Part shown: positions 1-64,000 of the stretch, in pieces | How the letters are laid out: every line of letters starts with the position of its first letter | How positions within the stretch are numbered: position 1 is the first letter of the stretch | Assembly: GCF_019029495.1 (NCBI RefSeq) | Contig: NZ_JAERQM010000001.1 | Location: 1,364,001-1,428,000, forward strand | Direction: 5' to 3' | DNA from: Falsiroseomonas oleicola | Lineage (GTDB): Bacteria > Pseudomonadota > Alphaproteobacteria > Acetobacterales > Acetobacteraceae | Length of the DNA: 64,000 nucleotides | The notes under the pieces: generated by a model | What the model saw: only the letters and a program-made list of their open reading frames with translations | Told to the model about the DNA's origin: nothing | Database searches by the model: none | Translations under genes and position numbers: made by a program

Positions 1-1619
1 AGGCCCAGCGCCTCGGCATGGCTGCGCAGCGGATAGGCGGCGCCCCCTTCCAGCACCAGCCCTTCCAGCCGCATCAGCCGGCCACCATCCTGCAGTTCCG
101 TCAGCCCCGGCTGCACCGCCGCCAGCGCCCGGCCGATGGGATCGGCGAGCAGCGGCGGGTCGAGATGCGGCAGGGCGCGCGCCATCGCCAGCAGCGCCAG
201 GGCCTGCCCCACCAGGCTCGCCGGCAGGCCAGGCCGATCCTCGAAAGTGCCCGAAGGTTGCTGCAGGCCGATCAACCGCCGCACCAGCGCGTCCAGCGGC
301 ACCTCCGCCCCTGCCCGCCGCCGCGCCTCCGCCGCCAGGATGGCGCCGGCGAGGTCGGGCAGGGCCGGTTCGCCCGCCTGGAGCGCCGCCATCTGCCTGT
401 CGAACCAGGCCTGGAGCGCCGCCACCCGCATCGCCGGCAGCGCGGTGCGATAGGCGCCGCGCGCGGCGAACAGAAGCTGCGTCGCCACCGCATTCAGCGC
501 CGCCCCGTTGGGGGGCAGCGGGTCCAGTTCCAGCCCCGCCATCGCCGCGCCGGCCGGGCCGGCGGCCGCCATGATGGACGCGGCCTTCTCGGCCGCCAGC
601 CCGGGGGCAAGCAACCGCTCCTCCCGGACCACCAGGGCTTCCCCGACACTGAGGGTCACCGGGCCATGCCGCAGTATCACCCAGTGCAAGGCCTGTGGGC
701 GCGCGGCGATGGCCTTCACGGACATGACCTTGTCCGGCGCGCCGGGGCGCAGATGCAAGGTGGGGCCGGTTTCCGGCCAGCCGGCCACGCCCATCGCCAG
801 ATGCGCCACCGGCTGCCGTTCCGCCCAGACGCTGACGCCGGCCGCCTGTGGCGCGGCGAAATCGCGCCATTCCGCATTGGTGCCGGTGACCCGGCCTTCC
901 GCCATGTCCAGTCCACCGGCGCCGAGTTGGTCGAGCGCCGTGCTGAGCCGCAGCTTGCCGATCCGCCGCCTGGCGGTGAAGGTCACGCTGAGCTGCAGGA
1001 TCGGGGAGCCGGGGGTGATGGTGTAGTCGTAGCGCAGCGTGCCGATGTCGGTGGTGCGGGGCCGCAACAGGCCGGCCTTGCCGGTGATGCGGCTTTCATG
1101 CCGCAGGATGATGGCGCCATCCTTCCGGTCCAGGGCGAAATCGGTGATCGTATCCTCGGCATCGATGCCGTTGCGGAAGCGGCCCGCGCGGAATTCGACC
1201 AGGTTGCCGGTGTGCACGACGGGCGCCGCCGCCTCATCCACCATCTGCTGCATCACCACGCCCGCCGAGAGATCGCCGGTGAAGCGGTGGAACGGGGTGC
1301 GGATCTCGAAGTTCCGGGGGTCGTCGCGCACCACCTCGGTCGCGCCGAGCGCCGCGCGGCGGCAGGGCAGCGGTGTTTCCGCCATCGCCATGACGAAATC
1401 CAGCAGGCCATCGGCGAAGGCCGGGTCGGCATCGCGGATGTCGGGCTGCGCCAGCAATTCCGCCACCTGCGCATTGGCCGGCACGGCGCAGAAGCCCGCC
1501 GCTTCCGAGTCCGACAGCGCCATGAGCCGCCGGGCCCCGACCGTCACATCCCGGAGCATCGTGCCGCGCAGATGGGCGACCAGGCGGTCACGGTCGGTCG
1601 CATGCAGAAGGTTGCGCAT
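1..1619 (-). CDS. Hypothetical protein, C-terminus beyond the window
   Basis: The frame is open from an ATG at 1619 to the window edge, giving about 539 residues with no stop, so the 3' end is missing. A GGAGAG lies about 10 nt upstream of the ATG. The antiparallel long frame on the plus strand is rich in Arg, His and Gln and is its shadow. The protein starts MRNLLHATDRDRLVAHLRG, has no signal peptide, and is mixed alpha/beta with a central beta-rich part (roughly residues 130-230). The C-terminal part is Ala/Leu-rich and looks helical. I do not recognise the family. The real reading frame is well supported by amino-acid composition; the function is unknown. Confidence 0.75.
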   Translation of the reverse strand, partial: MRNLLHATDRDRLVAHLRGTMLRDVTVGARRLMALSDSEAAGFCAVPANAQVAELLAQPDIRDADPAFADGLLDFVMAMAETPLPCRRAALGATEVVRDDPRNFEIRTPFHRFTGDLSAGVVMQQMVDEAAAPVVHTGNLVEFRAGRFRNGIDAEDTITDFALDRKDGAIILRHESRITGKAGLLRPRTTDIGTLRYDYTITPGSPILQLSVTFTARRRIGKLRLSTALDQLGAGGLDMAEGRVTGTNAEWRDFAAPQAAGVSVWAERQPVAHLAMGVAGWPETGPTLHLRPGAPDKVMSVKAIAARPQALHWVILRHGPVTLSVGEALVVREERLLAPGLAAEKAASIMAAAGPAGAAMAGLELDPLPPNGAALNAVATQLLFAARGAYRTALPAMRVAALQAWFDRQMAALQAGEPALPDLAGAILAAEARRRAGAEVPLDALVRRLIGLQQPSGTFEDRPGLPASLVGQALALLAMARALPHLDPPLLADPIGRALAAVQPGLTELQDGGRLMRLEGLVLEGGAAYPLRSHAEALG

Positions 1620-1760
1620 GGGCGGGATCGCTCTCCGGACAGCCGGACAAGGATACCGTTGCCAGAGGGTCGGCGTGAAGGGCCTGCGTCAGCTGTCTTC
1701 GCCAGGGCAGGCCGGCACCAAGGGTCCCGGCCCTGTCAGGCGCCGTGACCCTTGGGTTCC

Positions 1761-3161
1761 TCAGCGTCCCGTCATGATCCGCTCGACGAGCTGCTTGGCC
1801 GTCGGCACGAAGCCGTTGGAATAGAAGGGGTCGCTGGCGAAGCGAAAGGCGTTGTGGCCGGCGAACATCAGGTTGCGGTCCAGCGCCCCGTCATGCGCCA
1901 CGTCCTGCAGGGTCTTCTGGATGCAGAAGCTGCGCGGATCGGCCTTCTTGCCCGTGGAGAAATCCGGCTCGTTCTGCGTCCAGTTCGAGAAGCGGCAATG
2001 GCTGAGGCAGCCCATGCAGTCGACCTGGTCCTTGATGATCTCCTGCGCCTGGTCGGGCGTCACGAAGATCAGCGTATTGTCGGGCGTGCGCATCGCCTCG
2101 ATGAAGCCCTGCGCCTCCCAGCCCTGCACCCGGGCGCGGTCATGCTCGGTCAGGTAGACCAGGCGCTTCCGCGGGCCGACGCCGTATTCGGCCACATGGT
2201 CGCCCACAGGCTCGCTGGTATAGGCCACCTGGTGCTCGTTCCGGTCCTCCAGCTCCCGCAGGAATTCGTTGCGGATGGCGGAGGAATAGAAGCCGGTCGG
2301 CGAGAAGGCCTGAAGCGAGACATCGCCGGGCTTCAGCGTCATCAGGCGCTGCTTCCAGGCCTCGCTGATCGGGCTTTCCTGCGTCAGCAGGGGGCGGGTG
2401 CCGAACTGGAAGGCGATCGGACCGAGATCGGGATTGTCGATCCAGTCCTCCCACTCCTCCAGCCACCAGACACCGCCGGCCATGATGATCGGCACGTCGC
2501 CCAGGCCGAATTCGCGCATCTGCTGGCGCAGTTTCAGGACGCGCGGGAAGGGATCCTCCGGCTTCCTCGGATCTTCGGAATTCGACAGGCCGTTATGGCC
2601 GCCGGCCAGCCAGGGGTCCTCATAGACCACGCCACCCAGCCATTCCCGGGTCTTGGAATAGGCGCGCTTCCACAGCGCGGCGAAGGCGCGGGAGGAGGAG
2701 ATGATGGGGTAGTAGTGCACCCCGTAGTCGCGGGCGATATCGGCCAGGCGATAAGGCATGCCGGCGCCGCAGGTGATGCCATGGATCAGGCCCTTGGCCC
2801 CTTCCAGCATGCCGCGGGCGACACGTTCCGCCCCACCCATCTCCCACAGGATATTGGTGTGGATGCGGCCCTGGCCGTTGGAGCGTTCATGCGCTTCCTT
2901 CGCCTGGGCGATGCCGCCGGCGATGCCATAGGCCACCAGCTCCTCATGCCGTTCCCGTCGGGTGCGGCCGGAATAGGTCTGGCGGATCACATTGCCGTCG
3001 GCATCGTAGCTGTCGGCGTTGACGGCGGAAAACGTGCCGACGCCGCCGCCGGATGCCCAGCCGCCGCAGGTCGCGCCATTGGAAACCGCGACGCCCTTGC
3101 CACCCTCAACGAGGGGAAGAACGTCCACGCCACCCATGCGGATCGGGTTGATGGCCTTCAA
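1761..3161 (-). CDS. Nitronate monooxygenase / 2-nitropropane dioxygenase-like flavin oxidoreductase
   Basis: A 466-residue protein of the NPD/YrpB TIM-barrel family, FMN-dependent enzymes that oxidise alkyl nitronates or reduce unsaturated acyl groups (PfaD-like). Glycine-rich FMN phosphate contacts are visible (IIMAGGVWWLEE near residue 245 and FQFGTRPLL near 270). A Cys cluster DCMGCLSHC sits near residue 380, with a further Cys in SFCIQKT. It begins with TTG (MKAINPIRMGGVDVLP), about 9 nt after a GGAG; an ATG eight codons in is the alternative. It is larger than typical nitronate monooxygenases (about 330-380 residues). The substrate cannot be deduced. Confidence 0.85.
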   Translation of the reverse strand: MKAINPIRMGGVDVLPLVEGGKGVAVSNGATCGGWASGGGVGTFSAVNADSYDADGNVIRQTYSGRTRRERHEELVAYGIAGGIAQAKEAHERSNGQGRIHTNILWEMGGAERVARGMLEGAKGLIHGITCGAGMPYRLADIARDYGVHYYPIISSSRAFAALWKRAYSKTREWLGGVVYEDPWLAGGHNGLSNSEDPRKPEDPFPRVLKLRQQMREFGLGDVPIIMAGGVWWLEEWEDWIDNPDLGPIAFQFGTRPLLTQESPISEAWKQRLMTLKPGDVSLQAFSPTGFYSSAIRNEFLRELEDRNEHQVAYTSEPVGDHVAEYGVGPRKRLVYLTEHDRARVQGWEAQGFIEAMRTPDNTLIFVTPDQAQEIIKDQVDCMGCLSHCRFSNWTQNEPDFSTGKKADPRSFCIQKTLQDVAHDGALDRNLMFAGHNAFRFASDPFYSNGFVPTAKQLVERIMTGR

Positions 3162-3239
3162 GGATTTGGGCTCCGGGACTCTATGGGTTGCGCGGCGTCA
3201 CGTCTTGATGACGCGCGCGTGACCTCAATATGGCGTTCC

Positions 3240-3271
3240 AACCGCCGCAGGGGGAGGGGGCCCCCCGCGGT
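3240..3271 (-). terminator. Possible hairpin after pnp
   Basis: On the minus strand, 9 nt after the pnp stop, CCGCGGGGGG can pair with CCCCCTGCGG over a short loop (one G-T pair). No T-run follows, so intrinsic termination is uncertain. Confidence 0.3.
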
Positions 3272-3279
3272 TTGCTGAA

Positions 3280-5514
3280 TCAGCCCTCGTCGCGACGGGG
3301 GCGGAAGCTGCGCTCGCCGTCGCGGCGCGGCGGACGGTCACCGCGCGGCGCGCGTTCGGCACCACCGGCACCCTCGCCTTCCTCACGCGGCCGGCGGGCG
3401 CCGACCTGTTCGGAGATGTCGGCGCCGGTCGCCTGGTCCACCATCCGCATGGACAGCTTCACCTTGCCGCGGTCGTCGAAGCCGATGACCTTGACCTTCA
3501 CCGCATCGCCGTCCTTGACGATGTCGCTAGTCTTCTGGACGCGCTCATTGGCCAGTTCGGAGATATGGACCAGCCCGTCCTTGGCGCCGAGGAAGTTCAC
3601 GAAGGCGCCGAATTCGGCGGTCTTCACCACCTTGCCGTTGTAGATCTTGTTGATCTCCGGCTCCGCCACGATGCCCATGATCCGGTCGATGGCCTTCTGC
3701 GCGGCCTCCACCGTCGTCGCCGCCACCTTGATGGTGCCGTCGTCGTCGATGTCGATCTTGGTGCCGGTCTGCTCCGTGATCTCGCGGATCACCTTGCCGC
3801 CGGAGCCGATCACGTCGCGGATCTTGTCCTTGTTGATCTGGATGACCGTGATGCGCGGGGCCGTCGCGGCCACGTCGCCACGGGCGCCCGAAAGGCCCTT
3901 GGCCATCTCGCCCAGGATGTGCAGGCGGCCGTCCTTGGCCTGGCCGAGGGCGATCTTCATGATGTCGAAGGTGATGGACGTGATCTTGATGTCCATCTGG
4001 AGCGCGGTGATGCCGTTCTCCGAACCCGCCACCTTGAAGTCCATGTCGCCCAGGTGGTCTTCGTCACCCAGGATGTCGGACAGCACGGCGAAGCCGCGGT
4101 CTTCCTTGATGAGGCCCATGGCGATGCCGGCGCAGGGGCGCTTCAGCGGCGCACCGGCGTCCATCAGCGCGAGGCTGGTGCCGCAGACGGTCGCCATGGA
4201 GGAGGAACCGTTGGATTCCGTGATCTCCGACACGACGCGCATCGTGTAGGGGAACTTCTCCTTTTCGGGCAGCAGCGGGTGCAGCGCGCGCCAGGCGAGC
4301 TTGCCATGGCCGATCTCGCGGCGGCCCGGAGAACCCATGCGGCCCGTCTCGTTCACCGAGTAGGGAGGGAAGTTGTAATGCAGCATGAAGTTCTCGCGGT
4401 ATTCGCCCGCGAGGGAGTCGATGATCTGCTCATCCTGCCCGGTGCCCAGCGTGGCGACGCACAGCGCCTGGGTCTCGCCGCGGGTGAACAGGGCGGAGCC
4501 GTGGGCGCGCGGCAGGACGCCGACCTCGGCCACGATCGGGCGCACGGTCTTGGTGTCGCGGCCGTCGATGCGCATGCCGGTGTCGAGGATGGCGTTGCGG
4601 ACCACATCGGCTTCCAGCGCCTTCAGCAGGCCCTTGGCGGCGCCGGCATCGAGGCCCTCGGCCTCCAGCGAGGCCAACACGGCCTTCTTCACCGCGCCGA
4701 CCTGGTTCTGGCGGGCCAGCTTCTCGGTGGTCTTGTAGGCTTCGACCATCGGCGCGCGGCCGAGCTCGGTAATGCGCGCGGACAGGGTCTTCTGGCTCTC
4801 GCTGGCCTCGGGCAGCGCCCAGGGCTCCTTGGCCGCGACCTCGGCCAGCTCGATGATCCCCTGGATCACCGCCTGGAAGGACTTGTGGCCGAATTCGACG
4901 GCGCCGAGCATGACCTCCTCGGACAGTTCCTGCGCCTCCGACTCCACCATCAGCACGCCCTCGGCGGTGCCGGCGACCATCAGGTCGAGCTGGGACTGCT
5001 GGAGCTGGGCGGAGGTCGGGTTCAGCACATAGCCGCCGTCGATATAGGCGACGCGGGCGCCGGCGACCGGGCCGAAGAAGGGAATGCCGGAGAGCGTCAG
5101 CGCGGCGGAGCAGCCGACCAGGGCCACCACATCCGGGTTGTTCTCCAGGTCATGCGACAGCACGGTCGCGACCACCTGGACCTCGTTGCGGAAACCCTCC
5201 GGGAACAGCGGGCGCAGCGGGCGGTCGATGAGGCGGGAGACCAGGGTCTCGTTCTCGGAGGGACGGCCCTCGCGCTTGAAGAAGCCGCCCGGGATCTTGC
5301 CGGCCGCGAAGGCCTTTTCCTGGTAGTTCACGGTCAGCGGGAAGAAGTCCTGGCCGGGCTTCACGGAACGGGCGCCGACCACGGTGCAGAGGACGATGGT
5401 GTCGCCGAGCCGGGCCATCACCGCGCCATCCGCCTGGCGGGCAACCTTGCCCGTCTCCAGCGTCAGAAGCTGGCCACCCCAGGAAATGTCCTTGCGGAAA
5501 TACTTGTCGAACAT
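3280..5514 (-). CDS. pnp: Polyribonucleotide nucleotidyltransferase (PNPase)
   Basis: A 744-residue 3'-to-5' phosphorolytic exoribonuclease of mRNA turnover, normally trimeric and part of the degradosome. It has two RNase PH domains (about 10-230 and 310-550), with FTRGETQAL in the second. A KH domain follows ([17 protein letters not shown], about 565-620), then an S1 domain (about 625-690). The basic, Arg/Gly/Glu-rich tail is typical of alphaproteobacteria. The start is set by [14 protein letters not shown] preceded by AAGGA 7-8 nt upstream; a longer open frame upstream is composition-poor and is rejected. rpsO, the usual upstream partner, is absent here. Confidence 0.97.
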
Positions 5515-5901
5515 GAAGCGTCCTTCTTGACCCCGCCGGATGCGGGGCCACAGCGAAAAGCCGCCCGGGCGCGAAACGCGCAGGCAGCCGGAACGCGACG
5601 AAGGCGGAGGCCGGGGGGTTATCCGATCCCGGGGGGACGCGGCGACTCGGGCGGCATGGGTCCCACCGCGCGCTGTACCCGGACCTGTCCAGGCGCAACG
5701 CGATGGGGACGGCGCTGGAAGCAGGCCGCCCATGTGGCCGGAGGCGCCGTCATCGCCCCATCCGGGCGCGGCTGGTCCGCGAGGCTTCCGCTGCCATCGC
5801 AGCGAAGGTCTTTCCCGCATCCGGGACCGACCCGCGCGGCCTATGGCATGCCGGGACCTGAAAGGCCAGAAGAAACGGGTTAGCGACCGCCGCCCTTCGG
5901 T
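5515..5901. other. Gene-free spacer upstream of pnp
   Basis: These 387 bp between pnp and the lolA-like gene contain no convincing coding frame: no ribosomal protein S15 sequence is readable on either strand. It presumably contains the pnp leader and promoter, but I see no clear -35/-10 pair. PNPase leaders are often autoregulated; nothing in this sequence shows that directly. Confidence 0.5.
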
Positions 5902-6567
5902 TCAGCGCCGCGCGGCCTCACCCTCGAAGAAGCGCGGATCGTTGAAGTCAAACAGGCGGTTGTCCAGCGTCATGCCGGATTCGACCTCATACAGCGTCAC
6001 CCGCGTCTCCCGCCCCTGGGCGTCGAGCACGGTCCATTGCCGCAATTCCAGCGGGTCCTCGGCGAAGGCCAGGATCAGCCGGCCTTCCGCCGCCGCCTCC
6101 GTGCGGTGCAGCCCGACCCGCAGGAAGCCGCCCGAGCGTTCCATGCCGAAGACGGTGATGTCGCCGGACAACCGGATCTCCGGCCGCAGCAACACGCCGA
6201 GCGGGGTGGAGGAGGCGGGCACCGCCGTGGGCTGGCGCAACTCCCGGTCATACATCAGCACCTGGCCGCCGGCGGCGACCAGCAGCAGCGGCTCCGGCGG
6301 GTCGTAGTCGAAGCGCATCCGGCCGGGGCGGCTGATCAGCGCCGTGCCCTGGGCCGAGGCGCCGTTCTGCGCCACCTGGAGGAAGCGGGCGCGCAGGGTG
6401 CGCAGGCCATTGAGATAGGCCTCCACCCGCCCCAGCGCAGTGCGGTCGATGCCCCCCTGGGCGGCGCCCTGCTGGGCCAGAGCGGGGCGGGAGACCCAGG
6501 GGGCGAGGGCCAGGGCGGCGGCGGCCCCGAGGATGCGGCGACGTGTCATGTCCAGCAGATGGCCCAT
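5902..6567 (-). CDS. lolA: LolA-like outer-membrane lipoprotein carrier protein
   Basis: A 221-residue periplasmic chaperone that carries lipoproteins from LolCDE to the outer membrane. A Tat-like or Sec signal is visible (MTRRRILGAAAALALAPWV, then ALAQ). The mature part shows the family pattern: a helix with YLNGLRTLRARFLQV, then GRMRFDYDPP and a curved sheet ending FNDPRFFEG. The ATG at 6567 gives MGHLLDM; an ATG six codons later (MTRRRIL) may be the true start because it directly precedes the twin-Arg stretch. It is likely transcribed separately from pnp because of the long spacer. Confidence 0.88.
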   Translation of the reverse strand: MGHLLDMTRRRILGAAAALALAPWVSRPALAQQGAAQGGIDRTALGRVEAYLNGLRTLRARFLQVAQNGASAQGTALISRPGRMRFDYDPPEPLLLVAAGGQVLMYDRELRQPTAVPASSTPLGVLLRPEIRLSGDITVFGMERSGGFLRVGLHRTEAAAEGRLILAFAEDPLELRQWTVLDAQGRETRVTLYEVESGMTLDNRLFDFNDPRFFEGEAARR

Positions 6568-6719
6568 CGTCGTCGCCGCGGAAAGAGCCGGGCGCCGTTA
6601 ACCCACCATCAACAGCAGTTGCGTCTAATGCACCCAACCCAAGGTTGTAGAGCGGCCGCCTTGTTACCCGAAGATCGGGCCTCCGGCCTCTCCACCTCCC
6701 GGTGCCACGGAGTCTTCTG

Positions 6720-6992
6720 ATGCCCTTCGATTTCATGCCCCCGCTGCCTCGGATGCCCATCGATGCCGAGAGCATTCACGGCGTGCCGAGGCATGAGCTG
6801 GTCGCCCATGCGATGGCCCAGATCCCGCCGGCCCTGCGCGACGCCGTCGCCGAGATCGAGGTCAGCGGCAGCGGCCGATTCGTGCATATGGGCATGGTCT
6901 TCGACCAGGTCGCCTGGCGCGCCGCCTGGCGCCGCCCCGGACTGCCGGTGGCCAGCGGAAGCTTTCCGGTGTGGAACGGCAGCCCGGTCTGA
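6720..6992 (+). CDS. Small hypothetical protein
   Basis: A 90-residue protein (MPFDFMPPLPRMPIDAESIH...) of unknown function. The start is the ATG at 6720, with GGAG 7-8 nt upstream; a GTG six codons earlier is in frame but lacks a site. No membrane segment or signal peptide is visible. It is transcribed divergently from the lolA-like gene. The ribosome binding site and balanced composition support it as a real gene. Confidence 0.6.
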   Translation: MPFDFMPPLPRMPIDAESIHGVPRHELVAHAMAQIPPALRDAVAEIEVSGSGRFVHMGMVFDQVAWRAAWRRPGLPVASGSFPVWNGSPV

Positions 6993-7438
6993 CCAATCGT
7001 CAGGCCGCCTTGTCAACAAGGAGGGCCCTCCGGCACGGCAAGGCGCTGAAATACGCGACCAATGCCCCGTATCGTCAAGCCAATGAGTCACCGCCCGTCA
7101 AACATCCTTGACATCCCACAGGCTCCGTTGCGAGCATGCGGTCGTTACGGCGTTCATGCGCTGTCTGCGAAGAAGCAAGAAGGTCTTCTGGCAGGGTGCG
7201 AACCTTGACCAGATCCCAATGCAAGGCAGCGCGATGAGCCGGCGCCCGGATCTGTCCATGGCGCCGAACAATCCAGGCCGGATACCGATGTCGGTCCGCG
7301 CACTGGAAGACCTGCCGTAGCAAAGAATCGCCGGGAGGGGTGCTCCGGCAGGGTCGTGTGATTCGCCACAGCTTGCTGTGATGTTTCCGCTCGTCCCTGC
7401 ATGCCCAATTTCCGGCATGGGGAGAGGTGGGTTCTGCC
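6993..7438. other. 446-bp spacer upstream of the BLUF gene
   Basis: No frame here looks convincingly coding. A 70-codon plus-strand frame (7108-7320) and overlapping minus frames have unconvincing composition. A TTGACA hexamer occurs near 7109 but without a good -10 element at the right distance. The stretch is somewhat less GC-rich than its neighbours and could hold a decayed gene or regulatory DNA. Confidence 0.4.
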
Positions 7439-8833
7439 ATGGCTTTTTCGGCGGGGATCGGGGCCAGGACAGATGCGCGGCAGGGGTCCACCCCGCCGCC
7501 CCTCGCCACCATCGTCTATCGCAGCCGGGCGGTCGCACCGCTTCCCGGCCCGGCGCTGCGGCATCTCGTCCAGACCGCCCAGGCCCGCAATCAAGGCGAG
7601 GCCATCACGGGCGTGATGCTCTACGACGACACGCATTTCTTCCAGTGGCTGGAAGGCCCCCCCGATGGGGTCGATCGGGTGATGCACTCGATCCACAATG
7701 ACCGGCGCCATACCGACGTCGAGATCCTGTCCCGGCGCAGATCGCCCGCGCGCCGGTTCAGCGGCTGGGACATGAAGTTCGCCGCGCCCGGCGCCAGGAC
7801 ATTCGCCTGGCCGGACGAGGTCATCGAACCACCGGCCGAGGTCATCGAAAACCTGCGGCGCCAGCCCAAGGCCGCGCCCGGCCTTCTGGTCCGGTTGAGC
7901 CCCGTGCCCCTGGATCCCACACAGGCCGGCGGACAGGAAGCAGCCGCGCTGGTGCGGACGGCGCTGGGCCAGGCCTCCGCCGCGGTGCTGAAGTCCGTGA
8001 TCCGCGATTCGGTCATTCCCATGCTGTTGCAGCGGCATGGGCGGGACAGCACCGAGACGATGCCGCCCGCGGTCAATCCCCGGGCCGCGGAACTCGCGGA
8101 GCTCCTCATCGCCTCGGACCAGACGGCCGCCCTCGATCTCATCCGCGAATTGCGGGGGGGCGATGCCGATCCCCGGCACCTCTACGCGCCGCTGTTCGAA
8201 CCGGCGGCGCGGAGCCTGGGCGATCTGTGGAACAACGACATCTGCAGCGAATTCGAGGTGACGCTCGGGCTGTGCCGCCTGCAGACGGCGGTGCGGCTGC
8301 TCGGCGTCGATGTGCCGCGCGGCATTCCGCTCGGCGACCTGCCGAATGTGCTGGTCGCCCCGGTTCCGGGGGAGTTGCACCAGCTTATGGCGGGTCTCGA
8401 TTCCGAATGGCTGACGGGGGCGGGCTGGGCACCCCAGATCGCCTTCCCCACCAGCGACCGGGCTCTGCAGGACCTGCTCTCCGCAAGCTGGATCGATGTG
8501 CTGGACCTGTCGCTGAGTGCGGCGTTCCGGCGGGAGGATTCGCTGCCGCGACTCGCCAAGACCATCGCCAAGGCACGCCGTGCCTCCCGCAACCCGGCGC
8601 TGCTGGTCGTCGTGGGCGGGCGCGCCTTCGTCGAGGACGGCACCGCCGGCCCGGGTGTCGGCGCCGACCTGGCCAGCCGAAGCTCGGAGAACGTCGACCA
8701 GCGCATCATCCAGGGGATGCGGGTCGAGGCAGCGCTGCGGGACGCGGATGGCGCCGGAACATCCCCCCGGCGCCGCATCCCGCCGGTCCGTGGCATGGCA
8801 TCAGCCCCGGGGAAGCACTTGGCCGAGGCCTGA
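7439..8833 (+). CDS. AppA-like blue-light sensor: BLUF domain plus cobalamin/haem (SCHIC)-like domain
   Basis: A 464-residue soluble photoreceptor. The N-terminal BLUF domain (about 20-115) binds FAD: Tyr27, Asn51, Gln69 (FFQWLEG) and Trp110/Met112 (GWDM) have exactly the spacing of AppA Tyr21, Asn45, Gln63, Trp104 and Met106. A helical part (about 215-285) carries LGDLWNND, like the helical cap of B12-binding sensors. A Rossmann-like domain follows (about 300-410) with GELHQLM around His314, at the place of the cobalamin-ligand His of DxHxxG. AppA is a redox- and light-sensitive antirepressor of photosynthesis genes. No Cys-rich tail as in AppA is present. The ATG at 7439 has GAGAGG upstream; a GTG at 7427 is possible. 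Confidence 0.88.
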   Translation: MAFSAGIGARTDARQGSTPPPLATIVYRSRAVAPLPGPALRHLVQTAQARNQGEAITGVMLYDDTHFFQWLEGPPDGVDRVMHSIHNDRRHTDVEILSRRRSPARRFSGWDMKFAAPGARTFAWPDEVIEPPAEVIENLRRQPKAAPGLLVRLSPVPLDPTQAGGQEAAALVRTALGQASAAVLKSVIRDSVIPMLLQRHGRDSTETMPPAVNPRAAELAELLIASDQTAALDLIRELRGGDADPRHLYAPLFEPAARSLGDLWNNDICSEFEVTLGLCRLQTAVRLLGVDVPRGIPLGDLPNVLVAPVPGELHQLMAGLDSEWLTGAGWAPQIAFPTSDRALQDLLSASWIDVLDLSLSAAFRREDSLPRLAKTIAKARRASRNPALLVVVGGRAFVEDGTAGPGVGADLASRSSENVDQRIIQGMRVEAALRDADGAGTSPRRRIPPVRGMASAPGKHLAEA

Positions 8834-8838
8834 TCCTC

Positions 8839-8860
8839 GCCCGGGGCGGTTCCGCCGGGC
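8839..8860 (+). terminator. Possible hairpin after the BLUF gene
   Basis: GCCCGGGGCGG can pair with CCGCCGGGC over a TT loop with a two-base bulge, 6 bases after the stop codon. No T-run follows, so factor-independent termination is doubtful. Confidence 0.3.
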
Positions 8861-8911
8861 CGCGCTTCGCCCTACCCTTCGCCACCGCGCGGCACAGGGC
8901 AGGAGCAGCCG

Positions 8912-9700
8912 ATGTTCGAAACCGAGACCACCCCGCAATCCCGCATCGCCGGCGCCGCCGCGCTGCTGGCCGATATCCGCCGGGGCCGGCGCGCGCCCAT
9001 CCCCGGCCTGCCGGAGGCGCTGAAACCCCGGACCATCGCGGAGGCGGAGGCGATTCAGGTGGCGACCTATGCCGCGCTGGGCTGGGCCATCGCCGGCTGG
9101 AAGGTTGGCCGCACCTTACACCAGCCCATCGCCGCCCCGCTGCCCAATGTGGCCTTGGACCCGGTGGCCGAGGTGCCGCTGCACCTGCCGCCCGGCACGG
9201 CGATGGAGCTGGAAGTGGCGCTGCGGCTGCGCCAGGGGCTGGATGCGGCGCAACTGGCCGCCCTTCAGCCCGCGGACCTGCCGGAGCTGGCCGACCTCGT
9301 CCTGCTGTTCGAATTCGTCGAGACGCGCTTCGCCGCCGGCCATCCCGCCGGCGAGCTGGAGAAGCTGGCCGATTGCGTCTCCAACGGCAGTTGCGTCTTC
9401 GGCCCCGCCACCGGTGCCTGGACCTGGCCGGATGTCGAGACCCTCGCCATGCGCCTGACCGTGGATGGCATCGAGGTGGCGCGGCGTGAGGGCGCGCACC
9501 GCGCCATGCCGCTGGAGGCGCTGATCGGCGCCTGGCGCGACCGCTGCATGGCGCTCGGCCACCTGCCCCAGGCCGGGGAGGTCATCACCCTCGGCAGCCA
9601 GACCGGCATGCTGCCGGTACCCGCCGCGGGCGGCACCCTGGTCGGGGAGATGACGGGGCGCGGCGACCTGACCGTCCGCGTCGCGCCGCTCGGGAGCTGA
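8912..9700 (+). CDS. FAH-superfamily hydratase (2-keto-4-pentenoate hydratase / MhpD-like)
   Basis: A 262-residue protein of the fumarylacetoacetate hydrolase superfamily, closest in layout to 2-oxopent-4-enoate hydratase, which adds water to vinylpyruvate-type acids in meta-cleavage pathways. The family features AIAGWKVG (about 55), the acidic metal-site region MELEVALRL (about 95-105) and the C-terminal ITLGSQTGMLPVPAAGG are visible. An AGGAG lies 6 nt before the ATG. No other aromatic-degradation genes adjoin it, so the substrate is open. It is followed one base later by the next gene, implying an operon. Confidence 0.82.
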   Translation: MFETETTPQSRIAGAAALLADIRRGRRAPIPGLPEALKPRTIAEAEAIQVATYAALGWAIAGWKVGRTLHQPIAAPLPNVALDPVAEVPLHLPPGTAMELEVALRLRQGLDAAQLAALQPADLPELADLVLLFEFVETRFAAGHPAGELEKLADCVSNGSCVFGPATGAWTWPDVETLAMRLTVDGIEVARREGAHRAMPLEALIGAWRDRCMALGHLPQAGEVITLGSQTGMLPVPAAGGTLVGEMTGRGDLTVRVAPLGS

Positions 9701-9701
9701 G

Positions 9702-10088
9702 ATGGCGGATCACGGCGGCCCGGCGCCGATCGCGCATCTGCACGGGATGGGCGGGCACCTGCTGCTCTACCCCGACCGCATCCGGCTGCTGCGGCATGGG
9801 CCCTGGTTCACCGCGATGAACCTGCTGGCGCATCTGGAGCGGGAGATGGAGACCATCATCCTGCTGCGCGACCTGGTGGCGGTGCATATGGTGCGCTCGC
9901 TGCTGCTGGTGCAGTTCCTGCGCCTGACCTATCCGGGCTGCCCGGTGCCCAGCGGCCACTACCTGCGCGACGCTTTCGCGGAGAACGCCTTCCTGTTCAG
10001 CCTGGCCGACAACCGCCCGCTGCTGGCGATGCAACGGCAGATCACCGATGTGGCGGCGGCGGCAAGGGACCATCACGCCAGGGCATGA
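9702..10088 (+). CDS. Hypothetical protein
   Basis: A 128-residue protein of unknown function, starting one base after the stop of the hydratase gene and therefore probably co-translated with it. The N-terminal part has a short beta-rich motif (HLLLYPDRIRLLRHGPWFT), followed by Leu/Arg-rich helices without a clear membrane segment. I do not recognise the family. Confidence 0.65.
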   Translation: MADHGGPAPIAHLHGMGGHLLLYPDRIRLLRHGPWFTAMNLLAHLEREMETIILLRDLVAVHMVRSLLLVQFLRLTYPGCPVPSGHYLRDAFAENAFLFSLADNRPLLAMQRQITDVAAAARDHHARA

Positions 10089-10112
10089 TGGGCCAGGGCC
10101 GTCTCGCGCCGG

Positions 10113-10331
10113 TCAGCGCCCCCGGTAGCTGGGGCGTGGCGGCAGGGAAAGACTGTCCACCTCCAGCAGATCCGCAGTGCCTGCGATGCGGGCGGCGGCG
10201 AGCGGATGACCGGAATCGAGTGCCACCAGGGCCAGTTGCCGCAGCTCCGCAAGGATGGAGGCCAGGCTGCGCGTGACCTCCCCCGTTACGGGGTCTGTCT
10301 CCACGGGGTGATGGCTGTCTTCATGAGGCAT
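10113..10331 (-). CDS. Small hypothetical protein
   Basis: A 72-residue protein (MPHEDSHHPVETDPVTGEVTRS...) with a helical centre, LASILAELRQLALVAL. It converges with the preceding operon. The upstream extension of the frame to 10628 overlaps the divergent radical-SAM gene and is rejected. The ribosome binding site is weak (GGGA about 4 nt upstream). Function unknown. Confidence 0.5.
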   Translation of the reverse strand: MPHEDSHHPVETDPVTGEVTRSLASILAELRQLALVALDSGHPLAAARIAGTADLLEVDSLSLPPRPSYRGR

Positions 10332-10446
10332 TATCCCAATATTGGACCTGCTGAGATGTCCCAGACAAGATGGGAGGCCGGGCCCGTTGTTCATAAATAT
10401 CACGAAATCGCGGACCGATACCCATGCGGGCGCCGGTGAGGCGCCC

Positions 10447-10478
10447 TTGCGGTTTGTCGAACAGAACATATCATGAAC
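10447..10478 (+). promoter_or_regulatory. LexA-type SOS box overlapping a promoter
   Basis: GAAC at 10464-10467 and GAAC at 10475-10478 are separated by exactly 7 bases, the alphaproteobacterial LexA operator pattern (GAAC-N7-GAAC, equivalent to GTTC-N7-GTTC). A promoter-like TTGCGG (10447-10452), 16 bases, then TATCAT (10469-10474) overlaps it, so LexA binding would cover the -10 element. The gene start is 22 bases downstream. LexA control is inferred from this pattern and from the DNA-repair nature of the operon. Confidence 0.8.
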
Positions 10479-10500
10479 TAAACCGCCGGGACCCGCTTCA

Positions 10501-11751
10501 ATGGAATTGCTGCGCAAGCTGGAGATCCTCGCCGATGCCGCGAAATACGACGCCTCCTGCGCCTCCTCCGGCACCAGCCGGCGCAACAGCCTGAAGGGCG
10601 GGCTGGGCAGCACGGAGGGCAGCGGCATCTGCCATGCCTATGCGCCGGATGGGCGCTGCATCTCGCTGCTCAAGCTGCTGCTGACCAATGCCTGCGTCTT
10701 CGACTGCGCCTATTGCATCAACCGCGCCTCCTCCAACACGCCACGCGCGCGCTTCACGGTGCAGGAGGTGGTGGACCTCACCCTCAGCTTCTATCGCCGC
10801 AACACGATCGAGGGGCTGTTCCTGTCCTCCGGCATCATCCGCTCCCCGGACTATACGATGGAGCAGCTGGTGCGCGTGGCGCGAAGCCTGCGGCTGGATC
10901 ACGGCTTCCGCGGCTATATCCACCTGAAGACCATCCCCGACGCGGCGCCGGAACTGCTGGCGGAGGCTGGGCTGCATGCCGACCGGCTGTCCATCAACAT
11001 GGAGCTGCCGACCGTCGCCGGCCTGGAATCCCTCGCCCCTGAAAAGAATTTTTCCCGCATCCGCCATGCCATGGCCGGGCTGCGGACGCGGATCGAGGGG
11101 GCGCAGGATGAGTTGAAAACGGCGCGGCGCGCATCGCCGCAAAAATTCGCGCCGGCGGGGCAGAGCACGCAGATGATCGTCGGCGCCGATGGCGCGGATG
11201 ACGGCGCCATCCTCGGCATGGCGGGTGATCTTTACGCCGGCTATCGCATGCGGCGGGTCTACTACTCCGCCTATTCGCCGATCCCCGATGCCTCCCGCCT
11301 GTTGCCACCCGCCGCGCCGCCGCTGCTGCGGGAACACCGGCTGTACCAGGCGGATTGGCTGCTGCGCTTCTACGGCTTCTCCCAGGCGGAAATCCTCGCC
11401 GGCGGCCAGGGCGGCATGCTGGATCTGGAATTCGATCCGAAAACCGCCTGGGCGCTGCAATCCCGCCAGGACTTTCCCGTGGATGCGAACACCGCGCCGC
11501 GGGAGGCGCTGCTGCGCGTGCCCGGCCTGGGCGCGAAAACGGTCGAGCGGCTGATCTCGGCCCGGCGCCACAGCCGGCTGCGCGTCGCCGACCTGGCGCG
11601 GCTGCGGGTCAGCCTGGGCAAGGTGCTGCCCTTCCTGGTGCTGGCGGACCATGTGCCGCGCGGGCTGGACAGCGGCGGTCTGCGCGACCGGCTGCGCCCG
11701 GCCACCGCCTTCGCCGCCGCCGCCCGGCCGGTGCAAATGGCGCTGTTCTGA
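10501..11751 (+). CDS. Putative DNA modification/repair radical SAM protein
   Basis: A 416-residue radical SAM enzyme of the family routinely found beside UdgX-type proteins. The 4Fe-4S cluster motif is CVFDCAYC (CxxxCxxC, about residues 64-71). The barrel follows, and a C-terminal helix-hairpin-helix-like stretch (LLRVPGLGAKTVERLISARR, about 340-360) suggests DNA binding. The reaction is not known; the family name is a genomic-context prediction. It begins 22 bases after the SOS box, and its stop overlaps the next ATG by one base (TGATG), so the pair is translationally coupled. Damage induction is likely. Confidence 0.9.
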   Translation: MELLRKLEILADAAKYDASCASSGTSRRNSLKGGLGSTEGSGICHAYAPDGRCISLLKLLLTNACVFDCAYCINRASSNTPRARFTVQEVVDLTLSFYRRNTIEGLFLSSGIIRSPDYTMEQLVRVARSLRLDHGFRGYIHLKTIPDAAPELLAEAGLHADRLSINMELPTVAGLESLAPEKNFSRIRHAMAGLRTRIEGAQDELKTARRASPQKFAPAGQSTQMIVGADGADDGAILGMAGDLYAGYRMRRVYYSAYSPIPDASRLLPPAAPPLLREHRLYQADWLLRFYGFSQAEILAGGQGGMLDLEFDPKTAWALQSRQDFPVDANTAPREALLRVPGLGAKTVERLISARRHSRLRVADLARLRVSLGKVLPFLVLADHVPRGLDSGGLRDRLRPATAFAAAARPVQMALF

Positions 11752-13226
11752 TGCGCTGCCTGGCGGTGACGCTGCCCGGCCCGGCCGACTTCCTCGCCTG
11801 GCGCCAGGCGGCGCGCGGGCTGGTGGCGGCCGATATCCCGCCGGAACAGGCGGAATGGGTGGTGGCGGGCGACATGCCGGGGCTGCTGGCGGAGGCGCCG
11901 GCACCGCCCCCTTCCGCCGCGCCCTTCAGCGTGCCGCGCGCCTTCCTCGACCAGGCGGAGATCGCCATCCGCCACAGCGACCCGGAACGCTTCGCCCTGC
12001 TCTACGGCCTGCTCTGGCGAATCACGCGGGGTGAACGCCATGTGATGCAGGCGGCGACCGACCCGGCGGTGATCCGCCTCGGCGCCCTGGCCAAGGCGGT
12101 GCGGCGCGACGCCCACAAGATGCACGCCTTCGTCCGATTCCGGGAGGTGCAGGCGGAGGACGGCGCGCGCCACATCGCCTGGTTCGAACCGGACCATCAT
12201 ATCGAGGAGGCCGAGGCCGGCTTCTTCGTCCGCCGCTTCGCCTCGCTCCGCTGGTCCATCGTCACGCCGCGCCGCAGCGTCGCCTGGGATGGCGCGGCGC
12301 TGTCCTTCGGCCCGGGCGGGCGCCGCGCCGATGTGCCGCCGGATGATGCGACGGAGCCGCTGTGGCGCACCTATTACGGCGCCATCTTCAACCCGGCCCG
12401 GCTGAAGCCCGGCGCGATGCGGGCGGAGATGCCGCGCAAATACTGGCGCAACCTGCCGGAGGCGGCGGAGATCCCGCGCCTGCTGGCGGAAGCCCCCGGC
12501 CGCGTGGCGGCGATGGCCGCGCTGCTGGCGCCGAATCCCCGGCCGCAGCGGCAAGTGCATCTTTCCGCGCCGGCCCGCGTTGCGCCGGATATGCGGACCC
12601 CGATCGAGCCCCCCACCGATCCGGCCATGGCCCTGGCCGCCCTGCGCGAGGAGTTGCTGGCGCGCCCCGACCTGCCGGCGTTCAGCGCCCGCGCGACGCA
12701 GCCTGTCTTCGGGGAGGGTCCCGTCGGCGCGGCGCTGATGTTCGTCGGCGAACAGCCGGGGGATGAGGAGGATATCGCCGGCCGTCCCTTCGTCGGACCC
12801 GCCGGAAGGCTGCTCGACCGCGCCTTGGCGCAGGCCGGCGTGGCGCGAAGCGAGGCCTATCTGACGAACGCGGTGAAGCACTTCAAATTCACCGCCACCG
12901 GCAAGCGTCGCCTGCACCAATCCCCGGACGCCGGCGACATCACCTACTACCGCCCCTTCCTGGCGCGGGAGGTGACGGCGGTGGCGCCACGCCTGGTGGT
13001 GGCGCTGGGCGCCACGGCGCTGGCGGCTCTGGCGGCTCTGACGGGCCGGAAGCTGCCGGTGCTGAAGACCCGTGGCCAGGTGGTGACCGGCCTCACCCGC
13101 CATCCGGTCTTCGCCACCATCCATCCGAGCTATCTGCTGCGCCTGCCCGACGAGGGCGCGCAGCAGGCCGGCTTTGTCGACTTCGTGGCGGACCTGCGGG
13201 CGGCGGCGGCACAGGCGGCGGCCTAA
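11751..13226 (+). CDS. udgX: DUF4130 / UdgX fusion: uracil-DNA binding protein
   Basis: A 491-residue two-domain protein. The N-terminal half (about 1-260) is the DUF4130 domain, often paired with radical SAM genes. The C-terminal half (about 290-490) is a UdgX-type family-4-like uracil-DNA glycosylase. It has GEQPGDEED (from residue 333), the UdgX R-loop KRRLHQ (385-390) and HPSYLLR (His458). In mycobacterial UdgX the His of KRRIHQ forms a covalent bond to the DNA sugar after uracil release, giving a suicide complex; His389 is the equivalent here. The start overlaps the radical-SAM stop. The frame extends upstream, but the ATG at 11751 is clear. Likely under the same LexA control. Confidence 0.92.
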   Translation: MRCLAVTLPGPADFLAWRQAARGLVAADIPPEQAEWVVAGDMPGLLAEAPAPPPSAAPFSVPRAFLDQAEIAIRHSDPERFALLYGLLWRITRGERHVMQAATDPAVIRLGALAKAVRRDAHKMHAFVRFREVQAEDGARHIAWFEPDHHIEEAEAGFFVRRFASLRWSIVTPRRSVAWDGAALSFGPGGRRADVPPDDATEPLWRTYYGAIFNPARLKPGAMRAEMPRKYWRNLPEAAEIPRLLAEAPGRVAAMAALLAPNPRPQRQVHLSAPARVAPDMRTPIEPPTDPAMALAALREELLARPDLPAFSARATQPVFGEGPVGAALMFVGEQPGDEEDIAGRPFVGPAGRLLDRALAQAGVARSEAYLTNAVKHFKFTATGKRRLHQSPDAGDITYYRPFLAREVTAVAPRLVVALGATALAALAALTGRKLPVLKTRGQVVTGLTRHPVFATIHPSYLLRLPDEGAQQAGFVDFVADLRAAAAQAAA

Positions 13227-13260
13227 ACCATGATCCGTAAACACGGATCATGGTTTAGGC
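13221..13260. terminator. Perfect 17-bp hairpin at the udgX stop
   Basis: GCCTAAACCATGATCCG (13221-13237) and its exact complement (13244-13260) flank the 6-base loop TAAACA. The left arm includes the udgX stop TAA. TTTGCT follows, a poor T-run. It lies between convergent genes, so it may work as a bidirectional terminator, or it may be a dispersed palindrome. Confidence 0.6.
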
Positions 13261-13266
13261 TTTGCT

Positions 13267-13317
13267 GAGAGGGTGATTCACCGCTACGGCGATTCCGCCT
13301 TCGCGGATCACACTCTA
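13267..13317. repeat. Second, imperfect palindrome in the same convergent spacer
   Basis: An outer imperfect inverted repeat (AGAGGGTGAT...CCGC against GCGGATCACACTCT) encloses GGCG-ATTC-CGCC. Its right arm (CGGATCACACTCTAG) resembles the right arm of the preceding hairpin (CGGATCATGGTTTAG), suggesting two related palindromic units in tandem. It overlaps the stop of the DUF2585 gene. Confidence 0.5.
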
Positions 13318-13881
13318 GCCGCCCGCCTGCCAGGCCTTCACGCTCTCCAGCGGCCAGAGCAGCATCAGCACGTTCAAGGTCAGGTTGTCGCGGATCACCA
13401 GCGCCACGCCGATCTCCATGGCCAGCAGCAGCGCGACGCTGGCCCAGACGGGCAGCCGCGCGGCCAAAGCGAAGCCGACCCACATGGCGGCGATGTCGCT
13501 GACGGAATTGAGGACGCTGTCGCCGAAGTAGTCCAGCGCAATGGTCGCCTCGCGGTAGCGCTGGATCACCGCCTCGGTGTTCTCCACGATCTCCCACGCC
13601 GCCTCCACCACCGTGGCGATGACGAGTCGCGGCATCAGGCCGAGCCGGCCGGCCAGCAGATGCAGGGCGGCGTAGAAGATCAGCCCGTGGGCGATGTGGG
13701 ACGGCGTGTACCAGTCCGTCAGATGCTGCGAATTCTCGCTGCTCACCACCTCCCCATGCCACAGCTTGATGCTGCCGCATTTGCAGATCGGCTCCCGCCC
13801 CATGGCCAGCAGGATGCCGGCGGTGGCGGCGAGAAGCAGCAGCAGGATGGCGAACCAGGCCCAGCGGGGCAGGTGGCGCAT
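13315..13881 (-). CDS. DUF2585 family membrane protein
   Basis: A 188-residue integral membrane protein of the DUF2585/UPF0314 family, common in alphaproteobacteria and of unknown function. About five hydrophobic segments are visible: WAWFAILLLLLAATAGILLA at the N-terminus, HIAHGLIFYAALHLL, and three more towards the C-terminus. Conserved features are ICKCGSIKLWHG (about 32-43) and the charged stretch VVEAAWEIVENTEAVIQRYRE with DYFGDSVLNS. It lies convergent to udgX and 66 bp downstream of the Bug receptor gene, in the same direction. Confidence 0.88.
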   Translation of the reverse strand: MRHLPRWAWFAILLLLLAATAGILLAMGREPICKCGSIKLWHGEVVSSENSQHLTDWYTPSHIAHGLIFYAALHLLAGRLGLMPRLVIATVVEAAWEIVENTEAVIQRYREATIALDYFGDSVLNSVSDIAAMWVGFALAARLPVWASVALLLAMEIGVALVIRDNLTLNVLMLLWPLESVKAWQAGG

Positions 13882-13947
13882 GGGACGAAGGGCCTTGTCG
13901 GTGCGGCCGCAGCGTGACGACGCCGCGGCCGCCCGGCAAGACAGCCC

Positions 13948-14919
13948 TCAGTTCACGGTGATGCGGGCTTCCCGGATCACCCGGCCCCATTTCGCCGTCT
14001 CGTCCCGCATGGTGGTGGCGAGCTCGGCGGAGGTGGAGCTGACAGCATCGGCGCCGGCGGCCGTCAGGCGCTGCTGCACGCCCGGCTCCGCCAGAACCTC
14101 CCGCAGCACGGTGCTCAGCCGCGCCGTCGCCGCCTCGGGCAGGCCGGCGGGCGCCATCACCGCGCCCCAGGAGGTGGCCTGGGCGTCGGCGAGGCCCGAT
14201 TCGGCGAAGGTCGGCACGTCCGGCAGCAGGCTGGACCGGCGCGGGCCGGTGACCGCCAGCGCCCGCACCCGGCCGCCCTGCACCTGCGCCAAGGCGGAGG
14301 GAAGCTGGTCCAGCATCACCTGGACATTGCCCGCGACGGTGTCGTTCAGCGCCGGCGCGCTGCCGCGATACGGCACATGCTGCATCTCCACCCGCGCCAC
14401 CATCTTGAACAGCTCCGGCACCAGATGGGTGGAGGAGCCGTTGCCGCCCGAGCCATAGGACAGCGCCCCGGGCCGCGCCCGCAGCAGCGCCAGGAACTCC
14501 GCCAGGTTCTGCGCGGGGACGGAGGGGTTCACGATCAGCACATGGTCGGTGGAGAAGGCCATGCCGATGGGCGTCAGGTCCGTCGCCGGGTTGAAGCCCA
14601 TATTGGTGTAGAGATGCGGGTTGATGGTCAGCGTGCCCGTCGTGCCCATCAGGATGGTGTAGCCATCGGCCGGGCTGCGAACCACATTCTCCACGCCGAC
14701 ATTGCCGCCGGCGCCGGTGCGGTTTTCCACGGTCACCGGCTGGCCCAGCTTCGCCTGCATCCGGTCGGCCACGACGCGCGCCACCACATCGGTGGCGCCA
14801 CCCGGCGGGAAGGGCACGACGAAGCGCAGCGGCCGGCTCGGCGCCCAGCCCTGGGCCAGAGCGGGGGTCGCGAGTGCCGTGCCTAGCAGGGCGCGGCGCG
14901 TGATGCGGAACGTTTTCAT
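13948..14919 (-). CDS. TctC/Bug-family periplasmic substrate-binding protein
   Basis: A 323-residue receptor of the tripartite tricarboxylate transporter family, binding small carboxylates or aromatics in the periplasm. The signal peptide MKTFRITRRALLGTALATPALAQ is followed by the family hallmarks RFVVPFPPGGATDVVAR and VENRTGAGGNVG, and later HVPYRGSAPAL. GGGAG lies 7 nt before the ATG. No TctA or TctB membrane genes are present, so it is a solitary receptor. It is last in the run of sugar-type catabolic genes and probably feeds or senses their substrate. Confidence 0.93.
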   Translation of the reverse strand: MKTFRITRRALLGTALATPALAQGWAPSRPLRFVVPFPPGGATDVVARVVADRMQAKLGQPVTVENRTGAGGNVGVENVVRSPADGYTILMGTTGTLTINPHLYTNMGFNPATDLTPIGMAFSTDHVLIVNPSVPAQNLAEFLALLRARPGALSYGSGGNGSSTHLVPELFKMVARVEMQHVPYRGSAPALNDTVAGNVQVMLDQLPSALAQVQGGRVRALAVTGPRRSSLLPDVPTFAESGLADAQATSWGAVMAPAGLPEAATARLSTVLREVLAEPGVQQRLTAAGADAVSSTSAELATTMRDETAKWGRVIREARITVN

Positions 14920-14946
14920 GGTTGTTCTCCCGGTTTTTTTTGGCAG

Positions 14947-15753
14947 TCAGACGGCGGCGGCGTGGCGTTCCTTCAGCAGGGGCAGCACCTGTTCGGGGTC
15001 CTGCTGCCACCAATGCTTCGACAGGATCTCGACCTCGGCGAAGCTGCCATAGCCCTGGGCCTCGACCATTTGGCGGATGGCGGGGATGTCGATGCAGCCT
15101 TCGCCGGGGATGCCGCGGTCGAAGACGGTGTCGAGCGTCGGCACCTTCCAGTCGCAGACATGGAAGGCGGCGATGCGCGACCCGGCGCGCTGGATCTGCG
15201 CGGCAAGCTGCGGGTCCCACCAGACGTGATAGACATCCAGCGCGACGCCCATGCCCGCGCCGAACTCGTCACAGAGATCCAGCGCCTGGCCAAGCGTCGA
15301 CAGCACCGAACGATCCGCGCAGGTCATCGGATGCAGCGGTTCCAGTGCGATGGTCACGCCGGCCGCGCGCGCCGCCGGCATGATCGCCGCCAGCCCATCG
15401 CGCACCATGGCCCGCGCACCCGGCAGGTCCTTCGACCCCGGCGGCAATCCGCCACAGACCATCACCAGGCAGGCGGCGCCAATCGTGTGCGCTTCGTCGA
15501 TGGCCCGCAGATTGTCCTCGATGGCGGCGGCGCGGCCGGCGGCGTCGGCGGCCGGGAACATGCCGCCGCGGCACAATCCGCTGACAGCGAGGCCCGCATC
15601 GCGAATCTGCTTCGCGGCACGGTCAACGCCCATCGCCTGCAGCACATCACGCCAGGGCGAGATGCCCGGAATCCCGTGACGGGCGCAGCCCTCGATGCAC
15701 TCGGAAAGACCCCACTTCTCCTTCACCGTGACGGTGTTGAGCGACATCTCCAT
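14947..15753 (-). CDS. TIM-barrel sugar phosphate isomerase/epimerase
   Basis: A 268-residue protein of the xylose-isomerase-like (AP endonuclease 2) fold. Metal-site residues are recognisable in VTIALEPLHPM (Glu, about residue 138), VALDVYHVWWD (Asp and His, about 173-176), AAFHVCDW (His) and AEVEILS (Glu). Its ATG overlaps the stop of the DUF993 gene by one base (TGATG), so the two are co-translated. A role in converting a keto-sugar or sugar acid in the cluster pathway is likely; the substrate is unknown. Confidence 0.87.
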   Translation of the reverse strand: MEMSLNTVTVKEKWGLSECIEGCARHGIPGISPWRDVLQAMGVDRAAKQIRDAGLAVSGLCRGGMFPAADAAGRAAAIEDNLRAIDEAHTIGAACLVMVCGGLPPGSKDLPGARAMVRDGLAAIMPAARAAGVTIALEPLHPMTCADRSVLSTLGQALDLCDEFGAGMGVALDVYHVWWDPQLAAQIQRAGSRIAAFHVCDWKVPTLDTVFDRGIPGEGCIDIPAIRQMVEAQGYGSFAEVEILSKHWWQQDPEQVLPLLKERHAAAV

Positions 15754-16898
15754 CAGGCGGCACCATGCAGCGCGAGCAGGTTCCGCATGCGGGCGACCGC
15801 CATGTCCGGGTCGCGCAGCAGGCCCGCCTTGTCGGCGAGCCGGAACAGCTCGGAAAAATGGCGGATGCTGCGGGTGGATTGCTGGCCGCCGATCATGACG
15901 AAGTGGTCCTGGTGGCCGTTCAGCCAGGCCATGAAGACCACGCCCGTCTTGTAGAAGCGTGTCGGCGCCTTGAAGATGTGGCGCGACAGCGGGACGGTCG
16001 GCGCCAGGATGTCGTGGAAGGTCGAGAGGTCGTTCTTCGCGAGGCTGGCCAGCGCGCCACCCACCGCCGGGGCGATGGGATCGAAGATGCCGAGCAGCGC
16101 GTCGGAATAGCCCTGCTCGTCGCCCGCGATCAGCTCCGCGTAGTTGAAGTCGTCGCCGGTGTACATGCGCACGCCTTTCGGCAGGCGCCGGCGCATCGAG
16201 ATCTCCTTCTTGTCGTCCAGCAGCGAGACTTTCACGCCATCGACTTTTTCCGCGTGGGCGTGGATGACCTTCAGCGCGGTCTCCATCGCGGCCATGTGGT
16301 CGTGATTGCCCCAGTAGCCTTCCAGCGCCGGGTCGAACATTTCGCCGAGCCAGTGGATGACGACCGGCTGCTTCACCTGGGACAGGATGCGGTCATAGAC
16401 GCGCTCATAATCCGCCGGGGACTTTGCGGCTTTCGCCAAGGCGCGGGAGGCCATCAGGATGATGCGGCCGCCCATCGCCTCGACGGCCTCGCACTGCTCC
16501 TCATAGGCGCGGATCACGTCGTCCACGGTCACGTAGGGGCCGGGCGCCAAGTGGTCGGTGCCGGCACCGCTCGCCATCACTGCGCCGGGATGGTCCTGCA
16601 TCGCGTCCAGCGAGCGGCGGATCAGCTCCTGCGCGGCAGTCCAATCCAGGCCCATGCCGCGCTGCGCCGTATCCATCGCCTCCGCCACGCCGAGGCCGAG
16701 CGACCACAGGTGCTTTCGGAAGGCGATGGTGCGGTCCCAGTCGATCTTCGCGTCGAGCCAGGGGTCCTGCTCGGCCAAGGTGTCCGCCACCACATGCGCG
16801 GCGGCGAGCGCCACGCGCGGGAAGGGCGGCGTCGCCTTCGGAAAGTCGCGCGGGCCCTTTAGAGAATAATCGCCCTCGGGAAGCTTGATCGTCGACAT
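15753..16898 (-). CDS. DUF993 family protein
   Basis: A 381-residue protein of the DUF993 family, an uncharacterised group probably with a TIM-barrel fold. The start MSTIKLPEGDYSLKG is set by its position two bases after the stop of the Gfo/Idh gene; the longer open frame upstream is the shadow of that gene. Distinct segments are VVIHWLGEMFDPALEGYWG (about 203-221) and VRMYTGDDFNYAELI. Family members commonly sit beside Gfo/Idh dehydrogenases and sugar isomerases, as here, which suggests a lyase or aldolase-like step. That is inference from context. Confidence 0.88.
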   Translation of the reverse strand: MSTIKLPEGDYSLKGPRDFPKATPPFPRVALAAAHVVADTLAEQDPWLDAKIDWDRTIAFRKHLWSLGLGVAEAMDTAQRGMGLDWTAAQELIRRSLDAMQDHPGAVMASGAGTDHLAPGPYVTVDDVIRAYEEQCEAVEAMGGRIILMASRALAKAAKSPADYERVYDRILSQVKQPVVIHWLGEMFDPALEGYWGNHDHMAAMETALKVIHAHAEKVDGVKVSLLDDKKEISMRRRLPKGVRMYTGDDFNYAELIAGDEQGYSDALLGIFDPIAPAVGGALASLAKNDLSTFHDILAPTVPLSRHIFKAPTRFYKTGVVFMAWLNGHQDHFVMIGGQQSTRSIRHFSELFRLADKAGLLRDPDMAVARMRNLLALHGAA

Positions 16899-16900
16899 GG

Positions 16901-18055
16901 TCACACCTCCAGCTTCGGCAGGTCGACCCAGCGGCGCTCCGCCCAGCTCTGCAGGCCGGCCTCGGCAAGCTGCACGCCCTTTGCGCCCGCCAGCAGGTCC
17001 CAGGGATAGGTCGCGACTTCGCCGGCCAGGTATTTGAAGAACAGCTCCCACTGCACCCGGAAACCGTTGGGCATGGGCTCGGTGTCGGGGATTTCCTGCC
17101 AGCCTTCGAAGAAGTTGATCGGCTGCGGCGTGTCGGGGCTCCAGACCGGCTTCGGCGTGTTCACGCGCGACTGCGTCCAGCACTTCTGCAAGCCGGCCAC
17201 GGCGCTGCCATGCGTGCCGTCCACCTGGAAGGTCACCAGGTCGTCGCGCCGCACGCGCGTCACCCAGCTGGAATTGATATGCGCGATCACGCCGCCTTCA
17301 AGCTGGAAAGTGGCATAGGCCGCATCGTCGGTATCGGCCGTATAGGCCTTCCCCTGCTCATCAATGCGCCGCTTGATATGCGTCGCGCCAAGGCAGGACA
17401 CGCTCTCGACATTCCCGAAAAGGTTGTCGAGGACGTAGCGCCAGTGGCAGAGCATATCGAGGATCATGCCGCCGCCCTCGGCCTTCTTGTAGTTCCAGGA
17501 CGGGCGCTGCGTCGGCTGAAGGTCGCCCTCGAAGACCCAGTAGCCGAACTCGCCCTTCACGCTGAGGATCTCGCCGAAAAAGCCGCTGTCGATGGCCATC
17601 TTCAGCTTGCGCAGCCCCGGCAGGAACAGCTTGTCCTGCACCACGCCGGCCTTGATGCCTTTCTCCTTGGCCAGCCGTGCGACGGCCATGGCTTCCGCGA
17701 GATTGTCCGAGGTCGGCTTCTCGCAATAGATGTCCTTGCCCGCGTTGATCGCCTTGGTCAGCAGGCCGGCGCGCATCTGGGTCGTGGCGGCGTCGAAGAA
17801 CAGCGTGTCATTCGAATCGGCCAGGCAGGCATCGAGGTCGGTGGAAACCCGGGAAATGCCATGCGCCTTGGCCAGCGCCTCCAGCTTCTCCCGGTTGCGG
17901 CCGACCAGGATCGGGTCGGGCATCACGCGGTCGCCATTCGCCAGCTTCACGCCGCCATCCTTGCGGATCGCCGCGATGGAGCGGATCAGGTGCTGGTTCA
18001 TGCCCATGCGCCCGGTGACGCCGTTCATGATGAGGCCGATGCGACGTTCCGCCAT
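16901..18055 (-). CDS. Gfo/Idh/MocA family oxidoreductase
   Basis: A 384-residue NAD(P)-dependent dehydrogenase. The nucleotide-binding loop is GLIMNGVTGRMGMNQH at the N-terminus. The conserved EKPTSDN (about 114) carries the Lys typical of the family, and YKKAEGGGMILDMLCHW (about 195) supplies the catalytic region. The ATG at 18055 has AGGAG 11 nt upstream; an in-frame TTG at 18064 is too close to that site. Members oxidise sugars, inositols or their derivatives. It is second in the run DHDPS-like, Gfo/Idh, DUF993, isomerase, Bug receptor. Confidence 0.9.
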   Translation of the reverse strand: MAERRIGLIMNGVTGRMGMNQHLIRSIAAIRKDGGVKLANGDRVMPDPILVGRNREKLEALAKAHGISRVSTDLDACLADSNDTLFFDAATTQMRAGLLTKAINAGKDIYCEKPTSDNLAEAMAVARLAKEKGIKAGVVQDKLFLPGLRKLKMAIDSGFFGEILSVKGEFGYWVFEGDLQPTQRPSWNYKKAEGGGMILDMLCHWRYVLDNLFGNVESVSCLGATHIKRRIDEQGKAYTADTDDAAYATFQLEGGVIAHINSSWVTRVRRDDLVTFQVDGTHGSAVAGLQKCWTQSRVNTPKPVWSPDTPQPINFFEGWQEIPDTEPMPNGFRVQWELFFKYLAGEVATYPWDLLAGAKGVQLAEAGLQSWAERRWVDLPKLEV

Positions 18056-18071
18056 TTTTTTCAAATCTCCT

Positions 18072-19112
18072 TCAGGAGAGCCAGGTGTTGAGGTTCGCGC
18101 GGACGAAGTCGTCGTCCGTCAGATGCGGGTAGCGTTGCGCCACCGCGGTCAGCAGTTCGGACTGCCCCGGCGAAAGCCCCTCATTCGGGTCGAGGCACCA
18201 GATGCCTTCCAGCAGGCCAGCCCGGAAAAGAATTTCGTGGCAGCCGGCGATGACGCCGTGGAAGTCATGTGCCACGTCGAAGACGGCGGCGTTCATCTCC
18301 GTCACCTGCGCATCCAGCGCCAGCAATTCGGGCGTGGCATCGGCGCCGCGGCAGCGCGCATGCAGATCGACCGCCGCCTTGGTCCAGACGCTCCAATGCC
18401 CGAGCAGCCCGCCCAGGATGCGCAGCGGCTTTTCCGCGCCGGCCAATGCGAAAGGCGTCAGCAGGTCGCCGACGATATGGTCGTCATTGCCGGTGTAGAG
18501 CGAAATGCGATCGACCGCCCCGGCTTCGAGCACACCTCGCAGGACGTCCAGCGTGGCGTAGCGGTTGAAGGGCGCCATCTTGATGGCGACCACATTCTCG
18601 ATCGCGGCGAAACGCTTCCAGAAGCGCATCGGCAGCGGCAGGCCGCCCACGGCCGGTTGCAGGTAGAAGCCGAAGACCGGCATCTCCGCCGCCACCGCCT
18701 GGCAATGGGCGATGACCTCATCCTCCGAGGCGCCCTTCCAGGCGGCGAGGCTGAGCAGCACGGCGTGGTAGCCGAGGCCGCGGGCGATCCGCGCCTCCCG
18801 CACCGCCTGTTCCGTGCGGCCGATGGCGCCCGCGACCAGGATCGGCGCGTCGTCCCGCTCGCTCGCCGCCTCCGCCGCCAGCGACAGGACGTGCTGGAAC
18901 AGCCCGACCTGGCGGATGGCGAATTGGGTGGTGTGGACGCCGACGGCGAGGCCCCCCGCCCCGGCCGCCAGGTAGTAGCGGCCCAGCGCCCGCTGCCGCA
19001 GCGGGTCCAGCTCCCGCCGCGCATTCAGCGCCAGCGGCTGTGCCGGAATGGCGCAGCCGGCCCGCAGCCGCGCGAGGACGTTCTCGGGCCAATCCTGCCA
19101 GCGCAGACCCAC
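18072..19112 (-). CDS. Dihydrodipicolinate synthase (DHDPS/NAL) family protein
   Basis: A 346-residue class I aldolase-like TIM-barrel protein. The Schiff-base Lys is in ENVVAIKMAPFNRY (about residue 180) and the family Tyr may be in VFGFYLQPAVGG. The family includes N-acetylneuraminate lyase and 2-keto-3-deoxy sugar acid aldolases or dehydratases, which fits a sugar-acid catabolic cluster better than lysine synthesis. Translation begins at GTG with a strong GGGGAGG 7 nt upstream. It is the first gene after the palindromic operator at 19133-19150. Confidence 0.87.
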   Translation of the reverse strand: MGLRWQDWPENVLARLRAGCAIPAQPLALNARRELDPLRQRALGRYYLAAGAGGLAVGVHTTQFAIRQVGLFQHVLSLAAEAASERDDAPILVAGAIGRTEQAVREARIARGLGYHAVLLSLAAWKGASEDEVIAHCQAVAAEMPVFGFYLQPAVGGLPLPMRFWKRFAAIENVVAIKMAPFNRYATLDVLRGVLEAGAVDRISLYTGNDDHIVGDLLTPFALAGAEKPLRILGGLLGHWSVWTKAAVDLHARCRGADATPELLALDAQVTEMNAAVFDVAHDFHGVIAGCHEILFRAGLLEGIWCLDPNEGLSPGQSELLTAVAQRYPHLTDDDFVRANLNTWLS

Positions 19113-19132
19113 GGATTTTCCTCCCCGAAACC

Positions 19133-19176
19133 AGTAACCAGACGGTTACTTTGTCGCGGGCGGGCGATCAGGTCAA
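19133..19176 (-). promoter_or_regulatory. TetR-type operator with overlapping promoter
   Basis: AGTAACC (19133-19139) and GGTTACT (19144-19150) form a perfect 7+7 inverted repeat around AGAC. On the minus strand TTGACC (19176-19171), 17 bases, then CAAAGT (19153-19148) makes a plausible promoter whose -10 overlaps the palindrome. The site lies between the TetR gene and the DHDPS-like gene, so repression of the catabolic genes by that TetR protein is the simplest reading. Confidence 0.7.
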
Positions 19177-19826
19177 GGCCGCAGATAGCCCAGCACCACC
19201 TCCGCGATATGCGCCTCCCGCGCCGCGATCGCGGCCTCGGTGTCCAGCGCGGCGCCGAAGATGGTGGACAGGGTGTGGCGATTGGCGACGTAGAAATGCC
19301 CCAGCGCCAGGATGGAGATGTAGAGCTGCATGGCATCCACCCCCGACCGGAAGACCCCGGCGGCGGCGCCGCGCTCCAGCACCGTGGTCAGCGCCCGCAG
19401 CATCGGGGAATACAGCGCCGGCACATGGTCCGACCGGCGTAGATAGGCGGCGCGGTGCAGGTTTTCCTGGTTCAGCAGGGCGACGAATTCGGGGTGGCGG
19501 CTGGTGTAGCGCAGGTTGAAGGCCACCAGCCGCGCCATCGCCTCCAGCGGCGGCAGGCTGTCCACCGACAGCTCCCGCTCCTCCTCCCGCTTGGCGGCAT
19601 AGGCGCCTTCCAGCACCGTCAGCCACAGCTCCTCCTTGCTGCCGAAATAGGCGTAGAGCATGCGCTTGTTGGCGCCGGCCCGGGCCGCGATCTCATCCAC
19701 CCGGCTGCCGGCCATGCCCTTCTCGGCGAATTCCACCAGCGCCGCGTCCAGGATGCGCTGGCGCGTTGCCTTGGCGCGGGCGGAGAGCTGGTCTTCCGCG
19801 CGGATCGCGGGGCTAGAAGCGGCCAT
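19173..19826 (-). CDS. TetR/AcrR family transcriptional regulator
   Basis: A 217-residue regulator. The N-terminal helix-turn-helix domain (about 20-65) shows RQRILDAALVEFAEKG, VDEIAARAGANKRMLYAYFGSKEELW. The C-terminal ligand domain ends VVLGYLRP. Its ATG lies inside the end of the upstream epimerase gene (14-bp overlap), so both are on one transcript. Its 3' end carries the -35 element of the next promoter. It probably controls the adjoining catabolic run through the palindrome at 19133-19150. Confidence 0.92.
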   Translation of the reverse strand: MAASSPAIRAEDQLSARAKATRQRILDAALVEFAEKGMAGSRVDEIAARAGANKRMLYAYFGSKEELWLTVLEGAYAAKREEERELSVDSLPPLEAMARLVAFNLRYTSRHPEFVALLNQENLHRAAYLRRSDHVPALYSPMLRALTTVLERGAAAGVFRSGVDAMQLYISILALGHFYVANRHTLSTIFGAALDTEAAIAAREAHIAEVVLGYLRP

Positions 19827-20838
19827 CCCGCACCTCGAACTTGGTCGCCTTGCCCAGCGCCCGCCCGCCGCCCGCCACCCAATCCGCCACCCAGTCGATC
19901 AGCACCAGCAGCGGCACGCGAGGGTAACCGAACTGCGCAAAGGCACGGGCGGCGTTGGAGAGCAGGGCGTTGGGCGCCTCGCTGCCGGCGAATTCCGGGG
20001 TGCGGTCCATGCGCGCGCCAAGCTGTTCGGCCAGCCAGCGGATGGAGACGGTCTCCGGCCCCGTCGCATTCAGGATCGGGCAGGTGGCATCGGCGCGGGA
20101 AAGCGCGCGCAGCGTCCAGGCATTGGCATCGCCCTGCCAGATGACATTGGCCTGCCCCATGGCCAGCGGCACCGGCGTGCCGGCCAGGACCTTGGTGGCG
20201 ATGTCGTGCAGCACGCCGTAGCGCAGGTCGATGGCGTAGTTCAGGCGGATGCCGAAGCAGCGCGTGCCGCGCGTGGCGGCGGCGTGCTGGAAGGCGCGTT
20301 CGCGGCCGAGGCAGCTCGCGGCGTAGTCGCCGATGGGGGCCGGCGGCGTCGCCTCATCCGGCATCGGCCCGTTCACCGGCAGCATCGGCAGCACATTGCC
20401 GGTGGAGAAGAACACGATTCGCGAGGCCGCCCAGCGCGCCGCGACGCGGGCCGGAAGCTGGACATTCATCGCCCAGGTCAGCGCCTCATTCCCCGTGGAG
20501 CCGAATTTCATCGCCGCCATGAAGACCACATTTTCCGAGTTCGGCAGCGCCGCCAAAGCCGCATCGTCCATCAGGTCGGCGGCCAGGCATTCGATGCCCC
20601 AGGATTCCATGCGTTCCCGCAGCCCGGCCTCCGACCAACGCGCCACGGCGATGACGCGCCGCGCCGGGTCGGCCCGCTTCGCCAGCCGGCACAGCGTCGG
20701 CCCCATCTTGCCGGCGGCGCCGAGCACCAGGATGTCGCCCGGCACCTGGGCAAGATCGGCGATCAGCGCCGGGTCGGGGCGCGACATCACCTCCTCCAGC
20801 ATCGCTTCATCGGCGATACGGCGCGGCAGCTCGGTCAT
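19813..20838 (-). CDS. NAD-dependent epimerase/dehydratase family protein
   Basis: About 341 residues, a short-chain extended-type Rossmann protein. The nucleotide-binding motif is ILVLGAAGKMGPTLCRLA (Gly-rich, about 35-52), then a VVFMAAMKFGS stretch and IVFFSTGNVLP. The classic YxxxK is replaced by DYAASCLGRERAF, so catalytic competence is uncertain. The start is taken as MTELPRRIADE at 20838; ATGs at 20847 and 20856 are in frame. The much longer open frame upstream is antiparallel to other genes. It overlaps the TetR start and probably acts in the same pathway. Confidence 0.82.
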   Translation of the reverse strand: MTELPRRIADEAMLEEVMSRPDPALIADLAQVPGDILVLGAAGKMGPTLCRLAKRADPARRVIAVARWSEAGLRERMESWGIECLAADLMDDAALAALPNSENVVFMAAMKFGSTGNEALTWAMNVQLPARVAARWAASRIVFFSTGNVLPMLPVNGPMPDEATPPAPIGDYAASCLGRERAFQHAAATRGTRCFGIRLNYAIDLRYGVLHDIATKVLAGTPVPLAMGQANVIWQGDANAWTLRALSRADATCPILNATGPETVSIRWLAEQLGARMDRTPEFAGSEAPNALLSNAARAFAQFGYPRVPLLVLIDWVADWVAGGGRALGKATKFEVRDGRF

Positions 20839-20946
20839 GGTTTCCATCCCGTCCATATCGGGCCAGCATGGCGGCTGGCCGCGTGAAGTAGCATGGCCGC
20901 CAGCCCGCCCGGCGCCAAGACCGCCGGCCATAGGAGGAATGACGCG

Positions 20947-21888
20947 ATGACCTGGCAGGAAAGCCTGCGCTACCCGGACCCCGCCATCCGCACCCTGGAC
21001 CCGGCCTTCAACAAGCTGCGCCTGCCGCTGAGCTCCGTGGAGCGGCTCTGGACCGGCAGCCGCTGGGGGGAAGGGCCGGTCTGGCTCGGCGACCAGCGCT
21101 GCCTGCTGTGGTCGGACATCCCCAACAACCGCGTGCTGCGCTGGGATGAGGAGACGGGCGCCGTCACCCATTTCCGCAAGCCCTCGGGCAATGCCAATGG
21201 CCATACGCGGGACCGCCAGGGCCGCATCGTCGCCTGCGAGCATGGCGGGCGGCGCGTCATCCGCATCGAATATGACGGCGCCATCACCGTCATCGCCGAC
21301 CAGTTCGAGGGCAAGCGGCTGAACAGCCCGAACGACGTGGTGGTGAAGTCGGATGGCAGCATCTGGTTCACCGACCCGCCCTTCGGCATCGGCGGATTCT
21401 ATGAGGGCGAGCGCCACACCCCCGAACTGCCGCACACCAACGTCTACCGGGTGGATGGCCAATCGGGCGAGATCACGCTGGTCGCCGACGATGTCGACCA
21501 CCCGAACGGCCTCGCCTTCAGCCCGGACGAATCCATTCTCTATGTCATCGAGAGCCGGTCGGAGCCGCGCAATATCCTCGCCTATGACTGCGACGGCACC
21601 CGCCTGAGCAATCGCCGCGTCTTCGTCAAATGCGCCACCGGCGAGACGCCGGACGGCTTCCGGGTGGATGTGGACGGCAACCTCTGGTGCGGCTGGGGCA
21701 TGGGCGGGCCGGGGATGGATGGGGTGAAGGTGTTCAACGCCGCTGGCACCGCCATCGGCTTCATCGACCTGCCGGAACGCTGCGCCAATGTCTGCTTCGG
21801 TGGCAGGCACCGGAACCGGCTGTTCATGGCGGCGGCGCATTCGCTCTACAGCCTTTATGTGAATACGCAGGGCGCGGCCGGGGGCTGA
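20947..21888 (+). CDS. SMP-30/gluconolactonase family protein
   Basis: A 313-residue six-bladed beta-propeller lactonase. Metal-site motifs are visible: WGEGPVWLGD (Glu, about 38), LNSPNDVVVKSDGSIWFTDP (Asn/Asp, about 120-140) and HPNGLAFSPDESILYV (about 180). AGGAGG lies about 8 nt upstream of the ATG; the longer frame to 20893 has no site. Members hydrolyse aldonolactones. It is divergent from the epimerase-TetR gene pair and may supply an aldonate to the same catabolic pathway. Confidence 0.9.
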   Translation: MTWQESLRYPDPAIRTLDPAFNKLRLPLSSVERLWTGSRWGEGPVWLGDQRCLLWSDIPNNRVLRWDEETGAVTHFRKPSGNANGHTRDRQGRIVACEHGGRRVIRIEYDGAITVIADQFEGKRLNSPNDVVVKSDGSIWFTDPPFGIGGFYEGERHTPELPHTNVYRVDGQSGEITLVADDVDHPNGLAFSPDESILYVIESRSEPRNILAYDCDGTRLSNRRVFVKCATGETPDGFRVDVDGNLWCGWGMGGPGMDGVKVFNAAGTAIGFIDLPERCANVCFGGRHRNRLFMAAAHSLYSLYVNTQGAAGG

Positions 21889-21892
21889 CACG

Positions 21893-22120
21893 ATGCGGGT
21901 GCTGGTCTTCCTGCTGACGGCGATGGGCCTGGCGCTGGCCGGCACCGGCCTGGTGGCGCTGTTCAGCCGGGCCACGGGCTGGGAGATCCGCACCCGCCCG
22001 ACCGGCGCCAGTCCGGGGCTGACCGTGCCGACCGATCTGGACTTCGCCCTGATCTTCACCGGGATCGGGCTGGCCCTGCTGGGCCTCGCCTGGCTGCTGC
22101 GGCGGCGCGCTACGCCTTGA
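21893..22120 (+). CDS. Small two-helix membrane protein
   Basis: A 75-residue protein with two hydrophobic segments: VLVFLLTAMGLALAGTGLVALF at the N-terminus and FALIFTGIGLALLGLAWLL near the C-terminus, ending in a basic RRRATP. It starts four bases after the lactonase stop, so it is probably co-transcribed. It overlaps the 3' end of the convergent gene by 11 bp. Function unknown. Confidence 0.65.
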   Translation: MRVLVFLLTAMGLALAGTGLVALFSRATGWEIRTRPTGASPGLTVPTDLDFALIFTGIGLALLGLAWLLRRRATP

Positions 22121-22550
22121 TCCAGGCGGCGGGCCACTCCCACAGCTCCTCCACCACCTGGCCCGCCGCCAGCACCGACCAGGGCGGCTCCGGCAGGTGG
22201 AAATTCGCGCGGATCACCAGTTCCTGGCCGTCCTGCTCGGCGCGATAGGGGTATTCGACATCCGTCGTCGGCTGCCATTGGATCGGCAAAGCGTGCCGCG
22301 CCGCGGCGGCCCGCGCCCGCCAGGATCGCACCGCCTCCAGGAAGGCGGGGCGGTCCAGCTCGTCCAGGTCCACCGCGCCTTCGCGCAATCGGGTGAACAG
22401 GCTGTAGCTCGGCAGGAAGGCGCCGGAGCTGGGATGCATCGCCAGCACCGCCCGCCCGCCATCGGGCAGCCGCCATTGCATCACCGGGCGGTCGGCGAGG
22501 GTGAAGAAGCGCTCCGGCGCGCCTTCGGGCAGTGATGACGGGGCGGACAT
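22110..22550 (-). CDS. Hypothetical protein
   Basis: A 146-residue soluble protein (MSAPSSLPEGAPERFFTLAD...) rich in Trp and aromatic residues (VEELWEWPAAWIKA at the end). The ATG at 22550 is chosen because the extension to 22691 overlaps the divergent membrane-protein gene. I do not recognise the family. Confidence 0.62.
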   Translation of the reverse strand: MSAPSSLPEGAPERFFTLADRPVMQWRLPDGGRAVLAMHPSSGAFLPSYSLFTRLREGAVDLDELDRPAFLEAVRSWRARAAAARHALPIQWQPTTDVEYPYRAEQDGQELVIRANFHLPEPPWSVLAAGQVVEELWEWPAAWIKA

Positions 22551-22644
22551 GGCGCCAGCCTGCCGCGCCGACGCCGCGCCCGGCAAGCCGCGCGACATGC
22601 CGCGCAACACATGCGCAAGAACCGGCTGATAGGCTGCGCCCCGC

Positions 22645-23391
22645 ATGCAGATGTCGCATATCCTGGCCGCCGCCACTTTGCTGGCCGCCATCCTGTATCT
22701 CGGCGCGATCCACCGCGCCGCCGCGCGGGCCAGGCGCCGCCATCACCAGGGCGAGGCGCGGCATGTCGCCGCCCGCATCTTCCCGCCGCATCACCAGCCC
22801 GGCGAGGCGCGGCGGTTCTGGCTGTGGCTGGGCGGGCTGGCCATCGACCAGCCGCGCGCCCTGCCCTTCCTGGCCGCCATCCTGGCCGGTGGCGCCACGC
22901 TGCTGCTGGCGCTGGACCCGATCCTGGACGATCCGATCCTCTGGGGCCGCCTGCTGCCCCCCGCCTGGCGCGCGGCCCTGCCGGACTGGCTGAAGCTCGC
23001 CTGGGCGGTCGGCGTGCTCGGGCTGGTGCTGGGCCACGCTTTGTGGATCTTCCTGCGCGCCCCGCGCCATCTCAGCCGCCACTGGCTGCTGTTGCATCCC
23101 GATGGCGCCATCACCGCCCTTGGCGCCGAGCTGCCGCGCATCGACCCGACACGGCCCCGCCGCTGCGAGGAAGGCATCACCAGCCGCCTTCAGCCGGATC
23201 GCCGGGCGGAGGGTGCGGTGCTGGAACAGGATGGCGTGGTGATCGGCTTCGTCGCCAACCCCCATACCCCCCGCGCCGGCAGCCTGCGCCCGCTGGCCGT
23301 CACGCCGCCCGAATGGTGGCGTGTGGAGCTGGAGCCGGAGTCCGACACCGTCCTCACCTTCCTGCGACGGCACCATCCTCCGGCTGGCTGA
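22645..23391 (+). CDS. Hypothetical membrane protein
   Basis: A 248-residue protein with an N-terminal hydrophobic segment (ILAAATLLAAILYLGAI), a second pair around 75-95 (LPFLAAILAGGATLLLAL) and a third about 120-140 (LAWAVGVLGLVLGHALWIFL). A soluble C-terminal part of about 100 residues follows. It lies 53 bp before the DUF4139 gene in the same direction. Function unknown. Confidence 0.65.
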   Translation: MQMSHILAAATLLAAILYLGAIHRAAARARRRHHQGEARHVAARIFPPHHQPGEARRFWLWLGGLAIDQPRALPFLAAILAGGATLLLALDPILDDPILWGRLLPPAWRAALPDWLKLAWAVGVLGLVLGHALWIFLRAPRHLSRHWLLLHPDGAITALGAELPRIDPTRPRRCEEGITSRLQPDRRAEGAVLEQDGVVIGFVANPHTPRAGSLRPLAVTPPEWWRVELEPESDTVLTFLRRHHPPAG

Positions 23392-23444
23392 CGCATTCCC
23401 GCCCGCTTTGCCCCCCAAGCTGCGGCCCAAAGAGGAAACCCGCC

Positions 23445-25469
23445 ATGACCCTCCGCCAAAGCCTCGCCGCCCTGCTGCTCGCCAGCACGACCCTGACCCC
23501 CGCCTGGGCCGCCGAATTGCCGGTGCGCGGCGTCACCCTCTCCTCCACCGGGCTGGCGCAGATCGAGCGGGCGGGCCGCGTCGCGCCGGATGACCCCTCC
23601 GCGCTGTTCCGCGTGCCGCTGGCCGATGTGGACGACATCCTGCGCTCCCTGGTCGTCGCCGACCCGGCCGGGCGGGTGGAGGGGCTGCGCCTGCCGGCCC
23701 AGGACATGGCCGCCGAGGCTTTTCGGGGCCTGCCCGTGCGGCCCGAGGATTTCGCGAGTCGCGCCACCCTGCTGAACGCCCTGCGCGGCCAGCGCGTCGC
23801 GGTGGGGGAGACGGAGGGCCGCATCACCGAAGCCTCCGAGGGCAAGGAGGAAATGCGCCTCACCCTCCTCACCCCCACCGGCCTGCGCAGCCTGACATTG
23901 CGGGAGGCGCAGGAGGTGCGGCTGCTGGATGCGGCGCTGGCCGCCCGGCTGGTCCGCGCGGCGGAGGCGCTGGCCGAGACCAGCAGCGCCGATACCCGCC
24001 AGATCGCCATCGCGCTGCGCCCCGGCGCCGCCAGCGCGCGGGAGGTTGCGCTGAGCTATGTCGCCGGCGCACCGCTGTGGAAACCATCCTGGCGCATCGC
24101 CGTGCCGGAACATGGTGCGGCGGCGGAGGCGCGGCTGATGGGCTGGGCGGTGGTGGAAAATCACAGCGGCGCGGATTGGGACGGCATCCGCCTGTCCCTG
24201 GTCTCCGGCGAGGCCGCGGCCTTCCGCCAGGCGCTGTATTCGCCCGTGCTGCTGCCGCGCCGCGAATTGCCCATCCTCGGCAGCGGGCCGGTGGAGGCGG
24301 AGGCCGATAGCGGCGCCCGGCCGGTGCCGCCACCCCCGCCTGCCGGTGCGGCGCCCAGCTTCGCCGCCCGCGCCATGGCGGCAGCGCCCCTGCCCGCCCC
24401 GGCCCCGATCGCGGAAGCCGCGCCGGCGGTGGCGCAGGCGGTGGCCGCCGCCTCGCTCGGCCGCGTCGCCTTCACCCTGGCCGACCCGGTGACGATCCCG
24501 GCGGGGCAGACGGCCAACCTGCCCTTCCTCGATGCGCGGCTGCCGGCGGAACGGGTCTGGTGGGTACAGGGCCTGGGCGGGCGGCACCCCCTGCAGGCGG
24601 TGCGGCTGCGCAACACCACGCCGCATGCTTTGCCGCCCGGCCTCGCCACCATCTATGGCAGCGGCGGGGCGGAGGCCGGCGGCTTCCTCGGCGATGCGGA
24701 GCTGCGCGGCCTGCCGCCGGGGCAGGAACGGCTGCTGGCCTTCGCGCGGGACCAGGGCGTGCAATACACGGTGGCCCAGCGCAGCGCGGCCCAGCCCAGC
24801 GCCGTGGCGCTGCGGCGCGGCGTGGTGCAGGCGACGCTGCGCGTCGTGCAATCCGTGACCTTCGCCGTGGATGGCGGCGGCGCGCGCGGCCGCATGCTGC
24901 TGGACCTGCCGGCACGGCGCGGCGAGACGCCGCGCTTCACCCCCGTGGCGGAGGGCGATTTCGGGGTTCGCGTCGAGGCCCGGCTGGAAGGCACGCCCGC
25001 CACCTTCACCTGGGAATGGGAGCGCAGCCAGATGCAGCCGATCCCGCTCTGGGACGCCTCCCTGGCCGAGCCCCTGCCGCCGGTCTGGCGCGACCTGACG
25101 CTGGACCGCGACATCGCCCGCCTGCCCGGCGGCACCGACCGGCTGCAGGCGCTGCGGAGCCTGCTGGAACGCCTGCCCGCCGAGGCCGCCGGCCGCGCCG
25201 ACCTCGCCGCGCTGATCGCGGATTTCACCGCCGCCCGCGAAGCGATGGACCGCTTCCGCGAGGCCGCCCGCAGCCACGCCGCAGCGGAGGCCGCGCTGGC
25301 CCGCGCCCGCCGCGCGGTGGAGGATCGCACCGGGCCGGCGCGGGAACAGGCGCGCCAGGCGCTGAACGCCGCCAGCCTCGCCGCCAGCCGCAGCGGGGCG
25401 GAGGCCGACGGCGCCTGGACCGCCTGGCGCAACCAGGCGCAGGCGGTGGTGACGCGCGGTGGCAACTGA
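23445..25469 (+). CDS. DUF4139 domain-containing exported protein
   Basis: A 674-residue protein with a cleavable signal peptide (MTLRQSLAALLLASTTLTPAWA). The DUF4139 region covers about 180-560: YVAGAPLWKPSWRIA, then GWAVVENHSGADWDGIRLSLVSGE. A Pro/Ala-rich linker sits about 285-325 and an Ala/Arg-rich coiled-coil-like region about 590-660. DUF4139 also occurs in the mucoidy-inhibitor A group; the molecular function is unknown. AGAGG lies about 8 nt before the ATG. Its usual partner domain DUF4140 is not obvious here. Confidence 0.8.
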   Translation: MTLRQSLAALLLASTTLTPAWAAELPVRGVTLSSTGLAQIERAGRVAPDDPSALFRVPLADVDDILRSLVVADPAGRVEGLRLPAQDMAAEAFRGLPVRPEDFASRATLLNALRGQRVAVGETEGRITEASEGKEEMRLTLLTPTGLRSLTLREAQEVRLLDAALAARLVRAAEALAETSSADTRQIAIALRPGAASAREVALSYVAGAPLWKPSWRIAVPEHGAAAEARLMGWAVVENHSGADWDGIRLSLVSGEAAAFRQALYSPVLLPRRELPILGSGPVEAEADSGARPVPPPPPAGAAPSFAARAMAAAPLPAPAPIAEAAPAVAQAVAAASLGRVAFTLADPVTIPAGQTANLPFLDARLPAERVWWVQGLGGRHPLQAVRLRNTTPHALPPGLATIYGSGGAEAGGFLGDAELRGLPPGQERLLAFARDQGVQYTVAQRSAAQPSAVALRRGVVQATLRVVQSVTFAVDGGGARGRMLLDLPARRGETPRFTPVAEGDFGVRVEARLEGTPATFTWEWERSQMQPIPLWDASLAEPLPPVWRDLTLDRDIARLPGGTDRLQALRSLLERLPAEAAGRADLAALIADFTAAREAMDRFREAARSHAAAEAALARARRAVEDRTGPAREQARQALNAASLAASRSGAEADGAWTAWRNQAQAVVTRGGN

Positions 25470-25472
25470 GGC

Positions 25473-25523
25473 TTGACGTGATTTGGACGTTTGTCCTAGA
25501 AGACGATTAGGACAAACGTCCAA
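25473..25523 (+). promoter_or_regulatory. Double palindrome operator before a TetR gene
   Basis: TTGGACGTTTGTCCTA (25483-25498) and its exact 16-base complement (25508-25523) are separated by 9 bases. Each arm is itself near-palindromic (GGAC-GTTT-GTCC), so there are two GGACAAACGTCC-type sites. TTGACG at 25473-25478 could be a -35 element with the operator covering the -10 region. The TetR gene starts 24 bases downstream, which suggests autoregulation. Confidence 0.75.
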
Positions 25524-25547
25524 CTCCTTTCAAGGCGGCAGAGGACC

Positions 25548-26108
25548 ATGGGCGGCGCGATCACCCGCGAACAGATCGTCGAGGCCGCCGACCGGCTGTT
25601 CTACGCCCAGGGCTACGATCCCACCTCCTTCGCCGATATCGCCGCCGCGCTGCGCATCTCGCGCGGCAATTTCTATTATCATTTCAAGACCAAGGACGAG
25701 ATCCTGGCGGCTGTGATCGCGCTGCGGCTGGACCGCACGCAGGCCATGCTGGCGGGGTGGGAGGCGGCGGGCAGCGACCCCGCCGGGCGCATCCGCGGCT
25801 TCATCCGGATGCTGGTGGCGAACCGCGCGCCGATCATGCGCCATGGCTGCCCGGTCGGCACGCTCTGCGGCGAGCTGGCAAAGCTCGACCACCCGGCGCG
25901 GGACCAGGCGAATGCGGTGATGGCGCTGTTCCGCGACTGGCTGGCGCGGCAATTCACCGCTCTTGGACGGGAGGCGGAGGCGGAGGCGCTGGCCCTGCAC
26001 CTGCTCGCCCGCAGCCAGGGCGTGGCGACGTTGGCCAATGCCTTCCGCGACGAGGACTTCATCCGGCGCGAGGTCGCGGCGATGGAAGCCTGGCTGGACG
26101 CTCAATGA
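25548..26108 (+). CDS. TetR/AcrR family transcriptional regulator (YxaF/LmrA-like C-terminus)
   Basis: A 186-residue repressor. The helix-turn-helix domain shows ITREQIVEAADRLFYAQGYDPTSFADIAAALRIS... ending FYYHFKTKDEIL. The C-terminal domain has HGCPVGTLCGELAKLD, typical of the YxaF/LmrA subgroup, whose members often bind flavonoids or drugs and regulate an adjoining gene. The double palindrome upstream is the likely operator. The stop overlaps the region before the YciI-like gene, indicating an operon of three genes including tag. Confidence 0.92.
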   Translation: MGGAITREQIVEAADRLFYAQGYDPTSFADIAAALRISRGNFYYHFKTKDEILAAVIALRLDRTQAMLAGWEAAGSDPAGRIRGFIRMLVANRAPIMRHGCPVGTLCGELAKLDHPARDQANAVMALFRDWLARQFTALGREAEAEALALHLLARSQGVATLANAFRDEDFIRREVAAMEAWLDAQ

Positions 26109-26122
26109 CGAGGAGAGCCGAG

Positions 26123-26410
26123 ATGTTCATCGTGCTGCTGCGCTTCGGCGCGAATCGTGCGGCGGCGCCGCGTTTCATGGAGGGCCACCGCGCCTGGCTC
26201 GACCAGGGCCATGCCGAGGGCATCTTTCTGCTGAGCGGATCGCTGCAACCCGCCGCCGGAGGTGCCATCCTGGCCCATGGCCTGTCCCGGGACGCGCTGG
26301 ACGACCGGCTGCGGCAGGACCCTTTCGTCGCGGAGGGCGTCGTGGAGGCCGAGATCATCGCCATCACCCCCGGCCGCGCCGATCCGCGGCTCGCCTTCCT
26401 GGCGGGTTGA
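26123..26410 (+). CDS. YciI-like protein
   Basis: A 95-residue YCII-related protein with the dimeric alpha-beta barrel (ferredoxin-like) fold. Features are MFIVLLRFGANRAAAPRFMEGHRAWLDQGHAEG and a central LLSGSLQPAAGGAILA. The His in EGHRAWL and the DPF of RQDPFVAEGV match the family's conserved positions. AGGAGAG lies about 6 nt before the ATG at 26123. It sits between the TetR gene and tag. The enzymatic role of the family is unsettled. Confidence 0.85.
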   Translation: MFIVLLRFGANRAAAPRFMEGHRAWLDQGHAEGIFLLSGSLQPAAGGAILAHGLSRDALDDRLRQDPFVAEGVVEAEIIAITPGRADPRLAFLAG

Positions 26411-26413
26411 GCG

Positions 26414-27016
26414 ATGAGCACGCTCCCCGGCCCCGATGGCCATCACCGCTGCCGCTGGTGCCTCTCCACGCCCGACTACATCGCCTATCACGACACGGAA
26501 TGGGGCTTTCCAGTCGCCGATGAGCGCCGGCTGTTCGAGAAGCTGTGCCTGGAGGGATTCCAGTCCGGCCTGAGCTGGCGGACCATCCTGGCCAAGCGCG
26601 ACAATTTCCGGGCGGCCTTCGCCAATTTCGAGGCCGACCGCATCGCGGATTTCACCGCGGCGGATGTCGAACGCCTGCTCGGCGATGCCGGCATCGTGCG
26701 GCATCGCGGCAAGATCGAGGCCGTCATCAACAATGCGAAGCGGCTGCGGGAACTGGTGCGCCAGGAAGGCTCGCTGGCTGCCCATGTCTGGCGCTTCGAG
26801 CCTTCGCCGGATGATCTTCCACCCTACGGCGCGGCCACTTCCCCGGCCTCCATCGCCCTGTCGAAGGACCTGAAGAAGCGCGGCTGGGCCTTCGTCGGCC
26901 CGACCACGGTGCATGCCTTCCTGCAGGCCATGGGGCTGATCAACGACCATGCCGAGGGCTGCGTCATCCGCGAGCAGGCGGCGCAGGCACGGACGGTGTT
27001 TCAGCGGCCGCGATAG
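26414..27016 (+). CDS. tag: DNA-3-methyladenine glycosylase I
   Basis: A 200-residue base-excision repair glycosylase that removes 3-methyladenine. The zinc-binding snap is present: Cys in RCRWC near the N-terminus, His in YHDTEWG, and His/Cys in NDHAEGC near the C-terminus. Catalytic-pocket residues are recognisable in FEKLCLEGFQSGLSW and in NAKRL. It starts 3 nt after the YciI-like stop. The operon link with a TetR repressor is unusual for tag, and no SOS box precedes it. Confidence 0.95.
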   Translation: MSTLPGPDGHHRCRWCLSTPDYIAYHDTEWGFPVADERRLFEKLCLEGFQSGLSWRTILAKRDNFRAAFANFEADRIADFTAADVERLLGDAGIVRHRGKIEAVINNAKRLRELVRQEGSLAAHVWRFEPSPDDLPPYGAATSPASIALSKDLKKRGWAFVGPTTVHAFLQAMGLINDHAEGCVIREQAAQARTVFQRPR

Positions 27017-27025
27017 CGAAAGAGA

Positions 27026-27418
27026 TCAATCCGAACAGGTGATCCGCCGCACCGGATAGCGACTGCTGTTGCGATCCTCGGAAACGAAGGTCGCGTCTTC
27101 CACCATGGCCTGCGCGATCAGCAGATGGCCGAAGGGATCGCGGTGATCCGGATGCGCGCGCAGGCCGAGCAGCGCGTCCAGATGCGCGGGGCTGATCTCC
27201 AGTCGCGTGAAGCCCTGCCGCGCGATGGCGTCCTCGATCTCCCCGATATCGGCCTCCAGCTTCCCGATACGTATCTTCACGACGAGCTCCCAGAGCGATG
27301 CCACGCTGACCAGCACGTCATTGCCAGGGTTCGCGATCAGCTCTCGCGCCTGTCCGCCCAGCCTGCCGTCATCGCCCAGCCACCAGAGCAGCGCATGGGT
27401 GTCGAGGAGAAGTCTCAA
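27026..27418 (-). CDS. PIN-domain toxin (VapC-like)
   Basis: A 130-residue type II toxin ribonuclease. PIN acidic residues are in LLLDTHALLWWL (Asp6), SVASLWELVVK (Glu43), RDPFGHLLIAQA (Asp93) and a final Asp/Glu in FVSEDRN. It starts at TTG, whose bases overlap the antitoxin stop (TTGA), so toxin synthesis depends on antitoxin translation. It converges with tag, leaving only 9 bp between them. Confidence 0.9.
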   Translation of the reverse strand: MRLLLDTHALLWWLGDDGRLGGQARELIANPGNDVLVSVASLWELVVKIRIGKLEADIGEIEDAIARQGFTRLEISPAHLDALLGLRAHPDHRDPFGHLLIAQAMVEDATFVSEDRNSSRYPVRRITCSD

Positions 27419-27690
27419 CCTTCCTCCGCTTCCATCGCCGCGAGCACATCCAATGGCAGCACATCGAAATCAGCAGCCATGCGGATTTTTCCGCGCAGCG
27501 CGCCAGGTTGCCGGGGCGGCCGCGCCGGCGCCGAGGGCGGGTGGATCTCGGCCAGGACCTCGTCATGCGAGGTGATGATGAACGAACTGCCCTGCCGCGC
27601 CTGCCGCAGGAACCCAGCCATGTTCCCCCGGAACTCGCGTACGCCAAGTCGCCGCGGCGGAGGCCTGTCGTTCTGCTCCGGCCCGGGCAT
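27415..27690 (-). CDS. Phd/VapB-type antitoxin
   Basis: A 91-residue antitoxin. The N-terminal part RRLGVREFRGNMAGFLRQARQGSSFIITSHDEVLAEIHP matches the Phd/YefM DNA-binding fold. The C-terminal part, which would wrap the toxin, ends LPLDVLAAMEAEEG. GGAGAG lies 6 nt before the ATG at 27690; a longer frame to 27786 overlaps the gene beyond and is rejected. It overlaps the toxin gene by 4 bp. Autorepression is expected for the family. A small CACA-TAT-TGTG dyad lies about 25 nt upstream of the ATG. Confidence 0.82.
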   Translation of the reverse strand: MPGPEQNDRPPPRRLGVREFRGNMAGFLRQARQGSSFIITSHDEVLAEIHPPSAPARPPRQPGALRGKIRMAADFDVLPLDVLAAMEAEEG

Positions 27691-27737
27691 GGCTTCTCTC
27701 CGATGCGACCACAATATGTGTACGCAAAGGGTCTGCC

Positions 27738-28352
27738 TCACGCAAGAACGGCGCGGCTCTGCTCCTTGGCCCAGACCATCACGCATCCATCCGCCTGCGG
27801 CTCCAGCCGCAGGCAGCCCCCGCGCAGCAGGTCCAGCACCGCCTCTGCCACCCCGCCCGGCAGGGTCAGCGCCAGCGTCATCTCGCCGGGCGCTTCGCGC
27901 AGTTCCAGGATCAGCTTCGTGCCCGGCGGCAGCCGCCCCGCCGCCTCCTGCGCCAAGGTGAGCAGGCCGAGTTCCAGCGCCGCGCGGTCCATCCGCACCT
28001 CCGTCAGGCTGTCCGGCGCGGTGAGTTCGGCCCCCAGCCGGGCGCCCAGCGCCACGCGCAGCAAAGGCACCATCTGCCGCAAGACCAAGGCGGGCGCGGC
28101 GCGCGCCTCATCCACCACCTCCCGCCGCGCGGCGTCGAGGAAGCCGCGGATCGTCTCCTCCAGCCGCCGGCCGGCCTGCGCGGCGCGGTCGAGCTGCCGC
28201 TGCGGCGCGCCCTCCGTCACGCTGCGCGCCAGCAGGTCGAGGTTGGAGGCCAGCACCATCATGGCGTTGTTGATCTCGTGCTGCACGGCGGGTGCCAGGC
28301 TCCGCAGCCGGTCCTGTCGCTGTCTCTCCGGCGTCGGCGCCTCATCGGACAT
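27738..28352 (-). CDS. Histidine-kinase-like protein with degenerate ATPase domain
   Basis: A 204-residue soluble protein. A dimerisation and phosphoacceptor helix is clear: LAPAVQHEINNAMMVLASNLDLL with His24 in the HEINN motif of NtrB-type kinases. The following region has the size of an HATPase domain, but N, G1 and G2 box residues are not recognisable (ALELGLLTLAQEA in place of the N box). It may be a phosphotransfer protein like ChpT rather than a kinase. No sensor domain or response regulator adjoins it. Confidence 0.65.
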   Translation of the reverse strand: MSDEAPTPERQRQDRLRSLAPAVQHEINNAMMVLASNLDLLARSVTEGAPQRQLDRAAQAGRRLEETIRGFLDAARREVVDEARAAPALVLRQMVPLLRVALGARLGAELTAPDSLTEVRMDRAALELGLLTLAQEAAGRLPPGTKLILELREAPGEMTLALTLPGGVAEAVLDLLRGGCLRLEPQADGCVMVWAKEQSRAVLA

Positions 28353-28434
28353 GCCGGATCTCCCTCATCGCGTGCCGTGAACCTATCCGCATTCACCGCA
28401 ACGGATCATGCCGAATCGCAGTATGCGGCAGAAG

Positions 28435-30315
28435 CTATTGCGGAAGCGCTTCCAGGATGTCGCGGAACAGCCGCGCCGGCAGGGTGCCGCCGCGCACATC
28501 GGCCATCGGCGTCGCGTCATCATTGCCCAGCCAGACGCCCATCACCAGGGCGCCGCCGGACATGCCGCGCGGCGCCGGGGTCAGGCCGATGAACCAGGCA
28601 TCCCGGAAATCCTGCGTCGTGCCGGTCTTGCCGGCGACCGCCCGGAAGCCCGGCGGCTGCGCGGCGCGGCCGGTGCCGCGCGCCACCACCGATTCCAGCA
28701 TGCCGCGCAGCGCCGCGGCGCGTTCCGGCGTCGTCACGCGCAGCAGCGTCGGCCGCCCGGCCGGCACCGCCTGGCCGTCCGCCCGCGCCGTCACCAGCCC
28801 GCGCGGCTCCGGCAACAGCCCGCCATTGGCGAAGGGGGCGAAGGCGGCGACCAGGTCGATCAGCGTCACCTCCCCGGTGCCGAGCGCCAGCGTCGCATCC
28901 CGGGGGAAGGGGCCAGGCAGGCCGAAGCGCTGCGCCACCTCCGTCACTGTCCGTGCCCCACCACCGCGTGCCAGCACCCGCACCGCCGCGGTATTGACGG
29001 AATGGGCCAGCGCCTCCTCCAGCGTGATCTGGCCCTGCGCCCGCCAGCCGCCATTGCCGGGGCGCCAGCCGCCGAGATTGATCGGCGCGTCGGAGACCGT
29101 GTCCTCCGGTGTCATGCCGGCCTCCAGCGCCGCCAGGAAGACGAAGGGCTTGAAGGCGGAACCCGGCTGCCGGCGCGCCTGGGTCGCGCGGTTGAACTGG
29201 CTGGTGCGGTAGTCCCGGCCGCCGGCCATGGCGCGCACCAGCCCGGTCTCCGCCTCCATCACCACCACCGCCCCCTGGCCGACACCGGCCCGCGCGCCGG
29301 GGCCGGACAGCAGCGCCTCCAGCCGCGCTTCCACCACCGCCTGCACGCGGAGATCCAGCGAGGTGCGCAGCACGAGGTCGGCATTGCCGGGGAAGCGCGC
29401 GATGACATCGTCCAGCGCCCAATCGGCGAACCAGCCCGAGTCGCGGGACGGGCGCGTGGCGAGGCGGATGCTCTCCGCCGCCAGCGTCGCCTCTCGCTGC
29501 GTGATGCTGCCGACATCCACCATCGCCGCCAGCACCTCCGCCGCCCGGCCCGCCGCGGCATCCGGCGCGGTGCGGGGATTGAGGCGCGACGGCGCCTTGG
29601 GCAGGCCGGCGAGGATGGCGGATTGCCACAGGTTCAGCCGCGTCGCCGGAATGCCGAAATAGAGCCGCGCGGCGGCATCGACGCCAAAGGCACCACCGCC
29701 GAGATAGACGCGGTTCAGGTAGATCTCCAGCAACTCGTCCTTGCTGAAATGCCATTCCAGCCACAGCGCCATGACGGCTTCCTGCGCCTTGCGCCGGAAG
29801 CTGCGCTCCGGCGTCAGGAACAGATTCTTTGCGAGTTGCTGCGTCAGCGTCGATCCGCCCTGGGAAATCTGGCCGCTGGACCAGTTCACCCAGGCGGCGC
29901 GAGCGATGCCGATGGGGTCGATACCGTAGTGCTGGCGGAAGCGGCGATCCTCGATCGCCAGCAGCGCGGCGGGCAGATGCGCCGGCAAGGCGCGCAGCCG
30001 CACGACCTCCCCATGCACATCGCCGGAGGTGGCGATGACGGCGCCGTTGGAGGCTTCCAGAGTCACGCCCGCGCGGCGGGTCTGGCTGAGCGCGATATCG
30101 GTGCGCGGCAGGTCCCAGGTCAGCACCAGCAGCGCCGCACCGAGCGCCAGCGCGCCCCAGATGCTGAGCAGGAACAGCCGGCGCAGCCAGCGCAGCGGGG
30201 AGCGCCGCCGCGGCGCCTCCGGCCGCGACGGGGCGGCGGCACGGGGCGGCTCCACGCGCGGCACGATTCGAGGTGCGACTCGCGGGGTGGTGCGTGGGCG
30301 GGCGGGGCGGGCCAT
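28435..30315 (-). CDS. Class A penicillin-binding protein 1A (bifunctional transglycosylase/transpeptidase)
   Basis: A 626-residue peptidoglycan synthase. The N-terminal Pro/Arg-rich cytoplasmic tail is followed by one membrane segment (LFLLSIWGALALGAALLVL, about 47-65). The GT51 transglycosylase has EDRRFRQHYGID with the catalytic Glu and GGSTLTQQLAKN. The transpeptidase has PGSAFKPF (Ser-x-x-Lys), HSVNTAA (SxN) and GKTGTTQDF (KTG). The start MARPARP is chosen at 30315; the upstream extension has shadow-like composition. The protein lies in the inner membrane with its domains in the periplasm. Confidence 0.93.
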   Translation of the reverse strand: MARPARPRTTPRVAPRIVPRVEPPRAAAPSRPEAPRRRSPLRWLRRLFLLSIWGALALGAALLVLTWDLPRTDIALSQTRRAGVTLEASNGAVIATSGDVHGEVVRLRALPAHLPAALLAIEDRRFRQHYGIDPIGIARAAWVNWSSGQISQGGSTLTQQLAKNLFLTPERSFRRKAQEAVMALWLEWHFSKDELLEIYLNRVYLGGGAFGVDAAARLYFGIPATRLNLWQSAILAGLPKAPSRLNPRTAPDAAAGRAAEVLAAMVDVGSITQREATLAAESIRLATRPSRDSGWFADWALDDVIARFPGNADLVLRTSLDLRVQAVVEARLEALLSGPGARAGVGQGAVVVMEAETGLVRAMAGGRDYRTSQFNRATQARRQPGSAFKPFVFLAALEAGMTPEDTVSDAPINLGGWRPGNGGWRAQGQITLEEALAHSVNTAAVRVLARGGGARTVTEVAQRFGLPGPFPRDATLALGTGEVTLIDLVAAFAPFANGGLLPEPRGLVTARADGQAVPAGRPTLLRVTTPERAAALRGMLESVVARGTGRAAQPPGFRAVAGKTGTTQDFRDAWFIGLTPAPRGMSGGALVMGVWLGNDDATPMADVRGGTLPARLFRDILEALPQ

Positions 30316-30481
30316 CGGCGGCACGCTTAGCGCAAAACGGCTGCCATGAAACGCAAAACCGGGCGCCGAAGCCGTTGATTCCCATGCCCGCCGGAAGCTG
30401 CTTCTGCAGCAGCACCAGGTCCAGCCAGCGGTCGAACCCGCGGCCAGGAGGCGGGCAGACCCGCGTCGGTCGCCTCCACGA

Positions 30482-31414
30482 TCACGCCCCGACCCCTGGC
30501 ACCGGCCCCACCTCCCGCGCCACCGCCAGCAGGGAACGGCGCAGCCAGGCATGGCCGGGATCGGCCTCGAAGCGGCGATGGAAGATCATGGACAGGCGGG
30601 TGTGCTTGAACTCCACCGGGCAGGGCCGCAGCGCCAGGCCGTAGGTTTCCGCCATGCGCTGCGCCAGCCGCGCCGAGAGCGACATCACCATGTCGGTCCG
30701 CGCCAGGATCTCCGGCACCGCGCCCAAATGCGCCACCACGGCGCCGAGCCTGCGCGGAAACCCCGCCTCCCGCAACGGCCCGTCCAGCGCGCCGTCGCGG
30801 GAGCCGTTCGGCGAATGCAGCAGATGCGGGAAGGCGGTGAAGCGTTCCAGGGTCAAAGGGCCTTCCGCCAGCGGATGGCCGGCGCGGACCAAGGTCAGAA
30901 AATTCTCGGGCAGCAGGCGCACGCGGGTGTAGAGCGCCGGCGGGTCCGGCAGCACGGCCACGGCCAGCTCCGCCTCCCCCTTCGCCAGCAGGTCCAGCGC
31001 ATTGGTGCGGTCGGCATGGCGCACGGCGAGCAAGGCGCGCGGCGCTTCCTGGTGCATCTGTTCCAGCAGCGGCGGCACCAGCACGCTCTCGGCATATTCG
31101 GACAGGGACACGGTGAAGACGCGATCCGTCGTCGCCGGGTCGAAGGGGGCATGGTCGGCGAGGGTCGTGCGCAGCCGGTCCAGCACCTCCGCCACCGGCC
31201 CGGCCAGCGACAGGGCCAGCGCCGTAGGCTCCACCCCGCCGGGGCGGCGCAGGAACAGCTCGTCATTCAGCGCGGCGCGCAGCCGGGCCAGGGCGTTGGA
31301 GACGGCGGGCTGGGAGAGATTCAGCTTCTCCGCCGCATGGGTCACATGACGCTCACGCGCCACCGCGTCGAAAACGCGCAGGAGATTCAGGTCGAGGGTC
31401 TGCAGGTCAGCCAA
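30482..31414 (-). CDS. LysR-family transcriptional regulator
   Basis: A 310-residue regulator. The winged helix-turn-helix is at the N-terminus (LDLNLLRVFDAVARERHVTHAAEKLNLSQPAVSNALARLR) and the effector-binding domain covers about 95-300. The family's DNA-binding pattern and the divergent DoxX gene suggest local control through the dyad at 31449-31471. The inducer is unknown. Confidence 0.93.
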   Translation of the reverse strand: MADLQTLDLNLLRVFDAVARERHVTHAAEKLNLSQPAVSNALARLRAALNDELFLRRPGGVEPTALALSLAGPVAEVLDRLRTTLADHAPFDPATTDRVFTVSLSEYAESVLVPPLLEQMHQEAPRALLAVRHADRTNALDLLAKGEAELAVAVLPDPPALYTRVRLLPENFLTLVRAGHPLAEGPLTLERFTAFPHLLHSPNGSRDGALDGPLREAGFPRRLGAVVAHLGAVPEILARTDMVMSLSARLAQRMAETYGLALRPCPVEFKHTRLSMIFHRRFEADPGHAWLRRSLLAVAREVGPVPGVGA

Positions 31415-31448
31415 GGTGGGGCATCCCGGAGGTGAAGCACCGAAGGCG

Positions 31449-31471
31449 CATCATTTGTGGTGGTGATGATG
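31449..31471. promoter_or_regulatory. LysR-type dyad (T-N11-A) between lysR and doxX genes
   Basis: CATCAT (31449-31454) and ATGATG (31466-31471) form a perfect 6+6 inverted repeat with an 11-base spacer, the geometry of LysR recognition sites. It lies 35 bp from the LysR start and 97 bp from the DoxX-like start. Confidence 0.6.
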
Positions 31472-31567
31472 GCTGTTCCATCCCTGTGTTGGAAGGAACG
31501 CCGCTTTCGCGACCATAACCGCGCCAGAACGGGACGCGGATGCGGCCCAGCCATCGGAGATACGGAT

Positions 31568-32005
31568 ATGAACCTCGATACACGCGCCACCACCCCCTAT
31601 GCCGCGCTGCTGCTGCGCGTGAGCATGGGTGTCCTGTTCCTGGCCCATGGCCTGCTGCTGAAGATCATGACCTTCGGCTTCGCCGGCACGATGGGCTTCT
31701 TCGGCTCCCTCGGCTTCCCGCCGGTGCTCGGCGCCGTGGTGGCGGTGGCGGAGACGCTGGCCGGCATCGCGCTGATCCTCGGCATCTGGGTGCGGCCGGT
31801 GAGCCTGCTGCTGCTGCCGATCATGATCGGCGCCACGCTGCAGCATCTCGGCGCCGGCTGGATGTTCAGCAATGCCGGCGGCGGCTGGGAATTCCCGGCC
31901 TTCTGGACCGTGCTGCTGCTGGTGCAGGCCGGCCTCGGCGCCGGGGCGCATGCGGTGGATCTGGGCCGGCTGACCGGCCGTGGCGCCGAGGTGGCGCGGG
32001 CCTGA
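31568..32005 (+). CDS. DoxX family membrane protein
   Basis: A 145-residue protein with four hydrophobic segments (for example AALLLRVSMGVLFLAHGLLL and VLGAVVAVAETLAGIALILGIW), typical of the DoxX/YphA family of quinone-linked or redox membrane proteins. The ATG at 31568 has GGAG about 8 nt upstream; the earlier in-frame ATG at 31457 lies inside the divergent control region. It is probably regulated by the neighbouring LysR protein. Confidence 0.88.
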   Translation: MNLDTRATTPYAALLLRVSMGVLFLAHGLLLKIMTFGFAGTMGFFGSLGFPPVLGAVVAVAETLAGIALILGIWVRPVSLLLLPIMIGATLQHLGAGWMFSNAGGGWEFPAFWTVLLLVQAGLGAGAHAVDLGRLTGRGAEVARA

Positions 32006-32072
32006 CTTTTCGGTCCTGATTTTTCGGGCTGGCGAAGCCGCCGCGGGCCAATCCGCGGCGGCTTTCGCATGT

Positions 32073-33002
32073 TCAGCCAACCAATGCCTTGAGCTGCGCC
32101 GCCACCGCCTGCCGCAGCAGCACGCCGGCCGCCGCATGGCCGCCGACATGGGCGCGGCGCGCCACGCAGTCATCCTGGTAGGTGAAGGGCTGGCCGGTGG
32201 CGAGGTTGGTCAGCTCGCCCGGCGCCGTCTCACCGATGCGGCAATCGCGCACGGATTGTGCCGGACCCTCGGTGGCGCCGGGGCTCAGCGGATTGTCGAA
32301 GCCATGATGCGCCTCCGCATACTCCGCCAGTTCCACATCCACCCCGGCCTGCACCAGCCGTGCGACATGGGCGCGCACCGGGGCAATCGGGTTCATGTCG
32401 TCCGGGATGCCGTGATGGATGCGGATCGGCGCGGCCACCATCGCCGCATCCTCCAGGTAGCGCGTGGCGCAGTCCGGATAGACCGGGATGGTCAGGGCCG
32501 GCGTGATGCCGGAGCGGTTCCACAGCCGGTGGAAGCGCGCCATGGCCGAATACAGCGCCGCCTGCCCGCCGCGCGAGAAGCCCATCACCACGACGCGCTT
32601 CGCATCCACCGCCGGATGCCGCGCCAGAACCTCCAGCGCCCGGTAGATGTCGTGGATGAAGGCCAGCCGCCCCAGCGCCGCCTGGTCCTGGCTGGTGGAG
32701 GTCAGCCCGCGCCCGGTGAATCCATCCAGCAGGAAGGCGCCCATGCCCAGAGCGTTGATCTGCCGCTGCCACAGCGGCAGGGAGGGTCCGATGCCGCCCG
32801 AGCCATGCACCAGCAGCACCACCGGCTGCGGCGTGGCGCCCTGCGCCAGGCTCAGCAGGCCGGCGAGCGGCGTCGGCGGCCCGGCAGACTCACCCAGCAG
32901 GAACTGGCGGTCGGTCAGCGTGAGGCTGGTGAAGGGGTGCAGCTCGGTGCGTGCGGGCAGGTCCTGCAAGATGCGGTCACTCCATCCGGGTCGGGGGCGC
33001 AT
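32073..33002 (-). CDS. Alpha/beta hydrolase, dienelactone-hydrolase-like
   Basis: A 309-residue hydrolase. The oxyanion region is LLVHGSGGIGPS (about 63-74), the nucleophile elbow is MGFSRGG (Ser about 144), a candidate Asp is in HHGIPDDMNP and the His is in AEAHHGFDNP. No signal peptide is seen. The C-terminal 60 residues include several Cys (RDCRIGE, DDCVARR). Its ester or lactone substrate cannot be deduced. Confidence 0.85.
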   Translation of the reverse strand: MRPRPGWSDRILQDLPARTELHPFTSLTLTDRQFLLGESAGPPTPLAGLLSLAQGATPQPVVLLVHGSGGIGPSLPLWQRQINALGMGAFLLDGFTGRGLTSTSQDQAALGRLAFIHDIYRALEVLARHPAVDAKRVVVMGFSRGGQAALYSAMARFHRLWNRSGITPALTIPVYPDCATRYLEDAAMVAAPIRIHHGIPDDMNPIAPVRAHVARLVQAGVDVELAEYAEAHHGFDNPLSPGATEGPAQSVRDCRIGETAPGELTNLATGQPFTYQDDCVARRAHVGGHAAAGVLLRQAVAAQLKALVG

Positions 33003-33077
33003 CGCTGCGCCCCCCGCATTGCGTGCTGGCTCTACGCCGGAAACGCAAGGCTGTCCCGCATGTCTATCCGCCGGCGC

Positions 33078-33674
33078 CTATCCGATCGTGGCGGCGCTGC
33101 GCTGCCGTTCCAGCTCCGCCAGCGCCGCATCGCGTTCGGCTTCCAGCGCGCGGGTGTTGGTGGCGCAGGCGTCGGGTCCGATCGTGGCGCATTGCGGCGC
33201 CAGCGCCTGGACGCGCTCGGCATGGCGCGTGCGGGCTTCCGCGACACGGGCGGCGAAGAAGATGTCCCGCTCCGCCTCCGTCGCGAAGCGGGAGGGTGCG
33301 AGGGTGAGGGAGACCTTGTCGGGATAGCGGTTCATGGCGCCGGTCGCGGCATCGATGGCCAGGCCGATTCCCCCGCCGATCAGGATATTGCCCGCCACCA
33401 TCGCCTGCGCTTCCGCCACCACGGTCCGCGATGCGGGCTGGTGGTCCGGGTGGGTGCAGGCCACGGTCAGGTCCTGCCGCGACTTCGAGACTTCGAGGCT
33501 GCCCGGCGTGGCGGCCACCGTGCCGAGCACCGCCCCCTGGCGGGAGACGGTGCAGGCGGCCCCGGCGGGGACGGATTCGACCGCGACGGTCTGGCTGGTG
33601 CCGGAGGTGACGGTGGCGCAGGCCGGCAGAAGGGCTATGGACAGCAGCGCCATCAGGCGCGGTAGGCGAAGCAT
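33078..33674 (-). CDS. Putative lipoprotein
   Basis: A 198-residue exported protein with a lipobox LLPAC (Cys about 19), so it is probably anchored in the outer membrane. The mature part has a PEGA-like beta region (VAVESVPAGAACTVSRQGAVLGTV) and a hydrophobic glycine-rich stretch AGNILIGGGIGLAIDAATG. A long helical tail (AERDIFFAARVAEARTRH...) may form a coiled coil. Function unknown. Confidence 0.75.
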   Translation of the reverse strand: MLRLPRLMALLSIALLPACATVTSGTSQTVAVESVPAGAACTVSRQGAVLGTVAATPGSLEVSKSRQDLTVACTHPDHQPASRTVVAEAQAMVAGNILIGGGIGLAIDAATGAMNRYPDKVSLTLAPSRFATEAERDIFFAARVAEARTRHAERVQALAPQCATIGPDACATNTRALEAERDAALAELERQRSAATIG

Positions 33675-33747
33675 GCAAGGCGTCTCCCGTTAGGATATCG
33701 GATCATAACGAGAGGGCCATGATGCGCCTAGCAGGCCGGCCCGGAAT

Positions 33748-34194
33748 TCAGCGGGTGCCGGTGGACCCGAAGCCGCCTGCGCCGCGCGCGGTTTCCGGCA
33801 GCACCGCCACCTCCGTGAAGCGCGCACGCACCACCGGGGCCACCACCGCCTGGGCGATGCGCATGCCACGTTCCACGGTGAAGGGCTCGGTCCCCGCATT
33901 CATCACGATGACCTGCAGCTCCCCGCGATAATCCTCATCCACCGTGCCCGGCGTATTGGGCATGGTGATGCCGTGCTTCAGCGCGAGGCCGGAACGCGGG
34001 CGCACCTGCAATTCATGGTCCGGCGGCAAGGCGATGCAGAGGCCCGTCGGCACCAGCACGCGGGCGCCGGGCGCGATCACCACGGGGGCGGTGACGGCGG
34101 CCAGCAGGTCCATGCCGGCGGCGCCGGGCGTGGCATAGGCGGGCAGCGGCAGGCCCTCGGCATGCGGCAGGCGGGTGACCAGGATTTCGACCAT
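33748..34194 (-). CDS. dut: Deoxyuridine 5'-triphosphate nucleotidohydrolase
   Basis: A 148-residue trimeric dUTPase that converts dUTP to dUMP. All five motifs are visible: GAAGMDLLA (1), RPRSGLALK (2), [14 protein letters not shown] (3), RGMRIAQAV (4) and the C-terminal GAGGFGSTG (5). The ATG at 34194 is preferred over an in-frame TTG at 34203; both overlap or abut the coaBC stop, so the genes are co-translated. The coaBC-dut pairing is common in proteobacteria. Confidence 0.96.
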
Positions 34195-34195
34195 C

Positions 34196-35371
34196 TCAGG
34201 CAAGACTCTCCGCGATTCGGGTGGCGAGACGGCGCGCCACCTCCGCCTTCGGCAGACGGGGCCAGTCCTCCACCCCCGCTTCCGTCACCAGATGCACGGC
34301 ATTCTCCGCGCCGCCCATGACGTCACCCGAGACATCATTGGCGACGATCCAGTCGCAGCCCTTCCGCAGGCGCTTGTCCTGCGCATGCGGCACCACGCTT
34401 TCCGTCTCCGCGGCAAAACCCACCACCAGCGCCGGGCGCTGCACCTGACGCTGGGCGATGGTGGCCAGGATGTCGGGGTTCAGCGTCAGGGCGATCTCGG
34501 GCGGCGGGGCGCCGGGCACCTTCTTGATTTTCTGGGAGCCGACATCGGTCGGGCGGAAATCCGCCACGGCGGCGGCAAAGACCGCGGCATCGGCGGGCAA
34601 CGCGGCTTCCACCGCCGCCAGCATCTGCCGCGCGCTTTCGATCCGCACGACGGTGACGCCGGCCGGATCCGGCACCGCGACCGGGCCGCTCACCAGCGTC
34701 ACGCGCGCGCCGAGCGCGGCCAGCGCCGCGGCGATCGCATGGCCCTGCCGGCCGCTGCTGCGATTGGCGATGTAGCGCACCGGGTCGATGTTTTCGTGAG
34801 TCGGCCCGCTGGTCACCACCACATGCCGGCCGGCGAGCGGGCCGTGATGCAGCAGGGCCTCGATCGCCGCCAGGATGGCGGGCGGTTCGGCGAGGCGGCC
34901 GGGGCCGCTTTCCGGCTCCGCCATGGCGCCCTCCTCCGGCCCCACCAGATGCACGCCGCGCGAGGCCAGCGCCTTCATATTGGCGACGGTCGCCGGATGC
35001 GCCCACATCGCCGGATTCATCGCGGGCGCCACCAGCACCGGCGCCCGCGTCGCCAGCAGCACGGTCGACGCCAGATCATCCGCCAGCCCCGCCGCCATCT
35101 TCGCCAGCAGGTCGGCGGAGGCCGGCGCCACCACCACCAGGTCCGGCGCGCGGGCCAGGCGGATATGGCCGATCTCGGCCTCCGCCGCCCAGAGGTCGTC
35201 ATGCACCCGGGCGCCGGAGATTCCGGCCAGCGCCTCCTTCGTCACGAAGCGGGCGCCGCCGGCGGTCAGGATCGGCGTCACGGCATGGCCGGCGCGGCGG
35301 GCCAGCCGCACCAGTTCCAGCGCCTTATAGGCGGCGACACTGCCTGAAACGATCAGAAGCAAATTGGCCAT
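34196..35371 (-). CDS. coaBC: Bifunctional phosphopantothenoylcysteine decarboxylase/synthetase
   Basis: A 391-residue enzyme for two steps of coenzyme A synthesis. The CoaC flavoprotein half has [15 protein letters not shown], the catalytic His in EIGHIRLAR and PAMNPAMW. The CoaB half has [23 protein letters not shown], the conserved NDV in IVANDVSGD and a Lys in SQKIKKV. The length matches the family. It is directly upstream of dut. Confidence 0.96.
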
Positions 35372-35454
35372 GGCCGCCAGCCTAGACTGCCCCGGCCGGG
35401 CCGGCGAGGGGCTCTCCCTCCCGCCCCGGCCAGAACCGGGAGACGAAGAACAGC

Positions 35455-36018
35455 ATGCGCAGAATGATCCTCGCCGCGACCGCCGCCGCCTGGCTGCTGG
35501 CCCCCGCCGCGCTGCGCGCGGATGAGATCGGCGACGCCATCACCGAGGCCGGCCGTGCCTATGCCGCCGGCGACCTGGCCGCGGCCCGCACCGCGCTGGG
35601 CGAGGCCAGCCAGTTGCTGCAGCAGCGCGCCGCGGATGGGCTGGTGCTGGCCCTGCCGGCGGCGCCGGCCGGCTGGACCGCGGAAGACGCCGAAAGCCAG
35701 GCCGCCGCGACCATCTTCGGCGGCATGACCCAGGCGAGCCGCAGCTACCGCAACGGGTCGGACCAGACGGTGCGGGTGGAGATCGCCGCCGACAATCCGA
35801 TGATCGCCCAGGTGGCGATGATCCTCGGCAATCCGGCCATGGCCGGCGCCATGGGCCGGCTGGTGCGCATCGGCCCGCATCGCGGCGTGCAGGGCCAGGA
35901 TGGCAATATCACCATGCTGCTGAAGAACCGCTATTTGGTGCAGATCGGCGGCGACGCGCCGCTGGAGGCGAAGATGGCCTTCGCCCGCGCCGTGGATGCG
36001 ACGAAACTGCCGGACTGA
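35455..36018 (+). CDS. Hypothetical exported protein
   Basis: A 187-residue protein with a signal peptide (MRRMILAATAAAWLLAPAALRA). The mature part has an N-terminal helical repeat-like segment (DAITEAGRAYAAGDLAAARTAL) and a C-terminal domain with SYRNGSDQTVRVEIAADNPM. GGGAG precedes the ATG at a slightly long distance. It is divergent from coaBC. The family is not recognised, though the domain order recalls small periplasmic proteins of unknown function. Confidence 0.75.
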   Translation: MRRMILAATAAAWLLAPAALRADEIGDAITEAGRAYAAGDLAAARTALGEASQLLQQRAADGLVLALPAAPAGWTAEDAESQAAATIFGGMTQASRSYRNGSDQTVRVEIAADNPMIAQVAMILGNPAMAGAMGRLVRIGPHRGVQGQDGNITMLLKNRYLVQIGGDAPLEAKMAFARAVDATKLPD

Positions 36019-36034
36019 CAGGCCGGGCGGCGGG

Positions 36035-37171
36035 TTACGCCGCCGCCCGCCCCATGCGCCGCACGCCCATCTCCGCCAGCGTCTCCGCCAGCGCATCCAG
36101 TGCCCGGCCGATATCGGCCTCCGTCACCACCCCGATGCAGGCGATGCGAAAGGTATTGGCCGCGGCCAGCCGCCCCGGGAAGATCACGAAGCCGCGCTGC
36201 TTCATGCCGAGATACAGCTTCGAAAAGGCATAGGCGGGGTCGTCCGGGTCGTGGAAGGTGGCGACGATGGGGGATGCCACGGCATCGTCCAGCAGGGTGG
36301 AAAACCCCATCTGCCGCATGCCATCCACCAGCCGCCGCCAGCTTGCCCGGTAGCGGGCCTGGCGCGCCGGCACGCCGCCTTCCTCCGCATGCTCGCGCAG
36401 GGCCTCCGCCATCGCCAGAAGCAAATGCGTGGCGGGGGTGAAGCGGAACTGGCCGGTGCGTTCCAGATGCTGGTGCTGGTCCCAGAGGTCGAGCGTCAGG
36501 CTATGGCCATTGCCCTTCGTCTCCTCCAGCGCCGCGCGCTTGGCCACCACCCAGGCAAGGCCTGGCGGCGCCTGCAAGCCCTTGTTGGCGGAACAGACCA
36601 GCGCATCGAAAGCCAACGCCCTGGCGTCGATCTCGAAGGCGCCGAAGGAGGCGACGGCATCCACCAGCAGCGACTTGCCCATCCGCCGGCAGACGGCGGC
36701 GATCTCCGCCAACGGGTTCATGATGCCGGTGGAGGTCTCGCAATGCACGACCATTACATGGGTGATGGCCGGGTCGGCGCGCAGCGCCTCCTCGAACTGC
36801 TGGGCGGTCGGTGGGGTATAGGGGGCGGTGCGGAAGCTGGCATGGGGCGTGCGGATGCGGCGCGCCACCTCCAGCAGCCGGTCGCCATAGATGCCATTGG
36901 TGTGGATCAGCAGTTTGCCGTTCTCGGGCACGAAGCCGCCGATCACCGCCTCCACGCCCGATGTGCCGCTGCCGACCAGGGGGATCGCCGTGTGGCTGCC
37001 CTTGCCGTTGCAGATGTCCAGAAGATAGTCCCGGCAGAAGGCGATGGTCGAAACCATCTTCTCCTCGCCCGAGGCGTAGTCATGCAGCATGGCGCGCTTG
37101 ACGCGGGCCGAAAGGGTGGAGGGGCCGGGGGTGAGCATCAGCGGCTCGTCCTCAATCGGCGTCTCGGTCAT
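36035..37171 (-). CDS. Class V aminotransferase, 2-aminoethylphosphonate-pyruvate transaminase (PhnW)-like
   Basis: A 378-residue PLP enzyme. PhnW-like features are LTPGPSTLSARVKRAML at the start, GSGTSGVEAVIGG, the Asp of LLVDAVASFGAF and the PLP Lys in CSANKGLQAPPG (about 190). GGAGG lies 5 nt before the ATG at 37171; the in-frame upstream extension reaches into the divergent promoter and is rejected. PhnW makes phosphonoacetaldehyde, but no PhnX or PhnY is next to it. A related amino donor such as alanine or serine-glyoxylate is possible. Confidence 0.82.
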   Translation of the reverse strand: MTETPIEDEPLMLTPGPSTLSARVKRAMLHDYASGEEKMVSTIAFCRDYLLDICNGKGSHTAIPLVGSGTSGVEAVIGGFVPENGKLLIHTNGIYGDRLLEVARRIRTPHASFRTAPYTPPTAQQFEEALRADPAITHVMVVHCETSTGIMNPLAEIAAVCRRMGKSLLVDAVASFGAFEIDARALAFDALVCSANKGLQAPPGLAWVVAKRAALEETKGNGHSLTLDLWDQHQHLERTGQFRFTPATHLLLAMAEALREHAEEGGVPARQARYRASWRRLVDGMRQMGFSTLLDDAVASPIVATFHDPDDPAYAFSKLYLGMKQRGFVIFPGRLAAANTFRIACIGVVTEADIGRALDALAETLAEMGVRRMGRAAA

Positions 37172-37266
37172 CGCGGCCTCCGGCAGGTTCCAGGCATAGC
37201 CTAGGGGGCCATGGACCTGTCGCAAAGCCACCGGCATGCTGCCGGGATGCAGCTTGGAGCGCAGGC

Positions 37267-39258
37267 ATGGACAAGGTGACGCTGGAGATCCTCGGCCGCC
37301 AGGTGACGGCGGCGGCGGAGGGCATGGGCTTCACCCTGCAGCGCACCGGCCGCACGCTCTATGTGAAGGAGGCCTCGGATTTCGGCACCGCCCTCGTCGG
37401 GCTGGATGGGCGCTTCTTTGGCTATCCGCGCACCATCGGCGTCAGCCATTTCCTCGACCTGGATTGCGGCCCGACCCTGCGCGCGGTGCCGGATCTGGAG
37501 GATGGCGATGTCATCATCACCAACCACCCCTTCCTCAGCGAGGGGCTGTCCACGCATCTGCCGGACCTCAATCTCATCAGGCCCTATTTCCACGAAGGTC
37601 GCATCGTCGCCTATGGCTGGTGCTTCATCCATTCGGCCGATATCGGCGGGCGGGTGCCTTCCTCCATCTCGCCCTCCAATACCGACCTGTTCCAGGAGGG
37701 GCTGATGATCCCGCCGATGAAGCTGGTGCGGCGGGGGGAGATGAATCCGGATTTCCTGACGCTCTACCGCAGCAATGTCCGCACACCGGACCAGAACATG
37801 GGCGATGTGCGGGCGCAGTTGGCGGCGCTGCATGTCGGCCGGCTGAGTGTGGCGGAGATGATCGCGCAGCACGGCGTCGATGTCTTCCTCGAAGCCCAGG
37901 AAGCCTTGCAGGACTATGCCGACCAGAAGGCCCGCGCCGTCTTCGCCCGCATCCCGGATGGCGAATACCACGCCTGGGACTATCTGGACGACGACATGGT
38001 CTCGACCTTTCCCGTCCGCATCCGCCTGACCCTGCGGGTAAACTCGGGAAGGTTCGCGCTGGATTTCAGCGGCACCGATCCGCAGGTCGCCACCGCCTAC
38101 AACATCCCCACCCTCGGCCGGCGGCATGCCTGGTTCACCGCGCGGCTGATCGGCTGCGTCGCCACGCATGACCCCAGCATCCCGATGAATGCCGGCGTCT
38201 ACCGCGCCGTCACCGCCTTCGCCCCCGCCGGCAGCGTGGTGAATGCGGAGCCGCCCGCCGCCGTCGGCGTGCGCCAGCCCACCGGCCGGCGCATCTTCGA
38301 CATGATGACCGCCGCCTTGCTGCAGGGCGACCGGACGCTGATGGCGGCGGCCAGCGGCGGCGTTTCCACCCCCGTGGTGCTGGCGGAGGAGGAGACAGCG
38401 CAGGGCGACCGCAATGTCGTGGTGCTGGAGCCGATGATCGGCGGCATGGGCGCGCGGGAAGGCCATGACGGCGTCGATGGCCGCGACAGCGGCACCAGCA
38501 ACCTCGCCAACAACCCGATCGAGAGCATCGAGGCCGCCGCCCCCGTCCTCGTGCTGCATTACGGGCTGCGGGAGGATAGCGGCGGGCCGGGGCGCTGGCG
38601 CGGGGGCGCGGGCCTGGCCTTCACCTTCAAGGTGCTGCGGGATGGCTGCACGGTGCTGGCGCGCGGGATGGAACGCTGCCGCTTCCCGCCCTGGGGCGCC
38701 TTCGGCGGCCGGCCCGGCCTGCCCTTCCGGGTCATCCTCAACCACGGCCTGCCGGGGGAGCAGGTGATCGGCAAGATCGACCAGCTCTCGGTCGAGGCCG
38801 GCGACACGGTCACCATCCTCACCCCCGGCGCCGGCGGCTTCGGCGACCCTTTTGTGCGCGATCCCGAAGCCGTGCTGCGCGACGTGATTCTTCGGGTTGT
38901 CAGCGCGGAGAGTGCGGCGCGGGATTATGGCGTTGTGATCCGCGAGGGAGCGGTGGATGCGGAGGCCACCGAGGCGCTGCGCGCGGCGCGGCCACCGCGC
39001 GACACGGCGGGGATCGATTACGGCGAGGAACGCGAAGCCTATGAAGCCGTCTTCGACGATGACGCCATGGCGCGACTGAACGCGGCGCTTTTCGCCCTGC
39101 CGCGCCGCCAGCGCGGTCGGGCGAGACTGCGCGTGATGCAGGCAGCGGTGCCGGACATGCCGCAGGCGGGGCACCGCCCGCTGGTTGAGGTGCTGGCCGA
39201 TTCCGGCGCGGCGCGCCTGCGATTCGAGGACGCGCTGGCCGCGCTGGTGCGGGCATGA
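37267..39258 (+). CDS. hyuB: Hydantoinase B / N-methylhydantoinase-type subunit
   Basis: A 663-residue subunit of the HyuA/HyuB (oxoprolinase-like) ATP-dependent amidohydrolases. It begins MDKVTLEILGRQVTAAAEGMG and carries the family motifs FSGTDPQVATAYN, GGMGAREGHDG, RWRGGAG and PGAGGFGDP. A C-terminal extension of about 110 residues follows the core. Its last codons overlap hyuA (ATGA), so the two are co-translated. Substrates can be hydantoins, oxoproline or acetone-type ketones; these cannot be separated from sequence alone. Confidence 0.92.
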   Translation: MDKVTLEILGRQVTAAAEGMGFTLQRTGRTLYVKEASDFGTALVGLDGRFFGYPRTIGVSHFLDLDCGPTLRAVPDLEDGDVIITNHPFLSEGLSTHLPDLNLIRPYFHEGRIVAYGWCFIHSADIGGRVPSSISPSNTDLFQEGLMIPPMKLVRRGEMNPDFLTLYRSNVRTPDQNMGDVRAQLAALHVGRLSVAEMIAQHGVDVFLEAQEALQDYADQKARAVFARIPDGEYHAWDYLDDDMVSTFPVRIRLTLRVNSGRFALDFSGTDPQVATAYNIPTLGRRHAWFTARLIGCVATHDPSIPMNAGVYRAVTAFAPAGSVVNAEPPAAVGVRQPTGRRIFDMMTAALLQGDRTLMAAASGGVSTPVVLAEEETAQGDRNVVVLEPMIGGMGAREGHDGVDGRDSGTSNLANNPIESIEAAAPVLVLHYGLREDSGGPGRWRGGAGLAFTFKVLRDGCTVLARGMERCRFPPWGAFGGRPGLPFRVILNHGLPGEQVIGKIDQLSVEAGDTVTILTPGAGGFGDPFVRDPEAVLRDVILRVVSAESAARDYGVVIREGAVDAEATEALRAARPPRDTAGIDYGEEREAYEAVFDDDAMARLNAALFALPRRQRGRARLRVMQAAVPDMPQAGHRPLVEVLADSGAARLRFEDALAALVRA

Positions 39259-41384
39259 GCGCGTCGGATGACCGGAGCGCCGCAGGGCGCGGAGGTCTGA
39301 ATCCGCCGCGCCAGACAAGCGCGGAAGTGCGCATCGGCATCGATGTCGGTGGCACCTTCACCGACTTCGTCCTGTCCGGCGCGCCGGGCGGCCTGGTCTT
39401 CCATAAGGAACCGAGCACGCCGGCCGATCCCTCCGCCGCCGTCGAATCCGGGCTGGTCGCGGTGGTGGCGAAGGCGGGGCTCGCCATGGGCGATGTCACG
39501 CTGGTGGTGCATGGCACCACGCTCGGGCTGAACGCCATCATCCAGCGGCGCGGCGGGCCCATCGGGCTGGTCACCTCGCCGGGCAATACGGATGTGCTGG
39601 AAGTCGCGCGCTGCCGCATGCCGAATTCGGTGGATTTCCACCTGACCAAGGAAGCGGCGCTGGTGCCGCGCAACCTGTGCTTCGCGATTCCGGCGCGGCT
39701 GATGGTGGACGGCACCGTGCTGATGCGGCCGGAGCCCGCCGATTACGACCGCGTCGCCGGATCCCTGCGCGCCGCCGGCGTCGCCACCGTCGCGGTGATG
39801 CTGCTGCATTCCTACCTGCATCCGGCGCTGGAGGCGGAGGTGGCGCGCGAACTCGCCGCGCGCCTGCCCGGCGTGGCGATTTCCGCCTCGGCGCAGATCT
39901 GGCCGGAATCCCGCGAATATGAGCGGGCGCTGGTCGCCGTGCTGAACGGCTTCATCGCGCCGCTGATGCAGGGCTATTTCTCCCGCCTGGAATCGCGCCT
40001 CGCCGCGCGCGGCCTGACGGCGCCGATCAGCATCACGACATCGAATGGCGGCAGCGTCGGGCTGCGCAGCGCGGGCGAACGCCCGATCGAAACGGTGCTG
40101 TCCGGCCCGGCCTCCGGCGTCGTGGCGGCAGCGCAGGCGGCGGCGGGCACGCGCTTCACGCAGCTCATCACCCTCGACATGGGCGGCACCAGCAGCGACA
40201 TCGCGCTGACCAAGGCGGGGGAGCCCGAATACACCACCCGCACCACGGTCGGCGATTTCCCCCTGGTGATGCCGGTGGTGAATGTCTCCGCCATCGGGGC
40301 GGGCGGCGGCTCCATCCTCTGGGTCGATCCGCAGGGCGTGCTGAAGGTCGGCCCGCGCAGCGCCGGCGCCGCGCCCGGCCCGGTCTGCTACGGCCGCGGC
40401 GGCACGGAACCCACCGTCACCGACTGCTACCTGGCGATCGGCTGGATCGATCCGGACGCCTTCCTCGGCGGCCGCATGAGGCTGGACCGCGCGGCGGCGG
40501 AAGCGGCGCTGCTGCCTCTCGCCGCACGGCTCGGCTTCACCGGCGCGGATGCGCCCGCCCGCGTGGCGGAAGCGGCGTTGGCGGTCGCCACGGCGGCGAT
40601 GGCGACCGAACTGGCCAAGGGCCTCGCCCAGCGCGGCGAGGATGCGTCCCAATTCGCCCTGATGCCTTTCGGCGGCGCCGGGCCGACGCATGCGAATCTG
40701 CTGGCGGAAGCGGCGCGGCTGCCGGCGGTGCTGGTGCCGCCGGCGCCATCCACCTTCTGCGCGCTCGGCGCGATCCTGGCCGATGTGAAGCGGGATTTCG
40801 TGCGTTCCCTCCGCCTGCGCCTCGGCGCGGAGGGCGCCATGGCGCGGCTGCGTGCGGCACTGTCCGCGCTTTCGGCGGAGGCCACGAACTGGCTGGCGGG
40901 CGAGGGCACCATGCTGGCCGGCCATATCCTCTCCGCCACCACCGAGATGCGCTATGCCGGCCAGAGTTTCGAACTGACCGTGGACTGGACGGCGGAGGCT
41001 TTCGACGATCCGACGCCCGATATGTTGGCGGAGCTGTTTCATCGGGTGCATGAGGGCGTCTACGGTTTCCGCGACACGGCCAGCGCGGTGGAGCTGACAT
41101 CCCTGCGAGTCCGCGTCACCGGCCGCATGGCCCCGGTCGAGCTGCCCGCCGCCCCGATGCTGCCCAGCGCCGCACCCCCCGGCACCCGCCGCGTCTTCCG
41201 CGCCGGGTCCTGGCGGGATGTGCCGGTCTGGCGGCGCGAGGCGCTCGGCTTCGGTGCCGAAGTCGCGGGTCCGGCGATCCTGGAACAGGAGGACAGCACG
41301 CTGGTGTTGCTGCCCGGCTGGGTGCTGCGCGCCGACCGCCAGGGCAACCTGGAGATGCTCCGAGCGGCTACATCAACCCCTTGA
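39255..41384 (+). CDS. hyuA: Hydantoinase A / oxoprolinase-type subunit
   Basis: A 709-residue ATP-binding subunit with the actin/Hsp70-like fold. Phosphate-binding motifs are VRIGIDVGGTFTDFVL (about 25-40) and LDMGGTSSDIAL (about 310); other family motifs are VVHGTTLGLNAI and FGGAGPTHA. The first about 24 residues are poorly conserved, and an alternative start near VRIGIDVGG is possible, but the ATG overlaps the hyuB stop. It ends 17 bp inside the convergent Nudix gene. Confidence 0.93.
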   Translation: MSASDDRSAAGRGGLNPPRQTSAEVRIGIDVGGTFTDFVLSGAPGGLVFHKEPSTPADPSAAVESGLVAVVAKAGLAMGDVTLVVHGTTLGLNAIIQRRGGPIGLVTSPGNTDVLEVARCRMPNSVDFHLTKEAALVPRNLCFAIPARLMVDGTVLMRPEPADYDRVAGSLRAAGVATVAVMLLHSYLHPALEAEVARELAARLPGVAISASAQIWPESREYERALVAVLNGFIAPLMQGYFSRLESRLAARGLTAPISITTSNGGSVGLRSAGERPIETVLSGPASGVVAAAQAAAGTRFTQLITLDMGGTSSDIALTKAGEPEYTTRTTVGDFPLVMPVVNVSAIGAGGGSILWVDPQGVLKVGPRSAGAAPGPVCYGRGGTEPTVTDCYLAIGWIDPDAFLGGRMRLDRAAAEAALLPLAARLGFTGADAPARVAEAALAVATAAMATELAKGLAQRGEDASQFALMPFGGAGPTHANLLAEAARLPAVLVPPAPSTFCALGAILADVKRDFVRSLRLRLGAEGAMARLRAALSALSAEATNWLAGEGTMLAGHILSATTEMRYAGQSFELTVDWTAEAFDDPTPDMLAELFHRVHEGVYGFRDTASAVELTSLRVRVTGRMAPVELPAAPMLPSAAPPGTRRVFRAGSWRDVPVWRREALGFGAEVAGPAILEQEDSTLVLLPGWVLRADRQGNLEMLRAATSTP

Positions 41385-41910
41385 GCCGCAGCAGGCCGAA
41401 GGTCGCCATCGTCGTCGCGTCCAGGATCGTGCCGTCGCGCAGCATCGCCTCCAGCTCCGCCAGCGGCACGGCGCGGGTGACGATGTCCTGCTCCTCCACC
41501 TCCGGCATGGCCGCCCCCTGGGTCAGGCCGCGCGCGACAAAAATGTCGTAGGCCTGGGTCATGCTGCCCTGGGCCAGGTTCAGCCGGCCGCCATGCTGCC
41601 AGTCGCTGGCGGCCAGCCCCGTCTCCTCCAGCAATTCGTGGCGTGCCGCCTCCAGCGGATCGGTGCCGGGCGGGCCCCACATGCCCTGCACGAATTCCCA
41701 TTGCCGCAGGCCGACCGGGTAGCGGAACTGTTGGACGAGCTGCACCGAGCCATCGGCATGCAGCGCCACCACCGTGACGAAATCCGTCTTCTCCACCACG
41801 CCATAGATGCCGGTGGAGCCGTCGCGGCGGCGGATGTCATCTTCGCGCACCCGCATCCAGGCGTTGCGGTAGATCTCGCGCGAGGCGAGGGTCTCGATAT
41901 CCGGGATCAC
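41368..41910 (-). CDS. Nudix hydrolase, ADP-ribose pyrophosphatase-like
   Basis: About 180 residues. The fold markers IYGVVEKTDFVTVVALHADG and QQFRYPVGLRQWEF fit ADP-ribose/NDP-sugar pyrophosphatases. The Nudix box is atypical: HELLEETGL has His in place of the usual Arg, and the upstream Glu of GxxxxxE is not at its place (GTDPLEAA). Most metal-binding glutamates remain. The start is taken as the GTG at 41910, one base after the stop of the upstream gene; an ATG at 41955 is in frame but overlaps that gene. Confidence 0.85.
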   Translation of the reverse strand: MIPDIETLASREIYRNAWMRVREDDIRRRDGSTGIYGVVEKTDFVTVVALHADGSVQLVQQFRYPVGLRQWEFVQGMWGPPGTDPLEAARHELLEETGLAASDWQHGGRLNLAQGSMTQAYDIFVARGLTQGAAMPEVEEQDIVTRAVPLAELEAMLRDGTILDATTMATFGLLRLKGLM

Positions 41911-41911
41911 G

Positions 41912-42526
41912 TCAGCCAATGTCGTTCGCCTCGCGCAGGGCCGCGGCGGCGTCATGGTCGCCGCGCGCCTCCAGCGCGCGGGCGACCATGATGCGATCCG
42001 CCTCCGGGCGATTCTGACTCTGCTTGCGCTTGCCGGTCCAGTGCCGAACGGTCAGGCGGATGCCGACCAGGGCCTTGAACATCCCCTCCATGTATTTTTG
42101 GGGCTGGGCGTCCATGTCGAAGCCGGGGGTGGGTTCATAGGCGGCGGCCATGGCGCGCATCTGGATGGCGATCTCGGCCGGGTTCTCGATCAGTGTCGCG
42201 ATGCCTTCCGCCTGCACCACATCGTAGTTCCAGGTGGGCACGCTGGGATGCTGGCCGTACCAGGTCGGCGAGACATAGGCATGCGGCCCGCGGAACACCG
42301 CCAGCGCCGGCGCGCCCTGCCCCTCAAAACAGCGCCAATGCGGATTGGCGCGGGCGACATGGCACAGCAGTTGCGCCGGCTGGTCACCCTTCGGGCGGAC
42401 CAGGTGGAAGGGCAGGTGGCTGACCATCAGCGGATCGGCGCTGACGAGCATGCCGAAGTCATGGCGCTCGACATGGCCGAGAATCCAGTCGGGGTCTTCC
42501 ACCCGGAAGGCGGCGGGGGTGTACAT
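41912..42526 (-). CDS. FMN-binding negative transcriptional regulator (PaiB-like)
   Basis: A 204-residue protein of the PaiB family, split-barrel flavoproteins. Hallmarks are MYTPAAFRVEDPDWILGHV, SHLPFHL, HVARANPHWR, AVFRGPHAYVSPTWY and VPTWNYDVV. PaiB was named as a negative regulator of sporulation and protease genes in Bacillus; here the role is more likely flavin- or haem-linked. It is upstream of, and nearly overlapping, the Nudix gene. Confidence 0.92.
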   Translation of the reverse strand: MYTPAAFRVEDPDWILGHVERHDFGMLVSADPLMVSHLPFHLVRPKGDQPAQLLCHVARANPHWRCFEGQGAPALAVFRGPHAYVSPTWYGQHPSVPTWNYDVVQAEGIATLIENPAEIAIQMRAMAAAYEPTPGFDMDAQPQKYMEGMFKALVGIRLTVRHWTGKRKQSQNRPEADRIMVARALEARGDHDAAAALREANDIG

Positions 42527-42672
42527 GGCGGGATGATCCTGCGGGCGAACGGGCAACGCGGCCTGGAAGGCCTGGCGGAAAGGCTCAGAAGCCGATGGTA
42601 GCTCGTCGTCGCATGTGCATGCGGAAACTCTGCACCGGAGTCCCGCCGCCGGAGCATTGCATTTCCGAAGGG

Positions 42673-43548
42673 TCAGCCCCGCGACCGCGCATGAACCAGC
42701 AGCGCCAGCCCGCCCAGCGTCAGCACCCCGCCGACGATGTCGCTGACATAGAGCCTTTCCCCCAGCAGCGCCCAGCCGAACACGGCGGCCAGCGGCGGGG
42801 CCAGCAGCTGCAGGGCGGTGGCCGTGGAGGCCGGCACGCGGCGCATCATGGCAAAGTTCAGCGCATAGGCGCCGATACCCACCACCACCATGGACCAGAT
42901 CATCGCCGCCCAGGTGGGGGCGCTGGCCGGCCCCGGCGGGCCGCCTTCCAGCGCCAGCGCCAAGGCGAGGCACAACAAGGCGGAGACCAGGGTCTGGCCG
43001 AAGCTGGCCATCCAGATATCCACCCGCCCCTTGGCCGGCGCATAGACCAGCAGCCCGACCGCCTGGGAAATGGCGGCGCCGATGGCGAAGACGAAGCCCA
43101 GCGCCTCCGCCGCCGCCAGCCCGTCCAGCGCGCGGAGAAAACCCAGCAGCGCCACGCCGGACCAGCCGATGGCGAGCCCGACCCAGGCCAGCCGCGGCAG
43201 CGGCCGGCGCAGGAACAGGCTTTCCCCGGCGGCGACCATCAGCGGCGTGGTGGCGCAGATCAGCGCGACCAGGCCGGTCGGGATGCGCGCCATGGCGAGC
43301 CAGGCGAAGGCCAGGTAGCCGCCCATGCCGCAAAGGCCGAGCACCGCCACCCGCCCCATATCCCCCGGCCGCGGCAGCCGCGCCCGCAGCACCAGGGCCA
43401 GCACCGCCAGCAGCGGCACGGTCAGCGAAAAGCGGATGGCCAGCGACCAGAGCGGCGGCCATTCCTTCACCACCACCCCCGCCACGGTGAAGGCGGAGGC
43501 CCAGATGGCGACGAAGCTGCCGGCGATCAGCAGCGCGCTGGCGTTCAT
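42673..43548 (-). CDS. EamA-family (DMT) transporter
   Basis: A 291-residue inner-membrane protein with ten hydrophobic segments in two EamA repeats. It shows IAGSFVAIWASAFTV at the start, LALVALICATTPLMVA-like segments, and PLAAVFGWALLGERLYVSDIVGGVLTLGGLALL at the end, the typical second-repeat signature. It probably exports or imports a small metabolite; the substrate is unknown. Confidence 0.92.
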   Translation of the reverse strand: MNASALLIAGSFVAIWASAFTVAGVVVKEWPPLWSLAIRFSLTVPLLAVLALVLRARLPRPGDMGRVAVLGLCGMGGYLAFAWLAMARIPTGLVALICATTPLMVAAGESLFLRRPLPRLAWVGLAIGWSGVALLGFLRALDGLAAAEALGFVFAIGAAISQAVGLLVYAPAKGRVDIWMASFGQTLVSALLCLALALALEGGPPGPASAPTWAAMIWSMVVVGIGAYALNFAMMRRVPASTATALQLLAPPLAAVFGWALLGERLYVSDIVGGVLTLGGLALLVHARSRG

Positions 43549-43612
43549 GGAAAAGCTGCCTTCCCTGCTGGCCCTGGCATTCCTTAAGCCAGCAGCGGCG
43601 AGGGTTGCACCC

Positions 43613-44455
43613 TCAGCCGCGGCGGGCCAGGGCCGCGTCCAGCGTGTTCTCCAGCAGGCAGGCGATGGTCATCGGGCCGACGCCGCCCGGCACCGGGGTG
43701 ATGGCGGCGCAATGGGCCGCGACCTCGGCGAAGGCGACATCGCCGACCAGCCGGCCATCGGCCAGACGGTTGATGCCGACATCGATCACCGTGGCGCCTT
43801 CCGCCACCCAGTCGCCCCGCACCATCTCCGGCCGGCCCACCGCCGCCACCAGGATCTCGGCGCGGCGGCATTCGGCGGGCAGGTCGCGGGTGCGGGAATG
43901 CACGATGGTGACGGTGCAATCGGCCGCCAGCAGCAACTGCGCCATCGGCCGGCCGACGATATTGCTGCGCCCGAGCACCACCGCCCGCGCCCCCGGCAAA
44001 GCGGCGCCGGCGGCCTTCAGCAGGTGCATGACGCCCTTGGGCGTGCAGGGGGTCAGGCCCGGCTGGCCGCTGGCCAGCAGCCCGGCATTCAATGGATGAA
44101 AACCATCCACATCCTTCTCCGGCGCCACGGCGGCGATCACGCGGTCGGCCCGGATCTGCGGCGGCAGCGGCAATTGCACGAGGATGCCGTCCACGGCCGG
44201 GTCGGCGTTCAGCCGGGCGACCTCCGCCAGCAATTCGGCCTCCGTCGTGCTGGCCGGCAGGGCGATGGTGGCGCTGTCGAAGCCGACCTCCTTCGCCGCC
44301 TTGTCCTTGTTGCGGACATAGACGCCGGAGGCCGGGTCCTCCCCCACCCGCACGACGCGCAGGCCGGGGCGGAAGCCGAGGCCGGCGGTGCGGGCGGCGA
44401 TGGTCTGGCGCAGCGTGGCGGCGACCGCCTTGCCGTCGATGAGGGTGGCCGTCAT
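43613..44455 (-). CDS. folD: Methylenetetrahydrofolate dehydrogenase/cyclohydrolase
   Basis: A 280-residue bifunctional folate enzyme. Motifs are [22 protein letters not shown] (catalytic Lys), ILVQLPLP, the Asp-containing [31 protein letters not shown] (NADP site) and [15 protein letters not shown]. The start MTATLIDGK at 44455 overlaps the DUF167 stop (ATGA). It is the last gene of a YggT-DUF167-FolD operon. Confidence 0.96.
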
Positions 44456-44751
44456 GCGAGGAGCTTTTCCAATCTGGACACCAGCGCCGCGGGGTCGCCG
44501 GTCACGCGGAGAACTTTCTGGCGGGAGGCGCCGCCATGCAACAGCTCGACCGCGGATTTCGCGAGGCCCAGCGCCTTGGCCACCGCCTCGCACACCGCGC
44601 GATTGGCGCGGCCATCCTCCGGCACCTCCGCCACCGCCACGCGCAGCGCGGCGCCATCGGGTGAGAGGCCGCCGAGGGAAGGGCGCTTCGCCCGGGGCTG
44701 CACCTTCACCGAAAGGTCCAGCCCATCCGCCCGCAGCCGCCAGGCCGTCAT
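44452..44751 (-). CDS. DUF167 (YggU) family protein
   Basis: A 99-residue protein with the YggU alpha/beta fold. Family features are [31 protein letters not shown] and [16 protein letters not shown]. It lies 7 bp after the YggT gene and overlaps folD by 4 bp. The YggT-YggU pairing is widely conserved; the function is unknown. Confidence 0.92.
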
Positions 44752-44758
44752 CGCCGCA

Positions 44759-45070
44759 TCAGAAGTAGAGGCCGCTCCGCAGCAGATATCCCTGGATCGC
44801 GCCCAGCGCGATGGAGGCCGCAGTGATCAGCAGCAGCACCACCAGCGGCGACAGGTCGACCCCGCCGAGATTGGGCAGCATCCCCCGCACCCGCCGCAGC
44901 GCAGGCTCCGTCACCCGGTACAGGAAGTCCGCGATGGTCCAGACGATGCGGTTCCGCCCGTCCAGCACGTTGAAGGACAGCAGCGTCTGCATGATCGCGG
45001 CCAGCAGAACCGCCCACCAGAACAGGTCGAGGCCGGCCCGCAGCAGGAAGAAAACAGCATCGAGCAGCAT
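44759..45070 (-). CDS. YggT family membrane protein
   Basis: A 103-residue protein with two or three hydrophobic segments (FFLLRAGLDLFWWAVLLAAI and LVVLLLITAASIALGAIQGYLL) around the conserved RVTEPALRRVRGMLPNLGGVDLSP. The start at 45070 has AGGGG 7 nt upstream; the extension to 45184 is not YggT-like. YggT proteins are linked to cell-division or envelope functions, with unclear mechanism. It starts the YggT-DUF167-FolD operon. Confidence 0.92.
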   Translation of the reverse strand: MLLDAVFFLLRAGLDLFWWAVLLAAIMQTLLSFNVLDGRNRIVWTIADFLYRVTEPALRRVRGMLPNLGGVDLSPLVVLLLITAASIALGAIQGYLLRSGLYF

Positions 45071-45225
45071 CAGCGACCCCTGGGCGTTGCCCGCGAAACC
45101 TAGTGGCGGGCGGGCCGGGGAACAAGGCTTTGCTCCGCCTTTGGAAGTTGCGGGACCCTGGCTTGACACCGGCCGGACCCGCAATCATAACCCGCGCCCT
45201 ACGGTGGACCCACGCTTGGTCGTGT

Positions 45226-45301
45226 GGGGGTGTAGCTCAGTTGGTAGAGCGCGTCGTTCGCAATGACGAGGTCAGCGGTTCGATCCCGCTCACCTCCACC
45301 A
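45226..45301 (+). tRNA. tRNA-Ala (anticodon CGC)
   Basis: A 76-nt cloverleaf. The acceptor is GGGGGTG against CACCTCC (one G-T pair), followed by TA and the D arm GCTC...GAGC. The anticodon stem CGTCG/TGACG holds the loop TTCGCAA with anticodon CGC. The T arm is AGCGG-TTCGATC-CCGCT. The discriminator is A and CCA is encoded. Its 3' end (from 45282) is repeated at 54292, marking it as the attachment site of the island that follows. Confidence 0.97.
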
Positions 45302-45308
45302 CCGTCCT
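45282..45308 (+). repeat. attL direct repeat (27 bp) in the tRNA-Ala 3' end
   Basis: The 27 bases GATCCCGCTCACCTCCACCA through CCGTCCT are identical to 54292-54318; the flanking bases differ at both ends. The repeat spans the T-arm 3' strand, acceptor 3' strand and CCA plus 7 bases, the classic core for tyrosine integrases. Confidence 0.92.
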
Positions 45309-45365
45309 TTTATTTCAGGAACTTAGGTCTGGCTCGGGTGACGCCTGTAACGCAGGACGCACCAC

Positions 45366-47120
45366 ATGGCTTCGCCGACCGGCTCCTACCTGCTCGTCAG
45401 GGACAAGCGGCATTCAATCCGCCTTCGCGTCCCGCTCGACCTTGTGCCGAGGCTCGGCCGCGCCGAGCTGGTTCGAGCACTTGGAACCTCAGATAGACGA
45501 TCGGCCCGGTTCGTGGTGGCTGGCGTCGCTCTGCGTCTCAGGCTTTTCTGGGCCATGGTCCGAAAGACGCCTCCCCTGACCCCCGAAGAGCTCCGCAGGA
45601 TCGCGGATGACTGGCTGCGGGCAGCGCTGGCCGACCAGTGGAAGCTCTTGGAACGCGGTGACTTCGCTGATGCGATGGCGCCCGCCGGGCTAGATGCGGC
45701 TGAGCGCAGAGCATACAGCGCTTACATGTTCGGGCTCGACGCGGACCTGACCGCTGATCGTATTGTCGAGGGCGACTATCGCAGGTTCGACACCGACGCT
45801 GGTCAGTTGCTGTCAGTGGCCGGGCACGGGGAGCGCAGAGGCACGCAGGAGCGGGCAATCCTGAGCCGACTCATGCTTGAACGCTTTGCGGACCTTCAAC
45901 GAACGAAGTTGGCTTGGGCGGAGGGCAACGTCGGCAGCGTTCCGCCGCAGCTTATCTCGCGCACGTCCATGCCGACCACGACGGCGGCACGAGATCACGC
46001 GGGTGACGGTGCCGAAGCCGCTCCATGCCCGAAGCCCGCCTCGCGCTCGATTGCAGAGGCGGGCGAGATCTTTGTAGCGTCGATGCGGCAGAGGAGAATC
46101 AAGGAGAAGCATGTCATCGACGTGCAGTCGGACCTGAAGCTGCTTGTCGAAGCGTTCGGGTCTGAGCGTCATGTCGCTGAGGTGACCGCGTCCGATGCTG
46201 GCCGACTATGGGAAGCGCTTAGATCGCTGCCACCGCATTTCCGGCGCCATCCGTTGCTGGAGGGCCTTGGGCTGTTCGAGAAGGCGGAAAAGGCCCGCGA
46301 GCTCGGCTTGAGGCCGCTGGGCTATCGGACCGTCAACTCCTACTTCAGGACGCTGAGCAATCTGTTCGAGCAGGAGAGGAAGGCGGCGCAGGTGCCGAGC
46401 AACCCCTTCCACGGCACGCGTGAAAGGAAGCCGCCGCGGTTCGTGAAGCAGGTGAAAACGTTCACGGCGACTGAGTTGGAAATGCTGTTCGCGAGCCCGC
46501 TCTTCCAGGGCGCGAAGAGCACCGCGAAGCCCTACGATGCCGGCGACCACCTGGTAAGCGACTGGCGGTTCTGGGCGCCGCTGATCGCCCTGATGACGGG
46601 CGCGCGCATTGGGGAGATCGCCCAGCTTTCGCCGGGCGACATTCGTGTCGAGCAGGGGTTCGCTGTGCTGGACATCAATGAGGCTGCTGGAAAGACGCTG
46701 AAGAATGCCGCCACAGCCCGGCTGATCCCGCTTCACGATGTGCTGGTTGAGCTTGGGCTCATGCGTCTCGCGGCCGAGCGGGTAGCGGCGAAATCGCTGC
46801 GACTGCTGCCGGGGATGCCAGTGCCCATTCACGGTGATCCGGGCAAGGCGCCGGGCCAATGGATGAGCGAGAGGTTCCTGCCGCGCATGAAACTGAAGAC
46901 GCGCGCCGGGCTCGGCTTCCATTCCTTCCGGCACACGCTGAAGACCCTACTGCGAAATGCGCAGGTTCCTGACAGCGTGTCGAACAACGTGTGCGGCCAC
47001 GATAAGCGGACGGTCGGCGATGACTATGGCAGCATTGATCTGGCGGCAATGAAGAGCGGCCTGATTGCGATCAAGCTGCCCGACAGTCTACTTCGGCTCG
47101 GACCACGCCACGTCGACTGA
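45366..47120 (+). CDS. Tyrosine-type site-specific integrase
   Basis: A 584-residue recombinase. The N-terminal part (about 1-60) resembles the DUF6538 arm-binding domain (SYLLVRDKRHSIRLRVP). A core-binding domain follows about 225-360. The catalytic domain has the first Arg in MTGARIGEIAQL, HSFRHTLK (His-x-x-Arg), the later His in NNVCGHDKRT and the Tyr nucleophile in VGDDYGS. It begins 64 bp after the tRNA-Ala end, as is typical when that tRNA is the target. All key residues are intact, so excision could still occur. Confidence 0.95.
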   Translation: MASPTGSYLLVRDKRHSIRLRVPLDLVPRLGRAELVRALGTSDRRSARFVVAGVALRLRLFWAMVRKTPPLTPEELRRIADDWLRAALADQWKLLERGDFADAMAPAGLDAAERRAYSAYMFGLDADLTADRIVEGDYRRFDTDAGQLLSVAGHGERRGTQERAILSRLMLERFADLQRTKLAWAEGNVGSVPPQLISRTSMPTTTAARDHAGDGAEAAPCPKPASRSIAEAGEIFVASMRQRRIKEKHVIDVQSDLKLLVEAFGSERHVAEVTASDAGRLWEALRSLPPHFRRHPLLEGLGLFEKAEKARELGLRPLGYRTVNSYFRTLSNLFEQERKAAQVPSNPFHGTRERKPPRFVKQVKTFTATELEMLFASPLFQGAKSTAKPYDAGDHLVSDWRFWAPLIALMTGARIGEIAQLSPGDIRVEQGFAVLDINEAAGKTLKNAATARLIPLHDVLVELGLMRLAAERVAAKSLRLLPGMPVPIHGDPGKAPGQWMSERFLPRMKLKTRAGLGFHSFRHTLKTLLRNAQVPDSVSNNVCGHDKRTVGDDYGSIDLAAMKSGLIAIKLPDSLLRLGPRHVD

Positions 47121-47411
47121 CCTGGATGCCGAGCCGTGAAGGGATCACGGCACCACCGGTATGCTTCAGGAGGGCTCAGACGGTGCCGGGGTGTTGGGGG
47201 CTGCATCTGCTGGAGGTCGTCGTTGTGATCAGCACCAGCACGCCACAGCGAGTGGTGCCTTGGTGGTCCCGTTTCCTTGGGTGTGGCCCGTGGCGGCTTC
47301 ATCCCGCCGGCACGATCACAACGCTGTCGCCGGCTGAAGGTCGCGATTTGCACGAGGATGGGCTGCGCCAGAACCAGACGTGCTCGACCGACCTCCGCCC
47401 TCTCGAATGAA
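47121..47411. other. Island spacer after the integrase
   Basis: About 290 bp between the convergent integrase and the membrane-protein gene. No convincing frame, terminator or repeat is seen; overlapping short frames lack a normal composition. Confidence 0.35.
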
Positions 47412-47912
47412 CTACCTCGAACCGGTAGCGGTAGCTTGGGCGCGCAAGAAGCTGTCCGCGAACCGGACCACTAATCTCTGCTGGCGGACGGCGTATTCGC
47501 GCCACATCACGTGGCAGGACTTGCTGGCCACTCCGCTGCGTTCGTCGATTGCTGCAAGGCGCCGTTCGAGGGTCGCGGCTTCTGTGGTCTCGCCACGCCT
47601 GAGTAACTCCCGCCACGTCCGGCAATCTGCGCTGATGAAGCTGCCCTCTCCTAAGGCCATTAGATCAGCGCGGGTGAAGAAGTGGCCGTGGCGAGAGGCA
47701 TGCCGTGCCAGTTCGGGCGCCCTCTCCTGGATTAGTTGAGGGGGGTCAGATTCTCGGAGTGCCTGAACAATGCCGAGCTCGACCGCCTCCCTGCTCTGCA
47801 GAAAGGGTTCAAACCACCAATTCGCGCCGAGACTAACCGCAACGAAGGCGCCTATCGCCCATGGAATCCAACGATGCTCGCCGGGTTCTCCGCTTTTCGC
47901 CGCGCTCGGCAC
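47412..47912 (-). CDS. Hypothetical single-span membrane protein
   Basis: A 166-residue protein with a short N-terminal cytoplasmic part and one hydrophobic segment (WIPWAIGAFVAVSLGANWWF, about 15-34). A soluble, mainly helical, charged domain of about 130 residues with two Cys (SADCRTW and KSCHVMW) follows. It lies inside the island, convergent to the integrase. No family is recognised. Confidence 0.6.
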   Translation of the reverse strand: MPSAAKSGEPGEHRWIPWAIGAFVAVSLGANWWFEPFLQSREAVELGIVQALRESDPPQLIQERAPELARHASRHGHFFTRADLMALGEGSFISADCRTWRELLRRGETTEAATLERRLAAIDERSGVASKSCHVMWREYAVRQQRLVVRFADSFLRAQATATGSR

Positions 47913-48110
47913 GACGTCCTCCCGCCCCGTTACGTTGGGAACTTTAGCGGCGCGCTTCAGATTCGCAACGATCCGGCGGATAGCCGCCTATCCTGATTGA
48001 ACAATTCTGCCATGACACAGCGCCGACATTTCCGCTTCCCTGATCTGGGAAGTCGGCACTGATAGGACACGGTGCGGATGCGCTCTCCGTGTCCCTTGCG
48101 GCCAGGGCTG

Positions 48111-48731
48111 TCAGGCTGCGAGTGCGGTGGTGGCTGAGGGGGGTGCGTGTGCTGGATGCGGTGGGGAGAAGGGGAGCTTGCGGGTGCTGTTGAGGTAGGG
48201 CAGCGCCGTGAAGGTGACGGGCTGACCCAAGCGAAGCTGGCGGGTCGTATAGGACAGCCAGCAATCCTGGGTGCGCAGTGGCGGCAGATCGATCGATCCG
48301 TAGGGTGCGACCGCACGCCAGGCGCCGGGCGCGGCATTGAGGAACCTGGCCGCGTGCTGCTGCGGGACAGCGAGCAGGCCGTGGAAGTGGAAGCCCTCGG
48401 TGCCGTTCTGGCCGATCAACACTGCCCAAGGCCGCTGCCTCGTCGCCGGCCCGTTCCTCCAACGTCCGGGGAACAGCAGCTGTGCCACGCTGCCATCGAA
48501 CCGCCGAAGACGCGCATCGGCTTCGATGCCGTCGAGGTGACGGTTTTGGCCCAGACAAGGATGGAGCGTCGCCGCGAACCAGACATCGCCCGGGCGCGCG
48601 GCTTCCATGTTCGTCTTCGTCTTGATCAGCCACGCGGCGGAGGCGGCGGTGATTGGGTTCATGACCTTCATAGTAGTTTTGGGGCGAGATTTCCGCACCG
48701 CGATGGCCGGGCCTGGCAGCAGATTGGTCAT
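48111..48731 (-). CDS. Putative HUH-endonuclease (replication-initiator-like) protein
   Basis: A 206-residue protein. Three elements in the order of rolling-circle Rep proteins are visible: a hydrophobic-Thr stretch VWFAATLHP (motif 1-like, about 50), GFHFHGLLAVP with the HxH metal pair (motif 2-like, about 113-123) and SYTTRQL with a candidate nucleophile Tyr (motif 3-like YxxR, about 165). The ATG overlaps the ASCH stop (ATGA), so the two are co-translated. The family name is inference from motifs only; it is shorter than many Rep proteins. The nearby A+T-rich repeats are a candidate origin. Confidence 0.5.
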   Translation of the reverse strand: MTNLLPGPAIAVRKSRPKTTMKVMNPITAASAAWLIKTKTNMEAARPGDVWFAATLHPCLGQNRHLDGIEADARLRRFDGSVAQLLFPGRWRNGPATRQRPWAVLIGQNGTEGFHFHGLLAVPQQHAARFLNAAPGAWRAVAPYGSIDLPPLRTQDCWLSYTTRQLRLGQPVTFTALPYLNSTRKLPFSPPHPAHAPPSATTALAA

Positions 48732-49210
48732 CGGCGGTCAGCGACGTCACGGGCGGCCTGGGACCGGCGCAGCAGGCCGCGAACATCGGCGGGTGCCATC
48801 GCCAGGTGCACCGCGAGAGCCTCGGTGGTGGAGAGCGTCACGTAGGTCTGGGCGCCCATGGGATGTTGGTAGGGCACCGGGTGCTGGAAGCGGATCGCGC
48901 CGGCAAGCCTCCAGCCGAAGCGCCAGGTGGGGTGTGCCGCGAGGTCTTCAGCCGAGGCCAGGTGCTGGTGCCGCAGCTCGTCCAGCTCGTCGCGAGTGAC
49001 CGGCCCGATGACGTCGTCGATGCGCACCACGCCGATGACCGTGCCCGTGCCCTTGGCGATGATGCCGATCACCTGGCCGACCTTGTGCGACGTGGTCGAA
49101 CGCAGCTCGAGGGTCTTCGCACCAGAAACGATGAGCGATGCGTAGGGTTCCACAATAACGAGTGCCGACGTAGCCATGATAATACTCCTGAATGTTTGTT
49201 GTTCGGCCAT
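48728..49210 (-). CDS. ASCH-domain protein
   Basis: A 160-residue protein. The N-terminal half is ASCH-like (related to PUA): ALVIVEPYASLIVSGAKTLELRSTTSHK with the typical G-x-K-x-x-E-x-R pattern, then VIGVVRIDDVIGP. The C-terminal half ends in a helical, Arg-rich tail. ASCH domains bind RNA or act as nucleotide-modifying enzymes. It may start at MATSALV 11 codons in. It is the first gene of the pair with the HUH-like protein. Confidence 0.8.
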   Translation of the reverse strand: MAEQQTFRSIIMATSALVIVEPYASLIVSGAKTLELRSTTSHKVGQVIGIIAKGTGTVIGVVRIDDVIGPVTRDELDELRHQHLASAEDLAAHPTWRFGWRLAGAIRFQHPVPYQHPMGAQTYVTLSTTEALAVHLAMAPADVRGLLRRSQAARDVADRR

Positions 49211-49749
49211 ATTTTACCGGACCGGTTTCTCGATGTCGGGCAAAATCGGCGCCTTGATGAGCGAATGACTGGCGAAGATTCGCATTTATTTTCGCTGATC
49301 AGCGCCACGCTGTCTTGTTCAGCTATACGGCTGCGATGCTGGATTGACCTCGCCCCGAGCTGTCTTGGGGAGCCCCACGGCAGAGAACCGGTCTCAACAG
49401 TGGACGGTTTTGGTGATTGTTGCCGTATTCTATTGATATGAATGAATAATTTGCGCGAAACCACCCTGGGTGCGGCGTGACTGTTTCGCGCACTCCAAGG
49501 GTGCGGCACGACCCCGCAGGACATGCACGCATCAGGGTGAGACAGTCGGCGCATCATCTAGGACTTCGCTCTGAGGGCGGGCCTTGCCCGACCGCCGTCG
49601 CCGCTCGGTGATCGACCGGGATGGGAGGACAGAGCGCGCTGCGGGGTTTTCACGAAGGGGGCGCAATCGGACCTTGCGTCACGGTGCCGACGTGTTACAT
49701 TTGCTTAGACGTTCATCTGACTGAATGTCACGAGAGGCAGCGGCACCAG
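49211..49749. other. A+T-rich island spacer with repeats
   Basis: About 540 bp between the divergent ASCH and serine-recombinase genes. No good frame is seen. It contains an A+T-rich stretch (about 49420-49455), a 10-bp inverted repeat (TGCGCGAAAC at 49452-49461 and GTTTCGCGCA at 49483-49492) and two direct copies of GGGTGCGGC within 33 bp (near 49469 and 49500). It is a candidate control region, resolution site or origin. Confidence 0.55.
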
Positions 49750-50451
49750 ATGACCACCACCCACACCGGCAAGTTCGTCTCCTACCTCCGCGTCAGCACC
49801 GCGCAGCAGGGGCGTAGCGGGCTTGGCGAGGAGGCGCAGCGCAAGGCGGTGGCTGACTACCTCAACGGTGGGCAGTGGAAGCTCGTGGCTGAGTTCAGGG
49901 AGGTCGAGAGCGGCAAGCGTGACGACCGCCCCCAGCTCGCCGCCGCACTCGCCGCGTGCCGCTTGCACGGTGCCAGACTGGTGATCGCCAAGCTTGACCG
50001 GCTCTCTCGCAACGCCGCCTTCCTGTTGAACCTGCGCGACGCTGGCGTGAAGTTCGTCGCGGCCGACATGCCCGATGCGAACGAGATGACGATCGGCATC
50101 ATGGCGGTGGTCGCGGAGGCGGAGCGCAAGATGATCTCCGTCCGCACGAAGGGCGCGCTTGCCGCTTACAAGGCGCGCTGTGCGGCCGGTGCCACGCTTC
50201 GCCCCCTTGGGAACCCAGGCAACCTGTCGAACCGGAAGCTCGGCACGGATCGCGCCAACGTGGAGAAGACGAGGAAGGCGAATGCCCGAGCTGTCGACCT
50301 GGCATCCAGCATTCAGGAGGCGAAGGACAGCGGCGCCACCTCTCTGCGTGCCATCGCCGACAAGCTCAATGCACGTGGCATCCCTACGTCGCGCGGTGGT
50401 TCGTGGTCAGCAGTGCAGGTGTCGCGCGTGCTTGCTCGGCTGGGGTCGTAG
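49750..50451 (+). CDS. Serine recombinase (resolvase/invertase family)
   Basis: A 233-residue recombinase. The catalytic Ser is in YLRVSTAQQGRSGLG, with the conserved Arg residues in KLDRLSRN and an ERKMIS stretch. The short C-terminal part (SLRAIADKLNARGIPTSRGGSWSAVQVSRVL) is a helix-turn-helix-like recombinase segment. The ATG at 49750 is preferred to the longer frame from 49621, whose extra residues are not resolvase-like. Its target site is unknown; the repeats just upstream are one candidate. Confidence 0.9.
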   Translation: MTTTHTGKFVSYLRVSTAQQGRSGLGEEAQRKAVADYLNGGQWKLVAEFREVESGKRDDRPQLAAALAACRLHGARLVIAKLDRLSRNAAFLLNLRDAGVKFVAADMPDANEMTIGIMAVVAEAERKMISVRTKGALAAYKARCAAGATLRPLGNPGNLSNRKLGTDRANVEKTRKANARAVDLASSIQEAKDSGATSLRAIADKLNARGIPTSRGGSWSAVQVSRVLARLGS

Positions 50452-50526
50452 CAGCATGAGAGCCGAACACGGTTACCCCATGGGCCTTGGCGGGTCATGC
50501 GGAGGTGGTGGGCACCAACCTACTGA

Positions 50527-53500
50527 TCACGCCCCGTAGCGGCCATCCCCCAGGGGACGGGCTTGGCCGAGGGCGGCGAGCGTGGCGAGCATTTCCCCCA
50601 TCTTGGCGGTGCGGGGGGCACCCTTAAAGCGGCGGGCCACTTCGCGGGCGGAGGCGGGACCACGGGCCAGGGCGGCGCGAAGCGCGACATACTGCGCGGG
50701 GCCTTCCACGGGCCATGGCGGGGCACCGGGAATGGCTGCTTCGGGCACCAGCATTTCGCCTTGCACGGCTGGCCGGCGGGCTTCCTGCGGCGCCTGGAAT
50801 TCGGGACGAAGCCACCGCACAAGGCCCTGTGCTTCCTCCGCCACCCGTTCCGCATTCAGCGCCACCACGCGGGCCACCACCTCGGCCTCCGGCAGATCAG
50901 CGGGCCAGCCATAGGCAGCCGCTACCGCTGCATCCAAGCGGTCGTGGAGGTCGCGGAGGATGGAGACCTGGCCGGCGTCGTGGATGTCCTTCTCTTTCGC
51001 GGTCAACTGCTTCCCGGCTCGCACCGCCTCAAGGGTGTTGTAGAGGGCGGTGAGTGTGAGGTGCGAATGAGCCGCGAGGCGGGCCTTGCGATGGGCGTCC
51101 AGTTCTTCCGCGATGGCGCCGATTTCCGTCCGTTGGGCAGGCGTGGCGGCGGGAAAGGGGAACGGGTCGAAGCAGACACTTTTCAGATACCGGGGTCTGT
51201 CTTCCAAAGTTCCTCCCGAGGCGAGGCACCAAGCGCCGTGGAAGCGACTGGAAAGCGTCCCCAGGATAAATCCATCCATAGATGCAAAGGCGATCAAAGC
51301 ATCGTCGGGAAGCACGTTGTGTTTAAGAAATGAAAATACGCGATGCTTTGCCGTTACGGGCGTGACAATATATCTTTCCAAGTCGGCGAGGGCTGGACGT
51401 AGCTCACTCCGAGGTTCGCCATGAAGCCACCAATTCTGTCGGTAGGCGCTTCTATTATTTTGCTCCCGCTCCGGTTTTACGCGGAGAAGGATGTGCTGAT
51501 AAGCCGCTGGAAAGCGGGCGAGCACTTCGCCTTCCGAGAGGCCAAAGAAATCAATGACGAATTGGCCGCGACTGCGTTGCGTGAAATCCCGGCCATTCAG
51601 ATACGGTCGAATATGCCTGTCCAAGCCAGACACCTTGCCAAGGCCCATCGCACCCGCTGCAATAGGCTCGATAATAAATCCGGCTCCATGTAGCTTCACG
51701 CCTGGGCTGGCAAGCCGTTCATTTGAACGAAGCGACTTTGTCATCTTTACATCTGTGCCGATAGTAAGATCGGAGTTGATAAAACCTAGCGAAGTGGCGG
51801 TCGCTATCGTTGGAACACCATCCACCCCCGGTGTTTCGGAAGTCACAGTTGCCAGAGTCCCTTCACCAGCCCCGGCCTCAACCACTGTCAATGAAATTCG
51901 GACAGCCGCCGCCCCGGCTCCATCGGCCCATGGGTGGTCAGGAACCGCAAAGACGATGTGCAGTGGCGCTTTAGGGGCTGCCATGGCTTCCGCTAGAACA
52001 CGTCTGCAAAAGACCTGTCGTATGCTATTGGATGTAATGAAGCCGAAGCGCCGAGTGGCGGCTGGCGATGTCTTGCCATTTTTCGATTTACCGAAGCGTA
52101 ATGCCTGCGCTGCTTTCCACCAAAAATGTAGCGCCAAATCGGCAGACTTCGGAACAGCAGGATATGCCTGCCAAAGCGCCTCTGCGTAGCCATCGCCAAG
52201 TTCGGCTCGCATGTGTTTCGCGCCGATGAAGGGTGGGTTGCCAACGATGAATTCGGCCTCCGGCCAGTCTGTGACCTTGGGCGCGACGGGGCGCAGGACC
52301 AGGACGCGATCCGTCTCGTCCGGCACCTCTTCACCAGTGATCGGATGCAGCTTCGTCCGCCCGCCCCAGCGGGTCAGGGGGGCGCCCGCCGCATCCCGGT
52401 CCGGCTCCGCCCGGTCATAGGTCAGCAGCGCATCGCCTTCCTGGATGTTGCGGAAGTCGCGGAGGATCGGCTCGGCCGGCGGGGCGTTGCCGCGCGTGCG
52501 GAAATGCCATTGCAGCCAGCCAATCCACAGGACCAGCTCCGCCACCGGCACCGCCCGGGGGTTCTTCTCAATCCCGAGGAACTGGTGCGGGTCCACGCTG
52601 GCGCCGGCCATCTCCAGCCGGTCTCCCTCGCCGGGCACCAGATCGGCCAGAAGGTCCAGCACCTCTCCCTCAAGCCGCTTCATCAACTCCAAGGTCACGT
52701 AAAGGAAGTTCCCGGTGCCGCAGGCGGGGTCCAGAACGCGCACCGCACAGAGACGCGCGTGATAGGCCCGCACCAGGGTCGCCGCGCCGGGCCGGTCGCC
52801 CGCCTCCGCCTTCGCCACCGCCGCCGCCTTCACGCCATCCCATTCCGTCCGCAGGGGCTCCATGACGGTCGGCAGCACCAGCCTTTCCACGAAGGCGCGG
52901 GGCGTAAAATGGGCGCCAAGCTCACCGCGCTGTTTCGCATCCAGGGCGTTTTCCAGCAGGCTGCCGAAGATGGCGGGTTCCACATCGGCCCAATCCCGTT
53001 GGGATGCCTGGATCAGCAATTCCAGCATGTCCCCATCCACCGGCAGGGGTTCCACCCCGCCATGCGGCCCCGGCGCAAAGAGACCCCCATTGAAGCGCAG
53101 CACTATGGCGCGGAGGGCCGGGGAGAAGCCGCCGGCATTCATGCTGCGCCACAGATCGCCAATGAGCGGGACGAAGCTCTTCGGGTCCTTCCGGCAGTCT
53201 TGCAGCAGTTCCGTGAAGGCGGTGCCGGAGGGCAGCAGCCCGACCGATTGCGCGAACATGGAGAAGATACAGCGCATGAGGAAGGTGGCGACGTGCTGCG
53301 GCGCGTGGCGAGGCTTGTCTCGCGGTCCCTCAAGCGCCCGAACCAGGCGGGCCAGGTAGGCGGCAATCTCCCGCGTGACCTGCACCCGCTTGCGTTGCGG
53401 GTTGAGGGAGAGGGGTTCGGTCCAGATGGCGCGGAGAAGGTCCCGCACCTCCGGCTTTTGCAGATCGGGCAGATAGAGGCGGAAGCCCTCGCGGTCCGGG

Positions 53501-54009
53501 AACTGTGCGTAGTGCTTCCCGGTGCCGGAGAAGTCCGCATAGAGGTCCAGGCAGAAGCCCACGTCACAGACGATAACGAAGGGCGGCCACCCCTCTTCCG
53601 ATGGCAGGTCCCGCGCGTAACCCTCCGCCTGTCCCTTCGCCTTGAGCATGGACTGTGCCCAGCCCGGGGAACGCCGGATATTGGCCCGCCGGTCCGCCGC
53701 GACGGGGCCGAACAGCCCACCCTGCTTGGGCGCGTTGCTGCCCTGCTTGGCTTCCAGGACGAAGCAGCCGCGCTTGTAGAGGTCGATGCGCCGGGTGCTG
53801 GTGGACCCGTCCGCCTCGTGATGGGTTACGGCCCGTTCGTAGCGGTAGGAGCCGAGAGGGCCGGCGGCAGGCTCCGGACGGGGCACCTCAAGGACCGTGC
53901 AGAGGTCGTCCAGGAAGGAGACGTAGTTGGCCCGTTCGGCCTGTTCCGTGCCGTCCCACCGCGCGATGAAGGCGGTAATGGGGTCCGCCCCTTCCCCGCG
54001 CTGCGCCAA
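50527..54009 (-). CDS. MmeI-like single-chain restriction endonuclease/DNA methyltransferase
   Basis: A 1160-residue type IIL-like enzyme. The N-terminal nuclease has Asp76-x9-Glu86-x-Lys88 (RRIDLYKRGCFVLEAKQG), the same spacing as MmeI Asp70, Glu80 and Lys82. The N6-adenine methyltransferase has SAM motif DPACGTGNF (about 425) and catalytic NPPF (about 590). A specificity region follows about 670-920. A C-terminal helical and winged-helix-like part ends SAREVARRFKG...LGDGRYGA. Start: TTG at 54009 with GGGAGAG upstream is preferred; a TTG at 54051 is in frame. One polypeptide both modifies and cuts DNA in such systems, giving phage defence. Confidence 0.85.
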   Translation of the reverse strand: MAQRGEGADPITAFIARWDGTEQAERANYVSFLDDLCTVLEVPRPEPAAGPLGSYRYERAVTHHEADGSTSTRRIDLYKRGCFVLEAKQGSNAPKQGGLFGPVAADRRANIRRSPGWAQSMLKAKGQAEGYARDLPSEEGWPPFVIVCDVGFCLDLYADFSGTGKHYAQFPDREGFRLYLPDLQKPEVRDLLRAIWTEPLSLNPQRKRVQVTREIAAYLARLVRALEGPRDKPRHAPQHVATFLMRCIFSMFAQSVGLLPSGTAFTELLQDCRKDPKSFVPLIGDLWRSMNAGGFSPALRAIVLRFNGGLFAPGPHGGVEPLPVDGDMLELLIQASQRDWADVEPAIFGSLLENALDAKQRGELGAHFTPRAFVERLVLPTVMEPLRTEWDGVKAAAVAKAEAGDRPGAATLVRAYHARLCAVRVLDPACGTGNFLYVTLELMKRLEGEVLDLLADLVPGEGDRLEMAGASVDPHQFLGIEKNPRAVPVAELVLWIGWLQWHFRTRGNAPPAEPILRDFRNIQEGDALLTYDRAEPDRDAAGAPLTRWGGRTKLHPITGEEVPDETDRVLVLRPVAPKVTDWPEAEFIVGNPPFIGAKHMRAELGDGYAEALWQAYPAVPKSADLALHFWWKAAQALRFGKSKNGKTSPAATRRFGFITSNSIRQVFCRRVLAEAMAAPKAPLHIVFAVPDHPWADGAGAAAVRISLTVVEAGAGEGTLATVTSETPGVDGVPTIATATSLGFINSDLTIGTDVKMTKSLRSNERLASPGVKLHGAGFIIEPIAAGAMGLGKVSGLDRHIRPYLNGRDFTQRSRGQFVIDFFGLSEGEVLARFPAAYQHILLRVKPEREQNNRSAYRQNWWLHGEPRSELRPALADLERYIVTPVTAKHRVFSFLKHNVLPDDALIAFASMDGFILGTLSSRFHGAWCLASGGTLEDRPRYLKSVCFDPFPFPAATPAQRTEIGAIAEELDAHRKARLAAHSHLTLTALYNTLEAVRAGKQLTAKEKDIHDAGQVSILRDLHDRLDAAVAAAYGWPADLPEAEVVARVVALNAERVAEEAQGLVRWLRPEFQAPQEARRPAVQGEMLVPEAAIPGAPPWPVEGPAQYVALRAALARGPASAREVARRFKGAPRTAKMGEMLATLAALGQARPLGDGRYGA

Positions 54010-54331
54010 CCTTGCTCTCCCGATCCTTGTTCGCCGGTTATGGCGCCGCAATGAGCAGTGTTGCTGCCCAGCTTGGTGCTTGCAAGACCGGCCGAGGTGG
54101 CGCCTGGAAGGCAGCGCGACATGCTCAGGGGGCGTCGCGTGAGGTTCTGGCCACGGCCACCGATGGCGTCACGTCCTACAGGCAGCAAATATCGCTCCCC
54201 TGGACGTAACACATGATGTAACACATGGGGCCATAGTCGCCCCGGCGAAGCCGTTGTTCCTGACCTTTTCGGCCATGGGATCGGTGGTGGAGATCCCGCT
54301 CACCTCCACCACCGTCCTCCCTCGCTGATCC
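54010..54331. other. Right-end island spacer
   Basis: About 320 bp between the MmeI-like gene and the chromosomal lipoprotein gene. It contains the upstream control region of the restriction gene and attR. No other gene is seen. Confidence 0.5.
54292..54318 (+). repeat. attR direct repeat (27 bp)
   Basis: An exact copy of 45282-45308 (3' part of tRNA-Ala plus 7 bases). No tRNA 5' part precedes it, so it is a remnant attachment half and not a second tRNA gene. Confidence 0.92.
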
Positions 54332-55183
54332 TCAGCTTGCCTGCTCAAAACCCTGGGTGCCGGAACGGTCCGCCAGTTCCAGGCTTTGCGCGAAGGCGTC
54401 CCGGCGCGCCAGATTGGTCGCCGCCAGGCTGCGCAGCCGTGCCCCCGGGCCGGTCGCGACGGGCGCGGCCGGCAATGCCGGCTGCAGGGTGAAGGCGTTG
54501 CTCGGCGCATAGCCGCGCCGCCCCGGCCCGCCATCCGCCGCCACGAAGCCCGGCGCCGCGGAGGGGCGCAGCCGCACCTGGCTGCCGGCCGCGAGCCGCG
54601 TCGCGACCGGCGCATCCGCCTCCGGCCGCAGCCGCAGCGGCACGGCGGCGGAGGCCACGGCGCGGGACACGCCCGCATCATTCGCCTGGCTGGCCATGAC
54701 GGCGGCACGGGTGCCGGGCGCCACCCGCTCCACCGCCTGTTCGATGCGCGCGGCCCGGGCGGCGATATTCTGGCGGGCCTGGCCGCCGCGTTGCAGGTCC
54801 TGCCGCAGCCGGCCCTCCGCCGCACCCAGGCGGCGCGGCAGTTCGGCGGGCGGGAAGCCGCCGGAGGCCGCCTCGGCCCGGATCAGCCGCACCTCGGTCC
54901 AGCGGCAATACATCAGCGCGTCGAAGGCGATCTGAAGCCGTTCCAGCGCCGCATTCTCCCGCGCCAGCTCTGCCTCCAGCTCGGCGGCCGTGGGCGGGCC
55001 GCTGCGGCGGGGGGCGCCGGCGAACAGGTCGCCGGCATTGACGAAGACCACCACCTGCGGCCCGCAGCCATCCTGCGGGTCCGCCCCGGCCTGGGAGGCG
55101 ACGGGGGCGCCCGGTGCGGCGCAGGCCGCAAGCGCCAGCAGCGCGACGCCCGCGATGGCACCCATTGAACCGGCATGTCGCAT
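54332..55183 (-). CDS. SH3-like lipoprotein
   Basis: A 283-residue exported protein with a lipobox LAAC (about 21). The central part is helical (ARENAALERLQIAFDALMYCRW; GQARQNIAARAARIEQAVERV). The C-terminal part has an SH3-like beta region (VPLRLRPEADAPVATRLAAGSQVRLRPS ... RRGYAPSNAFTL). GGGAG lies 8-9 nt before the ATG. It probably acts at the envelope, binding peptidoglycan. Its stop is 14 bp beyond attR. Confidence 0.8.
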   Translation of the reverse strand: MRHAGSMGAIAGVALLALAACAAPGAPVASQAGADPQDGCGPQVVVFVNAGDLFAGAPRRSGPPTAAELEAELARENAALERLQIAFDALMYCRWTEVRLIRAEAASGGFPPAELPRRLGAAEGRLRQDLQRGGQARQNIAARAARIEQAVERVAPGTRAAVMASQANDAGVSRAVASAAVPLRLRPEADAPVATRLAAGSQVRLRPSAAPGFVAADGGPGRRGYAPSNAFTLQPALPAAPVATGPGARLRSLAATNLARRDAFAQSLELADRSGTQGFEQAS

Positions 55184-55388
55184 GGCTCTTCTCCCGCCCG
55201 TCCCGGCAGAGTTGCGGTGCCGGGAGGTAGCGTCAACCAGTGCCAGGGGCAGCGTCGGTTTCGTCTGCTTCGTTGTTCCTGATCGCCGCCTGGCTGCGCC
55301 AGGTCCGGCTCCGGCTGGTACACAACCAGGGTTCCAGGCCGCGCGCGATCCTGCTTACATGTCCGGACAACTCGCCGGGGGTCCCGAC

Positions 55389-56354
55389 ATGCTGCGTCGC
55401 CTTCTGCTGCTCGCCGGCCTCGCGCTGGTGCCCCTCGCCCCTGCCATGGCCCAGGGAAGCTGGCCGGACCGGCCGATCCGGCTGGTGGTGCCCTTCGGCC
55501 CCGGTGGGCTGAGCGACGGTGTGGCGCGGCTCGGCGCGGAATGGCTCACCCGCCAGCTCGGCCAGCCGGTGGTGGTGGACAACCGCCCGGGCGGCAATGG
55601 CATCGTGGGGATGGAGGCGGTGGCCCGCGCGGCGCCGGATGGGCATACGCTGCTGGGCGCCAGCGCGTCGCACCTCGTGGTCCTGCCGCTGATGCAGCGG
55701 ATCAGCCTGGACCCGCATCGGGACCTGATCCCGATCGCCATCACCGCCGCCAGCCCGCTGGTGCTGGTGGTGTCCCAAAGCCTCGGGCCGACCACGCTGG
55801 CGGAATTCGTGGCGCATGTGCAAGCGCGGCCCGGGCAGCTCGACTACGCCTCCGGCGGCACGGGCGGGTTGAGCCATCTCGGCATGGCCTATCTGCTGCA
55901 AAGGCTGGATCTGCGGATGGAGCATGTGCCCTACCGTTCCGGCCCGCTGGCCATGCAGGACATCCTGGGCGGACGCATCCACAGCTATCTGGGCAATGCG
56001 GTGGAGGTGCTGCCGGCGATGCAGGGCAACAGCATCCGGCTGCTGGGCGTCACCGGCGCCACGCGCAACGCGGTGCTGCCGGATGTGCCGACCATCGCCG
56101 AACAGGGGCATCCGGGCTTCGAGGTCACAACCTGGAACGGCATCGCCGCGCCCGCCGGCCTGCCCGATGCCATCCGCGACCGCCTCGCCAGCGCCATGCA
56201 GGGCGCCTGCCAGGATGCCGGCATCCGCGAAAGGCTGATCCGTCTCGGCACCGACCCGGTCTGCAGCACGCCGGCGGAAATGGCGGCCTCGATCCAGCGC
56301 CTCACCCCTGTGATGCGCGACGCCATTCGCCTGTCGGGCGCCAGCGTGAACTGA
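55389..56354 (+). CDS. TctC/Bug-family periplasmic substrate-binding protein
   Basis: A 321-residue receptor with a signal peptide (MLRRLLLLAGLALVPLAPAMA) and the family motifs RLVVPFGPGGLSDGVAR, VVDNRPGGNGIVGMEAVA, YASGGTGGLSHLG and HVPYRSGPLAMQD. GGGGG precedes the ATG by 7 nt; an ATG at 55359 is also in frame. No TctA or TctB genes are adjacent. It lies just before a ThDP enzyme, which probably uses the same compound class. It also differs from the first Bug protein of the window in sequence. Confidence 0.92.
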   Translation: MLRRLLLLAGLALVPLAPAMAQGSWPDRPIRLVVPFGPGGLSDGVARLGAEWLTRQLGQPVVVDNRPGGNGIVGMEAVARAAPDGHTLLGASASHLVVLPLMQRISLDPHRDLIPIAITAASPLVLVVSQSLGPTTLAEFVAHVQARPGQLDYASGGTGGLSHLGMAYLLQRLDLRMEHVPYRSGPLAMQDILGGRIHSYLGNAVEVLPAMQGNSIRLLGVTGATRNAVLPDVPTIAEQGHPGFEVTTWNGIAAPAGLPDAIRDRLASAMQGACQDAGIRERLIRLGTDPVCSTPAEMAASIQRLTPVMRDAIRLSGASVN

Positions 56355-56359
56355 TCAAA

Positions 56360-56456
56360 GCCGGGCGCAACCTGCGGCCCGCCCACGCGGGCCGAGCGGC
56401 CGACTGGCCGCCGCGGCCAATGCCGCGAAGCCAAGCGGCCGGAGGCCGCGCCCGGC
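56360..56456. repeat. Cluster of four consecutive hairpins
   Basis: A 9-bp outer pair (GCCGGGCGC at 56360-56368 with GCGCCCGGC at 56448-56456) encloses four perfect stems: 7 bp at 56376-56393, 6 bp at 56396-56411, 6 bp at 56412-56427 and 6 bp at 56435-56449, with loops of 3-4 bases. It fills the spacer between the Bug gene and the ThDP enzyme gene. It has no T-run. It may be a repeat element or a structured leader. Confidence 0.55.
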
Positions 56457-56475
56457 GTCTGAGGGTATGGAAAAA

Positions 56476-58167
56476 ATGACCACAACTGCTGCCGAGATCT
56501 TCCTGCGCCAGCTTGGCGCCTGTGGCGTCGACTGGTTCTTTGCCAATGGCGGCACCGATTTTCCACCGATTGTCGAAGCCTTCGCGAAACTTGAGGGCAG
56601 CAACCACCGCCTGCCGGTGCCGATGACGGTGCCGCATGAGAATGCGGCCGTCGCCATGGCGCATGGCGCCTATATGGTGACCGGCCGGCCGCAGGCGGTG
56701 ATGGTGCATGTGAATGTCGGCACGGCGAATACCATCAACGGCATCCTGAACGCCGCGCGCGACCACACGCCGGTCTTCGTGCTCGCCGGCCGCACCCCCT
56801 ATGCCGAAAAGGGCCGCCATGGCGCCCGCACGCGGCACATCCATTGGGCGCAGGAGATGTTCGACCAGGCCGGCATGGTGCGGGAGGCGGTGAAATGGGA
56901 TGGCGAGCTGCGCCAGCCCGACCAGGCCGCGGACCTCGCCACGCGCGCGCTGCACATCGCCATGACGGCGCCGCGCGGCCCGGTCTATGCGACCCTGCCA
57001 CGCGACACGCTGGCAGCGCCGGCCGGGGCCGCGCGGGTGGATGCGACGCGGGCCGCCGTGCCGGCGAAGCCCCTGCCCGATCCGGCTTCGCTGGCCGAGG
57101 CAGCGCGCTGGATCGCCACCGCCGAGCGGCCGCTCATCATCACCTCCGCCGCCGGGCGGCTGCGCGAAGGCTTTGACGCACTCAGCGGTTTCGCCAGCCG
57201 CTTCGGCGTGCCGGTGATCTCCTTCACCCCGCGCTTCGTGAACATCGCGGCCGACCACCCGATGCATCTGGGCTATGAGCCGGGACCCTTGCTGGCGCAG
57301 GCGGATTGCGTACTAGTGGTGGATACGGACGTGCCCTGGATTCCGCATCTGCAAGGCCCGCCGGAGCATTCCCGAGTCATCCATCTGGGCGAGGACCCGC
57401 TGTTCACCCGCTACCCGATGCGCAGCTTTCCGGTCGACCTCGCCATCACGGCGGAACCCGCGACGGGGCTGGAGGGCATCGCCACCGCGCTCGACCTGCT
57501 GCTGCCCGCCGACAGCCCGGTGGTGGCCGCGCGGCTGGCGCATTACGGCGCCATCGGCGCGGCGCTGCGCGCGGAATGGGCGGCGCAGGTGGCACAGCCG
57601 CCGGAAGGGCTGATCACGCCGGAATGGATCAGCCATTGCATCGCGGAAGCGGCGGGGCCGGATGCCATGCTGGTGAACGAATACCCGCTGCGGCAGACGC
57701 ATTGCCCGCGGGTGAAACACGGCACCTTCTACGGCCAGAGCACGGCGGGCGGCCTCGGCTGGGGGTTCGGCGCGGCGCTCGGCGCCAAGCTGGCGGCGCC
57801 GGAGCGGCTGGTGGTGGCGACGCTGGGCGACGGCGCCTATGTCTTCAACAACCCGACCGCCTGCCACTGGGTTTCCGCCGCGCATGACCTGCCGCTGCTG
57901 GTCGTGGTGTTCAACAATGCGATGTATGGCGCGGTGCGGAATTCCACCCTTGCGATGTATCGCGACGGCGCCTCGGCGCAGCAGGGCGGCACGCTGCTGG
58001 CCGATCTCAGCCCCGCCCCGGCCTTCGAAATGCTGTGCCAGGCCAGCGGTGGCTACGGGGAACGGGTGAGCGTGGCGGCGGAGCTGCCCACCGCGCTGCG
58101 CCGCGCGGTGGAGGTGGTGCTGCGGGAGAAGCGGCAGGCGCTGGTGAACGTGGTGTGTGAATATTGA
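56476..58167 (+). CDS. Thiamine pyrophosphate-dependent enzyme (acetolactate synthase-like)
   Basis: A 563-residue ThDP enzyme. The N-terminal Pyr domain has the catalytic Glu in TVPHENAAVAMAHG (about 55). The middle domain is Rossmann-like. The C-terminal PP domain has the ThDP-magnesium motif GDGAYVFNNPTACHW (from about 456) and VVFNNAMYG. GAGGG lies 10 nt before the ATG at 56476; an in-frame ATG at 56467 is too close to that site. Reaction candidates are decarboxylation or carboligation of a 2-keto acid. It follows the Bug receptor and the hairpin cluster. Confidence 0.9.
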   Translation: MTTTAAEIFLRQLGACGVDWFFANGGTDFPPIVEAFAKLEGSNHRLPVPMTVPHENAAVAMAHGAYMVTGRPQAVMVHVNVGTANTINGILNAARDHTPVFVLAGRTPYAEKGRHGARTRHIHWAQEMFDQAGMVREAVKWDGELRQPDQAADLATRALHIAMTAPRGPVYATLPRDTLAAPAGAARVDATRAAVPAKPLPDPASLAEAARWIATAERPLIITSAAGRLREGFDALSGFASRFGVPVISFTPRFVNIAADHPMHLGYEPGPLLAQADCVLVVDTDVPWIPHLQGPPEHSRVIHLGEDPLFTRYPMRSFPVDLAITAEPATGLEGIATALDLLLPADSPVVAARLAHYGAIGAALRAEWAAQVAQPPEGLITPEWISHCIAEAAGPDAMLVNEYPLRQTHCPRVKHGTFYGQSTAGGLGWGFGAALGAKLAAPERLVVATLGDGAYVFNNPTACHWVSAAHDLPLLVVVFNNAMYGAVRNSTLAMYRDGASAQQGGTLLADLSPAPAFEMLCQASGGYGERVSVAAELPTALRRAVEVVLREKRQALVNVVCEY

Positions 58168-58968
58168 CTATGTCCCGAGCCGCGCCATCAACGCCTTCGC
58201 GGCATGTGGCGCCTTCGGCTTGAAGCCGTTGATCATGAAGACGAAGACGTCCCGGGCCTTCGGCGGCTTGTTCTCCGCGGCCGTCAGCAAGGGAAGGTCC
58301 GCGGGCGCGCCGCCCTTCGCCCATTCGCGCGCCCGGTCGGCCCAACGGTCCAGCGCGGCCTCCGGGTAACCCAGCGCCTCCTCCTCCGCCGCCGCCTGCA
58401 ATCGCGCATAGACGAAGGGCGCGGTCACATCATGGATCGCGGGGAAGCCGGGCTTGTCCGCCACCACCGCCGCGACGCCGTAGCGGCGCAGCAATTCGGG
58501 AAATTCCGGCACGGCGAAGCTGGGATGCCGCACCTCCACCACATGCCGCAGCGCAACCCCATCCTGCGTCTTCGGCAGCAACCGGAGAAAAGCCTCGAAG
58601 TCTTCCGGATCGAAGGCCTTGGTCGGCAGGAACTGCCAGTTGATCGGGCCGAGCTTCGCCTTCAGCTCCGTCAATCCGCTGGAGAGGAAGCGCGTGATCG
58701 AAGCCTCCGATTCCGCCAGCACCTTCCGGTTGGTGGTGAAGCGGCTGGCCTTCAGCGCGAAGACGAAATCCTCCGGCGCCTCATCATGCCAACGCGCGAA
58801 GCTCTCGGGCTTCTGGGCGCCGTAATAGGTGCCGTTGATCTCGATGGCCGTGACCTGGCGGCTGGCGAAATGCAGCTCCTGTTTCTGGGGCAGGCCCTTC
58901 GGGAAGAAGTTGTCGCGCCAGGGCTCGAAGGTCCAGCCGCCAATGCCGACCCTGATCTTGCCTGCCAT
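58168..58968 (-). CDS. DUF72 family protein
   Basis: A 266-residue TIM-barrel protein of the DUF72 (YecE) family. It begins MAGKIRVGIGGWTFEPWRDNFFP and shows FASRQVTAIEINGTYYG, FVFALKASRFTTN, LLPQ/GPINWQFLPTKAFD and VEVRHPSF. GGGGA lies 6-7 nt before the ATG. It converges with the ThDP enzyme gene with no spacer. The function of the family is not established. Confidence 0.93.
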   Translation of the reverse strand: MAGKIRVGIGGWTFEPWRDNFFPKGLPQKQELHFASRQVTAIEINGTYYGAQKPESFARWHDEAPEDFVFALKASRFTTNRKVLAESEASITRFLSSGLTELKAKLGPINWQFLPTKAFDPEDFEAFLRLLPKTQDGVALRHVVEVRHPSFAVPEFPELLRRYGVAAVVADKPGFPAIHDVTAPFVYARLQAAAEEEALGYPEAALDRWADRAREWAKGGAPADLPLLTAAENKPPKARDVFVFMINGFKPKAPHAAKALMARLGT

Positions 58969-59019
58969 GCTGTTCCCCTTCCCCCGCGCCGCAGGCTGCA
59001 CCATGCGGCGCGGGATGCC

Positions 59020-59841
59020 TCACCACATCAGCGCGACCGGCGCCAGGGGCTGGCCGCGCCGCGCCCGTTCCGCCGGCGGCAAGACGTCGCAGGAGGGCCA
59101 GAGCCCGATCGCGAGCGCCGCCGCATAGCCCTCCGGCAGCCGTGCCGCGCGCATCGCCGCGGCGGCGCCCGCGTGGTCATAGTCCAGCGGCAGGATCTCG
59201 ACGCGCAGGCCCTCCGCAGCGGGTGTCAGCACCGAAAACCAGACTCGCGGTGTGCCGTCATCGGCCGGCATGCCCACCGCGCCGGCATTCAGCCACAGCC
59301 CATCCCCGATGCGGTGCGCGAAGGGCAGGCCGCAATGGCCGGCGATGACGCCGTCGCAGCCCGTCGCCGCGATCTCCCCGGCCAGCACATCCCCGGGCGC
59401 CGAGGCAAAGAGGAAGCGGCTGGTCTCCGTCGCGCCGCCATGCAGCACGGCCAGCCGGCGGCCATCCGGCAGCGCCAGCACGATCCGCTTCGGCAGGCCG
59501 CGCATCCAGTCGCGCTGGGCGGGCGTGACCTCGGCATTGGCATGGGCGTACCAGCTTCGGCTGAGCAGGTCGCAGGCGGTGCCTTCCTCGAAGCCGCAGC
59601 CGCAATCCTCGGCGGCCTCGGCGAGCTGTTCCTCGCAATTGCCGGCCAGCACGGCGATGCCGCTGGCCATCACCAGGTCGCAGCAGGCCGCCGCATCCGC
59701 GCCATAGGCGACCACATCGCCGGTGCAGAGAATGCGCGACGGTGGAATGCCGCGCCGCGCGGCTTCCGCCAGCACGGCACGCGTCGCCTGAAGGTTGGAA
59801 TAGGGACCGCCAAAAACCAGCATCGGTCCGTCGATCATCAT
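59020..59841 (-). CDS. Metallophosphoesterase family protein
   Basis: A 273-residue calcineurin-like phosphoesterase. It begins MMIDGPMLVFGGPYSNLQATRAVL, with CTGDVVAYGAD (GDxVxxG), LAGNCEEQLAE (GNxE in place of GNH), VLHGGATE and AGHCGLPF (GHC, replacing GHTH). Its start overlaps the PhnE stop, so it is the third gene of the PhnD-PhnE operon. Possible substrates are phosphate esters or phosphonate products. Confidence 0.85.
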   Translation of the reverse strand: MMIDGPMLVFGGPYSNLQATRAVLAEAARRGIPPSRILCTGDVVAYGADAAACCDLVMASGIAVLAGNCEEQLAEAAEDCGCGFEEGTACDLLSRSWYAHANAEVTPAQRDWMRGLPKRIVLALPDGRRLAVLHGGATETSRFLFASAPGDVLAGEIAATGCDGVIAGHCGLPFAHRIGDGLWLNAGAVGMPADDGTPRVWFSVLTPAAEGLRVEILPLDYDHAGAAAAMRAARLPEGYAAALAIGLWPSCDVLPPAERARRGQPLAPVALMW

Positions 59842-60581
59842 GCGAGGCTTCTCCGAAGCGCGGCGCTGATCCGGTCGGCCGCCAGCGTCAGCCCGACCAC
59901 GACCAGCAGAATGGCGAACAGGCGGTTGAAGTCCAGCAGGTCCACGGCGTTCTTCAGCTCCTGCCCAATGCCGCCGGCGCCGACCAGCCCGAGCACGGTG
60001 GAGGCGCGGATGTTGAACTCCCACACATACAGCAACGCCCCCGCCGTCTCCGGCAGGGTCTGCGGGATCAGCGCGTGGCGCGCCACCTGCAACGGGCTGC
60101 CGCCGACCGCCAGGACCGCCTCCGCCGGGCGCGGATCGGCAGCTTCCAGCGCCTCCGACCACAGTTTTCCCAGGGACCCGGCGGAATGCAACGCCACGCC
60201 GATCATGCCGGCGAAGGGGCCGAGGCCGACGGCGGCGACGAAGATCAGCGCGAAGACGAAGCCATCCACCCCGCGCAGCGCATCCAGCACCCCGCGCGCC
60301 GGCTGCCGCAGCCATCCGGCACGGGTCACCGGCCTGGTCGCCAACAGGGCCACCGGCGCGGCCAGGATGGCGGCGGCGCAGGTGCCCAGCGTGGCGATGC
60401 CCACGGTTTCCGCCGCGCGGCGCGCGATATCACCGGGGTCGGAGAAATCCGGCGGCCAGGCGCCGGCCAGCCAGCCGCCCAGCCTCGGCAGGCCGGATGC
60501 CAGCCGCGCCGGGTCCGGCCCCACCACCCAGACCGAGCCCGCGAGCAAGACCAGGAACGCCGCCCAGCCGAGCCGCTTCAC
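59838..60581 (-). CDS. phnE: Phosphonate-type ABC transporter permease
   Basis: A 247-residue inner-membrane permease. It has about six membrane segments and the conserved EAA loop region GGSPLQVARHALIPQTLPE, followed by NIRASTVLGLVGAGGIGQELKNAVDLLDFNR, which is typical of PhnE. It starts at GTG overlapping the phnD stop (GTGA). No ATPase (PhnC) gene is in the operon, so one must be supplied from elsewhere. Confidence 0.92.
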   Translation of the reverse strand: MKRLGWAAFLVLLAGSVWVVGPDPARLASGLPRLGGWLAGAWPPDFSDPGDIARRAAETVGIATLGTCAAAILAAPVALLATRPVTRAGWLRQPARGVLDALRGVDGFVFALIFVAAVGLGPFAGMIGVALHSAGSLGKLWSEALEAADPRPAEAVLAVGGSPLQVARHALIPQTLPETAGALLYVWEFNIRASTVLGLVGAGGIGQELKNAVDLLDFNRLFAILLVVVGLTLAADRISAALRRSLA

Positions 60582-61438
60582 GCGTTGCGCAGCCTTCCCA
60601 GGGCGCGGCCGGCGGCCTCGATGGGGGCGTAGGTCTCGGCGGTGGCTGGCACCCAGCCAGTATAGTCGGGGGGCAGCACCTCCGCCGTGCTGGCAATGGC
60701 GGCCTCGGCCAGGGCGGTGCGCAGTTCGGCCGGCAGGCCGCGACGCACCGCCAGCGCGTCATTCGGCAGGGGATCGCTGCGCCACACCACCTTCACCTGC
60801 CCCTCCCGCACCCTTCCCGACGCCATCATCGCGGCGAGGTTGCGGTCGTAATCGGTGGCGAGGTCCACCTGCCCATTGGCCACGGCCACGACATTCGCCG
60901 CATGGCTGGCGCCGTCGCGGTAGCGGAAGAAGGTGCGGGGATCGATGCCCTGGCGCAGGAACCAGTGATGCGGCACCAGCCAGCCACTGGTCGACCCCGC
61001 ATCGGCGAAGGAGATCGACAGGCCCCGCGCATCCTCCGGAAAGCGCGCGATCGGCAGGTCCGGCTGGGCGAGGATGATGGCGTGGTAGGTCGGGCTGCCG
61101 CGCCACAGAACGGTGGCCACCGCCTCCGCCCCCGCACGGTCCTGCGCCAGCACATAGCCCCAGGGGCCCATCCAGGCGCAATCCACCTGGTCGCTGCCCA
61201 GCGCCACCGCGATGCCGGCCCAGTCCCCGGTGACGGAAAGCGCGTAGCGTCGGCCCAGCTGGGCGGCGAGATGGGCGAAGAAGGGTTCGAAGGCCCGGCG
61301 GGTGTCGCCCGGCGTCGGCTGGAACGGCCCGACCGCGAAGCGCAGCGGCGCGGCCTGGGCCAGGGCCGGGCTGGCCAACGCGCCAAGGCCACCGGCCAGC
61401 AGGGCACGTCGGCGGAGAAGCGGCGGATGCTCGGGCAA
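60578..61438 (-). CDS. phnD: Phosphonate-type ABC transporter substrate-binding protein
   Basis: A 286-residue periplasmic receptor of the PhnD/SsuA/TauA-like family. A twin-Arg-containing signal (LLRRRALLAGGLGALASPALAQA) is followed by FAVGPFQPTPGDTRRAFEPF, DCAWMGPWGYVLA, the phosphonate-site motif FADAGSTSGWLVPHHW and LATDYDRN. It begins at TTG, with AAGGGG 6 nt upstream. It is the first gene of a PhnD-PhnE-phosphoesterase operon. The ligand may be a phosphonate, phosphite or phosphate ester. Confidence 0.9.
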   Translation of the reverse strand: MPEHPPLLRRRALLAGGLGALASPALAQAAPLRFAVGPFQPTPGDTRRAFEPFFAHLAAQLGRRYALSVTGDWAGIAVALGSDQVDCAWMGPWGYVLAQDRAGAEAVATVLWRGSPTYHAIILAQPDLPIARFPEDARGLSISFADAGSTSGWLVPHHWFLRQGIDPRTFFRYRDGASHAANVVAVANGQVDLATDYDRNLAAMMASGRVREGQVKVVWRSDPLPNDALAVRRGLPAELRTALAEAAIASTAEVLPPDYTGWVPATAETYAPIEAAGRALGRLRNA

Positions 61439-61503
61439 GATCGACCCCTTCGATGTCAGGCGCGGCTTCGCCGGCACGGATGCAAAGGTTACACCGCGCC
61501 GCT

Positions 61504-62211
61504 TCAACGCGCGAAGCGCGCCTTCAGCGGGATGGCGGCCAGCGCCAGCGCGGCGAGGCCCAGCAGCGCGCCCAGGATCTGCGGCGTCAGCACGCTGCTT
61601 ATGTCGAAATCGCCGCCCGCCTCCAGCACCCCGCCCAGCCCGGCGCCGGCCAGGCTGAACACGGCCGTGCCGGGCAGGATGCCGAGGAAGGTGGTCAGCA
61701 CATAGACCGGCAGCCGCACCCCGGCGAAGGCCGGCACCAGGTTCACCAGCACGAAGGGAAACAGCGGCACCAGCCGCAGCACCAGCAGGTAAGAGGCGGC
61801 ATTGCGCCGGATGCCTTCCGCCAGCTTCTGGGCGCGCGGCCCCAGCCGGTCCAGCGCATCGGCGCCGAACAGGGTGCGGGCCAGCAGGAAGACCAGCGTC
61901 GCGCCCAGCGTGGCGCCGGTGACCGTCAGGGCCGTGCCCAGCACCGCGCCGAACAGGAAGCCGCCGCTCAGCGTCAGGAAGACGGCGCCGGGAATGGAGA
62001 GCGCCACCGCCGCCGCATAGACCAGCACATAGACCGCCGCCGCGAGCACCGCATGGTCCGTGACCAGCCCGACCAGCGTGGCGCGGTGCCGGGCCAGCGT
62101 CTCCAGCGACAGATGCTCCGAGAGGCCGCTGGCCCTCAGGCCCAGCACCAGCAGCAGGATCGCAACGCCGATCCAGAGCCGGCGGTCGCGCAGCAGGCGG
62201 CCGAGGCGCAT
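61504..62211 (-). CDS. TVP38/TMEM64 (VTT-domain, DedA-like) membrane protein
   Basis: A 235-residue inner-membrane protein. The VTT domain shows LVYAAAVALSIPGAVFLTLSGGFLFGAVLGT, the basic GADALDRLGPRAQKLAEGIRR and RLVPLFPFVLVNLVPAFAGV with LGILPGTAVFSLAGAGLG. GGAGAT lies just upstream of the ATG. These proteins are thought to be lipid scramblases or transporters; the specific role is unknown. Confidence 0.93.
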   Translation of the reverse strand: MRLGRLLRDRRLWIGVAILLLVLGLRASGLSEHLSLETLARHRATLVGLVTDHAVLAAAVYVLVYAAAVALSIPGAVFLTLSGGFLFGAVLGTALTVTGATLGATLVFLLARTLFGADALDRLGPRAQKLAEGIRRNAASYLLVLRLVPLFPFVLVNLVPAFAGVRLPVYVLTTFLGILPGTAVFSLAGAGLGGVLEAGGDFDISSVLTPQILGALLGLAALALAAIPLKARFAR

Positions 62212-62554
62212 GGGCTATCTCCTTGGGTCGGAACGGCTTCGCCCCGGCCGATGCGGTGGTTACGGCCCGTCTATGGCTGCTTTTCGCGGACGGAGCTTGC
62301 GCATTCTTCGGCAGGCGGAAAAGCCACCGCGGCGCTGCCATGCCGCGTCGACGCGGTGTAGGGTGGCAGGAGCCGATAGTCCGTCCTGGGCCGCCCGGGG
62401 CCTGCGCGGTTCGACACGCGCGTGGGGTGACCGGGACGGCCGCCTGAAACCCTCCAGCCGCAGAGGCGCATGCCATGCCGGGGCCTGATCCCTGCATCCG
62501 AGACAGAAGCGGGGTGGCACAGGGCGGGCCGTCGCCCTGCCGACCTCGCGCGGC
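62212..62554. other. Divergent spacer before the TIM-barrel/AAA+ gene
   Basis: About 340 bp between the VTT gene and the regulator. No frame looks coding, and no sigma-54-type -24/-12 promoter (GG-N10-GC) with a convincing context is seen. Promoters of both divergent genes should lie here. Confidence 0.45.
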
Positions 62555-64000
62555 ATGCCATCGATGACCTCCCTGCCCGGCGCCGGCCGCCTGGAACTGG
62601 TTGTCGGCGCCGCCATGGGCCTCGGCATGACGGCGCGCGCCGCGGCGGATGGGGGGGCGGATTTCCTGCTGGCGCTCAGCGCCGGAAGGTTGCGCGTCAT
62701 GGGCGCGCCGTCCCTCGCCGCGATGCTGCCGATCCGCGACAGCAACGCCTTCACCGATGAATTCGCCCGGCAGGAAATCCTCGACCGCGTCAGCGTGCCG
62801 GTCTTCTTCGGCGCCGCGGCCTGCGATCCACGCCTGCCCATCGAGGACCTGCTGCGACGCATACAGGAAGCCGGCTATCACGGCGTCGCCAACTTCCCCA
62901 CCGCCATCCACTACGATGGCACCTTCCGCACCGCGCTGGAGGCCGCGGGCCTCGGATTCGGACGGGAAGTCGCCATGCTACGGGCGGCGCGCGACATGGG
63001 CCTCGCGACGCTGGGCTATGCCAAGACGCGGGCGGAGGTGGACGCCCTGCTCGGCGGCGGGGTGGAGCGGCTGTGCCTGAACTTCGGCTGGAATTCCGGC
63101 GGCAGCCAGGGCGTGCCGAGCGGTGTGCCCCTGGACCAGGCGGCGGAACGCGCCCGCCGCATCTTCCGCCATGTGCGCCGCACGGCGCCGCGCACGCTGT
63201 GCTTCGTCGAAGGCGGGCCGATCATCGATCCCGCCCATCTGCTGGAGGTCTGCGATGCCTCGCGCGCCGATGGCTATGTCGGTGGCTCCACGCTGGATCG
63301 CCTGCCGCTCGAAATGTCGGTGATGCAGACCACCTCCGCCTTCAAGACCGCGGGTCTGCTGCGGGACAACGCGACGCCGGAGGCGGCGAAACTGCCTGGC
63401 CTCGTCGCGCGGTCCCGCGCCGCGCGGCAGCTTGCCGCGCGCATCGCCCGGCTGGTCGCCACCGACCTGCCGATCCTGGTGGAGGGAGAGCCCGGCGCCG
63501 GCCGCACCACCATCGCGCGCGCCATCCACCAGGCCAGTGGCCGCGCCGGCGGCCTGACCTTCCTCGACGCGCAGCAGGCGATTGCCGAGCGCCTGTTCGG
63601 GGAGGCCGGGCCGGCGGCGCTGCTGGCCCAGCGCCACAGCACGGTGGTGATCGAAAGCGCCGATGCGCTGCCGCCCATGCTGCGCGCGCGGCTCGCCGAC
63701 TGGATCGAGCGCGGCAGTTTCGAACGCTTCGCCAAGCCGGGCGAACGCGCGCCCCGGGCGCGGCTGGTGCTGATCCATCCGCCTGGGGGCGAGGCCCTGG
63801 CCCGCGCGCTGTCCGCGCAGCGCCTGCTGGTGCCACCCCTGCGCGACCGCATGGAGGACCTGCCGCTGCTGGCGCGGGCCATGCTGCGGGCGACCCAGCG
63901 CCCGACGACGCAGTTGGACCCCACCGCGCTGCGCCTGCTGATGGCGCAGCCCTGGCCCGGCAATCTGCGCCAGCTTGCGGAGGTGCTGACCCGCGCGGCG
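62555..64000 (+). CDS. TIM-barrel signal domain plus AAA+ regulator, C-terminus beyond the window
   Basis: 482 residues to the window edge, no stop. The N-terminal half (about 1-275) matches the TIM-barrel signal-transduction / PEP-hydrolase-like domain (PF09370): ADGGADFLLALSAGRLR, YHGVANFPTAIHYDGTFR, and DGYVGGSTLDRLP. The second half is an AAA+ domain of the NtrC type with Walker A GEPGAGRTT. The sigma-54 contact loop GAFTGA is absent (LFGEAGPAALL) and the Walker B DE is replaced (VVIES). A DNA-binding domain may lie beyond the edge. The start is ATG at 62555 or 62564; ribosome sites are weak. Confidence 0.82.
   Translation, partial: MPSMTSLPGAGRLELVVGAAMGLGMTARAAADGGADFLLALSAGRLRVMGAPSLAAMLPIRDSNAFTDEFARQEILDRVSVPVFFGAAACDPRLPIEDLLRRIQEAGYHGVANFPTAIHYDGTFRTALEAAGLGFGREVAMLRAARDMGLATLGYAKTRAEVDALLGGGVERLCLNFGWNSGGSQGVPSGVPLDQAAERARRIFRHVRRTAPRTLCFVEGGPIIDPAHLLEVCDASRADGYVGGSTLDRLPLEMSVMQTTSAFKTAGLLRDNATPEAAKLPGLVARSRAARQLAARIARLVATDLPILVEGEPGAGRTTIARAIHQASGRAGGLTFLDAQQAIAERLFGEAGPAALLAQRHSTVVIESADALPPMLRARLADWIERGSFERFAKPGERAPRARLVLIHPPGGEALARALSAQRLLVPPLRDRMEDLPLLARAMLRATQRPTTQLDPTALRLLMAQPWPGNLRQLAEVLTRAA

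Follow-up and report, generated by a model that had tools for sequence, protein, structure and literature searches.

A conserved LexA box and a clamp-like tail in a radical SAM/DUF4130-UdgX operon of Falsiroseomonas oleicola suggest an SOS-induced repair enzyme

Introduction

Enzymes of the UdgX family excise uracil from DNA and cap the resulting abasic site covalently. In Falsiroseomonas oleicola (Acetobacteraceae), the gene for a UdgX domain directly follows that of a radical SAM protein, which raises the question of what radical chemistry contributes to such a pair. A preliminary description of the locus proposed a damage-inducible pathway in which the radical SAM protein may act on the UdgX-DNA adduct, either processing or releasing it. 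We address this question with a window of 64,000 nucleotides (contig NZ_JAERQM010000001.1, positions 1,364,001 to 1,428,000) and with orthologous loci of other genomes. Coordinates refer to the window; all genes, domains and motifs described below lie on its forward strand.

Results

Two overlapping genes encode a radical SAM protein and a DUF4130-UdgX fusion

The first gene (10501..11751) encodes a protein of 416 residues that belongs to the TIGR03916 family (rSAM_link_UDG; 551.5 bits, E 1.4e-165, cut-off 343.5). Its score with the Pfam Radical_SAM profile, 28.9 bits, lies slightly below the cut-off of 29.5. The second gene (11751..13226) encodes a DUF4130-UdgX fusion of 491 residues, which in profile searches reaches 195.7 bits with TIGR03915 (cut-off 112.25) and 251.8 bits with TIGR03914, the UdgX profile (cut-off 189.95). 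As first described, the two genes overlap: the TGA of the radical SAM gene (11749-11751) shares one nucleotide with the ATG of the fusion gene (11751-11753), which suggests that their products are translationally coupled.

Pfam profiles place the DUF4130 domain at residues 78-237 of the fusion protein (11982..12461) and the UDG/UdgX domain at residues 320-483 (12708..13199). In both sequence and fold the latter is closest to UdgX entries, which are from M. smegmatis where the species is stated. Its R-loop reads KRRLHQ (12903..12920) with the histidine at position 389 (12915-12917), just as the preliminary description had it, and this reactive residue is conserved in 215 of the 217 loci that have a UDG match. 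Passages of PMC10359453 describe the covalent cross-link that the R-loop histidine of M. smegmatis UdgX forms with uracil-DNA. The two proteins share the motifs GEQPG, KRRxH and HPS..LR; in the PDB, however, the chains of the mycobacterial enzyme are single-domain, with about 205-229 residues, whereas the present domain is fused to DUF4130 and apparently coupled to a radical SAM gene. Among the best 50 fold matches listed for the second protein, nearly all are uracil- or thymine-DNA glycosylases, the exceptions being 9qhs and 3ikb. DUF4130 itself has no solved relative by sequence. It contains many invariant polar residues, including D120, H122, K123, R129, E146 and H149.

A perfect 18-bp inverted repeat with a 4-nt loop spans the UdgX stop codon (13221..13260) and is a candidate transcript end; its core occurs once in the genome. 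We do not call it a terminator because no T-run follows, and the terminator scan called none here. Neither protein matches a PADLOC defence model, and Rfam at gathering thresholds finds in the window one tRNA only, away from the operon. In two sphingomonads, among 13 loci examined for an ORF inserted between the radical SAM and DUF4130 genes, the inserted ORF is a hemerythrin-domain gene. A similar ORF stands at the same place in one further genome of the class.

A LexA box precedes the operon and is conserved before its alphaproteobacterial orthologues

The sequence GAACATATCATGAAC (10464..10478), GAAC-ATATCAT-GAAC, is a perfect GAAC-N7-GAAC box that ends 22 nt before the radical SAM start codon at 10501, at the distance originally reported. 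It is the sole perfect match in the window. Taken alone, this match is not significant, because shuffled windows contain 0.73 perfect boxes on average and 52 of 100 shuffles contain at least one. Its significance comes from conservation before orthologous operons.

The preliminary description also proposed a promoter, TTGCGG-N16-TATCAT, overlapping the box. The letters are present, and TATCAT (10469..10474), a −10-like core, does lie inside the box. TTGCGG (10447..10452) is at best a weak −35 element, agreeing with TTGACA at 3 of 6 positions, and a consensus scan for sigma-70 promoters accepted no site. An alignment of 103 distinct upstream regions on a forward box shows a conserved TATNNT-like core and, at the −35 distance, only a weak enrichment in T and G.

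Looking for the same box before orthologous operons had been suggested as a check, and the box is indeed found there. Within 150 nt upstream, a perfect box occurs in 54/70 operons of the host's own family (shuffle mean 0.22), in 23/24 operons of the class (0.15) and in 53/58 operons of a third alphaproteobacterial set (0.31), three sets that share some of their loci (L109 and L171, for instance, represent one contig). Control stretches inside genes contain a perfect box in 0/560, 0/189 and 1/464 cases, respectively. When identical upstream regions are merged, the box is present in 125 of 144. The 70 family operons come from 74 genomes over the cut-off, less the host genome and the fragmentary G088, G120 and G146. 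The counts likewise omit L166 and L169, each a fragment or under the cut-off, and L080, which lacks upstream sequence. A separate reading of 25 class loci, partly the same as those counted, found the box in every one. In the class it lies mostly 16-100 nt 5' of the radical SAM gene. Sixteen of the 70 family operons have no perfect box; in eight of these a box with one mismatch lies within 50 nt, and 13 of the 16 fall in a single clade of 23.

Some operons outside the alphaproteobacteria have another LexA motif (loci were assigned to alpha, beta or gamma by their titles). The canonical CTGT-N8-ACAG takes the place of GAAC-N7-GAAC in 3/5 beta operons, in 3/5 further loci outside the class (L308, L311 and L312) and at a plasmid copy of the operon in Caballeronia. 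Sixteen gamma operons have neither CTGT-N8-ACAG (0/16) nor TTAG-N6-TACTA (0/16), the LexA motif of Xanthomonas. A palindrome seen at gamma operons, TCTCA-N5-TGAGA, finds little support as their LexA box: one Stenotrophomonas genome has four such sites, one of them at the operon, and the other three do not adjoin SOS genes, as judged from ORF translations read without a family search. Standalone UdgX genes have GAAC-N7-GAAC between −400 and +150 in 1 of 11 loci, that one with a DUF4130 remnant, and two standalone loci outside the class (L328, L329) have no CTGT-N8-ACAG either.

The box is shared with SOS genes of the same genome

In the host genome, perfect boxes lie at or before the listed starts of lexA, uvrA, parE and an ImuA-like gene. 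The LexA protein is recognised by TIGR00498 (locus L220; 169.1 bits, cut-off 110.95), and its box, GAACCTACATAGAAC, precedes the start of the listed ORF by 19 nt. The whole genome contains 87 perfect matches, of which 18 were examined for the following ORF and six such ORFs were scanned; recA is not among the genes identified at those 18 boxes.

We consider LexA control of the operon in alphaproteobacteria well supported, because the box is conserved, because CTGT-N8-ACAG replaces it in three of five beta operons and because the host's own SOS genes share it. It is very improbable that the box is instead a chance match or the site of another regulator. Perfect matches are common, with about 0.7 expected per 64 kb, and the genomic 87 compare with 51 for the reversed pattern; yet the box persists across the class, mostly 16-100 nt from the gene, the same box stands before lexA, and some beta and other operons carry CTGT-N8-ACAG in its stead. 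The damage-inducible part of the original proposal is thus supported, through the conserved box and the SOS genes, but the adduct-release role that accompanied it is not, as detailed below.

Published work concerns a gene pair of this kind, COG1573-COG4277; we take COG4277 to be the radical SAM/TIGR03916 family. Passages of PMC8565304 predict SOS regulation for this two-gene UDG operon in Bacteroidetes and cite earlier reports of it in Verrucomicrobia and Alphaproteobacteria, so that SOS/LexA regulation of the pair is already in print. The two operons are alike in having two genes, one of them for a UDG, and an inferred LexA regulation. They differ in that the present one has the GAAC-N7-GAAC box, belongs to Acetobacteraceae and has DUF4130 and UdgX fused. 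The alphaproteobacterial motif GTTC-N7-GTTC, equivalent to GAAC-N7-GAAC, appears in passages of both PMC8565304 and PMC12700426. In the main text of the latter, on a Caulobacter SOS regulon of 47 genes, the words radical SAM, uracil, UdgX and glycosylase do not occur. According to a passage of PMC13130816, desiccated Acinetobacter upregulates a gene that is annotated as the present radical SAM protein.

The radical SAM gene is distributed with DUF4130 rather than with UdgX

We compared the presence of the three families in 279 Pseudomonadota genomes, drafts included, at curated profile cut-offs. All genomes with the radical SAM gene also have DUF4130 (48/48), and 48 of the 50 genomes with DUF4130 have the radical SAM gene. 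In the two exceptions, G755 and G771, DUF4130-UdgX and the box persist although there is no radical SAM gene, so DUF4130 may act alone. Caulobacter vibrioides, included as a control genome, scores over the cut-off with TIGR03915 and also matches TIGR03916. UdgX is a looser companion: 37/48 radical SAM genomes have it and 11/48 have none over the cut-off, while 10/47 UdgX genomes are without the radical SAM gene. The radical SAM/DUF4130 pair is present in Pseudomonadota, Bacteroidota and Bacillota; in the Bacteroidota pairs examined and in two from Bacillota, no UDG match is found. Two alphaproteobacterial pairs without UdgX (L143 of G449 and L295 of G738) nevertheless retain the LexA box.

These patterns bear on the idea that the covalent UdgX-DNA adduct is the target of the radical SAM protein, which would process or release it. 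Operon and fusion do link the two proteins, most radical SAM genomes also encode UdgX, and passages of PMC10359453 leave the resolution of the adduct open, suggesting RecA-dependent pathways or proteases. Yet the radical SAM gene always occurs with DUF4130 and in 11 of 48 genomes without UdgX, which weakens the idea, as do the UdgX genomes without it, the UDG-free pairs of other phyla and the box that persists at UdgX-free pairs. We therefore find no support for adduct release and regard it as improbable, though it may apply to the fused members.

The radical SAM protein has a clamp-like C-terminal tail

The cluster motif CX3CX2C (C65, C69 and C72; 10693..10716) is invariant in 45 radical SAM sequences. 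So are three additional N-terminal cysteines, C20, C44 and C53 (10558..10659), in a region that is poorly modelled, with low pLDDT at residues 21-43 and 47-51. They are kept in the Bacteroidota homologues and in two from Bacillota, and missing from a divergent Gemmatimonadota homologue; they might ligate a cluster. Near the C-terminus, around residues 334-356 (11500..11568), weak matches to ComEA and RuvA profiles (E 0.03-0.5) point to a possible helix-hairpin-helix.

The last five residues, QMALF (412-416; 11734..11748), resemble a sliding-clamp-binding motif of the form QxxLF, in a tail that is predicted to be disordered. Among 177 distinct C-termini of orthologues, 69 have QLxLF, 29 QxxLF and 60 QLxL, 158 in total, where shuffling gives 0.4, 1.9 and 11.6, respectively. 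The remaining 19 have no motif in the last 10 residues, and at least seven of them have one slightly further in. QxxLF is found in 27/45 aligned radical SAM proteins, in 0/38 partner proteins and in 0/2672 background frames, and QLxL in 31/45, 0/38 and 12/2672, the background being stop-to-stop frames of at least 120 codons, many of them not genes. Two Bacillota homologues end in QLSLF or QLSIF; the Bacteroidota tail, QLILEF, is off-consensus. Pairs without UdgX retain the clamp-like tail (L143, L284, L285, L290, L295, L308 and L312).

Passages of PMC12309361 give the clamp-binding consensus as QL[S/D]LF or QxxLF, and PMC4549789 shows that the Acidiphilium clamp binds a comparable C-terminal motif. 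Clients of the beta clamp with a C-terminal QLxLF, such as PolC and transposases, likewise carry it at the extreme C-terminus (passages of both sources). The tail looks like a new hint to the role of the enzyme. The passages of PMC8565304 on the COG1573-COG4277 operon do not mention it, and in the literature searched, which leaves most subscription journals outside, we found no radical SAM DNA-repair enzyme described as a clamp client.

By fold, the radical SAM protein comes closest to HydE, PFL-activating enzyme and lipoyl synthase; among the best 50 of 70 fold matches (E ≤0.001) there is no spore photoproduct lyase and no recognised DNA-acting radical SAM enzyme. In the 45 sequences, no cysteine after C72 is invariant or nearly so. 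Spore photoproduct lyase uses a conserved catalytic cysteine after the cluster motif. These observations make it rather unlikely that the protein is an SplB-like enzyme for the direct reversal of UV or oxidised thymine lesions and has no particular tie to the clamp. Such a role would suit the radical SAM fold, the SOS control and the possible helix-hairpin-helix, but it leaves the conserved tail unexplained. Earlier authors did group the protein with SplB-like enzymes (a passage of PMC3765255), and SOS regulation of SplB is documented for several species (passages of PMC8565304). Both are radical SAM proteins tied to DNA repair and SOS in these two sources; the present one differs by its closest folds among the 50 listed, its putative helix-hairpin-helix, its three N-terminal cysteines, its tail and the lack of an invariant cysteine after C72.

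Equally doubtful is a reading in which DUF4130 is the partner that acts on DNA and the radical SAM protein is a protein-modifying enzyme by which DUF4130 is modified or activated. The near-obligate pairing, the invariant polar residues of DUF4130 and the presence of PFL-activating enzyme among the closest folds all speak for it. On the other side, two genomes retain DUF4130 without the radical SAM gene, and the radical SAM protein appears to have DNA- and clamp-binding elements of its own.

Discussion

We favour, with a probability of roughly 60%, a clamp-docked, SOS-induced repair enzyme in which the radical SAM protein works with DUF4130 and to which UdgX adds an optional uracil lock. In the SOS response, RecA-stimulated cleavage of LexA after DNA damage lifts repression. 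Here LexA, bound at 10464-10478, would cover the −10 region and repress the operon, and its cleavage upon damage would release it. The radical SAM protein and DUF4130 would then form the core repair unit. As its motif suggests, the QxxLF tail would dock on the beta sliding clamp, while the helix-hairpin-helix would grip DNA; together they may direct radical chemistry to damaged bases where replication has stalled or left gaps, beside SOS polymerases. UdgX would be an accessory domain fused to DUF4130, excising uracil and covalently capping the abasic site. The more specific picture, of a radical SAM enzyme that is an SOS-induced DnaN client through QxxLF and works by radical chemistry on damaged DNA at the fork, DUF4130 being its near-obligate partner and UdgX an add-on, is tentative.

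The literature that we found gives no reaction for the radical SAM/DUF4130 pair. Once the pair is viewed apart from UdgX, its substrate is better sought elsewhere than in the UdgX adduct. If the tail does dock on the clamp, it would place the pair at the replication fork, together with the SOS polymerases.

Operon layout and protein families

In the window, the LexA box GAACATATCATGAAC (10464-10478) precedes the ATG of the radical SAM ORF (10501), whose TGA overlaps the ATG of the DUF4130-UdgX gene (11749-11753). The UdgX part of the second protein carries the motif KRRLHQ, with His389. Each of these elements lies where the preliminary description had placed it. The box alone proves little: about 0.7 perfect GAAC-N7-GAAC matches are expected by chance per 64-kb window of the same composition, and the whole genome holds 87, versus 51 for the reversed control pattern. 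The window also holds a perfect 18-bp inverted repeat across the UdgX stop codon (13221-13260), with a core that is single-copy in the genome; the protein encoded at 7427-8833 contains a BLUF domain and weakly matches AppA-SCHIC.

In profile searches, the first protein matches TIGR03916 (551.5 bits) and the second is a fusion of TIGR03915/DUF4130 (195.7 bits) to TIGR03914/UdgX (251.8 bits), all above curated cut-offs. By sequence and by fold, the nearest solved relatives of the UDG domain are UdgX entries, from M. smegmatis where the title gives the species; for DUF4130, sequence search found no solved relative. Beside CX3CX2C, cysteines C20, C44 and C53 of the radical SAM protein are invariant among 45 aligned orthologues, which suggests an auxiliary cluster or metal site. 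All three are present in Bacteroidota and Bacillota homologues and absent from a divergent Gemmatimonadota homologue. A spore-photoproduct-lyase-type reaction is not favoured for this protein, since HydE, PFL-activating enzyme and lipoyl synthase supply the closest folds among the best 50 of 70 matches.

Conservation of the LexA box in alphaproteobacteria

We scored the box in three overlapping sets. The radical SAM gene passes the cut-off in 74 of 200 own-family genomes (70 loci used) and in 25 of 385 genomes of the class, own genome counted (24 loci used); the named genomes give 80 radical SAM loci, with 58 alphaproteobacterial operons scored. A perfect box lies no more than 150 nt from the start in 54/70, 23/24 and 53/58 operons, respectively. 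Dinucleotide shuffling leaves means of 0.22, 0.15 and 0.31 operons (maximum 2), and equal-length stretches within genes contain the box in 0/560, 0/189 and 1/464 cases. With identical upstream regions merged across sets, it is found in 125 of 144. SOS control through LexA, proposed in the preliminary description, is well supported in alphaproteobacteria by this conservation.

The spacer is constrained too: A 0.90, T 0.76, A 0.86 and T 0.63 at positions 1-4 (forward-box alignment of 103 distinct upstream regions), which places a -10-like TATNNT inside the box. Sixteen own-family operons lack a perfect box, eight of them having a one-mismatch box within 50 nt. A single clade of 23 accounts for 13 of the 16, and on the family tree the boxless state takes six changes, four of them forced by well-supported branches.

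In the genome of F. oleicola itself, perfect boxes lie 19 nt before the listed lexA ORF and 17 nt before uvrA; those at parE and at an ImuA-like gene (58.3 bits, under the 150-bit cut-off) overlap the listed starts. The genes identified behind the 18 of 87 perfect boxes examined do not include recA. A RES/ParT-type toxin gene begins 30 nt past another perfect box (L017, C1:970547).

Other lineages and earlier reports

GAAC-N7-GAAC is absent from all 21 named beta- and gammaproteobacterial operons. The canonical CTGT-N8-ACAG precedes 3 of 5 named beta operons, 3 of 5 further loci outside the class (L308, L311, L312) and a Caballeronia plasmid copy (L323). None of the 16 named gamma operons has it, nor TTAG-N6-TACTA, the Xanthomonas LexA motif. 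Of the 16 named gamma loci with enough upstream sequence, 14 instead carry a palindrome, TCTCA-N5-TGAGA, near position -39 relative to the start (L048, L050, L056, L057, L060, L062, L073, L074, L093, L095, L100, L101, L103 and L106); such sites number just four in one Stenotrophomonas genome. Taken together, the alphaproteobacterial and CTGT-N8-ACAG boxes suggest that the operon was brought under SOS control through LexA motifs that differ between lineages, a claim that does not cover the gamma group. Among plasmid records, 158 of 72,556 match the radical SAM gene, Phaeobacter contributing 58 and Paracoccus 15.

A predicted Bacteroidetes SOS network includes COG1573-COG4277, an operon of two genes that contains a uracil-DNA glycosylase and is cited there as previously reported in Verrucomicrobia and Alphaproteobacteria (PMC8565304); PMC3765255 notes DUF4130 in company with UDGs and with radical SAM proteins that resemble SplB. 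SOS control of the radical SAM/UDG operon is therefore not new, and the F. oleicola operon is another member. In desiccated Acinetobacter, a gene bearing the TIGR03916 family name is reported to be upregulated (PMC13130816). Set against the earlier reports of SOS control, the words radical SAM, uracil and glycosylase are absent from the main texts of a Caulobacter SOS paper (PMC12700426, likewise without UdgX) and of PMC13384398; a word search of two UdgX structure papers returned no mention of SOS, DUF4130 or operon. Neither the silence of the Caulobacter main texts nor the lack of any known LexA box at the gamma operons bears on the alphaproteobacterial evidence.

UdgX as a probable add-on to the radical SAM/DUF4130 unit

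At curated cut-offs, the same 279 Pseudomonadota genomes contain radical SAM in 48, DUF4130 in 50 and UdgX in 47. DUF4130 is never missing beside radical SAM (0/48), and radical SAM is missing beside DUF4130 in 2/50; UdgX is missing from 11 of the 48 radical SAM genomes, and radical SAM from 10 of the 47 with UdgX. Of 11 standalone UdgX loci examined, 10 lack the box; three of the ten are second copies, in genomes that carry the full operon as well, and two lie outside the class. The boxed exception (L245, genome G638) has UdgX with a decayed DUF4130 remnant; radical SAM is absent from this genome, and the locus resembles a fossil left by a decaying operon. At L330 (G771) and L331 (G755), the box is retained at DUF4130-UdgX, and no radical SAM gene was found in either genome. 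From these patterns we infer that SOS control belongs to the radical SAM/DUF4130 unit, UdgX being an add-on.

The proposal that the radical SAM protein processes or releases the covalent UdgX-DNA adduct is weakened by the separate occurrence of the two genes. Fused members left aside, adduct release is unlikely as its general function. The reactive His of UdgX is retained in 215 of 217 loci, which overlap (replaced in L124, not covered in L126). In two Novosphingobium operons, a hemerythrin-domain gene sits between radical SAM and DUF4130-UdgX (L089:5301-5780, L105:5280-5759); a similar ORF occurs at L150, a locus of the class set.

A clamp-binding-like tail

At its C-terminus the radical SAM protein carries QMALF (residues 412-416), whose Gln is invariant in the 45 aligned orthologues. 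In the predicted structure (mean pLDDT 84.4), low confidence is found mainly in residues 21-51 and the tail, 404-416. Across 177 distinct C-termini (241 loci), the last 10 residues contain a QLxLF-like motif in 69, QxxLF in 29 and QLxL in 60; the same residues shuffled give 0.4, 1.9 and 11.6. No such motif was found there in 19 of the 177, at least seven of which carry it slightly further in. Background frames, taken stop to stop at 120 codons or more and many of them not genes, end in QxxLF in 0/2672 and in QLxL in 12/2672 cases; among partner proteins, neither ending occurs (0/38).

In Bacillota homologues the motif reads QLSLFD or QLSIFD, and a phage-labelled scaffold gives QLSFFD. QLSLWD occurs in a Gemmatimonadota homologue that, across the scanned range, scores under the cut-off for the family, and the Bacteroidota tail, QLILEF, is off-consensus. 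The clamp-binding consensus is given as QL[S/D]LF or QxxLF in PMC12309361, and the clamp of the alphaproteobacterium Acidiphilium binds a C-terminal motif of this type on a transposase (PMC4549789). The literature listings searched, which are not exhaustive, gave no clamp link for the radical SAM family. Judged by its sequence, this conserved and putatively clamp-binding tail is a new, testable element of the radical SAM protein.
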